NCBI RefSeq assembly: GCF_014697195.1
Contig: NZ_JACJRJ010000023.1
Location: forward strand, 1-60,754
Origin: Cylindrospermum sp. FACHB-282
Lineage (GTDB): Bacteria; Cyanobacteriota; Cyanobacteriia; Cyanobacteriales; Nostocaceae
Direction of reading: 5' to 3'
DNA: 60,754 nt
Below, in pieces: positions 1 to 60,754 of the stretch (the first letter of the stretch is position 1; each line of letters opens with the position of its first letter). The notes beneath the pieces are model-generated. The model had not been told where the DNA came from and made no database searches. It was given only the letters and a program-made list of their open reading frames with translations. The translations under genes were made by a program, and so were the position numbers.

Positions 1-2449
1 CACAGAACTAGATGTGAGTGTCAGTGAGCAAACACCATCCAGTGATTTATTTGGCAATCTCCTGGAAGAAAGCAGCGATGAAAGTCTGTCACTGGAACTA
101 GAGGAGGCAGATGCTATTGTTAATTCAACTGAAGAGTTAGAGGCGGAAACGACAGCAGATGTTACGCCCGAAAATGAGACTGTTGAGCTAGATGAATTTG
201 CTGATTTAGAAGCACTGCTAGAAGAGGAACTAGTCCCCATCGCCAATCCTACTGCTATACCAGAATCAGATTTTGCCGCTTTAGAAGCATTGTTGGGTAT
301 GGATAACGATGAGGCAGCAGTGATACCTAACGCGCAGCCATCTTATACAAGTCAACCGATTTTGGAAAAACCGCATAATGCTGTTTCTTCACCAGTGGAA
401 GATGAATTTCGGGAATTGGAGGATCTGCTTAAAGAAACGGATAAGAGGATATCACAGACACCAACTGTAAAATCAAATACAAACAAACCGACTCGTTCCA
501 CTACCCGTCGTGCTGCCAGATTTGAAGAAACGATGAAGGTTCCAGTCAAGCAACTGGATGATATGAGCAATTTGGTTGGGGAGTTGGTGGTAAATCGGAA
601 TACATTGGAGCAGGATCATGAGCGTCTGCGACAGTCACTAGATAACTTGCTGATTCAGGTGCAACAGCTCTCAGATGTGGGAGCGAGAATGCAGGAGTTA
701 TATGAGCGATCGCTTCTTGAAGCCTCTCTACTCGCCAGCCGCAGACCTAAAGACATCGGCATCCCAGTTGCAGACGCCAATACAGATAAAATGGGGTTGA
801 CCGCCCTAGAACTGGATCGCTTTACGCCTTTCCACACACTGTCCCAAGAGATGATTGAGTTCATCGTGCGGGTGCGTGAGTCAGCTAGTGATATTGACTT
901 TGTGACGGAGGAAACAGAACGTGTGGCGCGGCAGTTCCGCCAAGTAACTACCCAGCTACAAGAGGGGCTAACAAGAGCGCGGATGGTGCCTTTTACCCAA
1001 GCTGTTGACAGTAAGCGGCGAGGTGTGCGCGACAATGCGATCAAGTGTGGCAAACAAGTGGAATTGGTGATTGAAGGTGCAGACACCTTAATTGACAAGA
1101 TGATTTTGGATCATCTGACTGACCCGCTAACCCATATGCTGAATAATGCGATCGCCCACGGGATTGAAACCCCAGAAGTACGCATGGCCGCAGGTAAACC
1201 ACCAGCAGGAGTGATCACCATCCGCGCCTTCCACCAAGGTAACCAAACCGTGATATCTGTAGGCGACGACGGTGCTGGCATTGATCCAGCAAAGGTCAAG
1301 TCTAAAGCGCTGAAGATAGGCATGATTACACCAGATCAAGCAAAAACCATCTCTCGCCTAGAAATCTATGACCTACTGTTCCAGCCCGGTTTTTCGATGA
1401 AAGACCAAGCAGATGAATTTTCTGGTCGTGGTGTTGGTATGGACGTAGTGCGCTCGGAAATTAGCGAAATTCGCGGCATAGTTAACACCGATTCGGCAAT
1501 TGGCAAGGGAACTACCTTCACTATTCGTCTACCACTAACCCTGAGTATTTGTAAAGCTCTCTGCTGCGTCTCTGATAAAGCCAGAATTGCCTTCCCAATG
1601 GATGGGGTAGAAGACACCCTAGATATCCCAATGAAAAACATCCAGCAAAATGCTGATGGACAAACATTTATTTACTGGCGGGATATAGCCCTACCATTCC
1701 GACCCCTGAAGGAACTGTTAACCTTCAATCGCCAAATCAGTCGCGGTAGTGTCTATGGCGGTACACGAGATGATGATATGGTGTCTGTGGTCGTAGTGCG
1801 ATCGGGAAATACGATGATCGCCTTACAAATTGACCAGGTATTGAGCGAACAAGAAATTGTAATTAAACAATTTGAAGGCCCAGCACCTAAACCCATCGGT
1901 GTGGCTGGTGCTACAGTCCTCGGTGATGGTCGGATTATGCCCATTGCTGACGTGCTGGAAATCATTGACATCTTCCAGGGACGGATGTCTAAACAAAGTG
2001 GTGGTAGTGTTTGGCAGCAAAAAGCTGCCCCACCTGTAGTAACTGCTGCTGAGAAGATTGACCCGACAGTGCTAATTGTCGATGACTCAATTACAGTCCG
2101 AGAGTTGCTCTCTCTCACCTTTAACAAAGCAGGTTATCGCGTCGAACAAGCCCGTGACGGACAGGAAGCTTGGGATAAACTCCGCTCTGGTTTGCCTTGC
2201 GATATCGTATTCTGCGACATCGAAATGCCCCGCTGCGACGGTCTGGAGTTGCTCTCACGCATCCAAAAAGACTCAAACCTCAACCACCTACCCATCGCCA
2301 TGCTCACCTCGCGGGGCGCAGACAGACACAGACAAATGGCGGTGCAACTAGGTGCTAGTGGTTATTTCACCAAGCCCTATCTAGAAGAAGCGCTACTGGA
2401 AGCCGCTTCTCGAATGCTGAAAGGGGAAAAACTCATGATCACCGTTTAA
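1..2449 (+). CDS. CheA-type hybrid histidine kinase/response regulator (5' partial)
   Basis: Signal-transducing kinase of the chemotaxis/phototaxis type (cytoplasmic CheA/PilL-like). The reading frame is open to the first base of the window, so the GTG at 14 is probably internal and the usual N-terminal HPt domains lie upstream. Numbered from that GTG: an acidic linker (1-165), a CheA dimerisation helix (about 172-215), a HATPase domain with N-box NNAIAHG from residue 377, then DDGAGIDP and GRGVGMDVVR, a CheW-like domain (about 520-660), and a C-terminal receiver with phospho-acceptor Asp735 in FCDIEMP. The linker repeats a short motif three times (EFADLEALL, DFAALEALL, EFRELEDLL). In cyanobacteria such proteins control type IV pilus motility or hormogonium development; which pathway applies here cannot be told. 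Confidence 0.93.
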   Translation, partial: TELDVSVSEQTPSSDLFGNLLEESSDESLSLELEEADAIVNSTEELEAETTADVTPENETVELDEFADLEALLEEELVPIANPTAIPESDFAALEALLGMDNDEAAVIPNAQPSYTSQPILEKPHNAVSSPVEDEFRELEDLLKETDKRISQTPTVKSNTNKPTRSTTRRAARFEETMKVPVKQLDDMSNLVGELVVNRNTLEQDHERLRQSLDNLLIQVQQLSDVGARMQELYERSLLEASLLASRRPKDIGIPVADANTDKMGLTALELDRFTPFHTLSQEMIEFIVRVRESASDIDFVTEETERVARQFRQVTTQLQEGLTRARMVPFTQAVDSKRRGVRDNAIKCGKQVELVIEGADTLIDKMILDHLTDPLTHMLNNAIAHGIETPEVRMAAGKPPAGVITIRAFHQGNQTVISVGDDGAGIDPAKVKSKALKIGMITPDQAKTISRLEIYDLLFQPGFSMKDQADEFSGRGVGMDVVRSEISEIRGIVNTDSAIGKGTTFTIRLPLTLSICKALCCVSDKARIAFPMDGVEDTLDIPMKNIQQNADGQTFIYWRDIALPFRPLKELLTFNRQISRGSVYGGTRDDDMVSVVVVRSGNTMIALQIDQVLSEQEIVIKQFEGPAPKPIGVAGATVLGDGRIMPIADVLEIIDIFQGRMSKQSGGSVWQQKAAPPVVTAAEKIDPTVLIVDDSITVRELLSLTFNKAGYRVEQARDGQEAWDKLRSGLPCDIVFCDIEMPRCDGLELLSRIQKDSNLNHLPIAMLTSRGADRHRQMAVQLGASGYFTKPYLEEALLEAASRMLKGEKLMITV

Positions 2450-2452
2450 AAT

Positions 2453-2499
2453 GGGATTAGCTATTGGGGATTGGGGATTAGCTATTGGGGATTGGGATA
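2453..2499. repeat. Short direct repeat between genes
   Basis: The block GGGATTAGCTATTGGGGATT occurs twice in succession, giving a 20-21 bp period just after the CheA stop. Such intergenic short repeats are common in Nostoc. No coding or promoter role is visible. Confidence 0.7.
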
Positions 2500-2597
2500 A
2501 TTTTGATGGGATTCAAACCCCAGCTAAATTGGAAAAAAACTTTTTCCCAGTCGCCAGTCGCTAGTAAAGAGTCCCCAGTAAAAAGTCCCCAGGAACT

Positions 2598-4661
2598 ATG
2601 TCTAACTCTGAAAAAATCCCAAGCTACCCACCTAGCCGTAAGAGTGATCAAGTTGATAACTACCACGGTACTCTAGTTGCAGATCCTTACCGTTGGTTAG
2701 AAGATCCCGACTCAGAAGAAACAAAAGCTTGGGTTGAAGCTCAAAATCAAGTTACTTTTGCCTACTTGGGCGAAATTTCTGCCAGAGAAAAAATCAAACA
2801 GCGTCTCATTAAACTCTGGGATTATGAAAAATATGGTATCCCGTTTAAAGAGGGGGAAAGTTACTTTTATTTCAAAAATGATGGACTGCAAAACCAAAGC
2901 GTTCTCTATACTCTCAAAACCCTAGAAGACCAGCCAAAAGTTTTACTCGACCCCAACAAACTCTCAGAAGATGGTACCGTTGCACTTTCGGGATTTTCTA
3001 TCAGCGAAGATGGTAAACTTTTAGCTTATGGTCTATCTACTTCTGGTTCTGATTGGCAAGAGTGGAAAGTCCGCGATGTAGAAACTGGTGAAGACTTGCA
3101 AGATCATCTAAAGTGGATTAAGTTTTCTGGTGCATCTTGGACTCATGATCATCAAGGTTTTTTCTATAGTCGTTATGATGAACCAAACGAAAAAACTAAA
3201 TTAGAAGATGTCAACTATTATCAAAAACTTTATTACCATAAACTCGCTACTTCTCAAGCAGAAGATATATTAATCTATCATCGTCCTGATGAGAAAGAAT
3301 GGGGTTTTAGTGGCGGTGTTACTGAAGATGGAAAATATCTAATTATTTCCGTTTGGCTGGGAACTGACCCCAAAAATCTAGTTTTCTACAAAGATTTGAC
3401 AAATCCTCATGCTGAAGTTGTGGAACTGATTCAGGAGTTTGAGGCAGATTTTAGCTTTGTTGATAATGATGATAGTGTCTTCTATTTTCGTACAGATTTA
3501 AATGCTCCACGGGGACGAGTTATTGCAATTGATGCCCAAAAACCAGGAACAGAAAATTGGCAAGAAATTATCCCCCAATCAGCAGAAACTTTGGAAGATG
3601 CGGGAATTCTTAATCATCAATTTGTCGTTGATTATCTCCACGATGCTCACACCCAAATTAAAATTTTTGACTTAGCTGGAAAGTTTGTGCGTGAGGTGGA
3701 ATTACCCGGACTTGGTTCAGCAGGTGGATTTAATGGTAAGCGTCATGATACTGAAACTTTTTATAGTTTCACTAGCTTTACTACACCGGGAACTATCTAC
3801 CGCTACGATATGGTAACGGGAAAAAGTGAAGTTTTTCGGCAGCCAAATGTAGATTTTAATCCGGCTGATTACGAGACGAAACAGGTTTTTTACCCAAGTA
3901 AAGACGGTACTCGTGTACCAATGTTTATTACTCACAAAAAAGGCATTAATTTAGATGGCAATAACCCAACTTATCTTTATGCTTATGGTGGGTTTAATGC
4001 CTCGATGACGCCTGGTTTTTCTGTGAGTATGTTGGTATGGATGGAGATGGGTGGTGTCTATGCAATGGCAAATATTCGCGGTGGTGGGGAGTATGGGGAA
4101 GAATGGCATCAAGCAGGGATGAATGAGAAAAAACAGAATGTTTTTGATGACTTTATGGCAGCGGCGGAATGGCTGATTAGTAATAATTATACAAAACCTG
4201 CAAAATTAGCGATCGCAGGTGGTAGCAATGGCGGTTTGCTGGTGGGTGCTTGTATGACGCAGCGTCCTGATTTATTTGGTGCAGCAGTACCAGCAGTCGG
4301 CGTGATGGATATGCTCCGCTTCCACAAGTTTACCATCGGCTGGGCTTGGGTCTCTGAATATGGTTCGGCGGATAATTCTGAGGAATTTCAGGTTTTGTCT
4401 GCTTATTCGCCACTGCATAATCTGAAACCGGGGACGGCTTACCCTGCTACTTTAATTACTACGGCAGATCATGACGATCGCGTGGTTCCTGCCCATAGTT
4501 TCAAATTCGCGGCGGCTTTGCAAGCATCTCAGGGCGGAGATGCGCCGGTGTTAATTAGAATTGAGACGAAAGCGGGACATGGTGCGGGTAAACCAACGGC
4601 GAAAATTATTGAGGAAGCAGCGGATAAATGGGCGTTTTTGGTAAGGGTTTTGGGGGTTTAG
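2598..4661 (+). CDS. Prolyl oligopeptidase family serine peptidase (S9A)
   Basis: Cytosolic serine peptidase predicted to cut short peptides after proline. The 687 residues match the usual S9A length. An N-terminal beta-propeller (about 80-400) is followed by the alpha/beta-hydrolase domain. Catalytic residues are visible: Ser543 in GGSNGGLL, the Asp region in DHDDRVVP (residues 624-631) and His661 in AGHGAGKP. The family signature RGGGEYGEEWH lies upstream of the nucleophile. No signal peptide is seen. The ATG at 2598 starts with a typical S9A N-terminus. The 3' end overlaps the convergent acetyltransferase gene by 4 bp. Confidence 0.96.
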   Translation: MSNSEKIPSYPPSRKSDQVDNYHGTLVADPYRWLEDPDSEETKAWVEAQNQVTFAYLGEISAREKIKQRLIKLWDYEKYGIPFKEGESYFYFKNDGLQNQSVLYTLKTLEDQPKVLLDPNKLSEDGTVALSGFSISEDGKLLAYGLSTSGSDWQEWKVRDVETGEDLQDHLKWIKFSGASWTHDHQGFFYSRYDEPNEKTKLEDVNYYQKLYYHKLATSQAEDILIYHRPDEKEWGFSGGVTEDGKYLIISVWLGTDPKNLVFYKDLTNPHAEVVELIQEFEADFSFVDNDDSVFYFRTDLNAPRGRVIAIDAQKPGTENWQEIIPQSAETLEDAGILNHQFVVDYLHDAHTQIKIFDLAGKFVREVELPGLGSAGGFNGKRHDTETFYSFTSFTTPGTIYRYDMVTGKSEVFRQPNVDFNPADYETKQVFYPSKDGTRVPMFITHKKGINLDGNNPTYLYAYGGFNASMTPGFSVSMLVWMEMGGVYAMANIRGGGEYGEEWHQAGMNEKKQNVFDDFMAAAEWLISNNYTKPAKLAIAGGSNGGLLVGACMTQRPDLFGAAVPAVGVMDMLRFHKFTIGWAWVSEYGSADNSEEFQVLSAYSPLHNLKPGTAYPATLITTADHDDRVVPAHSFKFAAALQASQGGDAPVLIRIETKAGHGAGKPTAKIIEEAADKWAFLVRVLGV

Positions 4662-5224
4662 CTGTTTTCGTGCTGTGATTGCCATTCTTCGCGCAAGATG
4701 GCAAACCATACCTCGTCTACCCAATGGCCTTTCGACCACAAACTTTTGACAAAATGCCCTTCTTGCCTCATCCCCACGCGATTTAGCAGTTTAGCAGACG
4801 CTATATTTGCATGATCGCAGTTTGCCCGCACCCGATGCAGGTTGTAATCTATGAATAGATGTTGTAGCAAGCGGTTGACAGCTTCAGTGCCATAACCTTG
4901 TTTTTGATGGGATAGCCCTAAGGTAAAGCCGATTTCCGCTTGTTGTCCATCTTCAGCTAATATGCAAAAGGCACAATCACCAATCATTTCACCTGTGGTT
5001 TTGAGTGCGATCGCTAGTTGATACCATTCTCCCAAAATTCCTGGTGAAGTCTTTTGTAGTAATTTTATAAATTCTCTGGCTGCTGTTTCTGGATAAGGTA
5101 TATCCCAACTTTGATATTTCGCTATTTCTGGATCGTTGCGATAGGTGATGAATGTTGCTGTATCCTCATCTTTAAAGTTACGCAGCACTAATCTTGGTGT
5201 TTCCAATTTGATGGGAATTGGCAT
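4658..5224 (-). CDS. GNAT family N-acetyltransferase (RimJ/RimL-like)
   Basis: A 188-residue single-domain acetyltransferase of the Acetyltransf_3 type, predicted to move acetyl from acetyl-CoA to an amine, perhaps a protein N-terminus. It starts LETPRLVLRNF, typical for the RimJ/RimL group, and has an acetyl-CoA loop region around HQKQGYGTEAVNRLL (about 98-112) followed by HRVRANCDHANIAS. No transmembrane segment is seen. It is convergent with the prolyl oligopeptidase gene, so the two are not in one operon. The substrate is unknown. Confidence 0.92.
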   Translation of the reverse strand: MPIPIKLETPRLVLRNFKDEDTATFITYRNDPEIAKYQSWDIPYPETAAREFIKLLQKTSPGILGEWYQLAIALKTTGEMIGDCAFCILAEDGQQAEIGFTLGLSHQKQGYGTEAVNRLLQHLFIDYNLHRVRANCDHANIASAKLLNRVGMRQEGHFVKSLWSKGHWVDEVWFAILREEWQSQHENS

Positions 5225-5254
5225 TGATCGAGTTGGTGCGGGTTTTAGGGTTTG

Positions 5255-5300
5255 GAGAAACGTAGACGCGGAGCGGTGAGCCAGCGCGGAAGGGGTTTCC
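5255..5300. repeat. GC-rich interspersed repeat
   Basis: GC-rich block (ACGCGGAGCGGTGAGCCAGC) in an AT-rich spacer. It resembles Nostoc interspersed repeats and related pieces occur near 14906, 15107 and 16450. It has no coding potential. Confidence 0.5.
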
Positions 5301-5453
5301 CTGCTGAAAGCTTAATCTAAAACTTTGCCTCTTTGCGTCTTTGCGCGAAATTTCCACTATTACAATAAATGAGAAAGCCTGTTTAGTGACTTGGAACTTT
5401 AATTTGGAACTACCTTCAGGGTTGCGTTTGAGAATTTTGCCTTTGAAATCGCT

Positions 5454-8201
5454 ATGAAAATACGTTCATATATGCTTATCGGGTTGTGCCTCAGTCTCCT
5501 CCTCAGTATTTTGCCATTTTCTGGCGAAATCACCCATGCAGTCACACCCGCTTCTGGTATTTCTTTCACTCAAGGGGTGCAAACAACGGTATTAGACAAT
5601 GGGTTAACGGTACTAACTAAAGAAGTGCATACCGCTCCTGTGGTGAGTGTGCAGGTTTGGTATAAGGTTGGTTCCCGCAATGAAGGGCCGGGAATTAATG
5701 GCATTTCTCACCAATTGGAACATTTGATGTTTAAGGGTACTACTGACCGTCCGGTGCAATTTGGGCGGTTGTTTAGTGCTTTGGGTAGTCAGTTTAATGC
5801 TTTTACTAGCTATGATGAAACGGCTTATTATGGCACGGTGCAGCGAGATAAATTAGATGCACTGCTGATGCTGGAAAGCGATCGCATGAAAAATGCTTTA
5901 ATTAACCCAGAGCAACTGACGAGCGAAAAGCGGGTGGTAATCTCTGAGTTGCAAGGGTATGAAAATTCACCAAATTACCGTTTAGATCGGGCAGTGATGC
6001 GAGCGGCTTTCCCTAACCGAGCCTACGGTTTACCAGTGGGAGGGACAAAAGCAGATGTGGAGAAATTTACATTGGAGCAGGTGCGGAATTATTACCAAAC
6101 CTACTACAGCCCAGAAAATGCCACTTTGGTAGTTACGGGGGACTTTGACACCAAAGCCTTACTAAAAGTTGTGCAAGACACTTTTGGGAAGTTGCCACAA
6201 GGAGCTAAAATACCGACTGTTACGGCTTCTGCCACTGCTGCTGTTACCCAAAAAAAGCCAATTTTGCTGAAACAGCCGGGAAGTGCAGCACTATTGCAAG
6301 CCGTGTATCCTCTACCTGATATTAAACATCCTGATGTCCCTGCAATCGATGTCATGGATGCCATTCTCACAGGTGGACGCAGTTCTCGACTTTATCAAGC
6401 TGTGGTGGAATCGGGACTTGCCAGTTCAGTTAATGGCGGTGCGGCTGAACTCATCGAACCGGGTTGGTATGAAATTAACGCAACTGCGGCTCCTGGTCAA
6501 GAGTTAAGCAAGATTGACCAGGTAATTCAGGAAACTTTGGCAAAACTGCAACAGCAACCAGTCACTGCGGAAGAATTAGAGCGCGCAAAGACACAAATGC
6601 AAGCTTCCTTTGTCCTGGGGAACCAGGATATTACCAGTCAAGCTAGTCAATTGGGGTATAACCAAACTACTGCCGGAGATTATCATTTTATTGAAAAGTA
6701 TTTAGCGGCGATCGCCAAAGTCACTCCCGCAGATATCCAGCGAGTAGCTAAAACTTACCTCAATCCTGCCAAAAAAACCATCGGCTTCTTTGAACCAACT
6801 CAAGCAGATGGTAAACCAGGTACTTCCAGCGCTGGTTCTGGTCGTACCGTAGAAAATTTTAGCCCTGGTAAGCCTGTAGACCCAGCGGAACTTGCTAAAT
6901 ATCTACCAAAAGCTACATCAGTTACAGATAGCAGCACACAAACCCTACCACAGCAATTCACTTTAAATAATGGCTTGCAGGTGCTGTTATTACCTGACCC
7001 CAGTCTCCCCGTGATTAACCTCAGCGGTCAAATTGACGCCGGCAATGAATTTGATAGTAATCAAAAAGCTGGATTAGCAAATCTGACAGCTAACAACTTA
7101 ATCAATGGGACGCAGACTAAAGATGCTTTGACTTTAGCGAAAACTCTAGAAGACCGGGGAGCTAGTTTAGATTTTGCAGCTAATCGGGAAGGAGTTAATA
7201 TTAGCGCTCAGGGACTCTCGACTAACTTACCGATATTAGTCCAAACCCTGGCAGATGTATTACAAAACGCCACTTTCCCCCCTGACCAGTTAGAATTGAG
7301 TCGTCAGCGGGCCTTGACCAGTGTCAAATATCAGCTAGATGACCCCAGAGGACTGGGAAGACGAGTATTTCAACAAGCCATTTACCCAGAAAATCATCCC
7401 TTCCACAGCTTTCCTACCATCGAGAGTTTAAAGAATATCACTCGCGATGATTTACTGCGCTTCTACAAAGAACACTACCGACCGGATACGACAACCATCA
7501 CCCTAGTGGGAGATTTTAACCCTGTTGAGGTGAAAGCCTTACTCAATCAGGCATTCGGCAAATGGTCAGCTACAGGTAAACCCCCTGTTATCAACCTGCC
7601 TTCGGTGCCATTTAGGCAAACTTTGACACGGCTAAATCCCGTTATTCCCGGTAAGGCAGAAGCTGTTACCTATCTCGGCTACAATGGCATTTCCCGTAAA
7701 GATCCGCGTTACTATGCGGCTTTGGTGCTGAATCAGATTTTGGGTGGTGATACTTTATCGAGTCGCTTGGGTACAGAAATTCGCGATCGCCTTGGTTTGA
7801 CTTATGGTATTTACAGTGGGTTTGCTGCGGGAATCAATCCTGGCCCGTTCTTGATTCAGATGCAGACTGCCCCAAGAGATGCCCAAAAAGCGATCGCCAG
7901 CACCATCGCTTTACTCCAACAGTTACGAGAACAAGGAGTAACGGAGGCAGAATTTAACACAGCAAAACGCTCAATTACCAACAGCTATCCCGTGGATTTA
8001 GCTAATCCCAGTGAAGTAGCCACCATCATTTTGAACAATGCCGTCTTGGGACTTTCTCCAGCCGAAATTCGCGAATTTCCCAACCGCATTCAGGCAGTTA
8101 GTATGCCTCAGATACAACAGGCAATCAAGGAGTTAATTAAGCCAGATAATCTGGTGATTGTTACCGCTGGTCCTGGAGATACCTTACCCAGCGGCGGCTG
8201 A
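5454..8201 (+). CDS. M16 family zinc metallopeptidase, two-domain, exported
   Basis: Insulinase-type peptidase of 915 residues with a hydrophobic signal-like N-terminus (about 5-30), so probably periplasmic or anchored. The N-terminal half carries the inverted zinc motif HxxEH at His86-Glu89-His90 (SHQLEHLMFKGT), followed by ESDRMKN and the expected downstream Glu region. The C-terminal half (about 490-910) repeats the M16 fold without the zinc motif and ends with the typical RDRLGLTYGIYSG segment. The natural single-chain arrangement is one active and one inactive half. The role is probably degradation of peptides or transit sequences. Confidence in the family is high; substrate unknown. Confidence 0.95.
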   Translation: MKIRSYMLIGLCLSLLLSILPFSGEITHAVTPASGISFTQGVQTTVLDNGLTVLTKEVHTAPVVSVQVWYKVGSRNEGPGINGISHQLEHLMFKGTTDRPVQFGRLFSALGSQFNAFTSYDETAYYGTVQRDKLDALLMLESDRMKNALINPEQLTSEKRVVISELQGYENSPNYRLDRAVMRAAFPNRAYGLPVGGTKADVEKFTLEQVRNYYQTYYSPENATLVVTGDFDTKALLKVVQDTFGKLPQGAKIPTVTASATAAVTQKKPILLKQPGSAALLQAVYPLPDIKHPDVPAIDVMDAILTGGRSSRLYQAVVESGLASSVNGGAAELIEPGWYEINATAAPGQELSKIDQVIQETLAKLQQQPVTAEELERAKTQMQASFVLGNQDITSQASQLGYNQTTAGDYHFIEKYLAAIAKVTPADIQRVAKTYLNPAKKTIGFFEPTQADGKPGTSSAGSGRTVENFSPGKPVDPAELAKYLPKATSVTDSSTQTLPQQFTLNNGLQVLLLPDPSLPVINLSGQIDAGNEFDSNQKAGLANLTANNLINGTQTKDALTLAKTLEDRGASLDFAANREGVNISAQGLSTNLPILVQTLADVLQNATFPPDQLELSRQRALTSVKYQLDDPRGLGRRVFQQAIYPENHPFHSFPTIESLKNITRDDLLRFYKEHYRPDTTTITLVGDFNPVEVKALLNQAFGKWSATGKPPVINLPSVPFRQTLTRLNPVIPGKAEAVTYLGYNGISRKDPRYYAALVLNQILGGDTLSSRLGTEIRDRLGLTYGIYSGFAAGINPGPFLIQMQTAPRDAQKAIASTIALLQQLREQGVTEAEFNTAKRSITNSYPVDLANPSEVATIILNNAVLGLSPAEIREFPNRIQAVSMPQIQQAIKELIKPDNLVIVTAGPGDTLPSGG

Positions 8202-8604
8202 TTATCTCAGATTAGCACCGCTACAGACACAAAGGCGCAAAGCAAATGTTAGCGTCTTTGTGTTTGTGTATCAAATTTGAGTAAGTAGGCGAAAAGAAAT
8301 CAAACTATGTTAAGCAAAGTAAAAACTATTGAAATTTGCTCTTAGTCAGGGCTTCAGCCCTCACTACCAACCTTGAATTATTTACGCCAACCTACTTAAT
8401 CTAAATGAAGTTACTAGTAAAAAAATAATAAAAGTAAAATAAAACTGTTTTTTTACAGTTTAATCAAGAGTTGTAATTCGTTTATATTATTGACATTTAA
8501 CACACAGAAAACTAGTAAGCAATTTGGTAGTTTAACTAGACTTGCCCAAAGCTGGACTTGTTGATGCAGCATGTCACAGTTTCAAACCGCAGGAGCTTCA
8601 AAAA
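8202..8604. other. Intergenic region with small palindromes
   Basis: A 403-bp spacer between two convergent genes. No ORF is convincing. It has a palindrome around 8347-8361 (AGGGCTTCAGCCCT) similar in design to one near 59229 (CAGGACTTTAGTCCTG), and AT-rich sequence after 8400. No promoter is claimed. Confidence 0.6.
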
Positions 8605-9108
8605 CTAATGTGGCTGAACTCTGGTAGCTAGTTCCATCAAGGCTTTCCAGGTTTCACGGCCAATTACCCCGTCTACCACAAGTTTTTTATCCTGTTGGAA
8701 AACTTTCACAGCAACTTCAGTTTTTGGGCCAAACTTGCTATCGACTGCCCCAAAATAGTAACCTTTCGAGCTTAACTCTTGTTGACCAACTTGACTTAAT
8801 TTGAGAAGTTTCTGAACCCTGGCAACCTCACTACCGTAACTACCACGACTTAATTCGGGTAAATCTTGGCGTTGACCAGTATAGAGAGCTTGCCAAGTAT
8901 TTTGCTCAACAATGCCATCATTCTTGAGGAAAACCTGGTACTGAAAAAGTTGAACAGCCAGTTTAGTTATTTCGCCAAATATCCCATCAACCCTCAGACC
9001 TTCAATATCACCGACTCTTTGTAGCAAAAGTTTTTGTAACTCTTTGACGGCTAGTCCAGCAAAACCAATTTGTAAGATAGGTTGTTGGGTTTGAACTGAG
9101 CTTTGCAT
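8605..9108 (-). CDS. Peptidoglycan-binding domain protein, two PG_binding_1 repeats
   Basis: A 167-residue protein made almost only of two PG_binding_1 modules (about 12-75 and 85-160). Each has the characteristic pattern: G..V..LQ..L, then (D/V)G.FG..T..AV..FQ, then G.(I/V)...TW.AL. No catalytic domain and no classical signal peptide are seen, so it may bind cell wall without hydrolysing it, or be exported by another route. It stands alone. The spacer before its start carries a duplicated 30-bp element (see repeat at 9150-9283). Confidence 0.9.
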   Translation of the reverse strand: MQSSVQTQQPILQIGFAGLAVKELQKLLLQRVGDIEGLRVDGIFGEITKLAVQLFQYQVFLKNDGIVEQNTWQALYTGQRQDLPELSRGSYGSEVARVQKLLKLSQVGQQELSSKGYYFGAVDSKFGPKTEVAVKVFQQDKKLVVDGVIGRETWKALMELATRVQPH

Positions 9109-9149
9109 TATAAATTACTCCTATTAAAATCGGTTGTAAGGTAGTTCTT

Positions 9150-9283
9150 AGGCATTTCGTAAAATTAAATATATACTTATATGCATAAAGTTGCAGTAAA
9201 TTTTGGCACCTGAATAAATTTATTTGTTAAAAAAGAATCAAGTCTGTTCACAGGCATTCCGTAAAATTCAATATATATTTACC
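9150..9283. repeat. Duplicated ~30-bp element upstream of the PG-binding gene
   Basis: AGGCATTTCGTAAAATT at 9150 and AGGCATTCCGTAAAATT at 9252 start two diverged copies (each about 30 bp, continuing AAATATATAC / CAATATATAT), 102 bp apart. They lie 40-175 bp upstream of the minus-strand PG-binding gene and could be duplicated regulator sites. This is inference from position only. Confidence 0.55.
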
Positions 9284-10112
9284 TAAGTGCATTGGGGCAC
9301 AAGTTAAGAAATGGTATACAAGAATTTATCAGGGTTTTTTTGAGAAAATATGCCAATTTTCAAATAAATTTATCGCTGTTGCTCAATGGGTAAGTATTTT
9401 GTGTGGGTTGAGTTTAGGTACTACCTGAGGTCACTACATAGTAGTTAATTTTCTGGGCTACCATATTGATTTAAGTACCAAAATTGTATGAGCTTTAACA
9501 CCCAAAACCCTGACGCAAGTTATCACTTAATGGTGATCTCAGTCACTTGACTTTTTGACTAGGATTAATCAAATATTGTGATCTGCGTCATTGCGAAACT
9601 GATCTACTATTTAACAACCACAAGGTTTTTATTGGATGTTGGATGTGAGAACTGCACCATAACACTACAATAGTGGTTCAAATGCCAAGTTTCTATCTAG
9701 CGTCAGAAAGAGATTTTTATATGACAACAAATATCTATAGGAATCCAGTTTGATTCCTGTATCCCTCACGGGAGGTGTAGCCATAATTATTTCTGTAGGC
9801 AAGCAAGAGGATTCTAGAAGATTAAAGTGTACCGAGCTTTTTTTAAGCGCAAAGCCCAGGCTACGCCAACAAAAATCAAACAGGACTACTATAGTGCAAA
9901 ATAGCAAAAATGAAAATATCTATCCAGATTAAAAAGATTCAGTCCTCTGATAAAAACTTGCAATATCCCTGCTGCATCCTGCTTTCTGCCCCATTTTACT
10001 AGATACTAACCCCAATTCTGTTTTGCACTTGCAGATTTTCGATGGATTTTAAATATTGAATACTTGAGCTATTTCTGAGCAATATTCACCCTAAGTATTG
10101 AGGAATACAACC
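9284..10112. other. Long AT-rich intergenic region
   Basis: About 830 bp without a convincing gene. Short opposed ORFs at 9665-9907 and 9750-9932 overlap each other and look like chance. The segment 9767-9870 has pieces resembling Nostoc interspersed repeats (CACGGGAGGTGTAGCC, CCCAGGCTACGCC). Confidence 0.5.
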
Positions 10113-10130
10113 ATGAACACACTAATGATG

Positions 10131-10260
10131 TATTTCTCTATCTAATGGAGGAATAAAGACATAAGTAATAAATATTAAATAATTAAATATTCCGATCACC
10201 TGACGAAATTTAACTGCAAATCCCCTCGTTGATATTTGACAACGGGGGATTTTTTTTAAA
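10131..10260 (+). ncRNA. Candidate small RNA, copy 1, with intrinsic terminator
   Basis: This segment and the next share the same order of blocks: TCT(A/G)TCTAA(T/A)GGAGGA, then an AT stretch with AAATATTAAAT, then CCGAT(C/T)ACC, then a terminator. Here the terminator stem is AATCCCCTCGTTG / CAACGGGGGATT (10219-10250), 13 bp with one G-T pair, followed by eight T. No start codon follows the GGAGGA at a usable distance, which favours RNA over a peptide. The 5' end is not defined. I do not recognise the family. Confidence 0.45.
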
Positions 10261-10283
10261 TATACCAAAGGATAATTTTGAAC

Positions 10284-10413
10284 AGTAATTTATCTGTCTA
10301 AAGGAGGACTTGATACAACCCCTATAAATATTAAATATTAAGTAGCCCGATTACCCTACCGGACTTTAGCTCCAAACCCCCCATGTCATTACCCGACAAG
10401 GGGGGTTTTATTA
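10284..10413 (+). ncRNA. Candidate small RNA, copy 2, with intrinsic terminator
   Basis: Diverged tandem copy of the preceding unit; the GGAGGA blocks are 156 bp apart (10147 and 10303). The terminator is AAACCCCCC...GGGGGGTTT with an inner TGTC/GACA stem (about 10374-10410), followed by TTATT. The stem sequence differs from copy 1 while the fold is kept, consistent with selection on structure. It ends about 75 bp before the convergent hemJ stop, so the same hairpin may also terminate hemJ. Confidence 0.45.
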
Positions 10414-10488
10414 AAAATCAGGTGAAGGCTCACTCCTTCCCTTATGTGGAATCAAATGTCCCTACTGCCTGTCGCGGAAACATTCTGT

Positions 10489-11073
10489 CTAACTTTGCCC
10501 TTGGGGAACTTGATTTAACTGTTCTAACTGCTTTTCCTGATTGCGTCTGCGGATTTTGGCGTAAAGCTGAATGCTGACAGCCATGAAAACAACTAAACCA
10601 AAAATTAACCATGCGGTGAGGTCTGTAGGCAAATTATTCTTGAATGTAGCCAACATCACAATCACTACTAACAACAGTGTCGGTGCTTCATTTAAAGCCC
10701 GTAAATGTTGACCACTCCAGCGGCATTCATCTGCTGCTAATTGCTTCATCAGACGAGCGCAGTAATGATGATAGCCAATTAAGATGGCAACAAACAATAG
10801 TTTGAAATGTAGCCAGGGTTCTTTTAAAATATCCGGTTCTGTGGAGATGATGCCCAGGGCCATTGCAATAGTGACATACATTCCTGGGTTGGTGATGATG
10901 CTGTAAAGCCGCTTTTCCATAATCTGATACTGATTTTTCAGTATCGTTCTTGCCGGTTCGGGTTCTTGGTTAGCCTCAACATGGTAGATGAACAGACGTA
11001 CTAGGTAGAATAACCCGGCAAACCAAACCACAAAGCCAATGATGTGAAACGCTTTAAACCAGGAATAAGCCAT
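10489..11073 (-). CDS. hemJ: Protoporphyrinogen IX oxidase HemJ
   Basis: Membrane haem/chlorophyll biosynthesis enzyme that oxidises protoporphyrinogen IX to protoporphyrin IX, the form used by most cyanobacteria. The 194 residues begin MAYSWFKAFHIIGFVVWFAG, a first membrane helix with the conserved His10 of the family. Further hydrophobic helices lie at about 60-78, 87-103, 128-145 and 150-170, and the motif EKRLYSIITNPGM is conserved in HemJ. The charged tail after 172 is probably cytosolic. It is monocistronic, with convergent candidate small RNAs downstream. Confidence 0.92.
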   Translation of the reverse strand: MAYSWFKAFHIIGFVVWFAGLFYLVRLFIYHVEANQEPEPARTILKNQYQIMEKRLYSIITNPGMYVTIAMALGIISTEPDILKEPWLHFKLLFVAILIGYHHYCARLMKQLAADECRWSGQHLRALNEAPTLLLVVIVMLATFKNNLPTDLTAWLIFGLVVFMAVSIQLYAKIRRRNQEKQLEQLNQVPQGQS

Positions 11074-11380
11074 AAATCATAACCTGCCTTTGTCAATTTG
11101 TTGTAGAGTGCTGCTACTACTCTCATTATTAGGTTACGGCAAAACTTGATCTGGCAATTGACCACAACACCTCAGATAGATTAAGAAGTGTGAATTGCCG
11201 ACATCATCTTGGCTGACAACTTACAGCAGGTTTCATTTATTTGAACCACATCTGTCCTAGGAAACATTGCTCAGGAATGTCAACTTCAGCTGAAATCGGT
11301 GGTTAGAAACAGCAACTACACAGGTAAGACGCGTAGCGCCTTACCGACCGGATGCCCACCTGTGTGGGTTTCAATACGAA
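11074..11380. other. Intergenic region with hairpin
   Basis: A 307-bp spacer. Close to the hydrolase stop there is an inverted repeat ACACAGGT (11318-11325) / ACCTGTGT (11358-11365), enclosing a GC-rich repeat-like segment and a smaller hairpin CCCAC/GTGGG (11355-11368). It may act as terminator for the minus-strand hydrolase gene, though no T-run follows on that strand. Otherwise nothing was seen. Confidence 0.45.
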
Positions 11381-12232
11381 CTAATTAGACTCAGCGCGAC
11401 GGACAAAGGGCAAAAGGTCTTGCAGAATCGTCTCGTGGTAGTGTTCTTGGCCGTAATGCCCAACGTTATTCAGTTTGATTAATTCTGCATTTGGTGCGGA
11501 CTTGGCAAAATTTTCTGCTATGTCTACAGATAACCAAGGGTCTATCATTCCCCATTGAATCAGCATTGGTTGTTGCCATTGTTTAAAGCCAGTTTCAATT
11601 TCTGTCATGGCTGGGAAAAGTTGCAAATTGCGAACGGTTGCTAACAAACCACGTCCAGATGCTGAACTTTTTAAATATGGTTTGCGATAAATATCTAAAT
11701 CTTTATCTTCTATGCGGTAACGGGTACCACCTTCTAATGTCCTATCTACTAAAAGAGGATCTTGTGTCAATACTTCACCCACTAAAGGTAAACCCAATTG
11801 TTGAATTTTCCAGGGTAATTTGGCAGCAGTGGAAATTGGTGTATTTAAAATCGCTATGTTAGCTATTTGTTCGGGGTGACGCAAGGCATATTGCAACCCC
11901 ACAGAACCTAAAAATCCTTGGACAACTAAGGAAAAACGGTCTATCTCTAGGGCTTTGATAAATCTTTCTAAAGCTGTAATAAATGCATCGGGTGTGTAAG
12001 CAAAATCTCGTTTTTCTGGTTGTGCAGATAAGCCATAACCAATCCAGTCTGGGGCGATCGCTCTTGTGCCCTGGTTTGCTAAGGCTGGTATAATTTGACG
12101 CCAACTGTAACTTTGTGAAACTAAGCCGTGCAGCAGCAACACAGGTAGCAAGTCAGTTTTACCAATTGGTGGAGATTCGCGATAAAACCATTCTAGGGAA
12201 TCTACGGTTATTTTTTGTTCTTTTATTGACAC
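11381..12232 (-). CDS. Alpha/beta-fold hydrolase-like protein, nucleophile apparently missing
   Basis: A 283-residue alpha/beta-hydrolase fold protein. The oxyanion region LLLHGLVSQSYSWR (about 32-45), APDWIGYGLS, and C-terminal Asp (MIDPWLS) and His (NNVGHYGQEHY) positions fit the family. At the nucleophile elbow the sequence is VVQGFLGSVG, where LVGHSMGG-type enzymes have Ser; Phe occupies that place. It may therefore be non-catalytic, or use another residue. No signal peptide is visible. It is a single gene between two other minus-strand genes with separate spacers. Confidence 0.85.
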   Translation of the reverse strand: MSIKEQKITVDSLEWFYRESPPIGKTDLLPVLLLHGLVSQSYSWRQIIPALANQGTRAIAPDWIGYGLSAQPEKRDFAYTPDAFITALERFIKALEIDRFSLVVQGFLGSVGLQYALRHPEQIANIAILNTPISTAAKLPWKIQQLGLPLVGEVLTQDPLLVDRTLEGGTRYRIEDKDLDIYRKPYLKSSASGRGLLATVRNLQLFPAMTEIETGFKQWQQPMLIQWGMIDPWLSVDIAENFAKSAPNAELIKLNNVGHYGQEHYHETILQDLLPFVRRAESN

Positions 12233-12506
12233 TCTATTTTCCTATTTGGGAATGCAACAGCCTCGCACAAATGGCGTAATCCTGAATTCTATTTCATCAT
12301 CCTACAAATAGGTGGCAGGGGAGCAGAAGGGCCAGAAGATTAAGGGCGCGATCGCACATCGTTTTTTGAATATCTGAAATTTGGGATTATAAGGGTTGAG
12401 GGTATTGACTTTTGGTTCTAGATTTGTTATGCTGAAATCGATAAGGAAGAACTAGCTTAGAATAAGTTATTCAGGAAGCTGCTGATGGAATGGCAGGCGG
12501 TGTTTT

Positions 12507-12642
12507 ATATCATGTCCGGCTGATGAGTCATGATTCCTACATCTGTGCAAAAATCTGAAAACTCTTTCTCTGTCGCCCCCTGCAAGAAAGCAAGAAAGCC
12601 CCCTTGCGGTCTTAATGATGAGTCTTTAACCGGACACGATAT
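12507..12642. mobile_element. 136-bp MITE-like element
   Basis: Bounded by imperfect terminal inverted repeats: ATATCATGTCCGG (12507-12519) and CCGGACACGATAT (12630-12642), 12 of 13 matching, with further similarity inwards (GATGAGTCAT / ATGATGAGTC). The interior has no ORF. The compact size and TIRs fit a non-autonomous element lying between the hydrolase and FAD-oxidoreductase genes. The rest of the spacer 12233-12703 holds nothing clear except a GC hairpin near 12670-12684. Confidence 0.65.
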
Positions 12643-12703
12643 TAGTGGCGATCGCTCCCATAAAAACACCCTGGGAGGGTAGCCGCCATCAGAGTATTTT
12701 TGA

Positions 12704-13813
12704 TTAAGAATCCTGAGGAATGATCATCTCCAGAATGGCATAAGCTGTTGCAGGTGCGAGTAAAACGCCGTTGCGATAGTGTCCGGTAGCTAGGAGGACA
12801 TTACTAAACCCTGGCAGCTTACCAATGACTGGGGCTGGGCGTCCTTCCGGGCGGGGACGCAATCCTGACCAAGTGCGGATAATGGTTGCTGTGGCTAACT
12901 CTGGACAAAAGGCGATCGCTTGTTTTCTCAAAGACTCTAATAGTTCTTGATCTGGAGGTATCTCATCCCCATTGATGGGAAACTCTACCGTTGCCCCCAC
13001 CCAGTAATCTGTAGCAGGCAAGATGCCTGCACTACAAGGCACAATATGGACATCGTTACCAGTAATCGCCGGTTGGAAATCAGGATTTCCTAAGGGATGC
13101 CCTAAGCTGAGGTGTAAAGCTTGTCCCAACACAGGACGAATATCAATTTTATGATTTAATTTGGCCGTCAGTGGCGTTGAACCTAGCCCAGCAGCAACTA
13201 TAAACCAGTCTGCGGTAATTTTTCCCTCTGTAGTCTCAATAGTTTGAAGTTGAGGAGAAATTTCGGGGGTTTGGGCATCCAATACAGTCACGCCAAATTT
13301 GAAAGTTACGCCATTGTGCTGGGCAGCCTCCACTAACGCTAATGTTAGGGCTGTAGGATCAAGTTGACGGTCTTGAGGAGAATAGACAGCACCAGTAATT
13401 TTGGCGTTATTGACTTGAGGACAAATATTTTTGAGTTTGGCAGCATCCCAAATTTCCAATTGCCAACCTTGTGATTGACGAATTTCCCCCAGCTTTTCCC
13501 ATGGTGCTAAATCTTCATCTTCTAAGGAAAGACTGAGGATTCCTTGGCGATTAAAAGGGATTTGGCGACCGGTTAGAGCTTCTAGTTCGGGAATCAAGGT
13601 TTCGTAGCGTTGGATGCTAGTCTGGCGCATCTGCCAAGCTTTGCCCTTGATTTTGTGGCTAATCACGCCCATCAAAACGCCGAGTGCAGCCCCTGTGGAG
13701 GCTTTCGCTGGTGGTTGTTGGTCGAAAACTGTGATGTTCAAGCCTTTAACTAGGCTGAGTTGATATGCGATCGCTGCCCCAACTACACCACAACCAATGA
13801 TCACTACATTCAT
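12704..13813 (-). CDS. FAD-dependent oxidoreductase, D-amino-acid/glycine oxidase family
   Basis: Flavoenzyme of the DAO superfamily, 369 residues. The N-terminal dinucleotide-binding fold VIIGCGVVGAAIAYQL (4-19) is followed by an acidic strand end (FDQQ) and the AKASTGAALG segment near the flavin. The C-terminus has the second FAD motif, TWSGLRPRPEGRPAPVIG, and ATGHYRNGVLLAP, typical of glycine oxidase/ThiO-like enzymes. It would oxidise a small amine or amino acid and release H2O2. No thiamine genes are adjacent, so ThiO is not claimed. The gene precedes psbQ's stop by 87 bp on the same strand, but linkage is unclear. Confidence 0.88.
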   Translation of the reverse strand: MNVVIIGCGVVGAAIAYQLSLVKGLNITVFDQQPPAKASTGAALGVLMGVISHKIKGKAWQMRQTSIQRYETLIPELEALTGRQIPFNRQGILSLSLEDEDLAPWEKLGEIRQSQGWQLEIWDAAKLKNICPQVNNAKITGAVYSPQDRQLDPTALTLALVEAAQHNGVTFKFGVTVLDAQTPEISPQLQTIETTEGKITADWFIVAAGLGSTPLTAKLNHKIDIRPVLGQALHLSLGHPLGNPDFQPAITGNDVHIVPCSAGILPATDYWVGATVEFPINGDEIPPDQELLESLRKQAIAFCPELATATIIRTWSGLRPRPEGRPAPVIGKLPGFSNVLLATGHYRNGVLLAPATAYAILEMIIPQDS

Positions 13814-13900
13814 GTTTTCTATTTAGGAGTGAAGAATGAAGAGTGAAGAACTCACCATTACACCCTATCACTCCCTCATTTTTCACTCAAAACTCAGCAC

Positions 13901-14365
13901 TCAGGACTCCTCTTGACTGCTGGTTTCAGGAATCAGTTGCAGAAACTTGTCAATGTCTGCAAAAGCATCTTTGTAGCTACTCAAGGCCAGTTGAGTGTTG
14001 CCGGCAGTAGCGGCTTGATCAATTTTCACCAGGTGGTTCAAGAAATCCCGCGTTATCTGACGTGCTGTGGTTTGATCTTTGGGTAATAAGTTAGGGATGA
14101 CATAGGTCATGGTCAACCTAGCTTCGGTTATGGGTCCATGTATAAAATTACCCACCTTGATCCATTCATTCTTTTGGATCAAATTTTCCAGCTCCTTTGA
14201 GCGATCGCGCACAGTCTGAATCTCAGGAACGTATTCCTGAATTTGCTCTAATTGAGCCGCTGTGTAAGTTGGAGGTGCAACTGCGGCACTAGGACTACCA
14301 CAACTGATCAGGAATGTTGTCAATAATACTAGAAGCAGTGAAAAAATCGAGCGTTGACCCACCAT
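13901..14365 (-). CDS. psbQ: Photosystem II extrinsic protein PsbQ (lipoprotein)
   Basis: Lumenal photosystem II subunit that stabilises the oxygen-evolving side, 154 residues. An N-terminal signal with lipobox LISC-G (Cys22) shows a lipid-anchored cyanobacterial PsbQ. The mature part is helical and has the family features QLEQIQEYVPEIQTVRDR, WIKVGNFIHGPITEARLTM and FLNHLVKIDQAA, consistent with the four-helix PsbQ bundle. The start ATG at 14365 gives an immediate positively charged signal n-region. It appears monocistronic. Confidence 0.93.
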   Translation of the reverse strand: MVGQRSIFSLLLVLLTTFLISCGSPSAAVAPPTYTAAQLEQIQEYVPEIQTVRDRSKELENLIQKNEWIKVGNFIHGPITEARLTMTYVIPNLLPKDQTTARQITRDFLNHLVKIDQAATAGNTQLALSSYKDAFADIDKFLQLIPETSSQEES

Positions 14366-14961
14366 AAACTGAAATTATTTGTTTTGTATTTATCAATTCA
14401 CAGTGTTATTTTAGATCGCTAGAGCAACTTATCTTTCTTATCAGCAAAGGTTTTTACAGAAAATTCCAGAACTTCAAGGGCAATTTTCTACAACAACCAG
14501 AATTTCATCTGCTTTTGGGATTTTTTAAGTATAATTACTCAATAACTATTAACTCATCCAAAAATCTGAAATTAGGAGTTTTTCGCAGATTTAATTGGCA
14601 ATCATTGTGAGGAAAGCGTAATTTATAGTTGCTTAATGTGACATACTCCCACACCTACAGCTTGCTGTAGGTGTGGGCATCTGGGCGACTCCCGGTATCC
14701 CGTCGGACATTAACTGAGCTTTGTTTATACTGCACGAGATGCCCCTCCGCACAGTTGAACAAGTACAAAAATTGTTCTATCCTTCGTACTGTCAGAGTTT
14801 TACCTACCCACAGAAGGCGACACAGAAGTGTCTGTTACTGGGTAGAACCCCATACTCTGAGTTGTCAAGGTACAGCTTAGAGATGAGCAGCATTTATGCC
14901 TACGGCACGCTCCGCGAACGGCTTTGCCATTTATTATTATTGTAATGGAGATATCATTACA

Positions 14962-15120
14962 ATGCAAATGGTAAAAGTAAATTTAAATGTCCGCGTAGAG
15001 CAATTGGAGATGGAAATATTAGAGCAATACGCAAAACAAACAGGAAGAACCAAAACAGATATTATTCGTGAATATATTAGGAATTTAAATGTTCATTCCT
15101 CAATGCCTACGGCACGCTAA
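14962..15120 (+). CDS. Ribbon-helix-helix (CopG-like) protein inside the IS200/IS605-type element
   Basis: A 52-residue product from the ATG at 14962. The core VKVNLNVRVEQLEMEILEQY followed by AKQTGRTKTDIIREYIRNL is a ribbon-helix-helix: a beta-strand, a helix, the turn GRTKTDI, and a second helix. Such small genes often accompany tnpB in cyanobacterial IS605-group elements and may regulate the element. The last residues (SMPTAR) are encoded by an interspersed repeat that starts at 15103, so the original C-terminus may have been replaced. An upstream in-frame TTG/ATG at 14896 adds repeat-derived residues and is less likely. Confidence 0.7.
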   Translation: MQMVKVNLNVRVEQLEMEILEQYAKQTGRTKTDIIREYIRNLNVHSSMPTAR

Positions 15121-15126
15121 CGCGAA

Positions 15127-15237
15127 CGCCCAACAACACTGATTAAGCTGCGCTTAATGAAAGCTCGTTGGGCAATTCGTCACTCACGCGTATTCATCTC
15201 ATCACCTCCCTATCGGGTAGGTGAGAGGCTTCTACTG
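15127..15237 (+). ncRNA. Right-end structured segment, omegaRNA-like
   Basis: Nested stems are visible: GCCCAAC (15128-15134) / GTTGGGC (15167-15173) enclosing ATTAAGC (15142-15148) / GCTTAAT (15152-15158), then the right-end hairpin at 15202-15225. In TnpB systems the RNA scaffold is transcribed across the right end and the guide is the flanking host sequence. Here the scaffold-like part remains without TnpB. Assignment is by analogy of position and fold, not by a recognised family. Confidence 0.4.
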
Positions 15238-15347
15238 TTTAATCTAAAAGGTCTTGATAAGCTGAAACACTAATAATATAAGGCTTATGGCGGTTTCTCT
15301 GCCGTCACATTCCCCATAAGATAACGCAATATTAGGAGTATTTTTTT

Positions 15348-15776
15348 GTGAACGCATCTGAACAGGCAATAAACCTTGAACTCGCCAGCAAAATTGCTAC
15401 GGCAGTTAATTTGTTCAAATTTGAGTTTCCTGATGCCAGATCGGATCTCAAACCTTGGAAAAATGACCCAGAAACTAGGGAGTTAGTCGATCCAGATTCG
15501 ATAGACATCGGCTTTCATTTTCCGGGAATCAGCAAATCTTGGCGCAGTCGCAGCATCTTGATTCAAATCCGGTTTTATCATGATTCCCTCAATAACTCCC
15601 GACGGGCCATCGGACTGGAAGCGGCTGGATTTGACCATCGCGGCGAGGTGTGGCGACTTTCGACGATAGAAACCTGGAGTTTTGTCGGACAGTCTCTACC
15701 TTCTCCTGAAATCGGGGACAAGCTGAAACAGGTTTGTCGGCAAATTTTAGAGGTATTTAATAAACCTAGTGATTGA
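15348..15776 (+). CDS. Hypothetical protein
   Basis: A 142-residue soluble protein with a GTG start at 15348, preceded by TTAGGAG. I do not recognise a domain. It is rich in aromatic and charged residues (SIDIGFHFPGISKSWRSR, FDHRGEVWRLSTIETWSF) and has no signal or membrane segment. Codon composition is like its neighbours. It sits between the IS605-type element and the split XRE/ImmA gene, convergent with the latter, so it may be part of an accessory island. Confidence 0.65.
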   Translation: MNASEQAINLELASKIATAVNLFKFEFPDARSDLKPWKNDPETRELVDPDSIDIGFHFPGISKSWRSRSILIQIRFYHDSLNNSRRAIGLEAAGFDHRGEVWRLSTIETWSFVGQSLPSPEIGDKLKQVCRQILEVFNKPSD

Positions 15777-15822
15777 ACAAGTCAGTTATCTCGCACCAAT
15801 CCCCTTCTTGATTGTCAAATAA

Positions 15823-16455
15823 TCAGCTTTCCTGCTCATCTAACACCCAATCAAATTTTTGTTTGAGATCATTGCAGTGACTAGGTGGTAAATCATAATC
15901 GTGCTGAAGCCTACCAACTACAATCCCTGTGGCAATGCCGATTTCAGCAGCAAACTGCATGATATTTACTTTACTCATTTGTTGACCTGATGCCAGGAAT
16001 CGCTTCAACTCGCCAGGGGGAATGAGTATATCCGCAGAATATTTGTTTGCTTGTTCTTCTTTTTCTTGAGCCTCGACAGATACAACACCTGTCCCTTCAA
16101 GGAAGAAATCGCGCTTACCATGTAACAAAATATGACCAGCTTCGTGGAAGAAGGTAAACCACAAATGGTCATCAGTCTTATAGCGCAGGCTGAGTTGAAT
16201 CAGCGCTTTGTCAGAATTTAACCAATGAGTTGCTCCACTAGTTCGCGTTTTGGGAAGTTGTGGCACAAAAACTACAGCAACACCAGCTTCTGCACATAAC
16301 TTTACTAGTTTTGGCTGGAAAATTTCTGGTGGTTCCACAGTTAAAGCTCGGATTTTTTGCAGTGCTTCTCTAAAATTGTCGGCATTATAGGGAGCACAAG
16401 CTATCTTAGAGGTTGTTTGAAAAGTATTAGGCGAATATAATAGAGCCTCCGGCAC
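15823..16455 (-). pseudogene. ImmA/IrrE metallopeptidase half of a split XRE-ImmA gene
   Basis: C-terminal part of an XRE-family regulator fused to an ImmA/IrrE (DUF955) zinc peptidase. The zinc motif HEAGH is intact in WFTFFHEAGHILLHGKRDFF, with a downstream Glu-rich helix EEQANKYSADILIPP. The first ~15 residues (MPEALLYSPNTFQTT) are encoded by an inserted MITE, which supplies a new ATG at 16455. Native sequence begins near CAPYNADNF. About 45 residues expected between the DNA-binding and peptidase parts are absent (from memory of intact family members), so part of the gene was also lost. A shortened peptidase might still be made. Confidence 0.7.
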
Positions 16456-16651
16456 GCTTCGCGAACGCTACTACACTAGCATTGTCCACCGACCTGGTCT
16501 AACGCAAAATCAAGGGTTTTCTAACCCACGGAGGTGGGTTTTGTCTGTGTAGCCAAGCCACTGCGTTGGGCGGCTCCGCCGACTTGAAGCATGTGGCGCG
16601 CGACTTATAGTCGCCAGGGCTAGTAATAAATTAGACTTTTCAAACATCCTC
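16409..16651. mobile_element. 243-bp MITE splitting the XRE-ImmA gene
   Basis: Terminal inverted repeats GAGGTTGTTTGAAAAGT (16409-16425) and the complement of GAGGATGTTTGAAAAGT (16635-16651), 16 of 17 matching. The flanks carry a possible 3-bp target duplication TTA (16406-16408 and 16652-16654), as in IS1031/IS427-group IS5 elements. The interior has no ORF but contains an interspersed repeat (CGGCACGCTTCGCGAACG, 16451-16468), a hairpin AACCCAC/GTGGGTT (about 16521-16539), and a GC-rich palindrome GGCGGCTCCGCC (16569-16580). It looks like a non-autonomous element with repeats nested in it. Confidence 0.75.
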
Positions 16652-17027
16652 TTAGCTCCACTTTATCCTGATGGCGGCGAATCCAGCCAGACTTAATCAT
16701 GGCTGTAACCGGAATTCCTTTCAGCCAACTTACTTGTTTTTTTAAACGCTTTTTTTCTTCCTGTTGCGCTAAAAATTCCCGGTAGTGTCGTTCGTGATTG
16801 TTCCAAAAACTAGCTGGGATATTGAAGACTAGTTCCAGCTGTAATGCTGTTTCGGGGGTAATTGCTGCTTTCCCCTTAATAATTTCATTAATTGTTTTTT
16901 TTGGTCTTCCTGTCCGTTCCGCTAGTTCTGCTTGGGTCATCCCCCGTTCTTCCAGAACTTCTAGCAGGGTATCCCCAGGAGCAGAAACGTAATCTGGATT
17001 GTACTGATTTTGGATCTTACTTTCCAT
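16620..17027 (-). pseudogene. XRE-family HTH (HigA-like) half of the split XRE-ImmA gene
   Basis: N-terminal DNA-binding half. From the ATG at 17027 it reads MESKIQNQYNPDYVSAPGDT, then a HigA-type helix-turn-helix, MTQAELAERTGRPKKTINEI (about 31-50), and IKGKAAITPETALQLELVF. The native frame runs to QDKVEL, then enters the MITE and stops at 16620. The start overlaps the end of the DCC-family gene by 11 bp (17017-17027), so the original pair was translationally coupled. The longer start at 17096 would overlap that gene more and is less likely. Intact relatives are single antitoxin-like XRE-peptidase proteins. Confidence 0.75.
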
Positions 17028-17439
17028 GATAATTATCCACTTTGCAGCTACCATCGACACAATAAGCCGACTGATAGGTTTGGGAACGCTTGCCAAAAAG
17101 GGTGTAGCGATGATCCCGAATTTGTTCGTAAAAGCGATCGCCTGCCCACCTCATGCCCGGTAGGGTGCGATAAGCATCTACAAATACAGTTCCCAGTGGC
17201 AATAATCGCCCAATCTCTTCAACAGCAGCACTTCCTTGCCATCGCCTTTCAAGTGCATTACCATCTATTAAAATCATCCCCTGTTCACAATCTTGGGGGG
17301 TAATTGCCCACTGAGATAGTATCTGCTCATCTTGCATGGAAGTGTAACGAAACAGTTTTCCCTGGTCTAGGGTTTCTAGCAATTGCACTAGGGTGACGCA
17401 GAGATTGCAATTTCCGTCGTAGATTACGTAGTATTTCAT
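17017..17439 (-). CDS. DCC family thiol-disulfide oxidoreductase-like protein (DUF393)
   Basis: A 140-residue DUF393 protein, a thioredoxin-fold group named for the DxxCxxC motif, here DGNCNLC (residues 9-15). Further family features are the RYTSMQ strand, GMILIDG, and the helix-rich middle with LPGMRWAGDRFYEQIRDHRYTLFG. Two more Cys occur near the end (YCVDGSCKV), an unusual tail. It probably acts in redox reactions in the cytosol; the substrate is unknown. It is the first gene of an 11-bp-overlapping pair with the broken XRE-ImmA gene. Confidence 0.88.
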   Translation of the reverse strand: MKYYVIYDGNCNLCVTLVQLLETLDQGKLFRYTSMQDEQILSQWAITPQDCEQGMILIDGNALERRWQGSAAVEEIGRLLPLGTVFVDAYRTLPGMRWAGDRFYEQIRDHRYTLFGKRSQTYQSAYCVDGSCKVDNYHGK

Positions 17440-17534
17440 GGAAATAACCGCTATTTGGGGATAATAGTTTAGGATATTTGCAAAGCTAAGTATAGCCTTA
17501 CACCTGAAAATGAATTATTTCTGGGGCGAGAAGG

Positions 17535-18443
17535 ATGCCAGAAGAAAAAATTGTCACTGTTGATTTTGATCAAGAAGATGCTTATTCAGCCATTCTGCCG
17601 CGATCGCCTCTAGTTTCTAGTTACCATGCTAAATGGAATGGTATTCGCTTGGATCATCATCGACAGCCTAGCCACGAAACACCCGAACACTACTTTCACC
17701 AGCATACTATTGGCATCAGCCTCGACCCTGGTATTAAAAAGGCAGAGCGGGTGTTAAATGGACTTACTCAGCGTGAATCCATAGCCCATGGCGATGTGAC
17801 AGTGATTCCAGCAAACACTCACCATATATCGCGTTGCGAGTCGGGGGGAGAATTTATCCTCCTCAGTTTAGAACCAGCTTTTTTCAATCGCATCGCTTTA
17901 GAAACCGTAGATTTACAAAATATTCATATTACACCCCATTTTTTTACACCCGACCCTCTAATTCAGCAAATTGGACTAGCACTGAAATCAGAACTAGAAT
18001 CTGATGGCATGGGTACTCGCATTTACATTGAATCTCTGGCAAATACGCTCTGCATTCACCTGCTGAAACACTATGGCGCCTATCAAGAAAATATTCCCCA
18101 ACACACAGAGAGCAAGGGTTTGTCGCGGCTAAAGTTGCAACAAGCCATGGAATATATTCAAGACAACCTCGACAAAGATTTGTCTTTGGCAGAAATTTCT
18201 GCGGTGGTGAGCATGAGTATGTATCATTTTTCGCGCCTGTTCAAACAGTCAACGGGTTTTGCACCCCATCAGTATGTGATGAATTGCCGAATTGAAAAAG
18301 CCAAAATTTTATTGACTCGCTCTGAAAAGACAATAGACCAAATCTATCAACTAGTGGGTTTTCAGAATCAAAGCCACTTTACAAATGTCTTTCGCAAATT
18401 GATGGGCACAACGCCTAAAGTCTACAGAGAACAGGTAAGATAG
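17535..18443 (+). CDS. AraC family transcriptional regulator
   Basis: A 302-residue activator. A cupin-like N-terminal sensing domain is followed by two C-terminal HTH motifs (about 200-300), with LSLAEISAVVSMSMYHFSRLFK and the AraC signature IDQIYQLVGFQNQSHFTNVFRKLMG. The start ATG at 17535 follows GAGAAGG. The aldo/keto reductase gene begins about 100 bp downstream on the same strand and is the likely target or operon partner. The inducer is unknown. Confidence 0.92.
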   Translation: MPEEKIVTVDFDQEDAYSAILPRSPLVSSYHAKWNGIRLDHHRQPSHETPEHYFHQHTIGISLDPGIKKAERVLNGLTQRESIAHGDVTVIPANTHHISRCESGGEFILLSLEPAFFNRIALETVDLQNIHITPHFFTPDPLIQQIGLALKSELESDGMGTRIYIESLANTLCIHLLKHYGAYQENIPQHTESKGLSRLKLQQAMEYIQDNLDKDLSLAEISAVVSMSMYHFSRLFKQSTGFAPHQYVMNCRIEKAKILLTRSEKTIDQIYQLVGFQNQSHFTNVFRKLMGTTPKVYREQVR

Positions 18444-18550
18444 TAGGCAATTCCAAATTCTCTCATTCAAAATTCCCAATTAGAAAATCCAGTATTGGCA
18501 AGCATCCTGGCTATTGATTATCTGCCAATTAAATGCGGAATGGTTTAATT

Positions 18551-19603
18551 ATGAGATACAAACTCTTGGGCAAAAGTGGGTTGAGAGTTTCTGAACTCTC
18601 TTTGGGAACTATGACCTTTGGTGAAGACTGGGGTTGGGGAGCATCTAAAGACGAAAGCCAGAAAATATTTGATGCCTATGTGGAAGCAGGGGGAAACTTC
18701 CTTGATACCGCCAATGGTTACACCGATGGTAGCAGTGAAAAAATTGTTGGTGAGTTGATTGCTAAAGACCGGGAACGGTTTGTAGTTGCGACTAAATATA
18801 GTTTTCCCCTACGGATGAACGATCGCCAGGGTGATCCCAACGCCAGCGGGAACCATCGCAAGAATTTGATCCAGTCGTTGGAAGGTAGTTTGAAACGGCT
18901 GAATACTGACTACATTGATTTATTTTGGCTGCACGCTTGGGACTTCACAACACCGATTGAGGAAGTCATGCGATCGCTTGATGATGTGGTTCGCCAAGGT
19001 AAGGTACTTTATATCGGTATCTCTGACACACCCGCTTGGATTGTTTCCCAAGCCAATACTATCGCCCAATATCAAGGGTGGACGCAGTTTGTCGCCCTGC
19101 AAATTGAGTATAGTTTGATTGAGCGGACACCAGAACGGGACTTGCTACCAATGGCTAAAGCCTTGGACTTAGCCGTAACGCCTTGGTCTCCCCTTGGTGG
19201 TGGAGTACTCACAGGTAAGTATAATCAACCGATTCCCGTAGATGAACATCAGGGAAGATTGGCAAATCCGGCACTAGGAACTATTTCTGAACAGCATTTA
19301 GCGATCGCTCAAGTAGTTAATCAAGTTGCTGTCGAAATTGGACACACCCCTTCACAGGTAGCACTGGCTTGGTTACGCGCTCAAAGCGGTGTAATTGTCC
19401 CCATTGTCGGCGCTAGAAAGCTATCTCAGTTTCAAGATAACTTAGGTTATCTCAATGTCACCCTATCACCAGAACATCTGCAACGGCTGAATGAAGTGAG
19501 TCAAATAGATTTAGGTTTTCCCCATGACTTCTTGCAAAATCAGGTAGTTCGCGATCGCCTTTTTGGTGGCACATTCAGCACCATAGACAACCATCGCCTC
19601 TAA
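18551..19603 (+). CDS. Aldo/keto reductase
   Basis: NADPH-dependent carbonyl reductase of the TIM-barrel AKR superfamily, 350 residues from the ATG at 18551; the upstream ATG at 18533 only adds MRNGLI. Catalytic residues are visible: Asp and Tyr in FLDTANGYTDG, Lys in VVATKYSF and His in LFWLHAWD. The cofactor loop is near IVGARKLSQFQDNL. It is close to YajO/Tas-like AKRs. The adjacent AraC gene upstream suggests induction by a small molecule, perhaps an aldehyde. Confidence 0.93.
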   Translation: MRYKLLGKSGLRVSELSLGTMTFGEDWGWGASKDESQKIFDAYVEAGGNFLDTANGYTDGSSEKIVGELIAKDRERFVVATKYSFPLRMNDRQGDPNASGNHRKNLIQSLEGSLKRLNTDYIDLFWLHAWDFTTPIEEVMRSLDDVVRQGKVLYIGISDTPAWIVSQANTIAQYQGWTQFVALQIEYSLIERTPERDLLPMAKALDLAVTPWSPLGGGVLTGKYNQPIPVDEHQGRLANPALGTISEQHLAIAQVVNQVAVEIGHTPSQVALAWLRAQSGVIVPIVGARKLSQFQDNLGYLNVTLSPEHLQRLNEVSQIDLGFPHDFLQNQVVRDRLFGGTFSTIDNHRL

Positions 19604-19765
19604 CTAAGTCCCAAAGCCACCAACATCAGCAAAACCACACATTCATGCATTAATTCCCTAGTTCGTCAACATCACTGCCGCTATCAATTATATCTACCCC
19701 TAGAGAGTTACATCTAGCCAGCAATTATCTGTACCGTTAGCTTGTACATGGACTGAGGTTAAATC

Positions 19766-20332
19766 ATGAGCGGCAAACCTTCATCACGGTTGTACCCCAC
19801 CCGGATTGATATTTCCACCGATGTGCGAGTCCAAATCGTGTCAATTCTTAACCAAACATTGGCAGCCACATTGGATCTCAAAACCCAGACAAAGCAGGCC
19901 CACTGGAATGTTAAAGGCACAGATTTCTATCAATTGCACGAATTATTTGACGTACTTGCTGGTGAATTGGAAGATTACATCGATTTGGTAGCTGAACGCA
20001 TTACCGCCTTGGGTGGCTACGCTTTAGGCACAGCCCGCATCGCCGCTAGTAACTCCATTCTACCAGAATTTCCCTTTGAGGCTGTGGATGGCAAAGAGCA
20101 CGTGAGCGCCTTAGCAGATCGTTTTGCACCCTATGGCAAACATATCAGAGAAGCGATCGACAAAGCTAACGACTTAGGCGACGCTGACACCGCTGATATT
20201 TACACCGAAATTTCTCGCACCATAGACAAACGACTCTGGTTTTTAGAAGCTCATCTGCAAACATCCCCAGCAAAAGAAGACAATGGCGCAGCAGCTACTA
20301 CAAAAACTCAAAAAACAGCCGCAGTCAAATAA
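19766..20332 (+). CDS. Dps family DNA-binding ferritin
   Basis: Iron-storing stress protein of 188 residues. The Dps ferroxidase signature is clear: QAHWNVKGTDFYQLHELFD followed by EDYIDLVAERITALGG, with His, His, Asp and Glu in the expected spacing. The C-terminal tail (about 165-188) is Ala/Thr/Lys-rich (TTKTQKTAAVK), which may aid DNA binding. It would oxidise Fe(II) with H2O2 and protect DNA. It is monocistronic, with a strong hairpin terminator after it. Confidence 0.95.
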   Translation: MSGKPSSRLYPTRIDISTDVRVQIVSILNQTLAATLDLKTQTKQAHWNVKGTDFYQLHELFDVLAGELEDYIDLVAERITALGGYALGTARIAASNSILPEFPFEAVDGKEHVSALADRFAPYGKHIREAIDKANDLGDADTADIYTEISRTIDKRLWFLEAHLQTSPAKEDNGAAATTKTQKTAAVK

Positions 20333-20379
20333 GTGCTTTTAAAGTAAATAAACTTTTTCAAATCTAGTGGTATCTTTTT

Positions 20380-20415
20380 GGTAAGTACGTCACTTTAAAG
20401 TGCGTACTTTTCACT
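20380..20415 (+). terminator. Hairpin terminator after dps
   Basis: AAGTACG...CACTTT / AAAGTG...CGTACTTTT forms a long near-perfect hairpin (about 20381-20411) followed by T-rich sequence, 50 bp after the Dps stop. Confidence 0.7.
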
Positions 20416-20474
20416 TTATTTGCCATACCTTACTATATAAATAGTTCAAAACCAGATTTAAGATTTAATCCCCT

Positions 20475-21191
20475 ATGTCTCAAACTACAAAAACTCACTT
20501 AATTCATGATAGAAATAATCGTGGTCATGCTCAGATAGACTGGCTCGATAGTTACCACACATTTTCCTTCAGTAGCTTTTATGATCCGAACCGCATGGGA
20601 TTTCGCTCTCTGCGGGTGATTAACGATGATCGCATTGCTCCTGGTGCTGGATTTCCTACCCACGGACATCGAGACATGGAAATTCTCACTTATGTCTTGT
20701 CAGGTGCAGTAGAGCATAAAGACAGCTTGGGTACAGGTTCAGTAATTCGTCCCGGTGATGCACAAATCATGAGTGCGGGTACTGGTATTCAGCATAGCGA
20801 ATTTAATCCCTCACCAACAGAACCACTGCATTTGCTACAAATCTGGATTCTTCCTGACAAGCAAGGAATCACACCAAGGTATGAACAAAAGGCTTTTACC
20901 CCAGAAGAAAAACGGGGCAAACTCCGCTTAATTGCTGCTAAAGACGGACGTGATGGTGCTGTAACTATTCACCAAGATGTTGATTTATATGCATCTCTTT
21001 TAGAACAAGGTGATGTTGTTAATTATCACGTCCAGCCTCATCGCTATGCCTGGTTACAAATAGCTCAAGGTATAGCAAACTTAAATGGTGAAGAACTCAG
21101 AGCCGGCGATGGAGTGCAAATCAGCAAAGAAGAAAAACTAGAAATTAGCACCAACACTAGCGCGGAAATCTTGCTTTTTGATTTAGGCTAA
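20475..21191 (+). CDS. Pirin family protein (YhhW-like bicupin)
   Basis: A 238-residue bicupin. The N-terminal pirin motif has the metal ligands: [19 protein letters not shown] (His, His) with a following HKD and the ISAGTG-type segment [13 protein letters not shown] second cupin in the C-terminal half has no clear metal site. The Escherichia YhhW relative shows quercetinase activity; here only the family is supported. No signal peptide is seen. It faces the AAA_35 gene convergently across a strong palindrome. Confidence 0.92.
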
Positions 21192-21196
21192 TTAGA

Positions 21197-21234
21197 CCCC
21201 TGTAGAGACTAAGCATGACTTGTCTCTACAGGGG
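21197..21234. terminator. Bidirectional terminator-like palindrome (TGTAGAGAC family)
   Basis: CCCCTGTAGAGAC (21197-21209) and GTCTCTACAGGGG (21222-21234) form a perfect 13-bp stem between two convergent genes. Related palindromes occur after the patatin (29094), rubrerythrin (52432) and 4Fe-4S protein (59123) genes. Confidence 0.7.
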
Positions 21235-21294
21235 TTTGAGTTTCTGTTGATTGGATATTTTATTTTTTGGAAGCCTCTTAATGTCTATCATTGT

Positions 21295-23586
21295 CTATAG
21301 ATTGAGTGAATTTTTGTCATAGCTGGATGCAAAATACTGCCGATATAATTCACAGCTTGGTATCACTTTATGTTTTAACTGTTTGATCAGCCCCATACTG
21401 CTTAATTTATAAGTCATGATTGAATCTAATGATATTGGTTGTTGAGCATTTATGACACTATCTAACGCTTTCGCTAATTCAGGTTGTTCTTGCAATATTG
21501 CTTGATGACGCTGCAAGTGAGAGGAATAAATTCCCTTTGATGTAGCTGCTGTATCAAGAAATTGAGTAAAGGTAATTTCTCCCCGGCTGAGATGATAAAT
21601 AGCCATATGTGTCAAGGCTGGATGTCCTTCCACCATAGCCATAAGTTCTCTAGCTTCCTGGTAGTCATTCCAATTAAGTCCATAGCATTGAGCTAACTGT
21701 TGTACCTGCTCTAAACTGAAGCTACTTAACTCTATTGGAAGTCCTACATTAAATGGAGATTGCTTTAACTGGAGAGGAACATAAATTTCAGTCGAATGCA
21801 CTATAATCAGCCGTAACTTTTGCCAAATAGGTTGTCTTTTAGCTTCTTCATACCAAGAACGAAACAAAGGTAAAACATCTTTGGCTACATGAGGATGTTC
21901 AAAAATATAGTTGACTTCATCCACTGCTAAAACTAGAGGAGTATCAATTTGCTTTAATAGATGATTGCGGAAATAAAGAGAACAACTAATTTTGCTACCA
22001 ATATCTTCATCCCAATAGTCTTCTAACTTCGGTTCCATCTGAAGTTGACGGGTAACATTGGCACACAGCCAGCGCAAAAATCGATTCAAATCGTTCAAAA
22101 TTACGTCGTCAACTTGCTCTAAATTTAAGCTAACAGCGTGGTAGCCTTGGTGAGTGGCATAATCCAAAGTCCTTAGTAGCAAAGAAGTTTTACCCATCTC
22201 TCTAGGTGCTTTAATTCTTACTAAAGCGCCAGGTTTTCTAATTTCTTCATAAACTTGCGTTTCTACTGCGGCTCGTTGTATATAAAAAGGAGAATCGAGG
22301 GGAACCGCACCACTTGGGTAACAGGGAGAATCGAGGGAATTGTCCATATTTTCTATAGACATAGGACGATAGGGGCTAATATGGGATACAAAGACGGTTT
22401 CTTCCATGTCTTTGTGCCTGTTCAACCCCGAATTAGCGGTAACTATCTGGGAATTAGAGATTTCTCTTGTCAGGTTTTCATTTACCCAATCCAAATTAAA
22501 GACTCTCGCGTAGATTGGGTTTTTGACTGTTAAACTTCCTTGGTGTTGGGTGACAAGTCCCGATAGACGTAGTTCTAGATACTCAGGGGAGTTGTGAGCC
22601 GGGATTTTTCCCTCTTGTATAATCTGCTGATATAGCTGTAATAATTGTTGGCTTCTTGGAGTATTGCGGAGCAGGCGATCGCGAATTGTCCTTAAATGCT
22701 CTGGTTCGTCCTGACTTTCCCAATTTTTGATAATTTGATTCTGGACAATTTGCTCAATCCACTGCGATTCTTCATCATCTTGAGGTACAGAAAAATCTGT
22801 GCTGTTATTGCAGTGATTAACAATTAACCAACATAGTTTTTGAGTCAAAAAAGGCTGTCCACTAGTCCAATATAAAACTTCTTTTAAGACTGCTTCCGGG
22901 TTGCTAACTTTCCCTACCAATCCCTTTACTAAAGGCTCGCTATCTTTGATTTGAAATCCTTCAAGTTCAATAGCTCTACCGATATTAAAAGGCGTAGAAT
23001 AATGTTTATCTTGAATCAACTCTGAAGGCGTAGCTACCCCCAACAAAGCAAAAGACAATCGCCTATAAGCTGGCTTGATAGCTCGACTTTCATAGCAGTG
23101 GCGAATCAGGGCAAAAAATTCGTCAGTGGAGAACTTCAAACCCAGCACGTTATCAATTTCATCGATAAAAATGACAATTTTTTCCTGAATCTGCGTCAGT
23201 AATACGGTTTCGATAAATTGATTTAAGCACTGAATAGGAGAAAGATCATCATGTTCTCTTAACCAACTACGCCGATTTATTTGTAGCTTAAAACCGCTGA
23301 CTAATTCCTGAATAATCCCCCCATACCATTGGGGAGCCGTAATTTGCTGGCTACCAATGCCGCTTAATTCAATTTCTGCACACTTAATACCCCTAGCTCG
23401 TAATTTGTCCATTGTCCGCACTCGCAAGCTTGACTTCCCCATTTGCCTAGCGTTGAGTACATAGCAGTATTCACCAGCTAATAACCCTTCGTAAAGTTCA
23501 GTATCAGCCTGTCGCACTACATAAGTAGGTGCATCAGGGGGGAGACTACCACCTGGTTGATAGGTGGGGTTGAGTTTGGCAAACAT
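21295..23586 (-). CDS. Protein with two AAA_35 (AAA-like) ATPase domains
   Basis: A 763-residue protein made of two AAA_35 NTPase modules. Module 1 opens with the family hallmark [20 protein letters not shown], has a P-loop [14 protein letters not shown] (about 45-58) and Walker [13 protein letters not shown]. Module 2 opens [18 protein letters not shown], with P-loop [13 protein letters not shown] (about 456-468) and Walker [17 protein letters not shown]_35 proteins are abundant in filamentous cyanobacteria and often carry signalling or conflict-system domains, but no effector domain is visible here. Its upstream region contains 10-bp AACTGAATTT-type repeats shared with the truncated copy at 24576. 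Confidence 0.88.
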
Positions 23587-23649
23587 TGGTATTTCTTAGA
23601 TGGTAAAACCTTCTTCAGTGTTAATTGTGACATAATTATATGTTGCTGA

Positions 23650-23712
23650 ATACCTAATTTTAACTGAATTGGCTGAATTTAACTGAATTTTAAGAGTCCT
23701 GAATTTAACTCA
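23650..23712. repeat. Short 10-bp repeat tract upstream of AAA_35 gene
   Basis: Several copies of (T)TTAACTGAAT/GGCTGAATTT with a 10-11 bp period, about 65-125 bp upstream of the minus-strand AAA_35 start. The same motif is expanded upstream of the truncated copy at 24862-24968. The remaining spacer 23587-23910 has no other clear feature. Confidence 0.6.
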
Positions 23713-23910
23713 ACTACTGCTGTAAAAAACCAAAGATACTATCAGCAAGCTCTATGAAACCGTTTGACACAAATCGGACACCTATAGAGTAGAAGACTAA
23801 TCACCACTCCCTGAAGGGGTAGGTGCGCTTTTTTCTCATTGATGCAACAAAGCCGAACTGAAATGTTAGGCAATCCACTCTCAAACTACAATTTAAGGTG
23901 AAATGAAACC

Positions 23911-24345
23911 ATGAACATCTTTAAATACATCAAACAGGCTATCGTTTTTGGGCTGGCTCTATTTTGTTTGACTTTGGCATTTCAAAGCCCCAGTTACGCG
24001 GCAGACCTCGAAGGAAATTGGCAGCTTGAATCCTTAGGCGGTGTTCCTGTTTTGGAAAAAACTCAAATTACAGCCAAATTTGATAATGATTCTCATGGTA
24101 GCATCAGCGGCAGTGGAGGCTGCAACGGATACTTTGGCAGTGGTTTCACTGCTAATTCAGGTAGAATAACAATTTCAGGTGGAGGCGCAACACGAAAGTT
24201 CTGCTTCCCCGAATCTATCATGCAGCAGGAGTCTAAATATTTTAAAGCATTAGACTCAGCCACCTCCTATAAGGTAAGCGAGCAAAATCTGAAACTTACT
24301 TACGGTTCGGATAACCAGTCTTTGAAATACGTCAAAGCTGAATAA
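23911..24345 (+). CDS. META domain protein, secreted (HslJ-like)
   Basis: A 144-residue exported protein. The signal peptide (about 1-30, ending SPSYAADLEG) is followed by a META domain with its markers: LEGNWQLESLGG, the Cys in SGSGGCNGYFGSGF, and a second Cys in TRKFCFPESIMQQESKYFKAL. HslJ-like proteins sit in the envelope and relate to heat or oxidative stress, but the function of this group is not settled. It has its own ATG after AAGGTGAAATGAAACC. Confidence 0.9.
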   Translation: MNIFKYIKQAIVFGLALFCLTLAFQSPSYAADLEGNWQLESLGGVPVLEKTQITAKFDNDSHGSISGSGGCNGYFGSGFTANSGRITISGGGATRKFCFPESIMQQESKYFKALDSATSYKVSEQNLKLTYGSDNQSLKYVKAE

Positions 24346-24380
24346 ACTTGTGATGCTCTCGTAGGAATAGCGATCGCGCT

Positions 24381-24414
24381 TAGGTTGGGTAAGGCTCGTG
24401 TCTCACCCAACCTA
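24381..24414 (+). terminator. Hairpin terminator after the META gene
   Basis: TAGGTTGGGT (24381-24390) / ACCCAACCTA (24405-24414), a perfect 10-bp stem followed by TAATTTTT, 36 bp after the stop codon. Confidence 0.65.
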
Positions 24415-24570
24415 TAATTTTTGGGAACTAGATTTTCGGGTTAGAGGTGCGATGCCTTTTGATAAAGAGATTAATAGCGATCGCATCAGAATAAGCACCA
24501 CATATTGATAGAAGTCAAACAACAAATAGTACTTGTTGTTTTTATACTGTCGCTACTGTCTATTTAATAA

Positions 24571-24612
24571 CTGAATTAAACTGAATTAAACTGAATTAAA
24601 CTGAATTTTAAA
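24571..24612. repeat. 10-bp tandem repeat (CTGAATTAAA) at the fragment breakpoint
   Basis: Four tandem copies, the last one diverged (CTGAATTTTA). The tract forms the last codons of the truncated AAA_35 fragment, so the gene was cut at or by this repeat. Confidence 0.85.
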
Positions 24613-24800
24613 AGCTCTTTATGCATTGTCCGCACTCGCAAGCTAGACTTCCCCATTTGCCTAGCGTTGAGGACATAGCGATAATCAAGACCTAATAGCC
24701 CTTCGTAAAGTTCAGTATCAGCCTGTCGCACTACATAAGTTGGAGCTTCAGGCGGAAGACTACCACCAGGCTGATAGGTGGGGTTGAGTTTGGCAAACAT
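24576..24800 (-). pseudogene. Truncated AAA_35 N-terminal fragment
   Basis: The first ~60 residues are nearly identical to the N-terminus of the 763-residue AAA_35 protein ([17 protein letters not shown], then [15 protein letters not shown] and [15 protein letters not shown]). After that it runs into the CTGAATTAAA tract and stops. The P-loop is present but Walker B and the rest are absent. It is a partial duplication of the 5' end plus upstream region of the neighbouring gene, 1 kb away. Confidence 0.85.
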
Positions 24801-24861
24801 TGGAATTTTAAGAGACTTACAACTTTATTTAGTTATATATTTTCGCATCTATGTTCCTGAA

Positions 24862-24968
24862 TACCTGAATTTAACTAAATTTAACTAAATTTAGTTAAAT
24901 TTAACTAAATTTAACTAAATTTAACTGAATTGGCTGTTTTTTTAATGTCCTAAATTTAACTGAATTAT
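24862..24968. repeat. 10-bp tandem repeat (TTTAACTAAA) tract
   Basis: About seven tandem units of AATTTAACTA-type sequence, one in inverted sense (TTTAGTTAAA), followed by single units to 24968. It lies upstream of the fragment on the minus strand and directly before the PatA/PatG-type protease on the plus strand, so it may also lie in that gene's leader. Confidence 0.85.
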
Positions 24969-24998
24969 TGAATTGCAAAGCCAAGCACAATAGTAATT

Positions 24999-26948
24999 GT
25001 GACGAAGAACACAAAAACCAACAACAAAGCAATGGGTTATGATGTATCACAGATAACAGCACAAACAGCTGGCTTCAGTGACATTACAGCATTGCCCGGA
25101 CTCAAATCTCTCTGGGCTGAATCTCTCGGCGACTCTCGCATATGCGTCGCGGTTCTTGACGGACTAGTTGACCAGTCACACCCATGCTTTAACGGTGCCC
25201 AGCTTACTCGGTTATCGACTCTAGTTTCTGGTGTTGGTGACCAAGGAACAGCATCCCAGCATGGAACCCACGTTACCAGCGTCATATTTGGTCAACATGG
25301 CAGCCCCATTCGTGGCATTGCCCCTAGCTGTCGTGGTCTGATTGTACCAGTGTTTACAAATGGGAGTCAAGGTGGCATTTCCCCCTGTTCCCAGATTGAC
25401 TTGGCACGAGCTATCACCCAAGCGGTTGAGCAGGGAGCCAATGTCATTAACATTAGCGGTGGTCAGTTAGCGGCCTCAGCTGAATCAGATAAGTTGCTAG
25501 CTAATGCAGTCCGCCTTTGTGCCGAAAACAACGTTCTCATTGTGGCTGCTGCGGGCAATGATGGCTGTGATTGTCTCCATGTTCCTGCTGCTCTGGAGTC
25601 GGTATTGGCAGTAGGTGCAATGGATTTAGCTGGAAACCCCATCGGTTTTAGCAACTGGGGTGAGGTTTACAGATCCCAAGGTATCCTTGCTCCTGGAGAA
25701 AATATCTTAGGTGCTATCCCTGGTGGTGGAACTGCTGCCAGAAGCGGCACAAGTTTTGCAACTCCTATTGTATCAGGACTTGTGGCCTTATTGCTCAGTA
25801 TTCAACTGCAACGAGGACAGAAGCCTGACCCCCACGCTATTCGTGATGCCATTCTCAAGACTGCTTTGCCTTGCAACCTACAAAAAAGTTTAGATAGCCG
25901 ACGCTGTTTAGTCGGAAGTCTAAATATATCTGGGGTACAAGCCCTAATTACAAAAGAAGGAATAAAACAAATGTCTAATCAAGAGGAAGTCATGATTCAA
26001 CCAAGTGAAGTTAACAACATTGAGCAAGTACTTGCTAATCAAGCAACAGATTCAGTAATCCAAGTCCCAAATTTGGAAGAATCTAGCTACTCACTACAAA
26101 CAATGAGCCTACAGTCTGCGTCAGCTAACGTAGTTCCTTCCTCTGTCGAGCCTTCTGAATGTACTACCTGTGCGGGTGGTGGTAAAGGACCGCAGATAGT
26201 TTATGCACTAGGAGAACTGGGGTATGATTTCGGTACTGAAGCCCGTCGAGATTCTTTTACCCAAGCGATACCTCCTGAAACGAGTTTGTTTGATTATCTC
26301 AATGCGAACCCTTGGGAAGCGCAATCACTAATTTGGACGCTCAATCTAGATACTACACCAATTTATGCGATCGCCCCTATGGGTCCTTACGCATCTGTAG
26401 TTTACGACCGAATTCGCTCATACATAGCAGATCCCAATGTAGAGCGGGTATCGGTTCCAGGATATATCGGCGGCAGCATCAGGCTGATATCAGGGCAAAC
26501 TGTTCCCCTAATTGTCCCAGAAGTCCGGGGTATGTACAGTTGGTCAGTTGCAGCCTTAGTTCAATCTGTGACAAGAATGACAACTTTGGCAGCCGGAGTA
26601 ACTCAGCAAGATGTGAGTAATCGGATTGAAGAATATCTGAGTCGTATTTATTATGACTACCGCAACCTGGGAGTTACTCCTCAAGAACGGGCGCTTAATT
26701 TCTCTGCAACCAACGCGTTCCAGACCTCTACGGCGATCGCATCTGCAACAGGTGAGCGACGAGTGCTTCAGGATATTTCTGTGGAGAAGAGTCCTATCTG
26801 TCGTCCTGATTCAGATTGCTACGACGTGAAGTTGAGCTTCTCTGACCCAGAAAATAACCAACGTTCTAACAAAGTCTATCGATTCACTATTGATGTCAGC
26901 GACCTAATTCCTGTCACTATCGGTCAAGTCCGTTCTTGGACTGTCTAA
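24999..26948 (+). CDS. PatA/PatG-type cyanobactin maturation protease (subtilisin family)
   Basis: Serine protease that, in cyanobactin pathways, removes leader or follower sequences from a precursor peptide. Length 649 residues from GTG 24999; the ATG at 25032 is an equally good start. The S8 triad is visible (GTG numbering): Asp54 in VAVLDGLVDQSH, His88 in HGTHVTS and Ser252 in RSGTSFATPIVSG. Residues ~385-649 form the PatA/PatG C-terminal domain (IVYALGELGYDFGTEARRD, NPWEAQSLIWTLNLD, MYSWSVAALVQSV). There is no signal peptide. Downstream come small leader-like and Cys-rich peptide genes on the same strand, which fits a RiPP locus. A PatD-like enzyme lies 15 kb away. Confidence 0.92.
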   Translation: MTKNTKTNNKAMGYDVSQITAQTAGFSDITALPGLKSLWAESLGDSRICVAVLDGLVDQSHPCFNGAQLTRLSTLVSGVGDQGTASQHGTHVTSVIFGQHGSPIRGIAPSCRGLIVPVFTNGSQGGISPCSQIDLARAITQAVEQGANVINISGGQLAASAESDKLLANAVRLCAENNVLIVAAAGNDGCDCLHVPAALESVLAVGAMDLAGNPIGFSNWGEVYRSQGILAPGENILGAIPGGGTAARSGTSFATPIVSGLVALLLSIQLQRGQKPDPHAIRDAILKTALPCNLQKSLDSRRCLVGSLNISGVQALITKEGIKQMSNQEEVMIQPSEVNNIEQVLANQATDSVIQVPNLEESSYSLQTMSLQSASANVVPSSVEPSECTTCAGGGKGPQIVYALGELGYDFGTEARRDSFTQAIPPETSLFDYLNANPWEAQSLIWTLNLDTTPIYAIAPMGPYASVVYDRIRSYIADPNVERVSVPGYIGGSIRLISGQTVPLIVPEVRGMYSWSVAALVQSVTRMTTLAAGVTQQDVSNRIEEYLSRIYYDYRNLGVTPQERALNFSATNAFQTSTAIASATGERRVLQDISVEKSPICRPDSDCYDVKLSFSDPENNQRSNKVYRFTIDVSDLIPVTIGQVRSWTV

Positions 26949-26980
26949 TGACTCAATGAATTCTGCTTTTGGTCTGGATA

Positions 26981-27262
26981 TTAAAAACATCTGCCCAGAA
27001 TAAATATGACCATGCTACCAATACAAGCCCCACCAATAATTAGAACCGTCAGTACAGCAAAAAACTTAGGCCAGATGGCAGGTATTAGTCCATCAAATCC
27101 GAATTTACAATGCAAACTCTGTTGCTTATCAGGTTCGGGAGTATGTAATACCATCTTCCCTGGCTGTTCTTGCTCTCGATAAAATACTAAGGGAGGGGTG
27201 AAGGAGGATTTACCCAATTGCACCTCATATCTCTGACTCGTTGAACAAAGAAAATTCAACAA
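26981..27262 (-). CDS. Small hypothetical protein with C-terminal membrane helix
   Basis: A 93-residue ORF opposite in strand to the flanking RiPP-like genes. Residues ~65-90 (FFAVLTVLIIGGACIGSMVI) form one clear membrane helix, preceded by a soluble part, FYREQEQPGKMVLHTPEPDK. The composition looks protein-like rather than a shadow, as no plus-strand gene overlaps it. I do not recognise the family. Function in the neighbouring pathway is possible but unproven. Confidence 0.5.
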   Translation of the reverse strand: MLNFLCSTSQRYEVQLGKSSFTPPLVFYREQEQPGKMVLHTPEPDKQQSLHCKFGFDGLIPAIWPKFFAVLTVLIIGGACIGSMVIFILGRCF

Positions 27263-27363
27263 CTACAAGGCGTAATGAGTCGAATGTTGTTCGATGCAAT
27301 TAGTCAACTAAGTTTCCTGCGAATTTTGATTAAACTAATAATTTCAAAGAGGAGAAATTCAAA

Positions 27364-27417
27364 ATGAAAGTTGCAATTCAAGCCGGACATGTACCACGAA
27401 CTAGTGATATGTGTTAG
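27364..27417 (+). pseudogene. Truncated precursor-leader peptide (17 codons)
   Basis: A tiny ORF, MKVAIQAGHVPRTSDMC then TAG, with a good ribosome-binding site (AGAGGAG at 27348). Aligned with the next peptide's start (MNLPIQSQPVLRTIS), positions M1, I5, Q6, V10, R12 and T13 are identical. It therefore looks like a duplicated precursor gene that now stops inside the leader. It might still be translated as a 17-mer ending in Cys. Confidence 0.55.
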
Positions 27418-27467
27418 GCAAATACTAAACGCTTGAAAAATAAATCAACAAAACACGAGGAATAATC

Positions 27468-27668
27468 ATGAATCTTCCAATTCAAAGTCAACCCGTCCTG
27501 AGAACAATTAGCACAGCTAACATTAGTGATGTAGCTGGAGTTAATCCCTCAATTGATTGGCTATGTCTCGTAACATGTGCTGGCGCTCTTATTTCTTGCG
27601 CGGGTTCCTCCAATCCAGTGCAGTGCCTAATCCAGGCTGGTATGGGCAAATGTGTTTCGTGTCTCTAA
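27468..27668 (+). CDS. Cys-rich RiPP precursor-like peptide
   Basis: A 66-residue peptide with GAGGAA ribosome-binding site. Residues 1-30 are leader-like and Cys-free (MNLPIQSQPVLRT, ISDVAGVNPS). Residues 31-66 are a hydrophobic, Gly/Ala/Cys-rich core with Cys at 33, 37, 44, 53, 62 and 65, ending CVSCL. The N-terminal QPV motif recalls cyanobactin precursors, but the familiar LAELSEEAL leader and AYDG-type recognition sites are absent. Its place after a PatA/PatG-type protease makes a modified peptide likely. Whether Cys are cyclised to thiazolines, crosslinked or left free is unknown. A bacteriocin-like or signalling role is inference. Confidence 0.75.
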   Translation: MNLPIQSQPVLRTISTANISDVAGVNPSIDWLCLVTCAGALISCAGSSNPVQCLIQAGMGKCVSCL

Positions 27669-27897
27669 TGTTATACTCAAGGCTTTAGGGTAGTAAATCA
27701 CTAATCGGTGTTTTATCTTTGGCGTTGCTGAATGATGAGATGATTTTGAATGACTTTTTGGGCTTTCAAGCATCATTTTATTCCCAATTTCAGCAAAGCT
27801 ACCCTAATTAATATTACATAGAGTGGTGACGGGGCGATCGCCTCGCCATCCCTCTTAGATGTCTCGAACATGATTTTTGTATAAAGGAGGAAATCTC

Positions 27898-29049
27898 ATG
27901 TCAGATGATAATTATCGCATTCTCACTTGTGATGGTGGTGGTATTCGTGGCTTAATCACTGCGATGTTGCTGCAAAAACTGGATGAAGAACTCCAACAAG
28001 AAGGAATAAGTCTTTTCAGTGATATCGATCTATTTGCTGGAACTTCAACGGGTGGACTGATTGCTCTGGGATTAGCAAGTGGTGTTCCCATAAGCAAATT
28101 AGTTACTATTTACAATAGTGGAGGGAATTGTTCTCAGATATTTACTCCCTACAATCCTAACTCTCAATCCAAATCCGCAGATGGAGAATTATCAGAAGAG
28201 GAAGCAGAGAAACTGTTGGCACCTCTGAAACAATCTACAGATGAACTTGATAATCTCGAAAACAAGTCAGGATCTTCTATACTGAAACACTTAGAAAAGG
28301 TCTTGTATGTCAAATACAATAATACTGGTCTGAAAACCGTAATAGAACAAAATATACCAAGTTCATCAAAGTCATTAGCTGAACTGCCATATAAAGTTCT
28401 GGTAACTACATTTCAGCTATACAATCAATCTGATTCAACTAACTCTTCATGGCGTCCCATCACACTCGATAATCTACCAAATAACCACATTAGGAGCGAA
28501 AACACGAAACTGTTGGATGCTGCTCTTTGCACCAGTGCGGCACCAGTGTATTTTCCTCCCTATCACCATCCCGATTATGGTTATTGTATTGATGGTGGTG
28601 TATTTGCCAATAACCCTAGTACATTAGCTTTGGCAAGAGTAATTAATTCAGGCATTCTTGAAGATCGGGATATCAGAAATATCAGAATGCTATCTATTGG
28701 TACAGGCCAAACTCACAACAATCTTCCTCCTAGTTATCAGCCGGATGGGCCGCTAAGATTTGGTGTAACAACCTGGCTTTGGCCATTCTCCGAAGATCAA
28801 ACACCTCAAACACCTAAATTGCCCCTGCTCTCAATCCTCATGGATAGCTCATCCATTGTAGACGGGTTTCAGGCAAAAATGATATTAGGAGAAGATAAAT
28901 ATCAACGTATAAATCTACAGCTTACAGAGAGTATTGCGATGGATGGTTGCCCTCAAATTAGTCTCATGGAAACTTTGGTAAATGAATACATCCAATCTCC
29001 CGAATGGAACGAAGAAAAGACTTGGGTTAAAAATTATTTTATTGACTAG
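27898..29049 (+). CDS. Patatin-like phospholipase
   Basis: A 383-residue lipid acyl hydrolase. The ATG at 27898 is chosen because AAAGGAGG sits 8 bp upstream; a TTG at 27877 would read through that site. Patatin signatures: oxyanion loop CDGGGIRG (about 11-18), nucleophile Ser50 in GTSTGG and catalytic Asp232 in DGGVFANNP. No signal peptide or extra domain is seen. It resembles stand-alone patatins such as the CapV group and plant-type patatins, but no cyclase gene is adjacent, so a CBASS assignment is not supported. It is co-directional with the RiPP-like genes, 208 bp after the precursor. Confidence 0.93.
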   Translation: MSDDNYRILTCDGGGIRGLITAMLLQKLDEELQQEGISLFSDIDLFAGTSTGGLIALGLASGVPISKLVTIYNSGGNCSQIFTPYNPNSQSKSADGELSEEEAEKLLAPLKQSTDELDNLENKSGSSILKHLEKVLYVKYNNTGLKTVIEQNIPSSSKSLAELPYKVLVTTFQLYNQSDSTNSSWRPITLDNLPNNHIRSENTKLLDAALCTSAAPVYFPPYHHPDYGYCIDGGVFANNPSTLALARVINSGILEDRDIRNIRMLSIGTGQTHNNLPPSYQPDGPLRFGVTTWLWPFSEDQTPQTPKLPLLSILMDSSSIVDGFQAKMILGEDKYQRINLQLTESIAMDGCPQISLMETLVNEYIQSPEWNEEKTWVKNYFID

Positions 29050-29093
29050 TTAGTTTTTAGCCACATAAAATATATCTTAAAAATTTCAATCTT

Positions 29094-29123
29094 TGTAGAG
29101 ATATTTGAGTAAATATCTCTACA
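29094..29123. terminator. Palindrome of the TGTAGAGA family after the patatin gene
   Basis: TGTAGAGATATTT (29094-29106) / AAATATCTCTACA (29111-29123), perfect 13-bp stem with a GAGT loop, 45 bp past the stop. No strong T-run follows. Same family as palindromes at 21197, 52432 and 59123. Confidence 0.55.
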
Positions 29124-29187
29124 GAACTATCGAAATATATGCTTTTAAACGACTAAAATCGCGACAATAGCTAAAAAGGAAAAGGTC

Positions 29188-29766
29188 ATGAAAATTTCCA
29201 ATAAATTACTTCATCTGATGTCAGGAAAAGCCTGTAAAATAGCTAAATATCACAATATAGCTATCTGCATTCTGACAGCTATCTTGTTGCCATGTACTAC
29301 AACAGCTAGTTTAGGTTATACCAACAAAGCTAATATTAGAACATTTGATTCTGTTACAGAGCCATCTTCTGCTGGGAATATCACACCTATACAAATATTG
29401 TCAAAAGCGCCTACTATTTTAGTTGCAGATGCTAGTAATAGTTCTGAAAGCGATATTTTAATTACTTCTTTTCGTGAAGGTTTTGATATGGCATGGCAGA
29501 AAAAGAAAGAGGATAGGGAAAAAAGCTTATTCACTATATGTAATATTGACAATGATAAGTATATGGCCTTACTCTGTCTTGATGTATTAGAATTATACTT
29601 AAACAATAAAATATCTTCATGGGATAATGAGTGCTACAAACAAAAAACAAATCTCGTCTTGTGTTTAGGATTTCTTGGATACCAAGGGACAACACGAAAA
29701 GACCTCGAACTATGGATTGAGAAATCAGATATCCTAAGACAAAAAATCATCGATGAGCCTACTTGA
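29188..29766 (+). CDS. Hypothetical protein with N-terminal signal/membrane segment
   Basis: A 192-residue unrecognised protein with ribosome-binding site AAGGAAAAGG. A hydrophobic segment (about 23-43, IAICILTAILLPCTTTASLG) after a Lys-rich n-region suggests a signal peptide or anchor. The mature part has several Cys (ICNIDNDKYMALLCLDVLELYL, NECYKQKTNLVLCLGF) and a helical, acidic character. It lies 138 bp after the patatin and 102 bp before the transthyretin-like gene, same strand, so all may be co-transcribed. No homologous family comes to mind. Confidence 0.65.
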   Translation: MKISNKLLHLMSGKACKIAKYHNIAICILTAILLPCTTTASLGYTNKANIRTFDSVTEPSSAGNITPIQILSKAPTILVADASNSSESDILITSFREGFDMAWQKKKEDREKSLFTICNIDNDKYMALLCLDVLELYLNNKISSWDNECYKQKTNLVLCLGFLGYQGTTRKDLELWIEKSDILRQKIIDEPT

Positions 29767-29868
29767 GTGAGTAAATTGCTTTTTTGCAATTTTTCTTGAA
29801 CAGAGAGTAATTTGGTAGAAATAGTGCATAAAAATTAATAAAATTATTAGAAACGGTGAGAATTTGCC

Positions 29869-30486
29869 ATGACAAAGTTCATTATTTTCGGTCGCATTAT
29901 CAACCGTAACACTAGGGTGGGAATTCCTAGTTTGCGAGTCGAAGTCTGGGACAAAGACCTGTTATGTAACGATTTAGTTGGCAGCACCGTTACTGATCAA
30001 AAAGGTGCTTACCGGATAGGTTTTGATGAATCCTATTTCCAAGACCTCTTTCTAGATAGGTTGCCAGATTTGTTCTTTAAAGTATTTGATGGAAATAGGT
30101 TGATTAGGACTACAGAAGATTCGGTTGTGTGGAATGTGCAAGCAGGTGCAACTGCAATTTCAATAGAAATAGATTTATCGAATAATCCCCCACTTCCAGC
30201 ACCATCCTCTAATAATCCCCCACTGCCAGTACCAGTTCCAGCACCAGTTCCAGCACCAGTTCCAGCACCAGTTCCAGCACCAGTTCCAGCACCACTGCCA
30301 GCACCATCATCTGGCATGAAACTTCCTCCTCAAGCCAAACCAGTGAAGAGGATTCCTAGTTCATTTGGTTATCGTGGCTTGGGGGATAGTTGGCAATGTA
30401 GCCCCTGTCTGAATGGGATTAGAATATGTGTCTATAGCAACGGTTCTATAGCAATACCACCAAGAGTTGAGCTTTGCACACCCTAG
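29869..30486 (+). CDS. Transthyretin-like domain protein with Pro-Ala linker and Cys-containing tail
   Basis: A 205-residue protein in three parts. Residues 1-103 look like a transthyretin/carboxypeptidase-regulatory beta-sandwich (FGRIINRNTRVGIPSLRVEV then VTDQKGAYRIGF). Residues ~105-148 are a Pro/Ala/Val linker with VPAP repeats encoded by a 12-bp tandem repeat. The tail (about 160-205) holds four Cys (WQCSPC, IRICVYSNGS, VELCTP) and resembles a small folded or modified peptide joined to a carrier. No signal peptide is seen. Its role in the RiPP-like block is unknown; a cargo or display protein is one possibility. Confidence 0.7.
   Translation: MTKFIIFGRIINRNTRVGIPSLRVEVWDKDLLCNDLVGSTVTDQKGAYRIGFDESYFQDLFLDRLPDLFFKVFDGNRLIRTTEDSVVWNVQAGATAISIEIDLSNNPPLPAPSSNNPPLPVPVPAPVPAPVPAPVPAPVPAPLPAPSSGMKLPPQAKPVKRIPSSFGYRGLGDSWQCSPCLNGIRICVYSNGSIAIPPRVELCTP
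30228..30292 (+). repeat. 12-bp coding tandem repeat (CCAGTTCCAGCA)
   Basis: About five near-perfect copies encode the Val-Pro-Ala-Pro linker of the transthyretin-like protein. Such a tract is prone to length change. Confidence 0.85.
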
Positions 30487-30655
30487 GGATAAAACATAAT
30501 ACCATAGGAAGCAAGAATGCGATCTGGTGAAAGCAGCACCGCTGAGTGCAAAGCACCCCGTCAGGGATACGCTATCGCCTGTTTTATTCGAATTGAGACA
30601 AATTTGAAATCACTGACATCGCGCATCCTATATTTTAACTATGATTTACATTCAC

Positions 30656-32065
30656 CTAACTCCCAATCACATCACCAAAATAACTCCGATATAACTGACA
30701 ACGCGGCTCGACTTCATTACCCGCAAGCTTCACCAAACCCATACTCTGCAACTGATAAGCTGATATTGTTTCCAATCGCACTGGTTTAGTAGAAGTAATC
30801 ACTGTTTGAAATGCGGCCATCAGCTTTGCTTCCTGTTGCAAACTCAACCAAAATTGTCTTAAATGATGGCGATAAATACCCGCATCAGTTATGGCCTCTG
30901 CTAACAACTTTTCCAGGGTGATATCAGGATAACTTTTGAGGTGAGAGAATGCCTGCTGCAACAAATAAGGATGACCCCCTACCAATTGCATTAAGGGTTC
31001 TACTAAAGATGAATCTGCTGCTAATCCATATTGTCGGGCAAATTCCTGCACTTGCTCTTTAGTTAATTCCGGTAATTCTATGGGTAATCCCACATTAAAA
31101 GGTGACTGGTTAATATTCAGGCGGATATAAACGTCGGTAGAATGTGCGATCGCTAACCGCAGCTTTTTCCAGTTGGCGCGGCTTCTGGCTTTTTCATACC
31201 AAGAACGCAACAACCCAAAAAAGTCTTCATAAACTTCAGGATAATGAAAAAGTGCATCCACATCATCTAAGTATAGAACTAGAGGACTGTCTGCTGCTGC
31301 CAAGAGGTATTCTTCTAAATAAGTTGTGCAACTTACCTTCGCACCCATACCTTCTTCATCCCAATATTTATCTAACTGATTGGGTAACTTGAGTTCTCGG
31401 CTGAGATTGAGACAGAACCAGCGTAAAAATTTATTCAGGTTAGTGACATGAGTTGGCCGATCTGCCATCTCTAAACTTAAACTGACTGTACGATAGCCCT
31501 CCTTTGCCACTTTAGCTAATACCCGTTCCATGAGGGAGGTTTTACCCATTAATTTGGGTGCTTTGACCCGAATCAGGGAACCAGGCTGCAACAGAGTTTC
31601 ATAACAGAGCAATTCAATAGCAAAACGCTCCACATACAATTCGGCAGCCGGAACATCTTGTTTAGCTTGAGTTAAATAGGTCGGAGATACAGCTTCTTTA
31701 AACTTAGTATTTACCTGTTTACCTATAGCGTTATAACTCATTGATTGTGGGCTTACTAAATAATCTTCAGATGTAAATTGCCTGTCCCAACATTGCTTTT
31801 CCCAACGTCGTTTTAAGGCTTCTTTAAAATTGCTTTTTTTGACTTTTTCTCCTAGAGCTTCTGTCAGTAATTTCCAAAGTTTGGGCGCAATATCTTGACT
31901 TATATAACTTGTTGCATACTGGTTTTTAGCCGCTATTTGGTCATATTCTTCTCGTTCCCAAGCTCCTTTAATTACAACTATTTCAACATCAGTTAAGCTT
32001 CTATAGCACTTTACCAAAACTGCTTGGTTAGCAATTTTAATTGCCTCATCTAAGTTAAAAGCCAT
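30656..32065 (-). CDS. HTH (VMAP-M9 type) plus AAA_35 ATPase protein
   Basis: A 469-residue protein from the ATG at 32065; the 503-residue version starting at 32167 adds an unlikely N-terminus. The first ~95 residues match the N-terminal helix-turn-helix common in Nostoc vWA-MoxR-associated and NB-ARC proteins (VLVKCYRSLTDVEIVVIKGA, YATSYISQDIAPKLWKLL). An AAA_35 module follows, with P-loop IRVKAPKLMGKTSLMER (about 165-180) and Walker B LVLYLDDVDALF, then a winged-helix-like end. Relatives act in signalling or conflict systems. It is about 150 bp downstream of the giant kinase gene on the same strand. Confidence 0.85.
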   Translation of the reverse strand: MAFNLDEAIKIANQAVLVKCYRSLTDVEIVVIKGAWEREEYDQIAAKNQYATSYISQDIAPKLWKLLTEALGEKVKKSNFKEALKRRWEKQCWDRQFTSEDYLVSPQSMSYNAIGKQVNTKFKEAVSPTYLTQAKQDVPAAELYVERFAIELLCYETLLQPGSLIRVKAPKLMGKTSLMERVLAKVAKEGYRTVSLSLEMADRPTHVTNLNKFLRWFCLNLSRELKLPNQLDKYWDEEGMGAKVSCTTYLEEYLLAAADSPLVLYLDDVDALFHYPEVYEDFFGLLRSWYEKARSRANWKKLRLAIAHSTDVYIRLNINQSPFNVGLPIELPELTKEQVQEFARQYGLAADSSLVEPLMQLVGGHPYLLQQAFSHLKSYPDITLEKLLAEAITDAGIYRHHLRQFWLSLQQEAKLMAAFQTVITSTKPVRLETISAYQLQSMGLVKLAGNEVEPRCQLYRSYFGDVIGS

Positions 32066-32216
32066 AACGCTCCAGAGTAAAAGTTTCTGTAAATTTATAT
32101 TTATTTGATTTGTTTGCACCCCCATGTTATCTTGGCAGGGCTTTAACCTAGCAGCAGTAAATCTCAATCACGAAGCCAAAAAGCTCGCTGTTCCTGACAG
32201 CAAGGCTGTAGGTAAA

Positions 32217-35200
32217 TTATAAGTATTGCTCAATCCAACTATTGTTAAAAATTAATTCATAAATCCGGTTGTGGATTTTTAAATAACTCTGGTCTTTAAC
32301 TAATAACCCGGATAATATTAATTCTCGTTCGTCTAGACTATCAACTGCCCTTACCTGTCCTTGCTCTAAAATTCGTCGATACAGTTCCAGCATTGAAGTA
32401 ACTTGTCGTTCTCCTTTGAGGATGCGATCGCGAATCGTCCTTAAATGCTCTGGTTCGTCCTGACCTTCCCAATTATCTATTATATTAGTGCGAATCAAAT
32501 TCTCAATCCAGGCTTTTTCAGCTTTTTCGGGAATAGAAGATGATAAACTACGGATCATCTGGCAAATCTTTTGAGTTAAAAAAGGCTGACCATTAGTCCA
32601 GCACAAAACTTCTTTAAGCACTGCTTGCGGGTTGCTAACCTTGTCTGAAAACCCTTGAAGCAGAGGTTGAGCCTCGTGTAATTGGAAGCCATGCAGTTGA
32701 ATTGCCTGACCAATATTAAAAGGCGTTCGGCGATAATCTGTGATTAAATCACTAGGAGAAGCAACTCCCAATAAAACAAAGCACAACCGCTTATACTCTG
32801 GATTAATACCGCGCTGATTATAGCAGGAGCGAACCAGGGCAAAGAAATCATTAACTGAAAAATTTAAACCTAAAACACTATCAATTTCATCTAAAAAGAT
32901 GACTATTTTAGGTGCAAGAGTATTATCGGGCAATTTAACTTCTTCTAATAAAACTTCTTCAAAAAATCTACTCAATCGCTGCACAGGAGAAATATCCAGA
33001 TGTTCTTTCCACCAAGCTTTTAAATTAATCTTGTCTACCAGGTCAAAACCTTGCCACAACTCCACAGCTAATCCCTTATACCATTGCTCCGGGGTAATGT
33101 TTTCACTGCCAATTCGGGTCATGTCAATGGCAGCACAACAAAAATCCTCTTGCTGCAAGTGGTGCATCATCCGCACCATCAAACTTGATTTACCCATCTG
33201 TCGGGTATTGAGAATGTAACAAAACTCTCCAGTTTTTAATGCTTTGTAGAGATAACGGTCGGCAGAGCGCACTACATAAGTAGGAGCATCAATTGGCAAA
33301 CTACCGCCAACTTGATAATCATAAATTGAGGCTTCTTCGGCACTTTTGAGCAGCGCATTTTCAAATTCTAATTTAGCTTGAGTCGCTTTAAGAATTTCTA
33401 GAGTTTGTGATAGTTCTTGAGTACGCTCTTCTACTTTTTGCTTCAGGGTTGCGTAGAGGCGAGAATTTTCAATAGAGATAGCAGCTTGACTAGAAAGGAT
33501 ATTTAAGACTTCCACACGCTCTGGTGTAAATGCCCCCGTTGCGAGATTGTTTTCTAAATATAAAATACCGCTCAATTTCCCTTGATTCAGTAGGGGAGTG
33601 CAGAGAATTGATTTAGGTTGAGTGATAACAATGTAGGGGTCGCGGGTAAATTGTCCCTCCTGGGTGGCATCATTGAGAACTACATTTTCCTGGGTGCGGG
33701 CGACATAGTTGATGATAGCGGCTGAGAGCAACGGCGTCTGGGTGGAGGCATCTGGTGAGTCTACTGGAATAGATTGTAGTATGGTAACGTCATCAGAATC
33801 TATTGCTCCCACCGCTTCAATGACCCAGTTATCATCAGAATGTAGAAGCAAAAAGCCTTTTTGAGCGCCAGCATTCTCAATCATTATTTTCATCAACTTT
33901 GCCAGCAACTTGCTCAGAAAAATTTCTCCAGCTAGGGCTTGAGATGCTTTAATAACCGTTGTTAAGTCAAGGAATTCTCCATTACTACCGCTAGTAGAGA
34001 TAGTTGTGCTGAGGCTTTTAGCTGTCCCTTGGTTTGTATTTCCTATAAAATATTCTGGATATTCATCTTCTAATTGCTTGACTTTGGCTTTAGCTCCCCA
34101 GCGAGTGTAGCAATGATGAGCATTTCTCAGATATAACTGACCAATTTCTTCCCTACCCAGGTGCAAATAAAATTCTGCTGCTCGTTCATAAGCCAGAGCT
34201 TCTTCATGAATAAATTCATATTTCCTGGCACCTTGAATAGCTTTTTGATATAATTCTTCTGCTTGCCAATATTGGCCTAATGCTCGTGCTTTTTCAGCAG
34301 CAACTAAATCATACTTATGTTGAAAATTTTCGAGACAATGATTGGCCCATATTTTCATATTTACTTGATTTTTTTCTACTTGCTCCATTAAGTCTTTTTG
34401 CTGCTTCACATCACAAGCATTATAACAAGCAAGAAAAGAAAGCGACGAATAAAAATTATGCTGAGGATTTACTAAAAAACCCCTACAACCTTTGAGATAT
34501 TTTTCCGCTTTAATTCCGTTATCATAAGCCAATTTATACTCTTTAAACAAGTATAGGATACAGTTTTTACCAAAATAGTAAATAAATAACAGCCAGTTAT
34601 TTATTTCATTGATGTAATTTTCTATGTATATGTCTTCTTCATTTTGAAAATCACCAATTAACAAAAAATCTTTACTTTGGTAGACCTGTGTTAAATTCAA
34701 AACAATACTTTTGCATATTTTTATATAATTTATAGAATATTCTTGGTTAAGCTTTTTGATTAATTCGCTATATTTTATATAATCCTGTTCAACCTGTTGT
34801 AAATTACATCCTCCAAAAAACCTTATCAGGCAATAGTCCATAGAAATATAACAAACATACTCATTATTTCCTCTATCGATCCCTTGTTTAATAGTATTTA
34901 GTAATTGTTCTTGTGCCACTTTGTTATTAATTAACTCTTTCCAGTGCCATACAAATGCATAATACGAATGCATAACTAAACATTCTGAGCGGCGACTAAT
35001 GGATTTATCCAGCAATTTTAAAGCAATTTTTCCAAACTGATATCCAGCATCAATATCATTGATTAATCCACAAAGAAGCATTCCATAACAACTATAAATA
35101 CCAGGAGCTTGAGGAGGATTATTATATTTAATGCAAAAATGAAGCTGAATTAAGTTTATCTCAACAAATAAGGAAAAATTCGTTGTCCACGTCGCACTCA

Positions 35201-38009
35201 TGACTGTCTGTAATATTAATATTGTCCCCAGTTTATGAGGGTCTGTCATAGTAGGTAAATCAGCTAAATCCTCAATATTTTTTTCTTTAAGTAATACTTT
35301 AAAGGTTTCATTCTCTTGCTTAATTTTATTTTCTAGATTACTATTATTAATGGCTAGTTCAGAAATTTTTATGTCTAGCTCTGCCAAGGCTACAAAAGCC
35401 ATATCAATAGCTTTGTGAAGCTTAAATTGAGCAAAATAAGACAAAATCTTTAACTCATATACCTTGATTTTATCAAGAATATTATTGACTTGTTCTAGAA
35501 CAATTTCCGACAGATGTTCAACTTTTTCAAAGTTACCATTTAAGTAGAGACTATCCAAAGTTTCAACGTAAAGATCTAGAGTAAATTCGTAATTCAGCAT
35601 CCAACTATTTGATGTCAATAGTTCCAACCCAGTATTTAAATATCTTAAAGCTGTATCATAAGCTGTCGATACTTTTGCTCTTTTACCTGCTTGAAGATTT
35701 AGTCTAGCCAACTCATATCTTTCTGATGATTCAGTAATTAATTCAGAGCCTTCGTTAATTTGATTGACAATATCAAATATTTTTTCCTCTAATTCATCTG
35801 CTTGAGAGTTTTTAATCAACAACCGACCTACTTGTAGATGAACTGCTTTTTTCTCCTGTTCTGGAATCAAAGCATAGGCTGCTTGTTGAACTCGGTCATG
35901 CAAGAATTGGTAAGGGATAGATTCGGGAAATTTAGGAATGAAAGAGTCAGATAATTCGGAAATATTAGCAAACATTTCCTCCTGACTCCAAAGTAAAGGG
36001 ATTTTATATTCGTCACTTAGTGGGACAATCAATCCTTCTTGTATAGCTGGCTGTAGTTCCCCAGCTGTAGCTGTTTGAGATTTTCTATTGACGATAGAGA
36101 TAACATCTAGATCAAATCGGCTACCGATACAAGCTGCTAATTTTAGAACATTCTGGGTATAGTCATTCAGTTTCTCAATTTTGCTAACCATTAATTCAAC
36201 AACATTATCAGTAATGCCAACTTTTGCGATTTGCTCAATATTCCACTGCCAACAACCTTTGTTCTTATCAAAGAATAGTAATTTATCTTTATAGAGAGAT
36301 TGAATTAATTGATTTAAGAAAAAGGGATTACCATGGGTTTTATTGGTGACTAATTCTGCCAGAGAATTTGAATCTTCTATTGAGCATCCTAGTGTATCAG
36401 AAATTAATTCTTTGATGTGCTTGAGTTCCAAAGATTGAAGGCTGATTTGACTAATTGTTACTTTTGCTTTGTTAATTTGCTCTAAGGTGAGCATTAAGGT
36501 ATGGGTGGAACTGACTTCATTATCTCGATATGCTCCTATCATCAATAGATATTGGCTGTCAGCATCGGTCATTAATAGCTCAATTAGCTTCAGCGAAGAT
36601 AAATCTGCCCACTGTAAGTCATCTAAAAAGATAACTAAAGGGTGTTCTTTTGTGCTAAAAACCCGAATAAACTTTTGAAAAAATAATTTGAATCGATTTT
36701 GAGATTCAGTTGCACCCAGTTGCTCAATTGAGGGCTGTTTACCAATAATCTGTTCAAGTTGAGGAATCACATCAATGATAATCTGAGCATTAGGTTCTAA
36801 GCTTTCTAAAATTTGCTCTTTCCAAGTTTGTAGTTTGGCTTCAGATTCACTTAAAAGTTGAAGTATTAAGTCTTGAAAAGCTTGTGTGATTCCTGCATAG
36901 GGAATATCCCGCTTTAACTGGTCAAATTTACCAGTAATAAAGTAACCTCTTTGGCGTGTCACAGGTTTGTAAATTTCATTAACTAAAGCAGATTTGCCAA
37001 TACCAGAATAACCAGAAACTAGTATCATCTCGGTCGTGCCTTGGCAAACTCGGTCAAAGGTGGTTAATAATTGAGTGATTTCTCGTTCTCGACCGTAGAG
37101 TTTTTGGGGAATATGAAACTTATCAGAAATATCTTGATTACCTAAAACAAACTGAGAAATTTGTCCTAAATTTTTTAATTGCTGAAGACAGGTTTCTAAA
37201 TCTGCTTTAATTCCCAAAGCACTTTGATATCGTTCTTCTGGAGTTTTAGCTAACAATTTTATAATGATTTCTGATACTGTAAAGGAAATAGAAGAGATTA
37301 GTTCATCAGGTCTTTTCGGATATTGTGCGATATGACAATGAACTAATTCCATCGGGTCATTAGTTGCAAAAGGAAGTTGATTAGTCAGCAGTTCATAGAA
37401 GGTAACACCCAAAGAATAAAAATCACTGCGATAATCTATCCCTCGGTTGATTCTACCAGTTTGCTCAGGGGCGATGTAAGCTAAGGTTCCTTCTAATTGA
37501 TTGATGTTACGCACCGTCTGATTTTCTTGGGGTAAGCGGGTAGAAATCCCAAAGTCAATTATTTTCAGTTGTCTAGTTTCTTGGTTATAGACAATGTTGG
37601 CAGAGTTAATGTCTTTGTGAATAATCTTAGCGTTGTGAATAGCTGCTAAACTCTCCGTGGTCTTGATAGCAATGGTCAGAAATACTTCTAGGCTAAATTG
37701 CTCTTTGGATATTAAAAGTTTTAAAGATTCACCGCCAAAGTCTTCCAACAGCATTACTAAACTATTTTTATATCGCTGTAATTTGTAGGCTTTAATAATG
37801 TTATCTGCGTTTAAGGAACTTGTAATTTCATATTCCTGTTTATATCGAGTGAGTTCTGACGGGCTGGGATAATCTTCCTTAAGAATCTTCAGAATAATGG
37901 GTTGATTATTAAGCTTGAGAATGGCTCGATAGATCAATGAACTAGCACTTTCATATATTTTTTCAATAATCTGGTAGTCTTTTTGAAGAATATCTTGATT
38001 GTGAATCAT
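32217..38009 (-). CDS. Giant Ser/Thr kinase-AAA ATPase-GAF protein ending in an AAA_35 domain
   Basis: A 1930-residue multidomain signalling protein. Order: protein kinase (about 10-275, catalytic [12 protein letters not shown] and IDFGIS); AAA_16 ATPase starting LYGREREI with P-loop [13 protein letters not shown] (about 330); a long helical, TPR-like region (about 700-1330); GAF domain (about 1345-1515, ending [17 protein letters not shown]); a coiled coil; and an AAA_35 module (about 1560-1930) with [17 protein letters not shown]-loop [14 protein letters not shown] and Walker [13 protein letters not shown]. Cyanobacterial kinase-AAA-GAF proteins usually end in a histidine kinase; here AAA_35 takes that place. 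Cytosolic; ligand unknown. Confidence 0.93.
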
Positions 38010-38169
38010 ATTAGAATTGGGAGTCTGGTTTAGTAAATATGCTTTTTATTTATTAAATAACATACGTAAGCAGATTGGTGAAATTCAACCAACCTGCTTA
38101 TGGGTACTGTATTTGTAGTTTAGCTACTCAGAAAATGAGTCAACAAGGCAATCAATTAAGTAAGTTTAC

Positions 38170-39363
38170 TTAAGTAGTACTGAGGGGAATATAGGGGAAA
38201 GGAGGAGAGACATATTGTAAGTTTTTGCTATTCCATCCTGAAGAAGTTCTTTCCGGATAAAAAGGGAATTTTCTTCTATTTGGACTTTCCTCTTCTGAGT
38301 TTTCAGGTAATTCCTCAACTTCTTCAACCCATATTTGGATATTTTCTTGTGTCAGACTGAATTCAGTCGGTTTCGGAGGATAACCAAAAGTTACTTTTGA
38401 GTTTTCCGGTACTTCCTCAGCTGCTTCAGCCCATATTTGGATATTTTCTTGTGTCAGGTTAAATTCAGACGGTTTCGGAGGATAACCAAAAGTTACTTTA
38501 GTATAAGGAGGTGTTGGTGGATAACCAGCTTGAGCAATATCAACTCTACTAGAATAGAATGTGTCCCATGATATGTCTAAGGCATACTCCCAAACCATTT
38601 CATAAGTACTGAGAATAGATGGCCAAAGTTGTTTCCATTTATCTGGCTCATGTTCATCTTGATAATATACTTGTCCGCTTAATAATAGAGATAGAGATAT
38701 TGTGTTGTAACTGAGATATTGGGGCTTAATGATGTAAGTTAGAAATTTGGGATGTTTTTTTTCATATTCAAACAGCTTTTCTCTCAATTCATTGTATCTC
38801 AGGGTTTCATGTTCTATGTCATTTGATAATGGATGCCTTTCTAGCCAACAAAGAGGAAAATTCTTAGCGACAGCAGGGATAATGTTATAAGAATTAAATA
38901 TTTCCCTAACTAACTCTATCTGTGTTCTTGTTACTTTTTTCGGCGTGTCTGTTCCTGCTTTTAGTTCATATTCCTGAAGTTTCTCATCATCAAGCCATGT
39001 ATAAGACATCATTTGAGATATCTGGCGACATTGTAATAGAAACCTGACGGCAGAAAATTGCGGCTCATCTTTTTCTACAAAATCTAGCTTAACTTCTGCT
39101 CCTTCTGTAGGTAACTGATCTTTAGCAATTTTATAGTACTTATGTAAATCTTTTCTTGTTCCATATACTAATTTTTTTTCTGTCTTACCCGACTTTCTTT
39201 CAATTGTAAGTATTTGAAATAAATCGTCATCGTCAACTCTAAATTGAGATTGATTTTCTTGCATCAACCGAGGCTTACGGGAAATCGGAGAGTCAGGAGA
39301 TAAGTTTTGCCAAAGTTGAATATGAGCGGGTGTAATTATTTGCATTTTCTGCTTCCTTTGCAA
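38170..39363 (-). CDS. Unrecognised protein A, paralog of 39638-40705, conserved C-terminal tail
   Basis: A 397-residue soluble protein of no family I know. The middle has FLLQCRQISQMMSYTW and ISLSLLLSGQVYYQ, shared in pattern with paralog B (LLQSRKLSQLIANTW; IALSLLIAGQAYCQ). Residues ~290-365 contain two 34-residue tandem units (VTFGYPPKP.EF.LTQENIQIW) repeated almost exactly at DNA level. The C-terminus is YVSPPFPYIPLSTT, matching paralog B. Start is ATG 39363 or the internal Met at 39345. It follows an amidohydrolase remnant by 16 bp and lies at the distal end of the YcaO block. A role as substrate of the YcaO enzyme is speculation. Confidence 0.75.
   Translation of the reverse strand: MQRKQKMQIITPAHIQLWQNLSPDSPISRKPRLMQENQSQFRVDDDDLFQILTIERKSGKTEKKLVYGTRKDLHKYYKIAKDQLPTEGAEVKLDFVEKDEPQFSAVRFLLQCRQISQMMSYTWLDDEKLQEYELKAGTDTPKKVTRTQIELVREIFNSYNIIPAVAKNFPLCWLERHPLSNDIEHETLRYNELREKLFEYEKKHPKFLTYIIKPQYLSYNTISLSLLLSGQVYYQDEHEPDKWKQLWPSILSTYEMVWEYALDISWDTFYSSRVDIAQAGYPPTPPYTKVTFGYPPKPSEFNLTQENIQIWAEAAEEVPENSKVTFGYPPKPTEFSLTQENIQIWVEEVEELPENSEEESPNRRKFPFYPERTSSGWNSKNLQYVSPPFPYIPLSTT
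38297..38500 (-). repeat. 102-bp coding tandem duplication
   Basis: Two units with 102-bp period (starting at 38297 and 38399), nearly identical, including CCCATATTTGGATATTTTCT and GGTTTCGGAGGATAACCAAA. They encode the doubled 34-residue unit of protein A. Paralog B has a single diverged unit. Confidence 0.85.
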
Positions 39364-39379
39364 TTAGTGGATGAAGTTA

Positions 39380-39580
39380 TCAGACCAGGTTATAAAAATG
39401 GTAGGGGTTAGCCCAAGCAATATTGTGCACCGTTTCTTGAGATAACTGCGCTTCCATCTCTAGAACTGTTTTCACAACCTTCGGTTGATGATCCATGTGA
39501 GGGTAGTCAGAGCCGAAGACTAAGTTATCAGCACCGATGTACTCGATAATTGGGGCTTAATAAGGTTCATTCGGGTCTAT
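39380..39580 (-). pseudogene. Amidohydrolase C-terminal remnant
   Basis: Minus-strand translation gives about 65 residues closely matching the end of the intact amidohydrolase at 40732-41817 (shared: GSDYPHMDHQP, EYIG.DNL.FGSD, QLSQETV). There is an in-frame TAA after DPNEPY, where the intact gene reads DPSEPYLAQ. It sits just before paralog A as the intact gene sits before paralog B. It is therefore the relic of a duplicated amidohydrolase-paralog pair. Confidence 0.88.
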
Positions 39581-39637
39581 CCCTAACTAATTTGGGAGTA
39601 CATTATACTAGTGACTTCCTGTTTACTCCCAGTTGTT

Positions 39638-40705
39638 CTAACTACTAGATAGCGGTATGTAGGGGTATGGAGGTGAAACATAATCTATACCTACATATCT
39701 GTTGTCCTCTGTTATGCGATAGAAGGGAAATGGTGCTTCTTTATCAGAAGCTTCAGCCCATTTTTCAATTTCTTCAAGAGATAGATTTTTTTCATCAGGT
39801 ATTGGAGGATAAGGAATAACAACTTGATAATTAGTAGAAACATCTACTGGACTAAATTGTACTTCGCTGATCTTACCTATATAGTCAGACCATACCACTT
39901 CTAGCCCATACCTACTAACTATTTCACCTGTACTAAAAATAGGCTCGGAAATTCGTTGATAAGTATAATCAGTAGGTGAGTTACCTTCTCCAATTTGGCA
40001 ATATGCCTGTCCTGCTATCAAAAGGCTCAAAGCAATTCTCTCCCAAGCTTTACTATTGGGCAAAATCAAGAATCTTGGTTTTCTAGTTTCTACACCACCA
40101 TTTTGAGTAATTGCGGTTCTACCCTTTAGTGGATAATAAATCTCAATATTGTCGGGTTCAAGATCAGATGGATAAACGGTTTGAGCAACAAAAAAAATCT
40201 CTCTAGCTATGAGTCCATTTAATATTTTAGAATCAATTGTATCCCAATTACCGTTTATAAAACGCTTCCATGCTTCTGATTTTTTTGCTGTTACATAGCA
40301 GTACCATGTGTTAGCAATTAGCTGAGATAGTTTGCGACTCTGCAATAGACCCCGACTTGATGCATAAAAATTATTAGCATCTAGTTGATTTGGTTTCACT
40401 ACTATGGATTTCCCATCATCTGACTGAGATGAGAAAATTGTCGTCAGAAAATCATCTTCTAGAGTTACCCCAGGTGAGGGTAAATGCGAACCTACCGTTT
40501 CCTTAAAACCATCAAGATTATTCTTATCAGTCAGATAGGTGTCAAATGCTTCTTTGGTTTTAGCTACTATTTTTGTTTGTATATTTTGTCCTTCTTTTTT
40601 AGTATTCGGATCAGGGGGAGTAACTACAAGGATTTGATAATATGTCTTAGGATCAAGCCACCATTTTAGCGGCTCCTGAAATGTTTGTGTTACTTTTTCA
40701 CTCAT
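39638..40705 (-). CDS. Unrecognised protein B, paralog of 38170-39363, conserved C-terminal tail
   Basis: A 355-residue soluble protein. It shares with protein A the LLQSRKLSQLIANTW and IALSLLIAGQAYCQ segments, one YPPIPDEKNLSLEEIEKW unit, and the end YVSPPYPYIPLSSS. The strict conservation of the last ~14 residues, in contrast to the diverged body, suggests that the tail is recognised or modified. No catalytic motif, signal or membrane helix is visible. It starts 26 bp after the intact amidohydrolase stop and is clearly in the same operon as the amidohydrolase and PatD-like genes. Confidence 0.78.
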   Translation of the reverse strand: MSEKVTQTFQEPLKWWLDPKTYYQILVVTPPDPNTKKEGQNIQTKIVAKTKEAFDTYLTDKNNLDGFKETVGSHLPSPGVTLEDDFLTTIFSSQSDDGKSIVVKPNQLDANNFYASSRGLLQSRKLSQLIANTWYCYVTAKKSEAWKRFINGNWDTIDSKILNGLIAREIFFVAQTVYPSDLEPDNIEIYYPLKGRTAITQNGGVETRKPRFLILPNSKAWERIALSLLIAGQAYCQIGEGNSPTDYTYQRISEPIFSTGEIVSRYGLEVVWSDYIGKISEVQFSPVDVSTNYQVVIPYPPIPDEKNLSLEEIEKWAEASDKEAPFPFYRITEDNRYVGIDYVSPPYPYIPLSSS

Positions 40706-40731
40706 GATAGTAGTGCGTCCTTATGTAAGTT

Positions 40732-41817
40732 TCAAGCCAAATTGTAAAAACGGCAGGTATTATCCCAAACAATCTTTTGCACCGTTTCTTGAGATAACTG
40801 CGTCTCAAGCTCTAAAACCATATTGACAACATCCGGCTGATGATCCATGTGAGGGTAATCAGAGCCGAAGATTAAGTTATCAGTACCGATGTACTCGATA
40901 ATTTGGGCTAAATAAGGTTCAGAAGGGTCAATTGCTACAAAGCACTGACGACGAAAGTAGTGTGATGGCTTCATTTTAACATGATTTTGCACCTCTATAT
41001 GTAAATTATCATACTCTTGATCCATTCTCCAGAGCCAGTAAGGGAGCCAGCCACAACCAGACTCTAGAAACCCTACCCTCAAGCGGGGGTGACGTTCTAG
41101 CACACCGCCTTCAATCAAGGCTAACAATGCCATCATCTGTTCCATTGGATGGGAACAAGCGTGCAGAGCAAACCGAGTATTAAATCTATCTGCACCTGTA
41201 GTTGGTAAACGGCTATGGGTTCCTTCATGAATTCCGACTGCGATGTTTAACTCTTCGCAGGCTGTCCAAAATGGCTCATAAGTAATATCACTTAAGAGTC
41301 GCCCTTTAACGGGGTTAGGGCGTAAAAATACCGATTTCCAGCCAAACTCGGCGATGCGGTGTAATTCTGACACCATTTGCTCTGGTGCATGAAGATTAAT
41401 CGCTCCTACTCCTTTCAACTTGTCTGGAGCATAGCTACAAAATTCTTCATATAACCAAGTATTGTAGGCATGGGTGAAGGCTCCTACCACTTCTGCGGGC
41501 ATGGTATCGATAGCAAAGAGCCACAATCCGTAAGTTGGATAAATAAAGGCTATATCTACCCCCATCTGCACCATTGCTTGGAGGTGAGATTCTGCATCGT
41601 AGCGATGAAAGTAAGCATTTGGGTGAGCCTGCATCATCTGCTGATTGCCTTGTTGTCGCACTTGCTGGGATATTTTTTCCGTAATGTCTTCCCCTTTGAT
41701 TTTCATGTCTGCTGAGGGTGCAAAGTGCTTAAATTCAGGGGGAAGGTACTTGGCCCATATCTGCGGAGGCTCTATCACATGGGAATCAGCATCAATAATT
41801 TTATATCCATGGAGCAT
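40732..41817 (-). CDS. ACMSD-type amidohydrolase (Amidohydro_2)
   Basis: A metal-dependent TIM-barrel hydrolase or decarboxylase of 361 residues. Visible metal/active-site motifs: IIDADSHVIEPP (9-20), GIHEGTH, HACSHPMEQMMALL and the late Asp in FGSDYPHMD. The family includes ACMS decarboxylase and hydrolases of C-N bonds; the exact reaction cannot be read. It is 47 bp downstream of the PatD-like cyclodehydratase and 26 bp upstream of protein B, so it is in that operon. Amidohydrolases occur beside YcaO enzymes in some RiPP pathways such as bottromycin, though of a different subgroup. A diverged C-terminal copy persists at 39380-39580. Confidence 0.9.
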   Translation of the reverse strand: MLHGYKIIDADSHVIEPPQIWAKYLPPEFKHFAPSADMKIKGEDITEKISQQVRQQGNQQMMQAHPNAYFHRYDAESHLQAMVQMGVDIAFIYPTYGLWLFAIDTMPAEVVGAFTHAYNTWLYEEFCSYAPDKLKGVGAINLHAPEQMVSELHRIAEFGWKSVFLRPNPVKGRLLSDITYEPFWTACEELNIAVGIHEGTHSRLPTTGADRFNTRFALHACSHPMEQMMALLALIEGGVLERHPRLRVGFLESGCGWLPYWLWRMDQEYDNLHIEVQNHVKMKPSHYFRRQCFVAIDPSEPYLAQIIEYIGTDNLIFGSDYPHMDHQPDVVNMVLELETQLSQETVQKIVWDNTCRFYNLA

Positions 41818-41864
41818 AGTTAAATCTGTAGAATTTCTGAGATTAACTCAGTTTTCAGTGTAAT

Positions 41865-44168
41865 TTACATCCACATGGGATAGGGGTTCAATTCCTCTTC
41901 TGTCAGAGGCTCTGACAACCAACCCATTTTTACAGGAACCTCATAAAGCCGTCCTGAACCTAAGCGTTTCCACATATGGCGCATTCCCGGCACTATTACT
42001 TTGGCTACTCTCAGTCCAATATCAGGACGAGTCTGATCTAACACTAGCATTTCTAGTCCATTTTTCTCGACGATTTTTTGACAAAGTCTAACATCTTCAA
42101 GAAGATCGTCACTTGCTAGTTGTGAATAATCAGCACTAGCTTTGGGTACACTCTGAGCATCAGGAAGCAGATAAGGTTGGTTTGCCAAAGTTGCAGACTT
42201 CCACCAATCTAGAGCTAGAGAATCGGCAGATGGGGGATATTGAGTTTTACCATCCTCTGTAGCTCTGAGAACATTAGGTAGGATTTGGTTAACCTCGGTT
42301 AAAGCTCGACTCAGGGCAATTTTTGGGTCAAAATGGGCACCATATCCTAAGATAATATCTTCTACTTCTCGATCGCCTCGGCGACTAATAGCAGCGAAAG
42401 CGGGAATACCCAGGTCACTAGTAATATCTAGTACCCACAAGTCTCTGTTAATAGCTTGGTAATAATCTTTCAGGTTTTGAAAATAAGGCTCATTGAAACT
42501 GTCTAAATCTACCTGAGTTTTTGGCAGTCTATTATACCACCACAATGCTACACAGTCCCGTTCAACTAATTCCATAAATCCTTGGAGAATAGCTTCTTCG
42601 AGGGTATTACCTGCGGCACAGCCATTGGAGTCTGCCCAACAGTCTGGTGGGTGGGATGGGGAGTAGCCATAATAGCAATAAGCTGTTGGCAAATATTTAA
42701 ATTCTTGGTGGGTTAAAGACCAAACTGGTGTCCACTCGATTTCTGTTTCTGTATCAAAGGGTTCTGGGACTTTTTGAAACCAACCTTTAGACTCGGTATT
42801 CCATTGTTGTCGATTCTGGTATTGCTGTGGGCTGAAGTTCATACATGCATTGGGGTGAATTGCTTTGTCCCCCATCTGTTGGTAACTGCCTTTGTGTCTG
42901 ATTTCATCTCCCTGAAATACGCCAGAATACCTTTCAATAGCTTCACAGAAACCGCTAGCCCTGGCTTGGCTATCAGTCCTACCTTTGCCTCCGCTTCTAC
43001 CCCCGATGTTTTGGCGTAAGCTGTCTAAATCGTCAAAGATGCTGAGGAAATGATGCTTGGCTACATAAGTATGAGTTAACCCATTTCCTGGGATTTTTTG
43101 CAGTTCTCGGACAATGCCCGTAATAGGGCTAATATGGTGTTGATATTTTCTTAAAGTTTCTTGGGGTGAACAATAACGATGTCCTCCGTCTGCGGTAAAA
43201 GTTTTCTTGCGGTGTCCTAAAACAACGGGTAGGGGCGTGTTTTCCCATCCATTAATCAGCTCTCTACAGCTAGGACATTGGGGACGTTTAACGAGGATAT
43301 GGTTTTGGGTTTGGAGGGTGAGGGTATCATATGTTAATAAAGTCCCTTCTAATTGCCGGTTTCCGCCTTGGACAATCCACTTAAAAACTTCTGTAGCTGC
43401 CATTCCGAGGGCTGTTTGCACTGTAGAAGCGAGAAACCCTAAGGGAGGGGATAAGGAAATTTGTTTATGTTTTTGGATAAATCTTTCAACGGGTCTATTA
43501 TCCCTTAATCGGTGTGCCAAACATTGCCAACACCCTGTTTTCTGGGGATGAAATATAGGCCCTATCCAGGTTATTGTTCCCAATGGGTTGACTAGCATCC
43601 AGGGAGATTGAGACTTTAGTGCTTGTTGATTAAATTCTTCTAGCTGAGGGTGGAGGTAGTTGTCTGTTAAAACTACTGTGATATCTCCTGCATCAGCTAT
43701 TTGAATATGCAGGGATTTGAGGATGGTTATGAAGTTGTCGCTAGGAAGAGAACCTAGGACTTTGACTGCGACTGTAGCTGATTTTAATCGTTGAGCCGCG
43801 ACTGTGGAACTAATGTTGAGATGATGACAGAAGATGGCTAGGTGGGAGGGTAGTGAGTCATCTTGTTCTACCAGATAGCCCTGTTGTTCCATTTGAAATA
43901 GGGCATACTGGGTTTTAATACTGACATCGAGAAGACTCTGAAAAAAGTCGGCTGTTTCCTGAGAAAATTCTTTTTCTTGCAGTCGTTCTAGTTGAATTAT
44001 GTCAATAATTTCGTCAAGGCTAAGATGACCATCACGTAGTAAAGAAGCTACACGACAAGAAAGGCGATCTTGCAGACAAATTGCCTCTCTCTCGGATACA
44101 AGAAATAGGTTGTCTGGTTCTATAGTTTCAACGGAGTAAGCAGGTTGGAACTGGGGTTTATTGATCAT
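41865..44168 (-). CDS. PatD-like TOMM cyclodehydratase (E1-like docking domain fused to YcaO)
   Basis: ATP-dependent enzyme that in cyanobactin pathways turns Cys, Ser or Thr of a precursor into azolines. The 767 residues follow PatD/TruD along their length. An N-terminal winged-helix RRE-like part (1-100) is followed by an E1-like domain with zinc Cys pairs GCWQCLAHRL and RPQCPSCREL. The YcaO domain has the nucleotide-binding motifs GGKGRTDSQARASGFCEAIE, SNGCAAGNTLEEAILQGFME, LVERD, and QTRPDIG...VIVPGMRH. The extreme C-terminus reads NPYPMWM, while PatD-type enzymes end in a PxPxP-like motif; the last Pro is missing. It is the first gene of a minus-strand operon with the amidohydrolase and paralogs B and A. 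Confidence 0.93.
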   Translation of the reverse strand: MINKPQFQPAYSVETIEPDNLFLVSEREAICLQDRLSCRVASLLRDGHLSLDEIIDIIQLERLQEKEFSQETADFFQSLLDVSIKTQYALFQMEQQGYLVEQDDSLPSHLAIFCHHLNISSTVAAQRLKSATVAVKVLGSLPSDNFITILKSLHIQIADAGDITVVLTDNYLHPQLEEFNQQALKSQSPWMLVNPLGTITWIGPIFHPQKTGCWQCLAHRLRDNRPVERFIQKHKQISLSPPLGFLASTVQTALGMAATEVFKWIVQGGNRQLEGTLLTYDTLTLQTQNHILVKRPQCPSCRELINGWENTPLPVVLGHRKKTFTADGGHRYCSPQETLRKYQHHISPITGIVRELQKIPGNGLTHTYVAKHHFLSIFDDLDSLRQNIGGRSGGKGRTDSQARASGFCEAIERYSGVFQGDEIRHKGSYQQMGDKAIHPNACMNFSPQQYQNRQQWNTESKGWFQKVPEPFDTETEIEWTPVWSLTHQEFKYLPTAYCYYGYSPSHPPDCWADSNGCAAGNTLEEAILQGFMELVERDCVALWWYNRLPKTQVDLDSFNEPYFQNLKDYYQAINRDLWVLDITSDLGIPAFAAISRRGDREVEDIILGYGAHFDPKIALSRALTEVNQILPNVLRATEDGKTQYPPSADSLALDWWKSATLANQPYLLPDAQSVPKASADYSQLASDDLLEDVRLCQKIVEKNGLEMLVLDQTRPDIGLRVAKVIVPGMRHMWKRLGSGRLYEVPVKMGWLSEPLTEEELNPYPMWM

Positions 44169-44299
44169 CTTTTACTCTGCCAATTACAGTAACTTTTAAT
44201 TTTTTGTGGTGAATGTGAATAGCTCAATTTAGAGTAAAAGAGTCATGTCTACATTTTTTATTAAATTTAGGAAATTATTTGGTTTTCTTGAAAACAGAT

Positions 44300-44815
44300 T
44301 TAATATTCTTTGGAAATAACTAGGGGGGTGGTGAAGACAAAATAAACTACCCCAGAGCCAAGTATCATAATAGCCAGACTGAAGAAGAGTACCCAGCGGT
44401 CTGTCGGTTCATAAGTATCTTCTTCGATATCACGGCGAACACCGAAATAATGGGCTGTAGAGAACCAAACCGTGACTAAACCCACTAGAGAGAAGACTAA
44501 ACCTAATTTCCAGCCGGTGCCAGGATGGGGTATTTGAGGTAATTGGAAGGCGCGTAAACGGACAATGACGACACCAAAACCCAAAAGTGCGATCGCAGTT
44601 CGCATCCAAGCTAAGTAAGTACGCTCATTGGCCAAGTGATCCCGAACTCGCGATGGATTTTGCCGTCCTGGCTTCCTTTTATCCCCTTCTTCTATGGGTT
44701 TGGACTTTAACTGCATTGATAACACTCCGATTCCCAAAGACCCTACTTTAACTAAAATTCTGAGAAAATCCCTAATTAGCTTCCAGAGGATTTGTATCCA
44801 GTGCGATGGCAGCAT
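44300..44815 (-). CDS. DUF202 family membrane protein
   Basis: Small inner-membrane protein of the DUF202/YidH group. The motif VRDHLANERTYLAWMRTAIALLGFGVV is diagnostic and starts the first helix; further helices lie near 107-125 and 145-163 (171-residue numbering). Two starts are possible: ATG 44815 adds a hydrophobic 33-residue extension, whereas ATG 44716 gives MQLKSKPIEEGDKRKPGR, a more usual length for the family. Function of DUF202 proteins is unknown. It is not coupled to the PatD-like gene (131-bp gap). Confidence 0.88.
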   Translation of the reverse strand: MLPSHWIQILWKLIRDFLRILVKVGSLGIGVLSMQLKSKPIEEGDKRKPGRQNPSRVRDHLANERTYLAWMRTAIALLGFGVVIVRLRAFQLPQIPHPGTGWKLGLVFSLVGLVTVWFSTAHYFGVRRDIEEDTYEPTDRWVLFFSLAIMILGSGVVYFVFTTPLVISKEY

Positions 44816-45560
44816 TGCCTAAATATACCTGATAAGCTGATCCATTGGTTGAAAATTATTCTAATGCAGATATCTAAATAAAACAAGGCTGAAATTGCTC
44901 AAAAATACACAAATAAGCCGAAAAAGGCAGTATTTTTACTTATGGTTATGATATTTTGTCTCTAATTTTGGCTGATGCCCTATTTCCATTGAACAAAAGC
45001 TCCGAAGACAAGCATCTCCCTTGTATCAAATCTTTGGGAAGGTCGTATTATCTACTATAGATATATAAATAGTTTTCTCAAGTCGCAAGATTAGAACATT
45101 TTCCGCAAAAAATGAACATGAATTTGCCTCAATTGATCAGTCTACTTGGTTTTATAGCCGGACTAAATCATTGTTAAATCGCGCAATTTTGACTGTAGGC
45201 GCTGAAAAGGAACAGTTAGATATGCTTGATATGGCGGTTCTATTTAAGTTGTGAAATAATCATATAAGCCTTACGGAGTAAATATTCCCAGTGTCAGAGG
45301 TTCACTAGTCTCCAGAGGGAATTAATCGGATCTGGTTTGTTGCCTATCGACCTCTTTAAGGGTCAGGGAAAAGTTTTTTTGCAGCAGGCTAAATATAATT
45401 CACCTTTTGGTAGATTTTAAAAAACCATAAAAACAGTAAATTTATATGAGATAGCACAAAAATTGCTTAAATGCCTCATACTTAATTAGTAATTTAAATA
45501 TCAAAAGATAAAATCCCGATAGAGTTTAAGTAAAATTCTTCCTTAGGTTATTTGTAAGCT
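44816..45560. other. Long AT-rich intergenic region before the RND operon
   Basis: A 745-bp spacer between divergently transcribed genes. No convincing ORF; the longest start-stop stretch, 45112-45177 (22 codons), lacks a ribosome-binding site. It probably holds both promoters, but I could not pick a clear operator. Confidence 0.55.
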
Positions 45561-46871
45561 ATGACATCCCCTGAATCGCAAACTGATTTTGGCAACGATC
45601 TTCCAAAGCCCTTATTTGAGCCACCTCCCCAGCCACGGCGGTGGCTTTGGTTATTGTTAGCAACAATACTATTGATGGGGGGGGGAGCAGGTATAGCTTG
45701 GCGGTTGCTCTCTCCTAGTAATTCAGCACCTGTAAATGCTCAACCTCCAGGAGTCAGAGTAAAACTATCGACTGTGGAAACAGGCACAATTGAGGATAGT
45801 TCAGAGTTTATTGCCAAGCTAGAGTCCCGGCGTTCAGTAGAACTCAAGCCAAGAATTGAGGGTCAAGTTAGCCAAATATTTGTCAAGTCAGGAGATGTAG
45901 TCCCAGCAGGAGCGGCAATTCTCCAAATAGACTCAAGACGGCAACAAGCAGCAGTCAGCAGTATCAATGCTGCTGGTCAGGCGGCTGTAGCTCAACTGGA
46001 GAATGCCCGTGCTACACTCAAATCGCTAGAAGCTGATCGGCTATCCAACATTGCTGATGTGCAATTGAACCAGCAGGAGTACAAAAGATATTCTGAGCTG
46101 GCTGACCAAGGGGCTGTATCTCGACAAACCAAGGATCAGTATGCTAACAGACTCGCTACAGCTAGGGCTAATCTTGGTGCAATTGATGCCAGGATTCAAG
46201 CACAGAAAGCTACCATATCCCAGGCAGAAAGATCCTTACAGCAAGCCGATGCCAATAGTAGGGAACAACAAGTCCAACTCCAGTACTACAAAATTACTGC
46301 TCCCATTAGTGGCACAGTCGGCAATATCCCCGCCAAAGTAGGTGATTTCGTTAATACTTCCATACCATTAATTACTATCACTCAAAATCGACCTTTAGAA
46401 GTCAATATCTCTGTACCACTAGAGCGGGGGCCTCAATTGCGTAAGGGATTACCCGTTGAAGTGATGAACGCTCAAGGTCAGAGCCTGGGTATTAGTGAAG
46501 TATCTTTCATTTCTCCTAATGTCGCCGATGGTACACAATCAATACAGCTTAAAGCACTCTATAACAATTCTCAAGGTGAGTTGCGGGCAGATCAATTGGT
46601 GAAGGCTAGAGTTATTTGGAGTCAGCGTTCTGGAGTTTTGATTCCCACAACAGCAGTGTCTCGCGTGGCTGGGGAAACTTTTGTCTATCTAACGCAAACA
46701 GAAAAATCTCCTCAAGGCGTTTCCCAACTCGTGGCTCGGCAAAAGCGGGTGAAATTAGGCGGGATCACAGGTAATAATTACCAAGTTCTCGAAGGATTAC
46801 AGCCAGAGGAGAAAATCATTGTCTCAGGGCTGCTAAACCTCAGGGATGGTGTTCCTGTAGTTCCTGAGTAA
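45561..46871 (+). CDS. RND efflux periplasmic adaptor (HlyD/AcrA family)
   Basis: Membrane-fusion subunit of a tripartite exporter, 436 residues. A Pro-rich cytosolic start is followed by one membrane helix (about 28-48, RRWLWLLLATILLMGGGAG). Then come the half-lipoyl motif GQVSQIFVKSGDVVPAGAAI, a long alpha-helical hairpin with Gln/Ala-rich coiled coil (about 130-235), the second lipoyl half ITAPISGTVGNIPAKVGDFV, and the beta-barrel and membrane-proximal domains ending VSGLLNLRDGVPVVPE. Its partner pump follows at 47081. No outer-membrane TolC gene is in the window. Confidence 0.94.
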   Translation: MTSPESQTDFGNDLPKPLFEPPPQPRRWLWLLLATILLMGGGAGIAWRLLSPSNSAPVNAQPPGVRVKLSTVETGTIEDSSEFIAKLESRRSVELKPRIEGQVSQIFVKSGDVVPAGAAILQIDSRRQQAAVSSINAAGQAAVAQLENARATLKSLEADRLSNIADVQLNQQEYKRYSELADQGAVSRQTKDQYANRLATARANLGAIDARIQAQKATISQAERSLQQADANSREQQVQLQYYKITAPISGTVGNIPAKVGDFVNTSIPLITITQNRPLEVNISVPLERGPQLRKGLPVEVMNAQGQSLGISEVSFISPNVADGTQSIQLKALYNNSQGELRADQLVKARVIWSQRSGVLIPTTAVSRVAGETFVYLTQTEKSPQGVSQLVARQKRVKLGGITGNNYQVLEGLQPEEKIIVSGLLNLRDGVPVVPE

Positions 46872-46947
46872 TGGGTAATAGGTTAATAGGTGATAGGTAA
46901 TAGGTAATAGGTGATAGGTAATAGGTGATAGGTAATAGTTAATAGGG
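46869..46947 (+). repeat. Heptamer-like repeat tract (TAATAGG/TGATAGG)
   Basis: About ten degenerate 7-bp units immediately after the adaptor stop codon. With one mismatch per unit they are complementary to the ATTACCA tract that follows, so the two tracts could pair in the mRNA. Confidence 0.85.
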
Positions 46948-46962
46948 AAAAAGCAAAAAAAC

Positions 46963-47080
46963 ATTACCAATTACCAATTACCAATTACCAATTACCAATT
47001 ACCAATTACCAATTACCAATTACCAATTACCAATTACCAATTACCAATTACCAATTACCAATTACCAATTACCAATTACC
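46963..47080 (+). repeat. ATTACCA heptamer array abutting the RND pump start codon
   Basis: Almost 17 perfect copies of a 7-bp unit (118 bp). This is a classic cyanobacterial short tandemly repeated repetitive sequence. The last unit runs directly into the ATG at 47081, so the pump gene has no Shine-Dalgarno sequence of usual type. Confidence 0.95.
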
Positions 47081-50000
47081 ATGTTTGTTGACTTCTTTAT
47101 TAGGCGACCTGTATTTACCAGTGTCTGCGCTATCGTCATTTTGCTGGTAGGAGCAATCAGTATCCCCACCCTGGCTACAGAACAGTATCCAGAGATCAGC
47201 CCGACACAAATTATTGTTAATGCTAATTACCCCGGTGCTAGTGCTGAAGTTGTAGAAAATACGATTACAACTGTCTTAGAGCGCCAGATTAACGGCGTCG
47301 AAGGCATAAAATACATGACTTCGAGCAGCAGTAATGATGGCAGCAGTACGATTACAGTCACATTTGACGCATCCAAGAACAAAGATATTGCAGCGGTCGA
47401 TGTTCAAAACCGCGTGTCCATAGCCGAACCGCAGTTGCCAGATACAGTGAAGCAAACTGGTGTCACTGTTAGTAAGCAGTCTAACAACATTCTCTTGGCA
47501 ATCGGTCTGTACAGTGATAACAAAGAATTCGACAACGTCTTTTTAAGCAACTACGCCGATCTCTACATTACAGATAACCTGAAAAGAATCAAAGGTGTGA
47601 GCGAGGCGCGGATTTTTGGTGAACGTCGCTATGCTATGCGCCTATGGCTTGACCCCAATAAACTTGCTAGCCGCAACCTGACTGCTGATGATGTGATCAA
47701 TGCAGTCAATGAACAAAACTTACAAGTTGGTGTTGGGCAAATCGGACAGCAGCCATCAGCTGATGGTCAGATGTACCAACTTGACTTGAAGGCAATTAGT
47801 AGGCTGACAGAACCTGCGGAGTTTGATGACTTAGTGATCAAAACAGGTGCTGATGGCAGTTTGATTAAGCTGAGAGATGTGGGTCGGGCGGAATTGGGTG
47901 CTCAAAATTATAGCTCGTTCCTGCGATTTAAGGGCAATGAGGGTGTGGGGGTAGGGATCTATGGTACACCCGGAAGTAATGCCTTGGATGTTGCTAAAGC
48001 TGTGAAAGCGGACATAGCGGTACTGTCAAAAAGCTTTCCGCCAGGGATGAAATATCAGGTGGCGTTTGATACAACTCTGGTTGTGGAAGAGTCTCTGGCG
48101 GAAGTGTTAAAAACCCTGATGGAGTCAATTGGGCTGGTGGTCTTGGTAATTTTTATTTTCTTGCAAGACTGGCGCACCACCCTGATTCCTGTGATCACTA
48201 TTCCGTTGTCGTTGATTGGTACCTTTGCCTTTGTGAAAGCTTTTGGGTTTTCGATCAACACCTTGACCTTATTTGGTTTGACCTTAGCTACTGGGATGGT
48301 GGTTGATGATGCGATTATCGTGGTGGAAGATATCTCGCGTTTAGTTCAAGATGAAGGGATGAGGCCGCGTCAGGCTGCTTCGGCGGCAATGCATGAGCTA
48401 TTTGGGGCGGTAATTGCCACTTCTTTAGTGCTGATGGCTGTGTTTGTGCCGGTGGCATTTTTTCCCGGTTCTACAGGACAAATTTATAAACAATTTGCGC
48501 TAACGATCGCATTTTCGATCACCATTTCTACCTTCCTCGCCCTCACCTTAACCCCTGCCCTCTCAGCTTTATTGCTGCGTCAAAGACCCAAACCGAAGGG
48601 TGTATTTGGCTGGGTGTTTGGTCAGATTAACAGGTTTCTCGATGCTATGCAGAGAGGATATGAGCGATCGCTAAATTTCCTCACTAAAATTAAAGCGATC
48701 ATCATCACCCTATTTATCCTCTCCTTGGGTCTGACTGGCTGGCTTTATATCAATGTCCCTACAGGGTTTCTCCCAGACGAAGACCAAGGCTATTTCATCA
48801 CCATTGTTCAAGGACCAGAAGGGGTTTCCCTCAACTATACGAGCAAAGTCATGGCTGAGGTGGAAAAGGAAATCCTGAAATTGCCAGAAGTCTTAGGTAC
48901 TTTCGCCATTGGTGGCTTTAGTTTTAGTGGCAATACTGCCAATAGCGGCATAATTTTTACCACCCTCAAAGCCTGGGACGACCGTCAAAACCCAGGTCAG
49001 TCAGCCCAGGCAATTATTGGTAAATTGAGAGGATCGCTATCGGCAATTACAGAAGCAAGAGTTTTCCCTGTAAATCCGCCAGCAATTCGCGGCTTAGGCA
49101 GTTTTAGCGGTTTCCAATTTCAGTTACAAGACAGATCCGGCACCAGCGGCTTAAACGCCATGCTGGAAGTGATGGGGCAGATTATGCAGCGCGGAAATCA
49201 AACACCAGGATTGCAAGCTGTATTTAGCACTTTTACCGCCAATACACCCCAGATGTTGATTGAAGTAGACCGCAATCAAGCCAAAGCACTACAAGTCCCA
49301 ATAGACAATATCTTTAAAACCCTACAAAATAATTTGGGTTCGCGATATGTCAATGACTTTAATTTCCTCTCTCGGACTTATCGAGTATATGTCCAAGCAG
49401 ATGCTAAGTTTCGCTCTAACCCTGAAGATATCGGTCAGTTGTATGTCCGTTCTCAGACTAATCAGATGATTCCTCTAAGCAGTCTAGTCAAAATTACTCC
49501 CACGACTGGAGCACAAACCATCAATCATTACAACTTATTCCGCTCGATTGAAGTTAACGGTTCCCCTGCTCCTGGCTTTAGTTCTGGACAAGCAACCGCC
49601 GCAATGGAGAAACTCGCTCATGAGCTTGTACCAGTGAGTATGGGCTATGAATGGTCGGGTTTGACTGCTGAAGAGCAACAGTCTGGTGGTCAAGCGCCGG
49701 TGATTTTTGGCTTGGGGCTTATTTTCGTTTTTCTGGTGCTGGCTGCACAGTATGAGAATTATGTTGACCCCTTGATTATTATGCTGTCAGTTCCCCTAGC
49801 GATCATGGGGGCGCTGTTATCCCAGTCATTGCGGGGACTGACTAATGATGTATTTTGTCAGGTTGGTCTGGTGATGCTGATTGGTCTAGCGAGCAAAAAT
49901 GCAATTCTGATTGTAGAATTTGCCAACCAATTGCGAGAACAGCAAGGTTTACCCATTACTAAAGCGGTAGTGCAAGCATCGCAAGAACGTTTACGACCAA

Positions 50001-50257
50001 TTTTGATGACTGCCTTTTCTACTTTGTTGGGTATTTTTCCTTTAGTAATTGCCACAGGTGCAGGGGCTGCAAGTCGCCAATCACTTGGTACGGCTGTGTT
50101 TGGCGGGATGTTTATTGCTACTTTTTTGAGTTTGTTTGTGGTGCCGATTTTATATATCGTCATTGGGACAATTCGCGATCGCTTGAGTCCACCCAAAAAC
50201 CCTCACTATTTAGAAGCAACTCATGATGGCAAGGTTCCTTACAGCAGCAAACTGTAA
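47081..50257 (+). CDS. RND efflux pump, HAE1 (AcrB-like) family
   Basis: Proton-driven inner-membrane multidrug exporter, 1058 residues, the full length of the family. It begins MFVDFFIRRPVFTSVCAIVI (first helix) and shows the HAE1 markers: the first docking loop, helices ~340-560 with LFGLTLATGMVVDDAIIVVEDI (proton-relay Asp pair) and a second repeat with GLVMLIGLASKNAILIVEFANQL. Pore-domain and docking segments are intact. It forms an operon with the adaptor gene 209 bp upstream; the spacer consists nearly entirely of heptamer repeats. Substrates are unknown. Confidence 0.95.
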   Translation: MFVDFFIRRPVFTSVCAIVILLVGAISIPTLATEQYPEISPTQIIVNANYPGASAEVVENTITTVLERQINGVEGIKYMTSSSSNDGSSTITVTFDASKNKDIAAVDVQNRVSIAEPQLPDTVKQTGVTVSKQSNNILLAIGLYSDNKEFDNVFLSNYADLYITDNLKRIKGVSEARIFGERRYAMRLWLDPNKLASRNLTADDVINAVNEQNLQVGVGQIGQQPSADGQMYQLDLKAISRLTEPAEFDDLVIKTGADGSLIKLRDVGRAELGAQNYSSFLRFKGNEGVGVGIYGTPGSNALDVAKAVKADIAVLSKSFPPGMKYQVAFDTTLVVEESLAEVLKTLMESIGLVVLVIFIFLQDWRTTLIPVITIPLSLIGTFAFVKAFGFSINTLTLFGLTLATGMVVDDAIIVVEDISRLVQDEGMRPRQAASAAMHELFGAVIATSLVLMAVFVPVAFFPGSTGQIYKQFALTIAFSITISTFLALTLTPALSALLLRQRPKPKGVFGWVFGQINRFLDAMQRGYERSLNFLTKIKAIIITLFILSLGLTGWLYINVPTGFLPDEDQGYFITIVQGPEGVSLNYTSKVMAEVEKEILKLPEVLGTFAIGGFSFSGNTANSGIIFTTLKAWDDRQNPGQSAQAIIGKLRGSLSAITEARVFPVNPPAIRGLGSFSGFQFQLQDRSGTSGLNAMLEVMGQIMQRGNQTPGLQAVFSTFTANTPQMLIEVDRNQAKALQVPIDNIFKTLQNNLGSRYVNDFNFLSRTYRVYVQADAKFRSNPEDIGQLYVRSQTNQMIPLSSLVKITPTTGAQTINHYNLFRSIEVNGSPAPGFSSGQATAAMEKLAHELVPVSMGYEWSGLTAEEQQSGGQAPVIFGLGLIFVFLVLAAQYENYVDPLIIMLSVPLAIMGALLSQSLRGLTNDVFCQVGLVMLIGLASKNAILIVEFANQLREQQGLPITKAVVQASQERLRPILMTAFSTLLGIFPLVIATGAGAASRQSLGTAVFGGMFIATFLSLFVVPILYIVIGTIRDRLSPPKNPHYLEATHDGKVPYSSKL

Positions 50258-50360
50258 ATTTAACCTTCGTGAAGTATAGTTCACCAAATTAAGCTTTTTG
50301 GCGATTTTTGCCGAAGTCCAATGCTTAACTAATTGGCATCTACTAATGGAGATAAAATAA

Positions 50361-51455
50361 GTGAATTCTGATACCAATCTTTTCACACCAGTTCAACTTG
50401 GGCCTTACACCCTCCCCAACCGCATTGTCATGGCACCAATGACTCGGTTACGGGCAATTGACAATATCCCTAACTCGTTGATGGCGACTTACTACGCCCA
50501 AAGAGCCAGCGCCGGACTAATTGTGACTGAATGTACAATGATTTCCCCCCTGAGCTTGGGATACATGAATTGTCCAGGAATTTACACAGAAGAACAAGTG
50601 GCTGGCTGGCGCTTGGTAACTGACGCTGTTCATCAACAAGGGGGCAAAATTTTTCTGCAACTATGGCATTCTGGGCGAGTTTCTCACTCAGCTTTGCTTG
50701 GTGGAGAGTTACCAGTTGCTCCTAGTGCGATCGCCGGAATTGGTTCTTTGCACACACCAGCGGGTAAGGCATCACTGGAAACCCCCCGCGCTTTGGAAAC
50801 TGAAGAAATTCCCCAAATCGTCGAGCAATTCCGCCAAGGTGCAGAAAATGCTTTAGCTGCTGGCTTTGATGGCGTCGAACTCCACGGTGCTTTTGGCTAT
50901 TTGATTGATCAATTTCTGCAAGACGGTTCTAACCAACGCACTGATGAGTATGGCGGCTCAATTGAGAATCGCTGCCGATTTTTGTTGTCAGTAGTAGCCG
51001 CTGTTGCTAGTGTTTGGGGCGGAAACCGTGTCGGGATAAAGCTTTCGCCCAGTAACACCTTCTACGGAATGCAAGACTCTCAGGCAAAAGATACCTTTAG
51101 TTATGCGATCGCTGCTCTCAACCCCTTTGAACTTGCCTATCTCCACCTAATGGAACCGAATGAAATTGATTTAGCAACCCGCGAAGTCATCAACCCCACT
51201 ACACCTTTATTCCGCAAAATATTCACAGGCACTTTAATTACTAATGGTGGATATGATCGCCCAAAAGCAAATAATATCCTCACCAGTGGTGATGCAGATT
51301 TAGTATCTTTTGGCAAGCTGTTTATTGCCAATCCTGATTTACCAAAACGTCTGCAACTTGACAAGCAATTCAATACCCCGGATTCCAAGACATTCTACGC
51401 TCCAGATGCCACAGGATACACCGATTACCCATTTTTAGAACTTCAGACGAATTGA
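50361..51455 (+). CDS. Old yellow enzyme-type alkene reductase (NADH:flavin oxidoreductase)
   Basis: FMN-dependent ene-reductase with a TIM-barrel, 364 residues, GTG start at 50361. Characteristic features: NRIVMAPMTRLRA, QLWHSGRVSH, the FDGVELHGAFGYLIDQFLQD substrate-site segment with the conserved His, NQRTDEYGGSIENRCRFLL, and the phosphate-binding SFGKLFIANPDLP near the end. Close to NemA/xenobiotic reductase types. It would reduce activated C=C bonds or nitro compounds with NAD(P)H. The family usually has His-Asn or His-His at the substrate site; here the segment is HGAF. Placement after the RND operon may reflect joint detoxification. Confidence 0.93.
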   Translation: MNSDTNLFTPVQLGPYTLPNRIVMAPMTRLRAIDNIPNSLMATYYAQRASAGLIVTECTMISPLSLGYMNCPGIYTEEQVAGWRLVTDAVHQQGGKIFLQLWHSGRVSHSALLGGELPVAPSAIAGIGSLHTPAGKASLETPRALETEEIPQIVEQFRQGAENALAAGFDGVELHGAFGYLIDQFLQDGSNQRTDEYGGSIENRCRFLLSVVAAVASVWGGNRVGIKLSPSNTFYGMQDSQAKDTFSYAIAALNPFELAYLHLMEPNEIDLATREVINPTTPLFRKIFTGTLITNGGYDRPKANNILTSGDADLVSFGKLFIANPDLPKRLQLDKQFNTPDSKTFYAPDATGYTDYPFLELQTN

Positions 51456-51655
51456 AATAAATCCGGAATAAAAATTAGTAATCTTTAAAAGGTTTTCGGT
51501 TTTATAATTGTCCCAGACGAGCTAACAAACCGGGTGAATAAATTTGAGATTAGACACGTTTAATACAGCGTGTCTAACTTATTGAGAAATAAGCTCATTA
51601 ACCTGGTTGTAAAACCTGTTTCGATCCACCAAATAACAGTTCAAAAACACGAATT

Positions 51656-52369
51656 ATGGATTTGTCAAACTTTACTACACTCCAAAACTTAGAATCAGCC
51701 TTCGGTGGTGAATCGATGGCCAATCGGAAATATCTATTTTTTGCAGAAGTAGCGCGTAAACTGGGTTTTAAAGACTTGGCGAAACTTTTTAAAGAAACAG
51801 CCGATCAAGAAACCGAACACGCCTTTGCACATTTTGAATTGTTACATCCAGAATTAGCTGTTGAAAATCCAGAAGCTTTAACAGAAGAGCAAAAAAAGGA
51901 AATCGTTTCTCGCTGCTTATCTTTAGCAATTGAAGGCGAAACCTATGAATACACTACCATGTATCCAGAGTTTGCCGCTGCTGCTCAAAGCGATCGCGAC
52001 AATCCCGCAGCCGAAGAATTTCTCAAGCAAGTTCAAGAATCTACCGAACATGCCAACACATTTCGAGAAGCAGCACACCGTTTTGGCTTGCTCAAATTCA
52101 TCGAAAATTACCACGCTGATCGCTACAGCGAAGCTTTAGTAGAATTAAACGGTGGAGAAGCAACAACAAGAGTCGCTGGTGTTGATCCCGCAACTCGTAA
52201 ATGGGTTTGCAGACAATGCAGCATGATTTATGATCCTGTTGTTGGCGATCCTGATTCCGGAATCGCACCCGGTACAGCTTTTGAAGATATTCCCGAAGAT
52301 TGGTGTTGTCCAATTTGTGGTGCTAGCAAAAACACTTTTAAACTCCTTGAAGAAAAAGTTGCTGCTTAA
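51656..52369 (+). CDS. Rubrerythrin
   Basis: Peroxide-reducing di-iron protein of 237 residues. The ferritin-like domain (1-160) has the metal-binding Glu pattern ([54 protein letters not shown]). The C-terminal rubredoxin domain has two Cys pairs, VCRQC and CCPICG, for the Fe(SCys)4 site. Cytosolic oxidative-stress defence; in heterocystous cyanobacteria a rubrerythrin protects nitrogenase-containing cells, but the cell type here cannot be read from sequence. Followed by a TGTAGAGAC palindrome. Confidence 0.96.
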
Positions 52370-52431
52370 AACAGTCATCAATTGATTTTTGTCCATAATC
52401 CTGGTTAATCATTAGACATTTCTGGAAACAA

Positions 52432-52461
52432 TGTAGAGACGTTTCAGGGAACGTCTCTACA
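52432..52461. terminator. Palindrome of the TGTAGAGAC family after rubrerythrin
   Basis: TGTAGAGACGTT (52432-52443) / AACGTCTCTACA (52450-52461), perfect 12-bp stem followed by AAAA, 62 bp past the stop codon. Confidence 0.6.
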
Positions 52462-52583
52462 AAACTTCTGGATAATGCATATTTAAATTCCGTCGTTGAT
52501 GTCCATTTAAAGCCACAGATGAACACGCTTTGTGTGGTTTAAGGGAATTTTCTGATCAGTAATTTATCTACCTAAAAAATATC

Positions 52584-53777
52584 ATGCATTTACCAGAAGA
52601 TAAAAATAAATTTGAGCGCCATAAACCAATTTACCAAGAACTTAACTTTCAAATTATTTGTGCAGTTACACTAATTGCTGTTATGGGAGTCTCTAGCGTA
52701 ACTCCGGCTTTTCCTAACTTAGCTAAAGCCTTAAATATCAACCCAAAAAATTTGGGGTTATTGATTACAGCCTTTACATTACCATCACTGGTATTAGGGC
52801 CTGTTATTGGTCTCCTTGCCGATAGATGGGGAAGAAAAAGAATTATCGTTCCTTCTCTATTTTTATTTAGCATTGCGGGGACAGCTTGCGCCTTTGCTGG
52901 TGATTTTAACTTATTATTATTTTTGCGATTGCTGCAAGGAATTGGCGTAGCTTCATTAATGTCGCTGAGTATTACCTTAATTGGCGATTTATATACAGGA
53001 GATAGACGCACTACCGCAATGGGTTACAGTTCCAGCGTTGGTAGTGTCGGTACAGCAAGTTATCCGTTAATTGGTGGCGCATTAGCTACACTCGGCTGGA
53101 ATTACCCCTTTATGCTGCCTCTAGTAGCCATTCCAGTAGGGTTTCTGGTGTTGTTTGCCCTCAAAAATGAGGAACCAAAAGGCGATCGCAATCTTCAACT
53201 ATATTTAACCAACGCAGGAAAGGTTCTCAAAAATCGGCAGTTATTTGGGCTATTTATTGCCAGTACCGCTAACTTCTTCTTGCTGTATGGTGCTCACGTC
53301 ACATATTTACCACAACTAATTGACGATATCTTCAAAGCACCACCAGCCACAATTGGCATCATACTTTCTAGTGTTTCTGTAGCAATTACAATTACATCTT
53401 CCCAGTTAGGCAGATTAGCCAGAAGATATAAACCCACAGCTTTAATTAGTACATCTTATATTTTATATGCTCTAGCCTTGTTAATTGTTCCCTTGATGCC
53501 AAGTCTCTGGTTTCTATTAATCCCCACAACAATTTTTGGTATAGGTTTAGGAATCGGCTTTCCGAGTATTCAAACACTATTAGCAGATATCGCACCCAGA
53601 GAATATTTAGCAACGGTGATATCAGTCAATGGCACATTTTTTGGATTAGGGCAAACTTTAGGGCCGTTATTGATGGGTATAGCATTTGCTTTTGGCGGCA
53701 TTAGCGGCGTATTTTTTGCAGCAGCCGGTTTTTCAATTTTGACATTTTTCGTCTTTAGATATTGCACTTGCGGCTGA
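52584..53777 (+). CDS. MFS transporter
   Basis: Inner-membrane secondary transporter of 397 residues with about 12 hydrophobic segments, typical of the DHA/sugar-phosphate-like major facilitator group. The loop 2-3 signature is clear: GLLADRWGRKRIIVPSLF. Helix 5 has VGSVGTASYPLIGGAL (antiporter motif C-like region). Substrate cannot be assigned; drug or small-metabolite export is likely. The ATG at 52584 follows only a weak ribosome-binding site. Downstream lies the RNA/repeat region. Confidence 0.92.
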   Translation: MHLPEDKNKFERHKPIYQELNFQIICAVTLIAVMGVSSVTPAFPNLAKALNINPKNLGLLITAFTLPSLVLGPVIGLLADRWGRKRIIVPSLFLFSIAGTACAFAGDFNLLLFLRLLQGIGVASLMSLSITLIGDLYTGDRRTTAMGYSSSVGSVGTASYPLIGGALATLGWNYPFMLPLVAIPVGFLVLFALKNEEPKGDRNLQLYLTNAGKVLKNRQLFGLFIASTANFFLLYGAHVTYLPQLIDDIFKAPPATIGIILSSVSVAITITSSQLGRLARRYKPTALISTSYILYALALLIVPLMPSLWFLLIPTTIFGIGLGIGFPSIQTLLADIAPREYLATVISVNGTFFGLGQTLGPLLMGIAFAFGGISGVFFAAAGFSILTFFVFRYCTCG

Positions 53778-53975
53778 TAGGTTAGTAAGGAGTTATTTAT
53801 TCAAAATCATGTTCTATCTATATCTATACCATAAAGAGACTTAGCTCTCATTTTATTGAGCTTACTTTGTTTAGCTAAACTGACAATGGCTGCTCTTAAT
53901 ATTTTAGATGCGGCTATATTCCTCTCAAGTGGACTAAGGAAAACATTTCTCAAATTATTTAGTTTTTTATGTAAA

Positions 53976-54128
53976 TAGGACTTAAGGGACAGAAAATAGC
54001 AAATATGGGGTATGGTTTGTGTCATTAAAAATTATGATTCGTGCGTTAGGGAACGCACCCTACAGGTAGTTTCCTAAGGCATTAAAAAAGCCTAAAAGAT
54101 GGTAAATTCCTACGGTGCGTAAGTCCTA
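53976..54128. mobile_element. 153-bp MITE-like element upstream of the first RNA unit
   Basis: Ends TAGGACTTAAGGGAC (53976) and ...GGTGCGTAAGTCCTA (54128) are imperfect inverted repeats, and an internal hairpin GTGCGTT/AACGCAC occurs at about 54035-54052. A related element lies at 55368-55532. The remaining bases 53778-53975 contain only a weak 72-codon minus-strand ORF. Confidence 0.6.
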
Positions 54129-54285
54129 GTAAAGTTGGAAGGAAGAAAAACTTTCTTGACTATAAGAGGAGGAAATTGATTTCTAGGCTGAATAACAACG
54201 AAGCGCGAAAATTTGAATATATTAGGCCACAAAAGACGTTGCATTCAAAGTTTCTACAGGGGGTTGTGGTTTCCGCTATAAAAAA

Positions 54286-54655
54286 ATAGAGTGGGAGTAG
54301 GCATTATCAATCGCCATTTATCTCCCACTCTATCATTTGCTACTGGAGCGCTCAGGAATATTTATAGACACTGGCTGTTACTTAGGGGGGCTACATCACC
54401 AACAAAGCCTATACAGATTTATTATTCCTATTGCAGCAAATGTTATAGCCTAATTATTAATACTTGTTTACCTAGTCAATAGTGTAGAACTCATAAAAAA
54501 GTGTGCTTTCCTGTCCCTGATGATCACTTGCTAGACAATCTGTACAAGAGTCGCTTGCTAATTTGGTAAACCGCTTAACAACTCCCTTGAATTTGCTTGT
54601 CTAATTTAAGATAACTGAATTAATTTGATTGTAGTTGCCAATTTGGCATTTTTTT
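54286..54655 (+). ncRNA. Structured RNA unit, copy 1 (unrecognised family)
   Basis: About 370 nt. P1: ATAGAGTGGGAG (54286-54297) / CTCCCACTCTAT (54322-54333), 12 bp. P2: CATTTGCT (54334-54341) / AGCAAATG (54435-54442), closing a domain that includes GAGCGCTCAGGAATA and TATTCCT (P3), and a TATAG/CTATA stem (P4). A TTAGGGGGG segment lies in the apical part. It ends with TTGCCAATTTGGCA plus T-run. The overlapping 63-codon ORF (54291-54482) is not conserved as protein in copy 3. I do not recognise a known riboswitch, 6S, tmRNA or RNase P pattern. Confidence 0.7.
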
Positions 54656-54867
54656 AAAATTTACTATTGTTTATTTTTATTTTTTGACTGCCTTAATCCT
54701 ATATACAGCAGATTGCAACTTGGTGAGGTATAGATTATCGTAGACAACATTGTTGTGCCCCTACCCGTGTACTTCATTTACCTGAAAAATGCTGTAAATG
54801 ATATGTTTGCTTCCAGCGGGTGCTTGGCGTCATTGCATATTTCCCTAAAATAAAAATAGACAAAAAA

Positions 54868-55235
54868 ATAGAGTGGGAGTAGGCATTACCAATCGCCATT
54901 ACTCTCCCACTCTATCATTTGCTGCTGAAGCGCTCAGGAATATGTATAGACACTGCCCGTTAGTTAGGGGGGCTACGTCACCAACAAAGCCTATACAGAT
55001 TTATTATTCCTATTGCAGCAAATGTTATAGCCTAATTATTAATACTTGTTTACCGAGTCAATAGTGTGGAAATCATGAAAAAGTGTGCTTTCCTGTCTTT
55101 GATGATCACTTGCTAGACAATCTGTACAAGAGTCGCTTGCTAATTTGGTAAACCGTTTAACAAGTCCCTTGAATTTGCTTGTCTAATTTAAGATAACTGA
55201 ATTAATTTGATTGTGGTTGCCAATTTGGCATTTTT
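54868..55235 (+). ncRNA. Structured RNA unit, copy 2
   Basis: Very close to copy 1 (period 582 bp). P1: 54868-54879 / 54904-54915. P2: CATTTGCTGC (54916-54925) / GCAGCAAATG (55015-55024), a full 10 bp. P3: AGGAATA (54936-54942) / TATTCCT (55005-55011). P4: TGTATAG (54943-54949) / CTATACA (54991-54997). The 3' half is strongly conserved with copy 1 (GACAATCTGTACAAGAGTCG, ATTTGGTAAACCG) and ends in the same TTGCCAATTTGGCATTTTT. The spacer 54656-54867 has no gene. Confidence 0.72.
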
Positions 55236-55367
55236 ATAGTCTTATTTAGTCTGATTTCCTGAAGTAGTTGGAAGTAAGGGCATATCTAATAGGGCGAAAC
55301 CAGACTCTAGGGAACATCCATGTTGAAGAAGCTTATTTTTTTAAACTTAGGTAGGATTGCTATATAT

Positions 55368-55532
55368 TAGAACTTACGCATTGACAAACAATGGTGAATA
55401 TGTTCATCAATTTTGTTCATTGAAACTCCTATAAATTGTGCGTTAGGGAACGCACACTATATGTAGGATGCGTAAAGAGACGCATCGAAAAAGCTTGAAA
55501 AAAGGGTAAATTGGTACAGTGCGTAAGTCCTA
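55368..55532. mobile_element. 165-bp MITE-like element between RNA copies 2 and 3
   Basis: TAGAACTTACGCATTG (55368) and CAGTGCGTAAGTCCTA (55532) are terminal inverted repeats, 13 of 16 matching, flanked by TATA-rich sequence. An internal hairpin GTGCGTT/AACGCAC is shared with the element at 53976-54128. It explains the larger gap between copies 2 and 3. Confidence 0.65.
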
Positions 55533-55656
55533 TATATGATGAAATTACACAATTTTGTCAACCACTCTCAATACTGTTTAGTTAGCTTAAGATATCCCTA
55601 GTGTTCTGTGAAAAATTGGGATTTTATCTGAACTGTATTGAAACTACTCCAAAAAA

Positions 55657-56029
55657 AGAGAGTGGGAGTAGGCATTACCAATCGCCATTTCTCTCCCACT
55701 CTCTATTTGCTGCTGAAGCGCTCAGGAATATGTACAGACGCTGCCTGTTATTTAGGGGGGGGTTATGTGTAGATTAACGACATTGCCCGTACACCGTTAG
55801 TATTCCTATCGCAGCAAATACCAAGTTTTATTATGAATACTTGTTTGCTGAACTAATAATTTGCAATTTATTAGTAGCTTTGGTTTTTCTCCCGGATAAT
55901 GATTTGTTAGACATTCGTTACAAGAGTCAGTTGGTAATTCAGAAATCCTGGTTAACAACCTGAATTTGCTTGACTCATACAATTTAGCTTGCTTAATTAG
56001 ATGGTGGTTGCCAATTTGGCATTTTTTTT
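55657..56029 (+). ncRNA. Structured RNA unit, copy 3 (diverged)
   Basis: The most diverged copy, about 373 nt, yet it keeps the fold. P1: AGAGAGTGGGAG (55657-55668) / CTCCCACTCTCT (55693-55704), where one T-A pair of copies 1-2 is a G-C pair. P2: ATTTGCTGC / GCAGCAAAT. P3: AGGAATA / TATTCCT. P4: TGTAC (55731-55735) / GTACA (55789-55793), where a T-A pair has become C-G. The apical GGGGGG segment and the TTGCCAATTTGGCA terminator with eight T are retained. Sequence between stems has changed freely. Confidence 0.72.
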
Positions 56030-56112
56030 AAATATTTAAATGTTCGTCACTAACTTCTTAAACCCACTGCGTCTGCTATTAGATGATGTGAAAAGCTCCC
56101 TTATTTGATTTG

Positions 56113-56205
56113 TCAACGACTACGACTGAAAAAAACAGCAGCCAGAACAATCAACCCTAGAAGCGCTAAGGGTACCCACAGGTTAGGTAAATCAGCAAAA
56201 CTCAT
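56113..56205 (-). CDS. Small single-helix membrane protein (30 residues)
   Basis: Minus-strand ORF from ATG 56205, preceded by GGGGAAA at about 10 bp. It reads MSFADLPNLWVPLALLGLIV, then LAAVFFSRSR and stop. There is one hydrophobic helix with a positively charged C-terminal end, the layout of small thylakoid subunits. I cannot match it to a known PSI, PSII, cytochrome b6f or NDH small subunit from memory. The rest of the spacer 56030-56454 has no other clear gene. Confidence 0.55.
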   Translation of the reverse strand: MSFADLPNLWVPLALLGLIVLAAVFFSRSR

Positions 56206-56454
56206 CAGCGTTTCCCCATACTAGAGTGCATTTTTGAAATATAAAAACCTATCCCATCGGCCGCGAACTCGAACTCTGTCTTCTGTGAAAATTCATGAGT
56301 GGCGCAATGCTTGACAACTTCAGCTTCTGATGCGATCGCCGCGTCTAGGCTGATAAATGCCCCGTTATTAATGTACAACAATTACACACAGTTCTTTTGG
56401 TGCGACTTTCAGGGATAATGCCTGTTATCAACCAGGTTGCACGGAGAACTCATA

Positions 56455-59052
56455 ATGACATCTCCAGAAACGGTTATATGGCTACAAGAACGCACGACTT
56501 TAGGAATTCTCTCACCTGAAGTGTTGAATGCGATCGCCCAAATCATAGAATCACAAGTTGTAAGCGCAGAAACAACCCTAGTTAATGAAGGTACTTCCCC
56601 AGAAGCCCTGTATCTGCTTGTAAAAGGTCAACTAGAAAGCGAAACTACCAATAAAAACAACCCAGCTTTAGCTTGTGGGTTCCTTCCCGGTGCAGTGATT
56701 CACCTCCAAGAATTACTGTTAGATGAGTTAACCCCATGCTCAATTACTACAGTAACAGAATGTAATTTATGGGTTGTCCCTGCTGCTAAATTTCGCGCCT
56801 TAGTCAGCCAATACCCAGAAATTGCTCAGGCTTTTTCCCGCCGTTTGGCTCAAGAATTAGCGCAAGTCACATCTGCCTTAACTTACGAACAAGAACGTTC
56901 TGTAGCCTTGCGACCCTATTTAGTCACCAAAGCCCAACGGGGAATTGTCGGTACAAGTCGCTATGCTGTGCGTCTGCGGGAGCAAATACGCGAAGCCGCC
57001 AGTGACCGGGAATCTGTGGAGATTTTCGGGGAACCAGGTTTAGAAAAAGACAATATAGCTGCCTTAATTCACTATGGTTCTCCCCGGCGACGAGAACCGA
57101 TTATTAAGGTCAATTGTGGCATTCTCCAAACTAGCGGTGCAGACTTATTTGGTCGCGCTGGCGGTAAACCAGGACTGTTGGAATGGCTAGGGGAAGGTAC
57201 CCTCGTGCTGAACAATATCCAAGAATTGCCCTCAGAGTTATTACCACTATTGGCGCAGTTGTTGCGAAATAACACCTATACCCCCGCCACTCGTCCGGGA
57301 GAACCAGCAGCCCAAGCCCGCATCAGTAAAGCCCGCATTCTCATGGTTGCAGAGAAAGCGCTGCCGAGTATCGAACGCTGTGTTGGTCATAGTATTAAAG
57401 TGCCACCGCTACGGGTGCGGAAAGCTGATATTCAAGCCCAGGTGCAATATTACATCAGTCTTTACGTCCGGGCTAGAGGCATTGCTAAACCGCAAGTTAC
57501 CCCAGAATCCTTGCGCCGCTTACAGTCTTATGATTTCCCCGGTAATTTGAAAGAGTTAAAAAATCTGGTAGAAAGGGCAATTGTCCAAGCGGGAAAAGCC
57601 CGTGAACTGACTGAAGAAATTTTCTGGCCAGCCCAATCTAAGAAAAAGCAATTTCGCGTCAATCTATTGAATGTCTATCCTGATTTGCGGCGGTTTTTGC
57701 GGAGTCCTTGGTGGCCTGATCGCTTAAACTATGGGTTTACCGTCGTAGTTTTTGCCTTGATGATTGGGGTGTTGTTTCTCGGACCGCAAACACGCGATCG
57801 CAATTTCGCCTTAAATCTATTTTGGGCTTGGTGGTGGCCTTTCTTCCTCTTCCTCTTTCCCTTTTTGGGTCGGATTTGGTGTTCTGTCTGCCCTTTCATG
57901 ATTTACGGAGAAATTACCCAAAAGCTTTCGCTGATGCTGTTTCCTCGACAACTTAAGCGCTGGCCAAGGGAACAAGCAGAGAAATGGGGCGGATGGTTCG
58001 TATTTGGACTATTTACCCTAATTTTCCTCTGGGAAGAACTTTGGCATTTAGAAAACACAGCTTACCTTTCTGCTTGTTTGCTGCTGTTAATTACCGCTGG
58101 GGCGATGATTTTCTCTACCATTTTTGAGCGGCGGTTTTGGTGTCGTTATCTTTGCCCCATTGGTGGCATGAATGGGTTATTTGCTAAACTCTCAATGACT
58201 GAACTCCGGGCACAGCAAGGCATTTGTTCTGCCAGTTGCACCACTTACCAATGCTACAAGGGTGGGCCGCCAAAGGGTGAGGGGATGGAAACTAACGGCT
58301 GTCCGTTGTATTCGCACCCAGCACAGTTGGAAGATAATCGAGATTGTGTGCTGTGCATGACTTGTCTCAAAGCCTGTCCCCATCGTTCCGTTGAGTTTAA
58401 CTTGCGTCCCCCAGGAATTGAATTGTGGACAACTCATGTACCCCGCAGTTATGAAGTGGCTTTGTTATTGTTGCTGTTGGGTGGGGTATATCTGCATCGA
58501 TTGCCAGAATTGCAAACTTGGCTGGGTTTAGAAATCGATTTAACTCAGTTTTGGCCACATTTGGGTTTATCGTTGCTGGCGTTAATTATCCCTGTGGCTA
58601 TTCCTTTTTTAGGATACGGATTAATCCAAGTTTCTTACAGGTTGACTAATTACATTCAACGTTCTCAAGGGAAAGTTCAAAATCGTGTTAAGCCTCGACC
58701 ATTTGTTGAACTTGCCTATGGCTATTTACCATTAGTGTTGGGGGGAAACTTGGCTCATTATCTGCGTTTGGGTTTGGGTGAAGGTGGGCGAATTTTGCCA
58801 ATTACTTTGGCGACTTTTGGGTTAAATGGGGAGCAGTTACCGATATTAGTGGCACATCCTGCGGTGATTGCCTTTTTGCAAGGTTTTACCCTGATTTTTT
58901 CTGTGCTGTTAGCCATAGTTTTAACCCAAAAAATTGCCCGTCAACCGATGCGATCGCCTTTGGCGCTGCGCTCCGCGCAATCGCTTTTTTGGCAACACTT
59001 GGGCGCTATTGGCTTGGGGGCTAGCATGTGGGTGCTGATCATCTCGCAGTAA
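56455..59052 (+). CDS. cNMP-binding / degenerate sigma54-AAA / membrane polyferredoxin fusion
   Basis: An 865-residue fusion from ATG 56455 (GGAGAA upstream); a TTG at 56437 would add six residues. Order: cyclic-nucleotide-type cupin (about 15-135); sigma54-activator-like AAA domain (about 160-390); then several membrane helices with NosR/NapH-type cysteine motifs: WCSVCPFM (about 475), CRYLCPIGG (about 563) and 4Fe-4S CVLCMTCLKACP (about 631), plus CSASCTTYQC. The AAA part is degenerate: Walker A is GEPGLEKD, Walker B reads LVLNNI rather than LDEI, and no GAFTGA loop is seen. It probably senses a signal and moves electrons at the membrane rather than activating sigma54 transcription. Confidence 0.88.
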   Translation: MTSPETVIWLQERTTLGILSPEVLNAIAQIIESQVVSAETTLVNEGTSPEALYLLVKGQLESETTNKNNPALACGFLPGAVIHLQELLLDELTPCSITTVTECNLWVVPAAKFRALVSQYPEIAQAFSRRLAQELAQVTSALTYEQERSVALRPYLVTKAQRGIVGTSRYAVRLREQIREAASDRESVEIFGEPGLEKDNIAALIHYGSPRRREPIIKVNCGILQTSGADLFGRAGGKPGLLEWLGEGTLVLNNIQELPSELLPLLAQLLRNNTYTPATRPGEPAAQARISKARILMVAEKALPSIERCVGHSIKVPPLRVRKADIQAQVQYYISLYVRARGIAKPQVTPESLRRLQSYDFPGNLKELKNLVERAIVQAGKARELTEEIFWPAQSKKKQFRVNLLNVYPDLRRFLRSPWWPDRLNYGFTVVVFALMIGVLFLGPQTRDRNFALNLFWAWWWPFFLFLFPFLGRIWCSVCPFMIYGEITQKLSLMLFPRQLKRWPREQAEKWGGWFVFGLFTLIFLWEELWHLENTAYLSACLLLLITAGAMIFSTIFERRFWCRYLCPIGGMNGLFAKLSMTELRAQQGICSASCTTYQCYKGGPPKGEGMETNGCPLYSHPAQLEDNRDCVLCMTCLKACPHRSVEFNLRPPGIELWTTHVPRSYEVALLLLLLGGVYLHRLPELQTWLGLEIDLTQFWPHLGLSLLALIIPVAIPFLGYGLIQVSYRLTNYIQRSQGKVQNRVKPRPFVELAYGYLPLVLGGNLAHYLRLGLGEGGRILPITLATFGLNGEQLPILVAHPAVIAFLQGFTLIFSVLLAIVLTQKIARQPMRSPLALRSAQSLFWQHLGAIGLGASMWVLIISQ

Positions 59053-59122
59053 AAAGCCGTTGCGGTTGGCAAATAATAATAGACATAGCAGTACAAATTA
59101 AATATGCATGATGCATAACCCT

Positions 59123-59152
59123 TGTAGAGACGTTGCATGCACCGTCTCTACA
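59123..59152. terminator. Palindrome of the TGTAGAGAC family after the fusion gene
   Basis: TGTAGAGACG (59123-59132) / CGTCTCTACA (59143-59152), perfect 10-bp stem, 70 bp past the stop, followed by TTCTT. A second palindrome, CAGGACTTTAGTCCTG, lies near 59227-59242. Confidence 0.6.
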
Positions 59153-59323
59153 TTCTTCCCCAGAGATATCCTTTGACATTCTAGTAGTGCGTCAAGTTTA
59201 AATTGATGGATAAGCAAGTTCGTAGTCAGGACTTTAGTCCTGATTGTTCTAAGCACTCTCCGTGCTTACTACAAACCATCAAAACTAAGTTGACAAAATA
59301 TTAGTACAGCATGGCAGAAAAAA

Positions 59324-59812
59324 TTAATCGGCGATCGCCCACCGGACATAGGGACGAGAAGCTAGAATAGTGCGATCGCTAATTTCAGACGGATTAGAGG
59401 GCGTATCTTTTGGTAGCTGGACTCGGAAATAAACATTGCCCTTTTGAAAACTAACGCGATAAGTATTTCCTTCGCTACTAGCGCTACCAACGCAGGTAGC
59501 ATAAGCTTTTTTCAATGTCCCTCGGTATTCCACGAACTTTTTGCCCGATGATACCAACTTGGCTGGAAGTGCGATTGCCAATGTGTCGGCAATTACCGTA
59601 TTTTCTCCACCACCTTCGTAGTAACGAAAGGTATTCCAAATACCGAATGTTTTGGGACAATTACCGCTTTGACGTTGTACCTTTAACTGTTCATTAGGCG
59701 GAGTTTTTGGTAGTTGTGGCTTTGGTGTTACAGCCAAGGTGTTAGCTGCTGTTGTGGTTAACAATGTTGATAACAAACCAAAAGCGAGGGTAATTTTTGC
59801 TAAAGTTTTCAT
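59324..59812 (-). CDS. Secreted hypothetical protein
   Basis: A 162-residue exported protein from the ATG at 59812, which starts MKTLAKITLAFGLLSTLLTT, a classic signal peptide; the longer start at 59854 adds a non-signal extension. The mature part begins with a Pro-rich stretch (TPKPQLPKTPPNE), then has two Cys (GNCPKTF, ATCVGSASS) that may form a disulphide, and a beta-rich end (NTYRVSFQKGNVYFRVQLP). I do not recognise a domain. Probably periplasmic. Monocistronic. Confidence 0.75.
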   Translation of the reverse strand: MKTLAKITLAFGLLSTLLTTTAANTLAVTPKPQLPKTPPNEQLKVQRQSGNCPKTFGIWNTFRYYEGGGENTVIADTLAIALPAKLVSSGKKFVEYRGTLKKAYATCVGSASSEGNTYRVSFQKGNVYFRVQLPKDTPSNPSEISDRTILASRPYVRWAIAD

Positions 59813-60113
59813 GATCTTATGTGTTGTTAAGTTTCTTTGCAGAAATTTTGCCAAAAAACTTCTGCTATCTCAATACATTGACTCCGAGAATCTTGTCAAA
59901 GTGCCATCACATTTAAACTTATCAGGATGTTAGGGTCTAATACCCATTCGTCTACACGTAGCTTGTGTTTCAGTCTTCTATTTTTAACTTTTAATTTTTA
60001 ATTTTTAATTGTTTAACGTGTTTTCAGCTACAGTTATCTCTCAGGCAAGTGAGCCACAATGTTGATGAATAACTTATAAATGCAGCCATTCCTGTAAATT
60101 ATGCTGCTATTTC

Positions 60114-60754
60114 ATGAAACCTCGAATCATTGTTTGTGGCTTAGGACGTACCGGATATAAAATCTTTCGTTTGCTGAGACAACAGGGAGCCTATGTCGTT
60201 GGCATTCATCACAAACCTATCCCTGTGGAAACCGCAGGAAATGTGATTATTGGCGATTTACAAACGGCTGCAACCCTGATGGCGGCGGGAATTGAGATGG
60301 CGCACACCTTAGTAATTGCTAGCTCTGATGATGCGTTAAATTTGTCAATTATGATGCAGGCGCGGATACTGAATCCCCAGATTCGGGTAATCAACCGCTT
60401 TTATAATACAAGTTTAGGCGATCGCTTAGATCAGACTTTGCCAGATCACTGGAGTATGAGTGTGGTGGGTTTAGCAGCCACAGTCTTTACTTTTGCGGCA
60501 CTGGGAAACCAAGCAATCGGACAAATCAAGTTATTGCAGCAAACTTGGCCCATCCAGGAAGAAAAAATTGATGAAAACCATCCGTGGAGAGGTCGAAAAC
60601 TGAGTGAATTGTGGGAAGACCGTACGCGGATGCTGATTTATTACTTGCCGGTGGAAGGTAAAATGAACTTGGTATCTGCGGTGTTGTCTGAACAAAAGCT
60701 GAAGTTAGGCGATCGCTTAATTGTCAGTACTCAACCCCGCATCCGTTCCCCACG
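60114..60754 (+). CDS. TrkA-N (RCK) NAD-binding potassium transport/channel protein (3' partial)
   Basis: An open frame from ATG 60114 to the end of the window, at least 213 residues. It starts MKPRIIVCGLGRTGYKIFRL, a Rossmann fold with GxGxxG-like GLGRTG, followed by GDLQTAATLMAAGIEMAHTL and VIASSDDALNLSIMMQARIL, the TrkA-N pattern. A TrkA-C-like part begins after about 150 (VEGKMNLVSAVLSEQKLKLG, DRLIV). It would regulate or form part of a K+ uptake or channel system. In longer cyanobacterial relatives several such domains occur in tandem; the end here is not visible. Confidence 0.88.
   Translation, partial: MKPRIIVCGLGRTGYKIFRLLRQQGAYVVGIHHKPIPVETAGNVIIGDLQTAATLMAAGIEMAHTLVIASSDDALNLSIMMQARILNPQIRVINRFYNTSLGDRLDQTLPDHWSMSVVGLAATVFTFAALGNQAIGQIKLLQQTWPIQEEKIDENHPWRGRKLSELWEDRTRMLIYYLPVEGKMNLVSAVLSEQKLKLGDRLIVSTQPRIRSP

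Follow-up and report, generated by a model that had tools for sequence, protein, structure and literature searches.

The window analysed here, a whole stretch of 60,754 nucleotides from Cylindrospermum sp. FACHB-282, contains three direct repeats (copies 1, 2 and 3 at 54280-54660, 54862-55240 and 55651-56030), the starts of which are spaced by 582 and 789 nucleotides. What is repeated here, from which strand would it be read, and what might it do in the cell? An earlier note on this DNA had described three tandem copies of an unrecognised structured RNA read from the plus strand. The tandem is found where it was described (54280-56030), with a long hairpin on the low-coordinate side, a set of nested stems and a homopolymer loop. 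Copies 1 and 2 are 95% identical and copy 3 is 74-75% identical to either of them; a fourth copy, 73% like copy 2, lies elsewhere in the source genome (G000:C62:25710-26083). Changes between copies preserve base pairs, as had been noticed, and a protein reading is not kept, the 63-aa plus-strand open reading frames (ORFs) of copies 1 and 2 being absent from copy 3. The explanation that we consider likely is that each copy is an autonomous small-RNA gene lying on the minus strand.

Strand and fold of the repeated unit

Folding energies of single copies do not separate the two strands. The z-scores of copies 1, 2 and 3 are -0.76, -2.19 and -3.04 on the plus strand and -0.91, -3.09 and -3.23 on the minus strand; copy 1 folds no better than its shuffles on either strand, and copies 2 and 3 are low on both. 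The case for structure and for strand is thus comparative, not energetic. It draws on an alignment of 33 loci, 28 of which were used to build a covariance model (R1; R2 is a broader model), and on a later alignment, which 88 of 173 loci entered; one collection of copies was made with a regular expression, which missed divergent copies.

In the alignment fitted to the model (A3, 96 distinct rows), 95.9% of cells are paired and 30 of the 36 helix pairs show changes on both sides, with 234 both-side-change cells against 61.7 in shuffles. None of 500 shuffles reaches any of five covariation measures, and sliding the partners abolishes the signal. Being fitted to the model, this alignment leans toward structure in its covariation count; the persistence of the signal in a larger alignment is what the earlier note had proposed to look for.

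The strand was judged from an alignment built without structure and comprising 95 distinct sequences (the 96 rows less one under 140 nt). The folds of the two strands share 39 pairs; a minus-strand reading of these makes 254 cells G-U, against 61 for a plus-strand reading, and even pairs picked by the plus-strand fold give 257 against 143. Several helix changes in the 33-sequence alignment likewise produce A-C mismatches on the plus strand and therefore G-U pairs on the minus strand. The consensus folds agree, at -113.5 kcal/mol for the minus strand versus -96.8 for the plus strand with the 33 sequences, and -76.9 versus -62.9 with the 95 sequences aligned without structure. A structured RNA on the plus strand would have in its favour that the stems form there too, that copies 2 and 3 are more stable there than their shuffles, and that a T-rich stretch follows the palindrome described below (at least five T in 58 of 96 copies). 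The hairpin at the palindrome end reaches only -4.5 kcal/mol, however, and with the G-U asymmetry, the consensus energies and the strength of the terminator all on the other side, the plus-strand reading was ruled out as very improbable. An RNA drawn on the wrong strand can thus look convincing, and it is the asymmetry between G-U and A-C that decides.

With the strand wrong, nearly every part had been misread. Since the pair changes fit the minus strand, the supposed 5′ hairpin (P1) becomes a 3′ intrinsic terminator, and the end that had seemed terminator-like becomes the promoter side, where a GCCAnnnTGGC palindrome is located. The apical G-run survives as a homopolymer loop, to be read as a C-run (UUAGCCCCCUAA). 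Along the RNA, a variable 5′ part gives way to a conserved 3′ domain, about 165 nt long, in which a rod is built from ATTTGCTGC / GCAGCAAAT (P2), AGGAATA / TATTCCT, a G-U-rich upper helix and the apical C-run loop; then comes the terminator. These elements are placed in the window as follows.

54280-54332, minus strand: copy 1, intrinsic terminator (from the fold)
54335-54343, minus strand: copy 1, P2 3′ arm, pairing with 54433-54441
54385-54390, minus strand: copy 1, apical C-run of 6 C (from the sequence)
54433-54441, minus strand: copy 1, P2 5′ arm, partner 54335-54343, with one G-U that is A-C on the plus strand
54862-54914, minus strand: copy 2, intrinsic terminator (from the fold)
54917-54925, minus strand: copy 2, P2 3′ arm (from the fold)
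54967-54972, minus strand: copy 2, apical C-run of 6 C (from the sequence)
55015-55023, minus strand: copy 2, P2 5′ arm, partner 54917-54925
55651-55703, minus strand: copy 3, intrinsic terminator, hairpin and T7, formerly P1
55705-55713, minus strand: copy 3, P2 3′ arm GCAGCAAAT (from covariation and fold)
55755-55762, minus strand: copy 3, apical C-run of 8 C, formerly the G-run
55811-55819, minus strand: copy 3, P2 5′ arm ATTTGCTGC, partner 55705-55713

A C-run of at least four is present in 93 of 96 copies and is unpaired in the consensus fold. The terminator segment has a mean energy of -22.5 kcal/mol, and 88 of 96 copies end in a T-tract of five or more. A protein-coding reading was rejected on the RNA strand as well, where the median ORF is 30 aa long versus 32 in shuffled sequences and none is longer than expected by chance. 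An intrinsic terminator of its own, a conserved structure and the lack of a conserved ORF are the marks of an autonomous small-RNA gene. Both the strand and the gene are well supported by comparison of the aligned sequences, from which a minus-strand non-coding RNA gene appears very probable.

Promoter-side motif, predicted transcript and 5′ module

How would such a gene be transcribed? All 96 distinct copies carry the GCCAnnnTGGC palindrome no more than 420 nt upstream of the 3′ domain. In 83 of them a TTAAATT-like box comes exactly 33 nt after it; of the others, 11 gave no match to the pattern and two have it displaced. The transcript start was placed about 45 nt past the start of the palindrome, which gives the following predictions for the window.

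54280-54602, minus strand: copy 1, predicted transcript, 323 nt (model match 54278-54442)
54608-54614, minus strand: copy 1, TTATCTT at the -10-like position (from spacing; poorer match)
54637-54647, minus strand: copy 1, palindrome GCCAAATTGGC (from the motif)
54862-55184, minus strand: copy 2, predicted transcript, 323 nt (model match 54860-55024)
55190-55196, minus strand: copy 2, TTATCTT at the -10-like position (from spacing; poorer match)
55219-55229, minus strand: copy 2, palindrome GCCAAATTGGC (from the motif)
55651-55975, minus strand: copy 3, predicted transcript, 325 nt, ending at the T-tract, with an inferred start (model match 55649-55820)
55981-55987, minus strand: copy 3, -10-like box CTAAATT, 33 nt past the palindrome start
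56010-56020, minus strand: copy 3, palindrome GCCAAATTGGC, candidate activator site upstream of the predicted start

The unit of about 370 nt given in the earlier note corresponds to the distance from palindrome to terminator, and the transcripts predicted in the window are shorter, at 323-325 nt; across copies, predicted lengths range from 222 to 435 nt with a median of 327. If the box is a -10 element, the centre of the palindrome falls near -40, the position of class II activator sites. The palindrome may be such an activator site, or it could instead lie inside the transcript. In the proposed scheme each copy would be transcribed autonomously from the minus strand with its own palindrome, -10-like box and intrinsic terminator; the palindrome might recruit an activator, and the transcript of about 320 nt would comprise the variable 5′ part, the interrupted rod presenting the C-run loop and the terminator. 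A wider regulon sharing the palindrome was set aside, as 21 of the 29 exact places of the longer motif TGCCAWNWTGGCAAC in 12 genomes are at the RNA itself and eight elsewhere (own count).

The 5′ module is less regular. Many lineages keep AAGAUAAACGACUUCAAGGGUGUUGUUAUCAGGG just past the predicted start, and it has drifted in the duplicated copies. A helix within the module is unsupported, the consensus energy of 93 distinct 5′ ends being near zero. In some lineages the C-run loop could pair with a 5′ AGGGGCUA block; a general pseudoknot of this kind was rejected, for besides lineages in which it is strong there are 20 copies, of the 93 used, that fall below 0.05 (the other three of the 96 have no C-run of four in the searched part). 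Several loci of distant lineages (L134, L135, L144, L148 and others) carry an extra inverted repeat, GUGUAUCAC...GUGAUACAC, after the 5′ module, which is absent from the copies in the window. A 30-aa ORF (MSFADLPNLWVPLALLGLIVLAAVFFSRSR; 56113-56205, minus strand) located just upstream of copy 3 in the sense of the RNA resembles a one-helix membrane protein.

Distribution, genomic locus and history of the gene

A blastn search with copy 3 found relatives in 170 of the 217 genomes of the family to which the source organism belongs, presumably the heterocyst-forming one. Under strict filters, model R1 found the RNA in 202 of the 217 genomes, 195 of the 206 good-quality ones and 55 of the 56 genera, and in a sample of 388 genomes of the class all 22 matches were within the same family. 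With R2 and laxer filters, nothing reached E 0.001 in 18 genomes from other families, where the best match had E 0.05; among the 15 family genomes without an R1 match only G182 matched (E 2.6e-4). The 11 good-quality family genomes lacking the RNA are G012-G016, G019, G073, G155, G200, G209 and G211; six of them belong to genus g7, two other members of which retain it, and the absences are probably separate losses. Most genomes have one to four copies. Tandem arrays recur, with two in genus g48: nine copies with a period of about 571 in G193 (L136, G193:C1:9073498-9078157; one is weak and partial, E 6e-8) and four tandem copies with a period of about 543 bases in G192 (G192:C1:4956799-4958583).

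The neighbour genes met over the loci are MFS, regulator, ddl and hydrolase genes. Among 88 loci, a few of which overlap, 47 have at least one of ddl, a small ORF, an alpha/beta-hydrolase gene and a DUF4112 gene adjacent to the RNA, and distant lineages are included; eight have the neighbours seen in the window, one has another queried pair, and 32 have no queried gene in the stretch examined. At the common locus, ddl and the small ORF precede the RNA in the same sense (L146 has them inverted), and a convergent hydrolase gene follows downstream. In a tree of 22 chosen copies, those of the window locus, their relatives and one copy from a third place in G004 form a single clade (100/99), within which copies 1 and 2 are sisters (99/97) and copy 3 is sister to a copy of G040 (100/99). 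The tandem is thus older than the split from G040, a later duplication having produced copies 1 and 2. Taken together, the comparative evidence supports an old RNA gene inherited mostly vertically, as read from the sequences. The place between ddl with its small ORF and the hydrolase gene is probably ancestral, and the window locus is secondary and tandemly duplicated; the gene would have been copied from the former to the latter and duplicated there in tandem. Beside the copies of the window, at 56437-59052 on the plus strand, lies an unusual fusion in which cyclic-nucleotide-binding, sigma-54-interaction AAA+ and 4Fe-4S (Fer4_5) segments are joined in one protein.

Could the repeats instead be a mobile element, a MITE-like repeat whose inverted ends mimic an RNA? 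They are multicopy and tandem, and MITE-like elements do lie nearby: the stretches 53976-54128 and 55368-55532, the latter between copies 2 and 3, share common blocks of 37 and 35 bases that are 84-86% alike and have the ends TAGGACTTA / TAAGTCCTA (imperfect at 55368). Against this stand the low copy number in most genomes, the same neighbours across lineages and a tree that tracks loci, and copy 2 as a query was unmatched in 72,556 plasmid and 50,697 phage records. On the plasmid and phage result and the common neighbours, a mobile element was rejected as extremely improbable, and the copies showed no sign of a mobile-element end, a point that the earlier note had wished to see checked. Exact 16-mer scans picked up two hits on viral contigs and 27 on contigs of genomes. 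Five of them (two viral, three cyanobacterial) were aligned; the likeness is confined to the surroundings of the 16-mer, and these five were taken as chance.

Relation to known RNAs and possible mode of action

Is this minus-strand RNA already known under another name? At the gathering score, Rfam 15 gives no match in the window and none in 12 loci with relatives, and relaxing the threshold over 53700-56300 yields a single chance-level match, which lies outside the copies (54118-54190, E 0.45). The comparison with Rfam that had been suggested therefore matched no family. The idea of an unrecognised structured RNA under selection holds as far as the Rfam result, the covariation and the spread over the family are concerned, and fails on the strand. 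Named cyanobacterial motifs mostly carry Rfam numbers in the available part of one survey, and are to that extent covered by these scans (PMC2864571). Among titles, abstracts and main-text passages, a literature search found no published description of the sequence; a supplementary table may hold one.

The long interrupted rod recalls 6S RNA (RF00013). The copies score below the gathering score of that family and the source genome has its 6S gene elsewhere, as the one match over the cut-off (C12, 104.4 bits), so that identity with 6S RNA was rejected. A riboswitch or other 5′ leader was rejected too, as the next gene at the common locus is convergent and not in sense. A closer parallel in arrangement is NsiR1 of Nostoc PCC 7120, which is about 60 nt long and occurs in 12 tandem copies upstream of hetF, with DIF1-motif promoters (PMC9045159). 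As far as described there, NsiR1 shares with the RNA of the window the tandem of slightly divergent small-RNA genes with individual promoters in heterocystous cyanobacteria, and the assertion that a tandem arrangement fits no known small RNA was therefore too strong. The two are not identical by that description: the present units are about 320 nt long, their neighbours do not fit the hetF array and their promoter-side motif is different.

Two unnamed RNAs of the same strain, 268249f (340 nt) and 2462444f (258 nt), come closer in size. They are described as intergenic, terminator-ended, without an assigned function, Northern-verified and abundant, and their levels rise when nitrogen is removed, in ntcA and hetR mutants too; homologs are given for 18 and 24, respectively, of 27 heterocystous genomes and for none of the others (PMC4734099). 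Compared by description only, the RNA might be one of these two, given the similar sizes, the two size classes and the restriction of homologs to heterocystous genomes in that account. In contrast, three genomes of genus g53 (G200, G209 and G211) are without the RNA, and the lengths predicted in G004, about 318 and 250 nt (own count), differ from 340 and 258. We regard the identity as unlikely.

What, then, might the minus-strand RNA do? LhrC of Listeria is reportedly a multicopy small RNA with UCCC loops that bind mRNAs. The likeness is in the way of working only: both are multicopy and expose a conserved single-stranded C-rich loop, found here in 93 of 96 copies; sequence and host are unrelated, and the present RNA has a single C-run on a far larger rod. 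The placing of a conserved C-run in the loop that caps a long rod suggests, as is said of LhrC, pairing with G-rich sites of mRNAs. The RNA would accordingly be a trans-acting regulator, the exposed C-run of which would pair with several mRNAs at G-rich stretches, as a rule their ribosome-binding sites, and additional copies would increase the dose; start of transcription and pairing with targets are both inferred. Exact complements of 12 bases of the loop were found at 30 places in 23 genomes, 13 of them at the RNA; the 17 elsewhere, 10 of which fall in one genome, compare with 53 for a reversed control. Being fewer than the control, they give no support for one long exact target. In one genome a tandem repeat with a period of 166 (L300-L304, G039:C1:4025687-4026362) contains five copies of TTAGGGGGCTAA, an exact complement of the C-run loop. 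The antisense mechanism is offered tentatively, as somewhat doubtful in itself.

Alternatively, the minus-strand RNA might bind a protein, such as RNA polymerase, an RNA-binding protein or a ribosomal factor, and the tandem copies would then raise the dose of a sponge or scaffold. A long rod with internal loops and a single near-invariant loop would suit this role, as would the lack of an excess of exact loop complements in the 23 genomes and the recurrent amplification to nine copies in G193 and four in G192. On the other hand, no ligand is known, a separate 6S RNA is encoded elsewhere in the source genome, and known sponges, to our knowledge, carry a repeated motif rather than one C-run such as is present here. 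Protein binding therefore seems rather unlikely. The most likely account as a whole is a new autonomous multicopy family of small RNAs working via the C-run loop, the mechanism being the conjectural part.

A broader and frankly speculative picture, which is also rather unlikely as it stands, is that of an undescribed regulatory RNA, near-universal in this family and so far found only there, which would be switched on by a dedicated palindrome-binding activator and would set the translation of a regulon through its C-run, with tandem copies of up to nine raising its dose; it may have escaped notice, perhaps through a loss in the lineage to which the main model strain belongs. An RNA that 202 of 217 genomes retain, whose helices covary and whose promoter-side motif is fixed, is probably important, yet it has no Rfam entry. 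The model given here, comprising strand, ends, structure, common locus and natural losses and amplifications, is a usable basis for a knock-out, and it makes testable whether this group of cyanobacteria shares a global RNA regulator.
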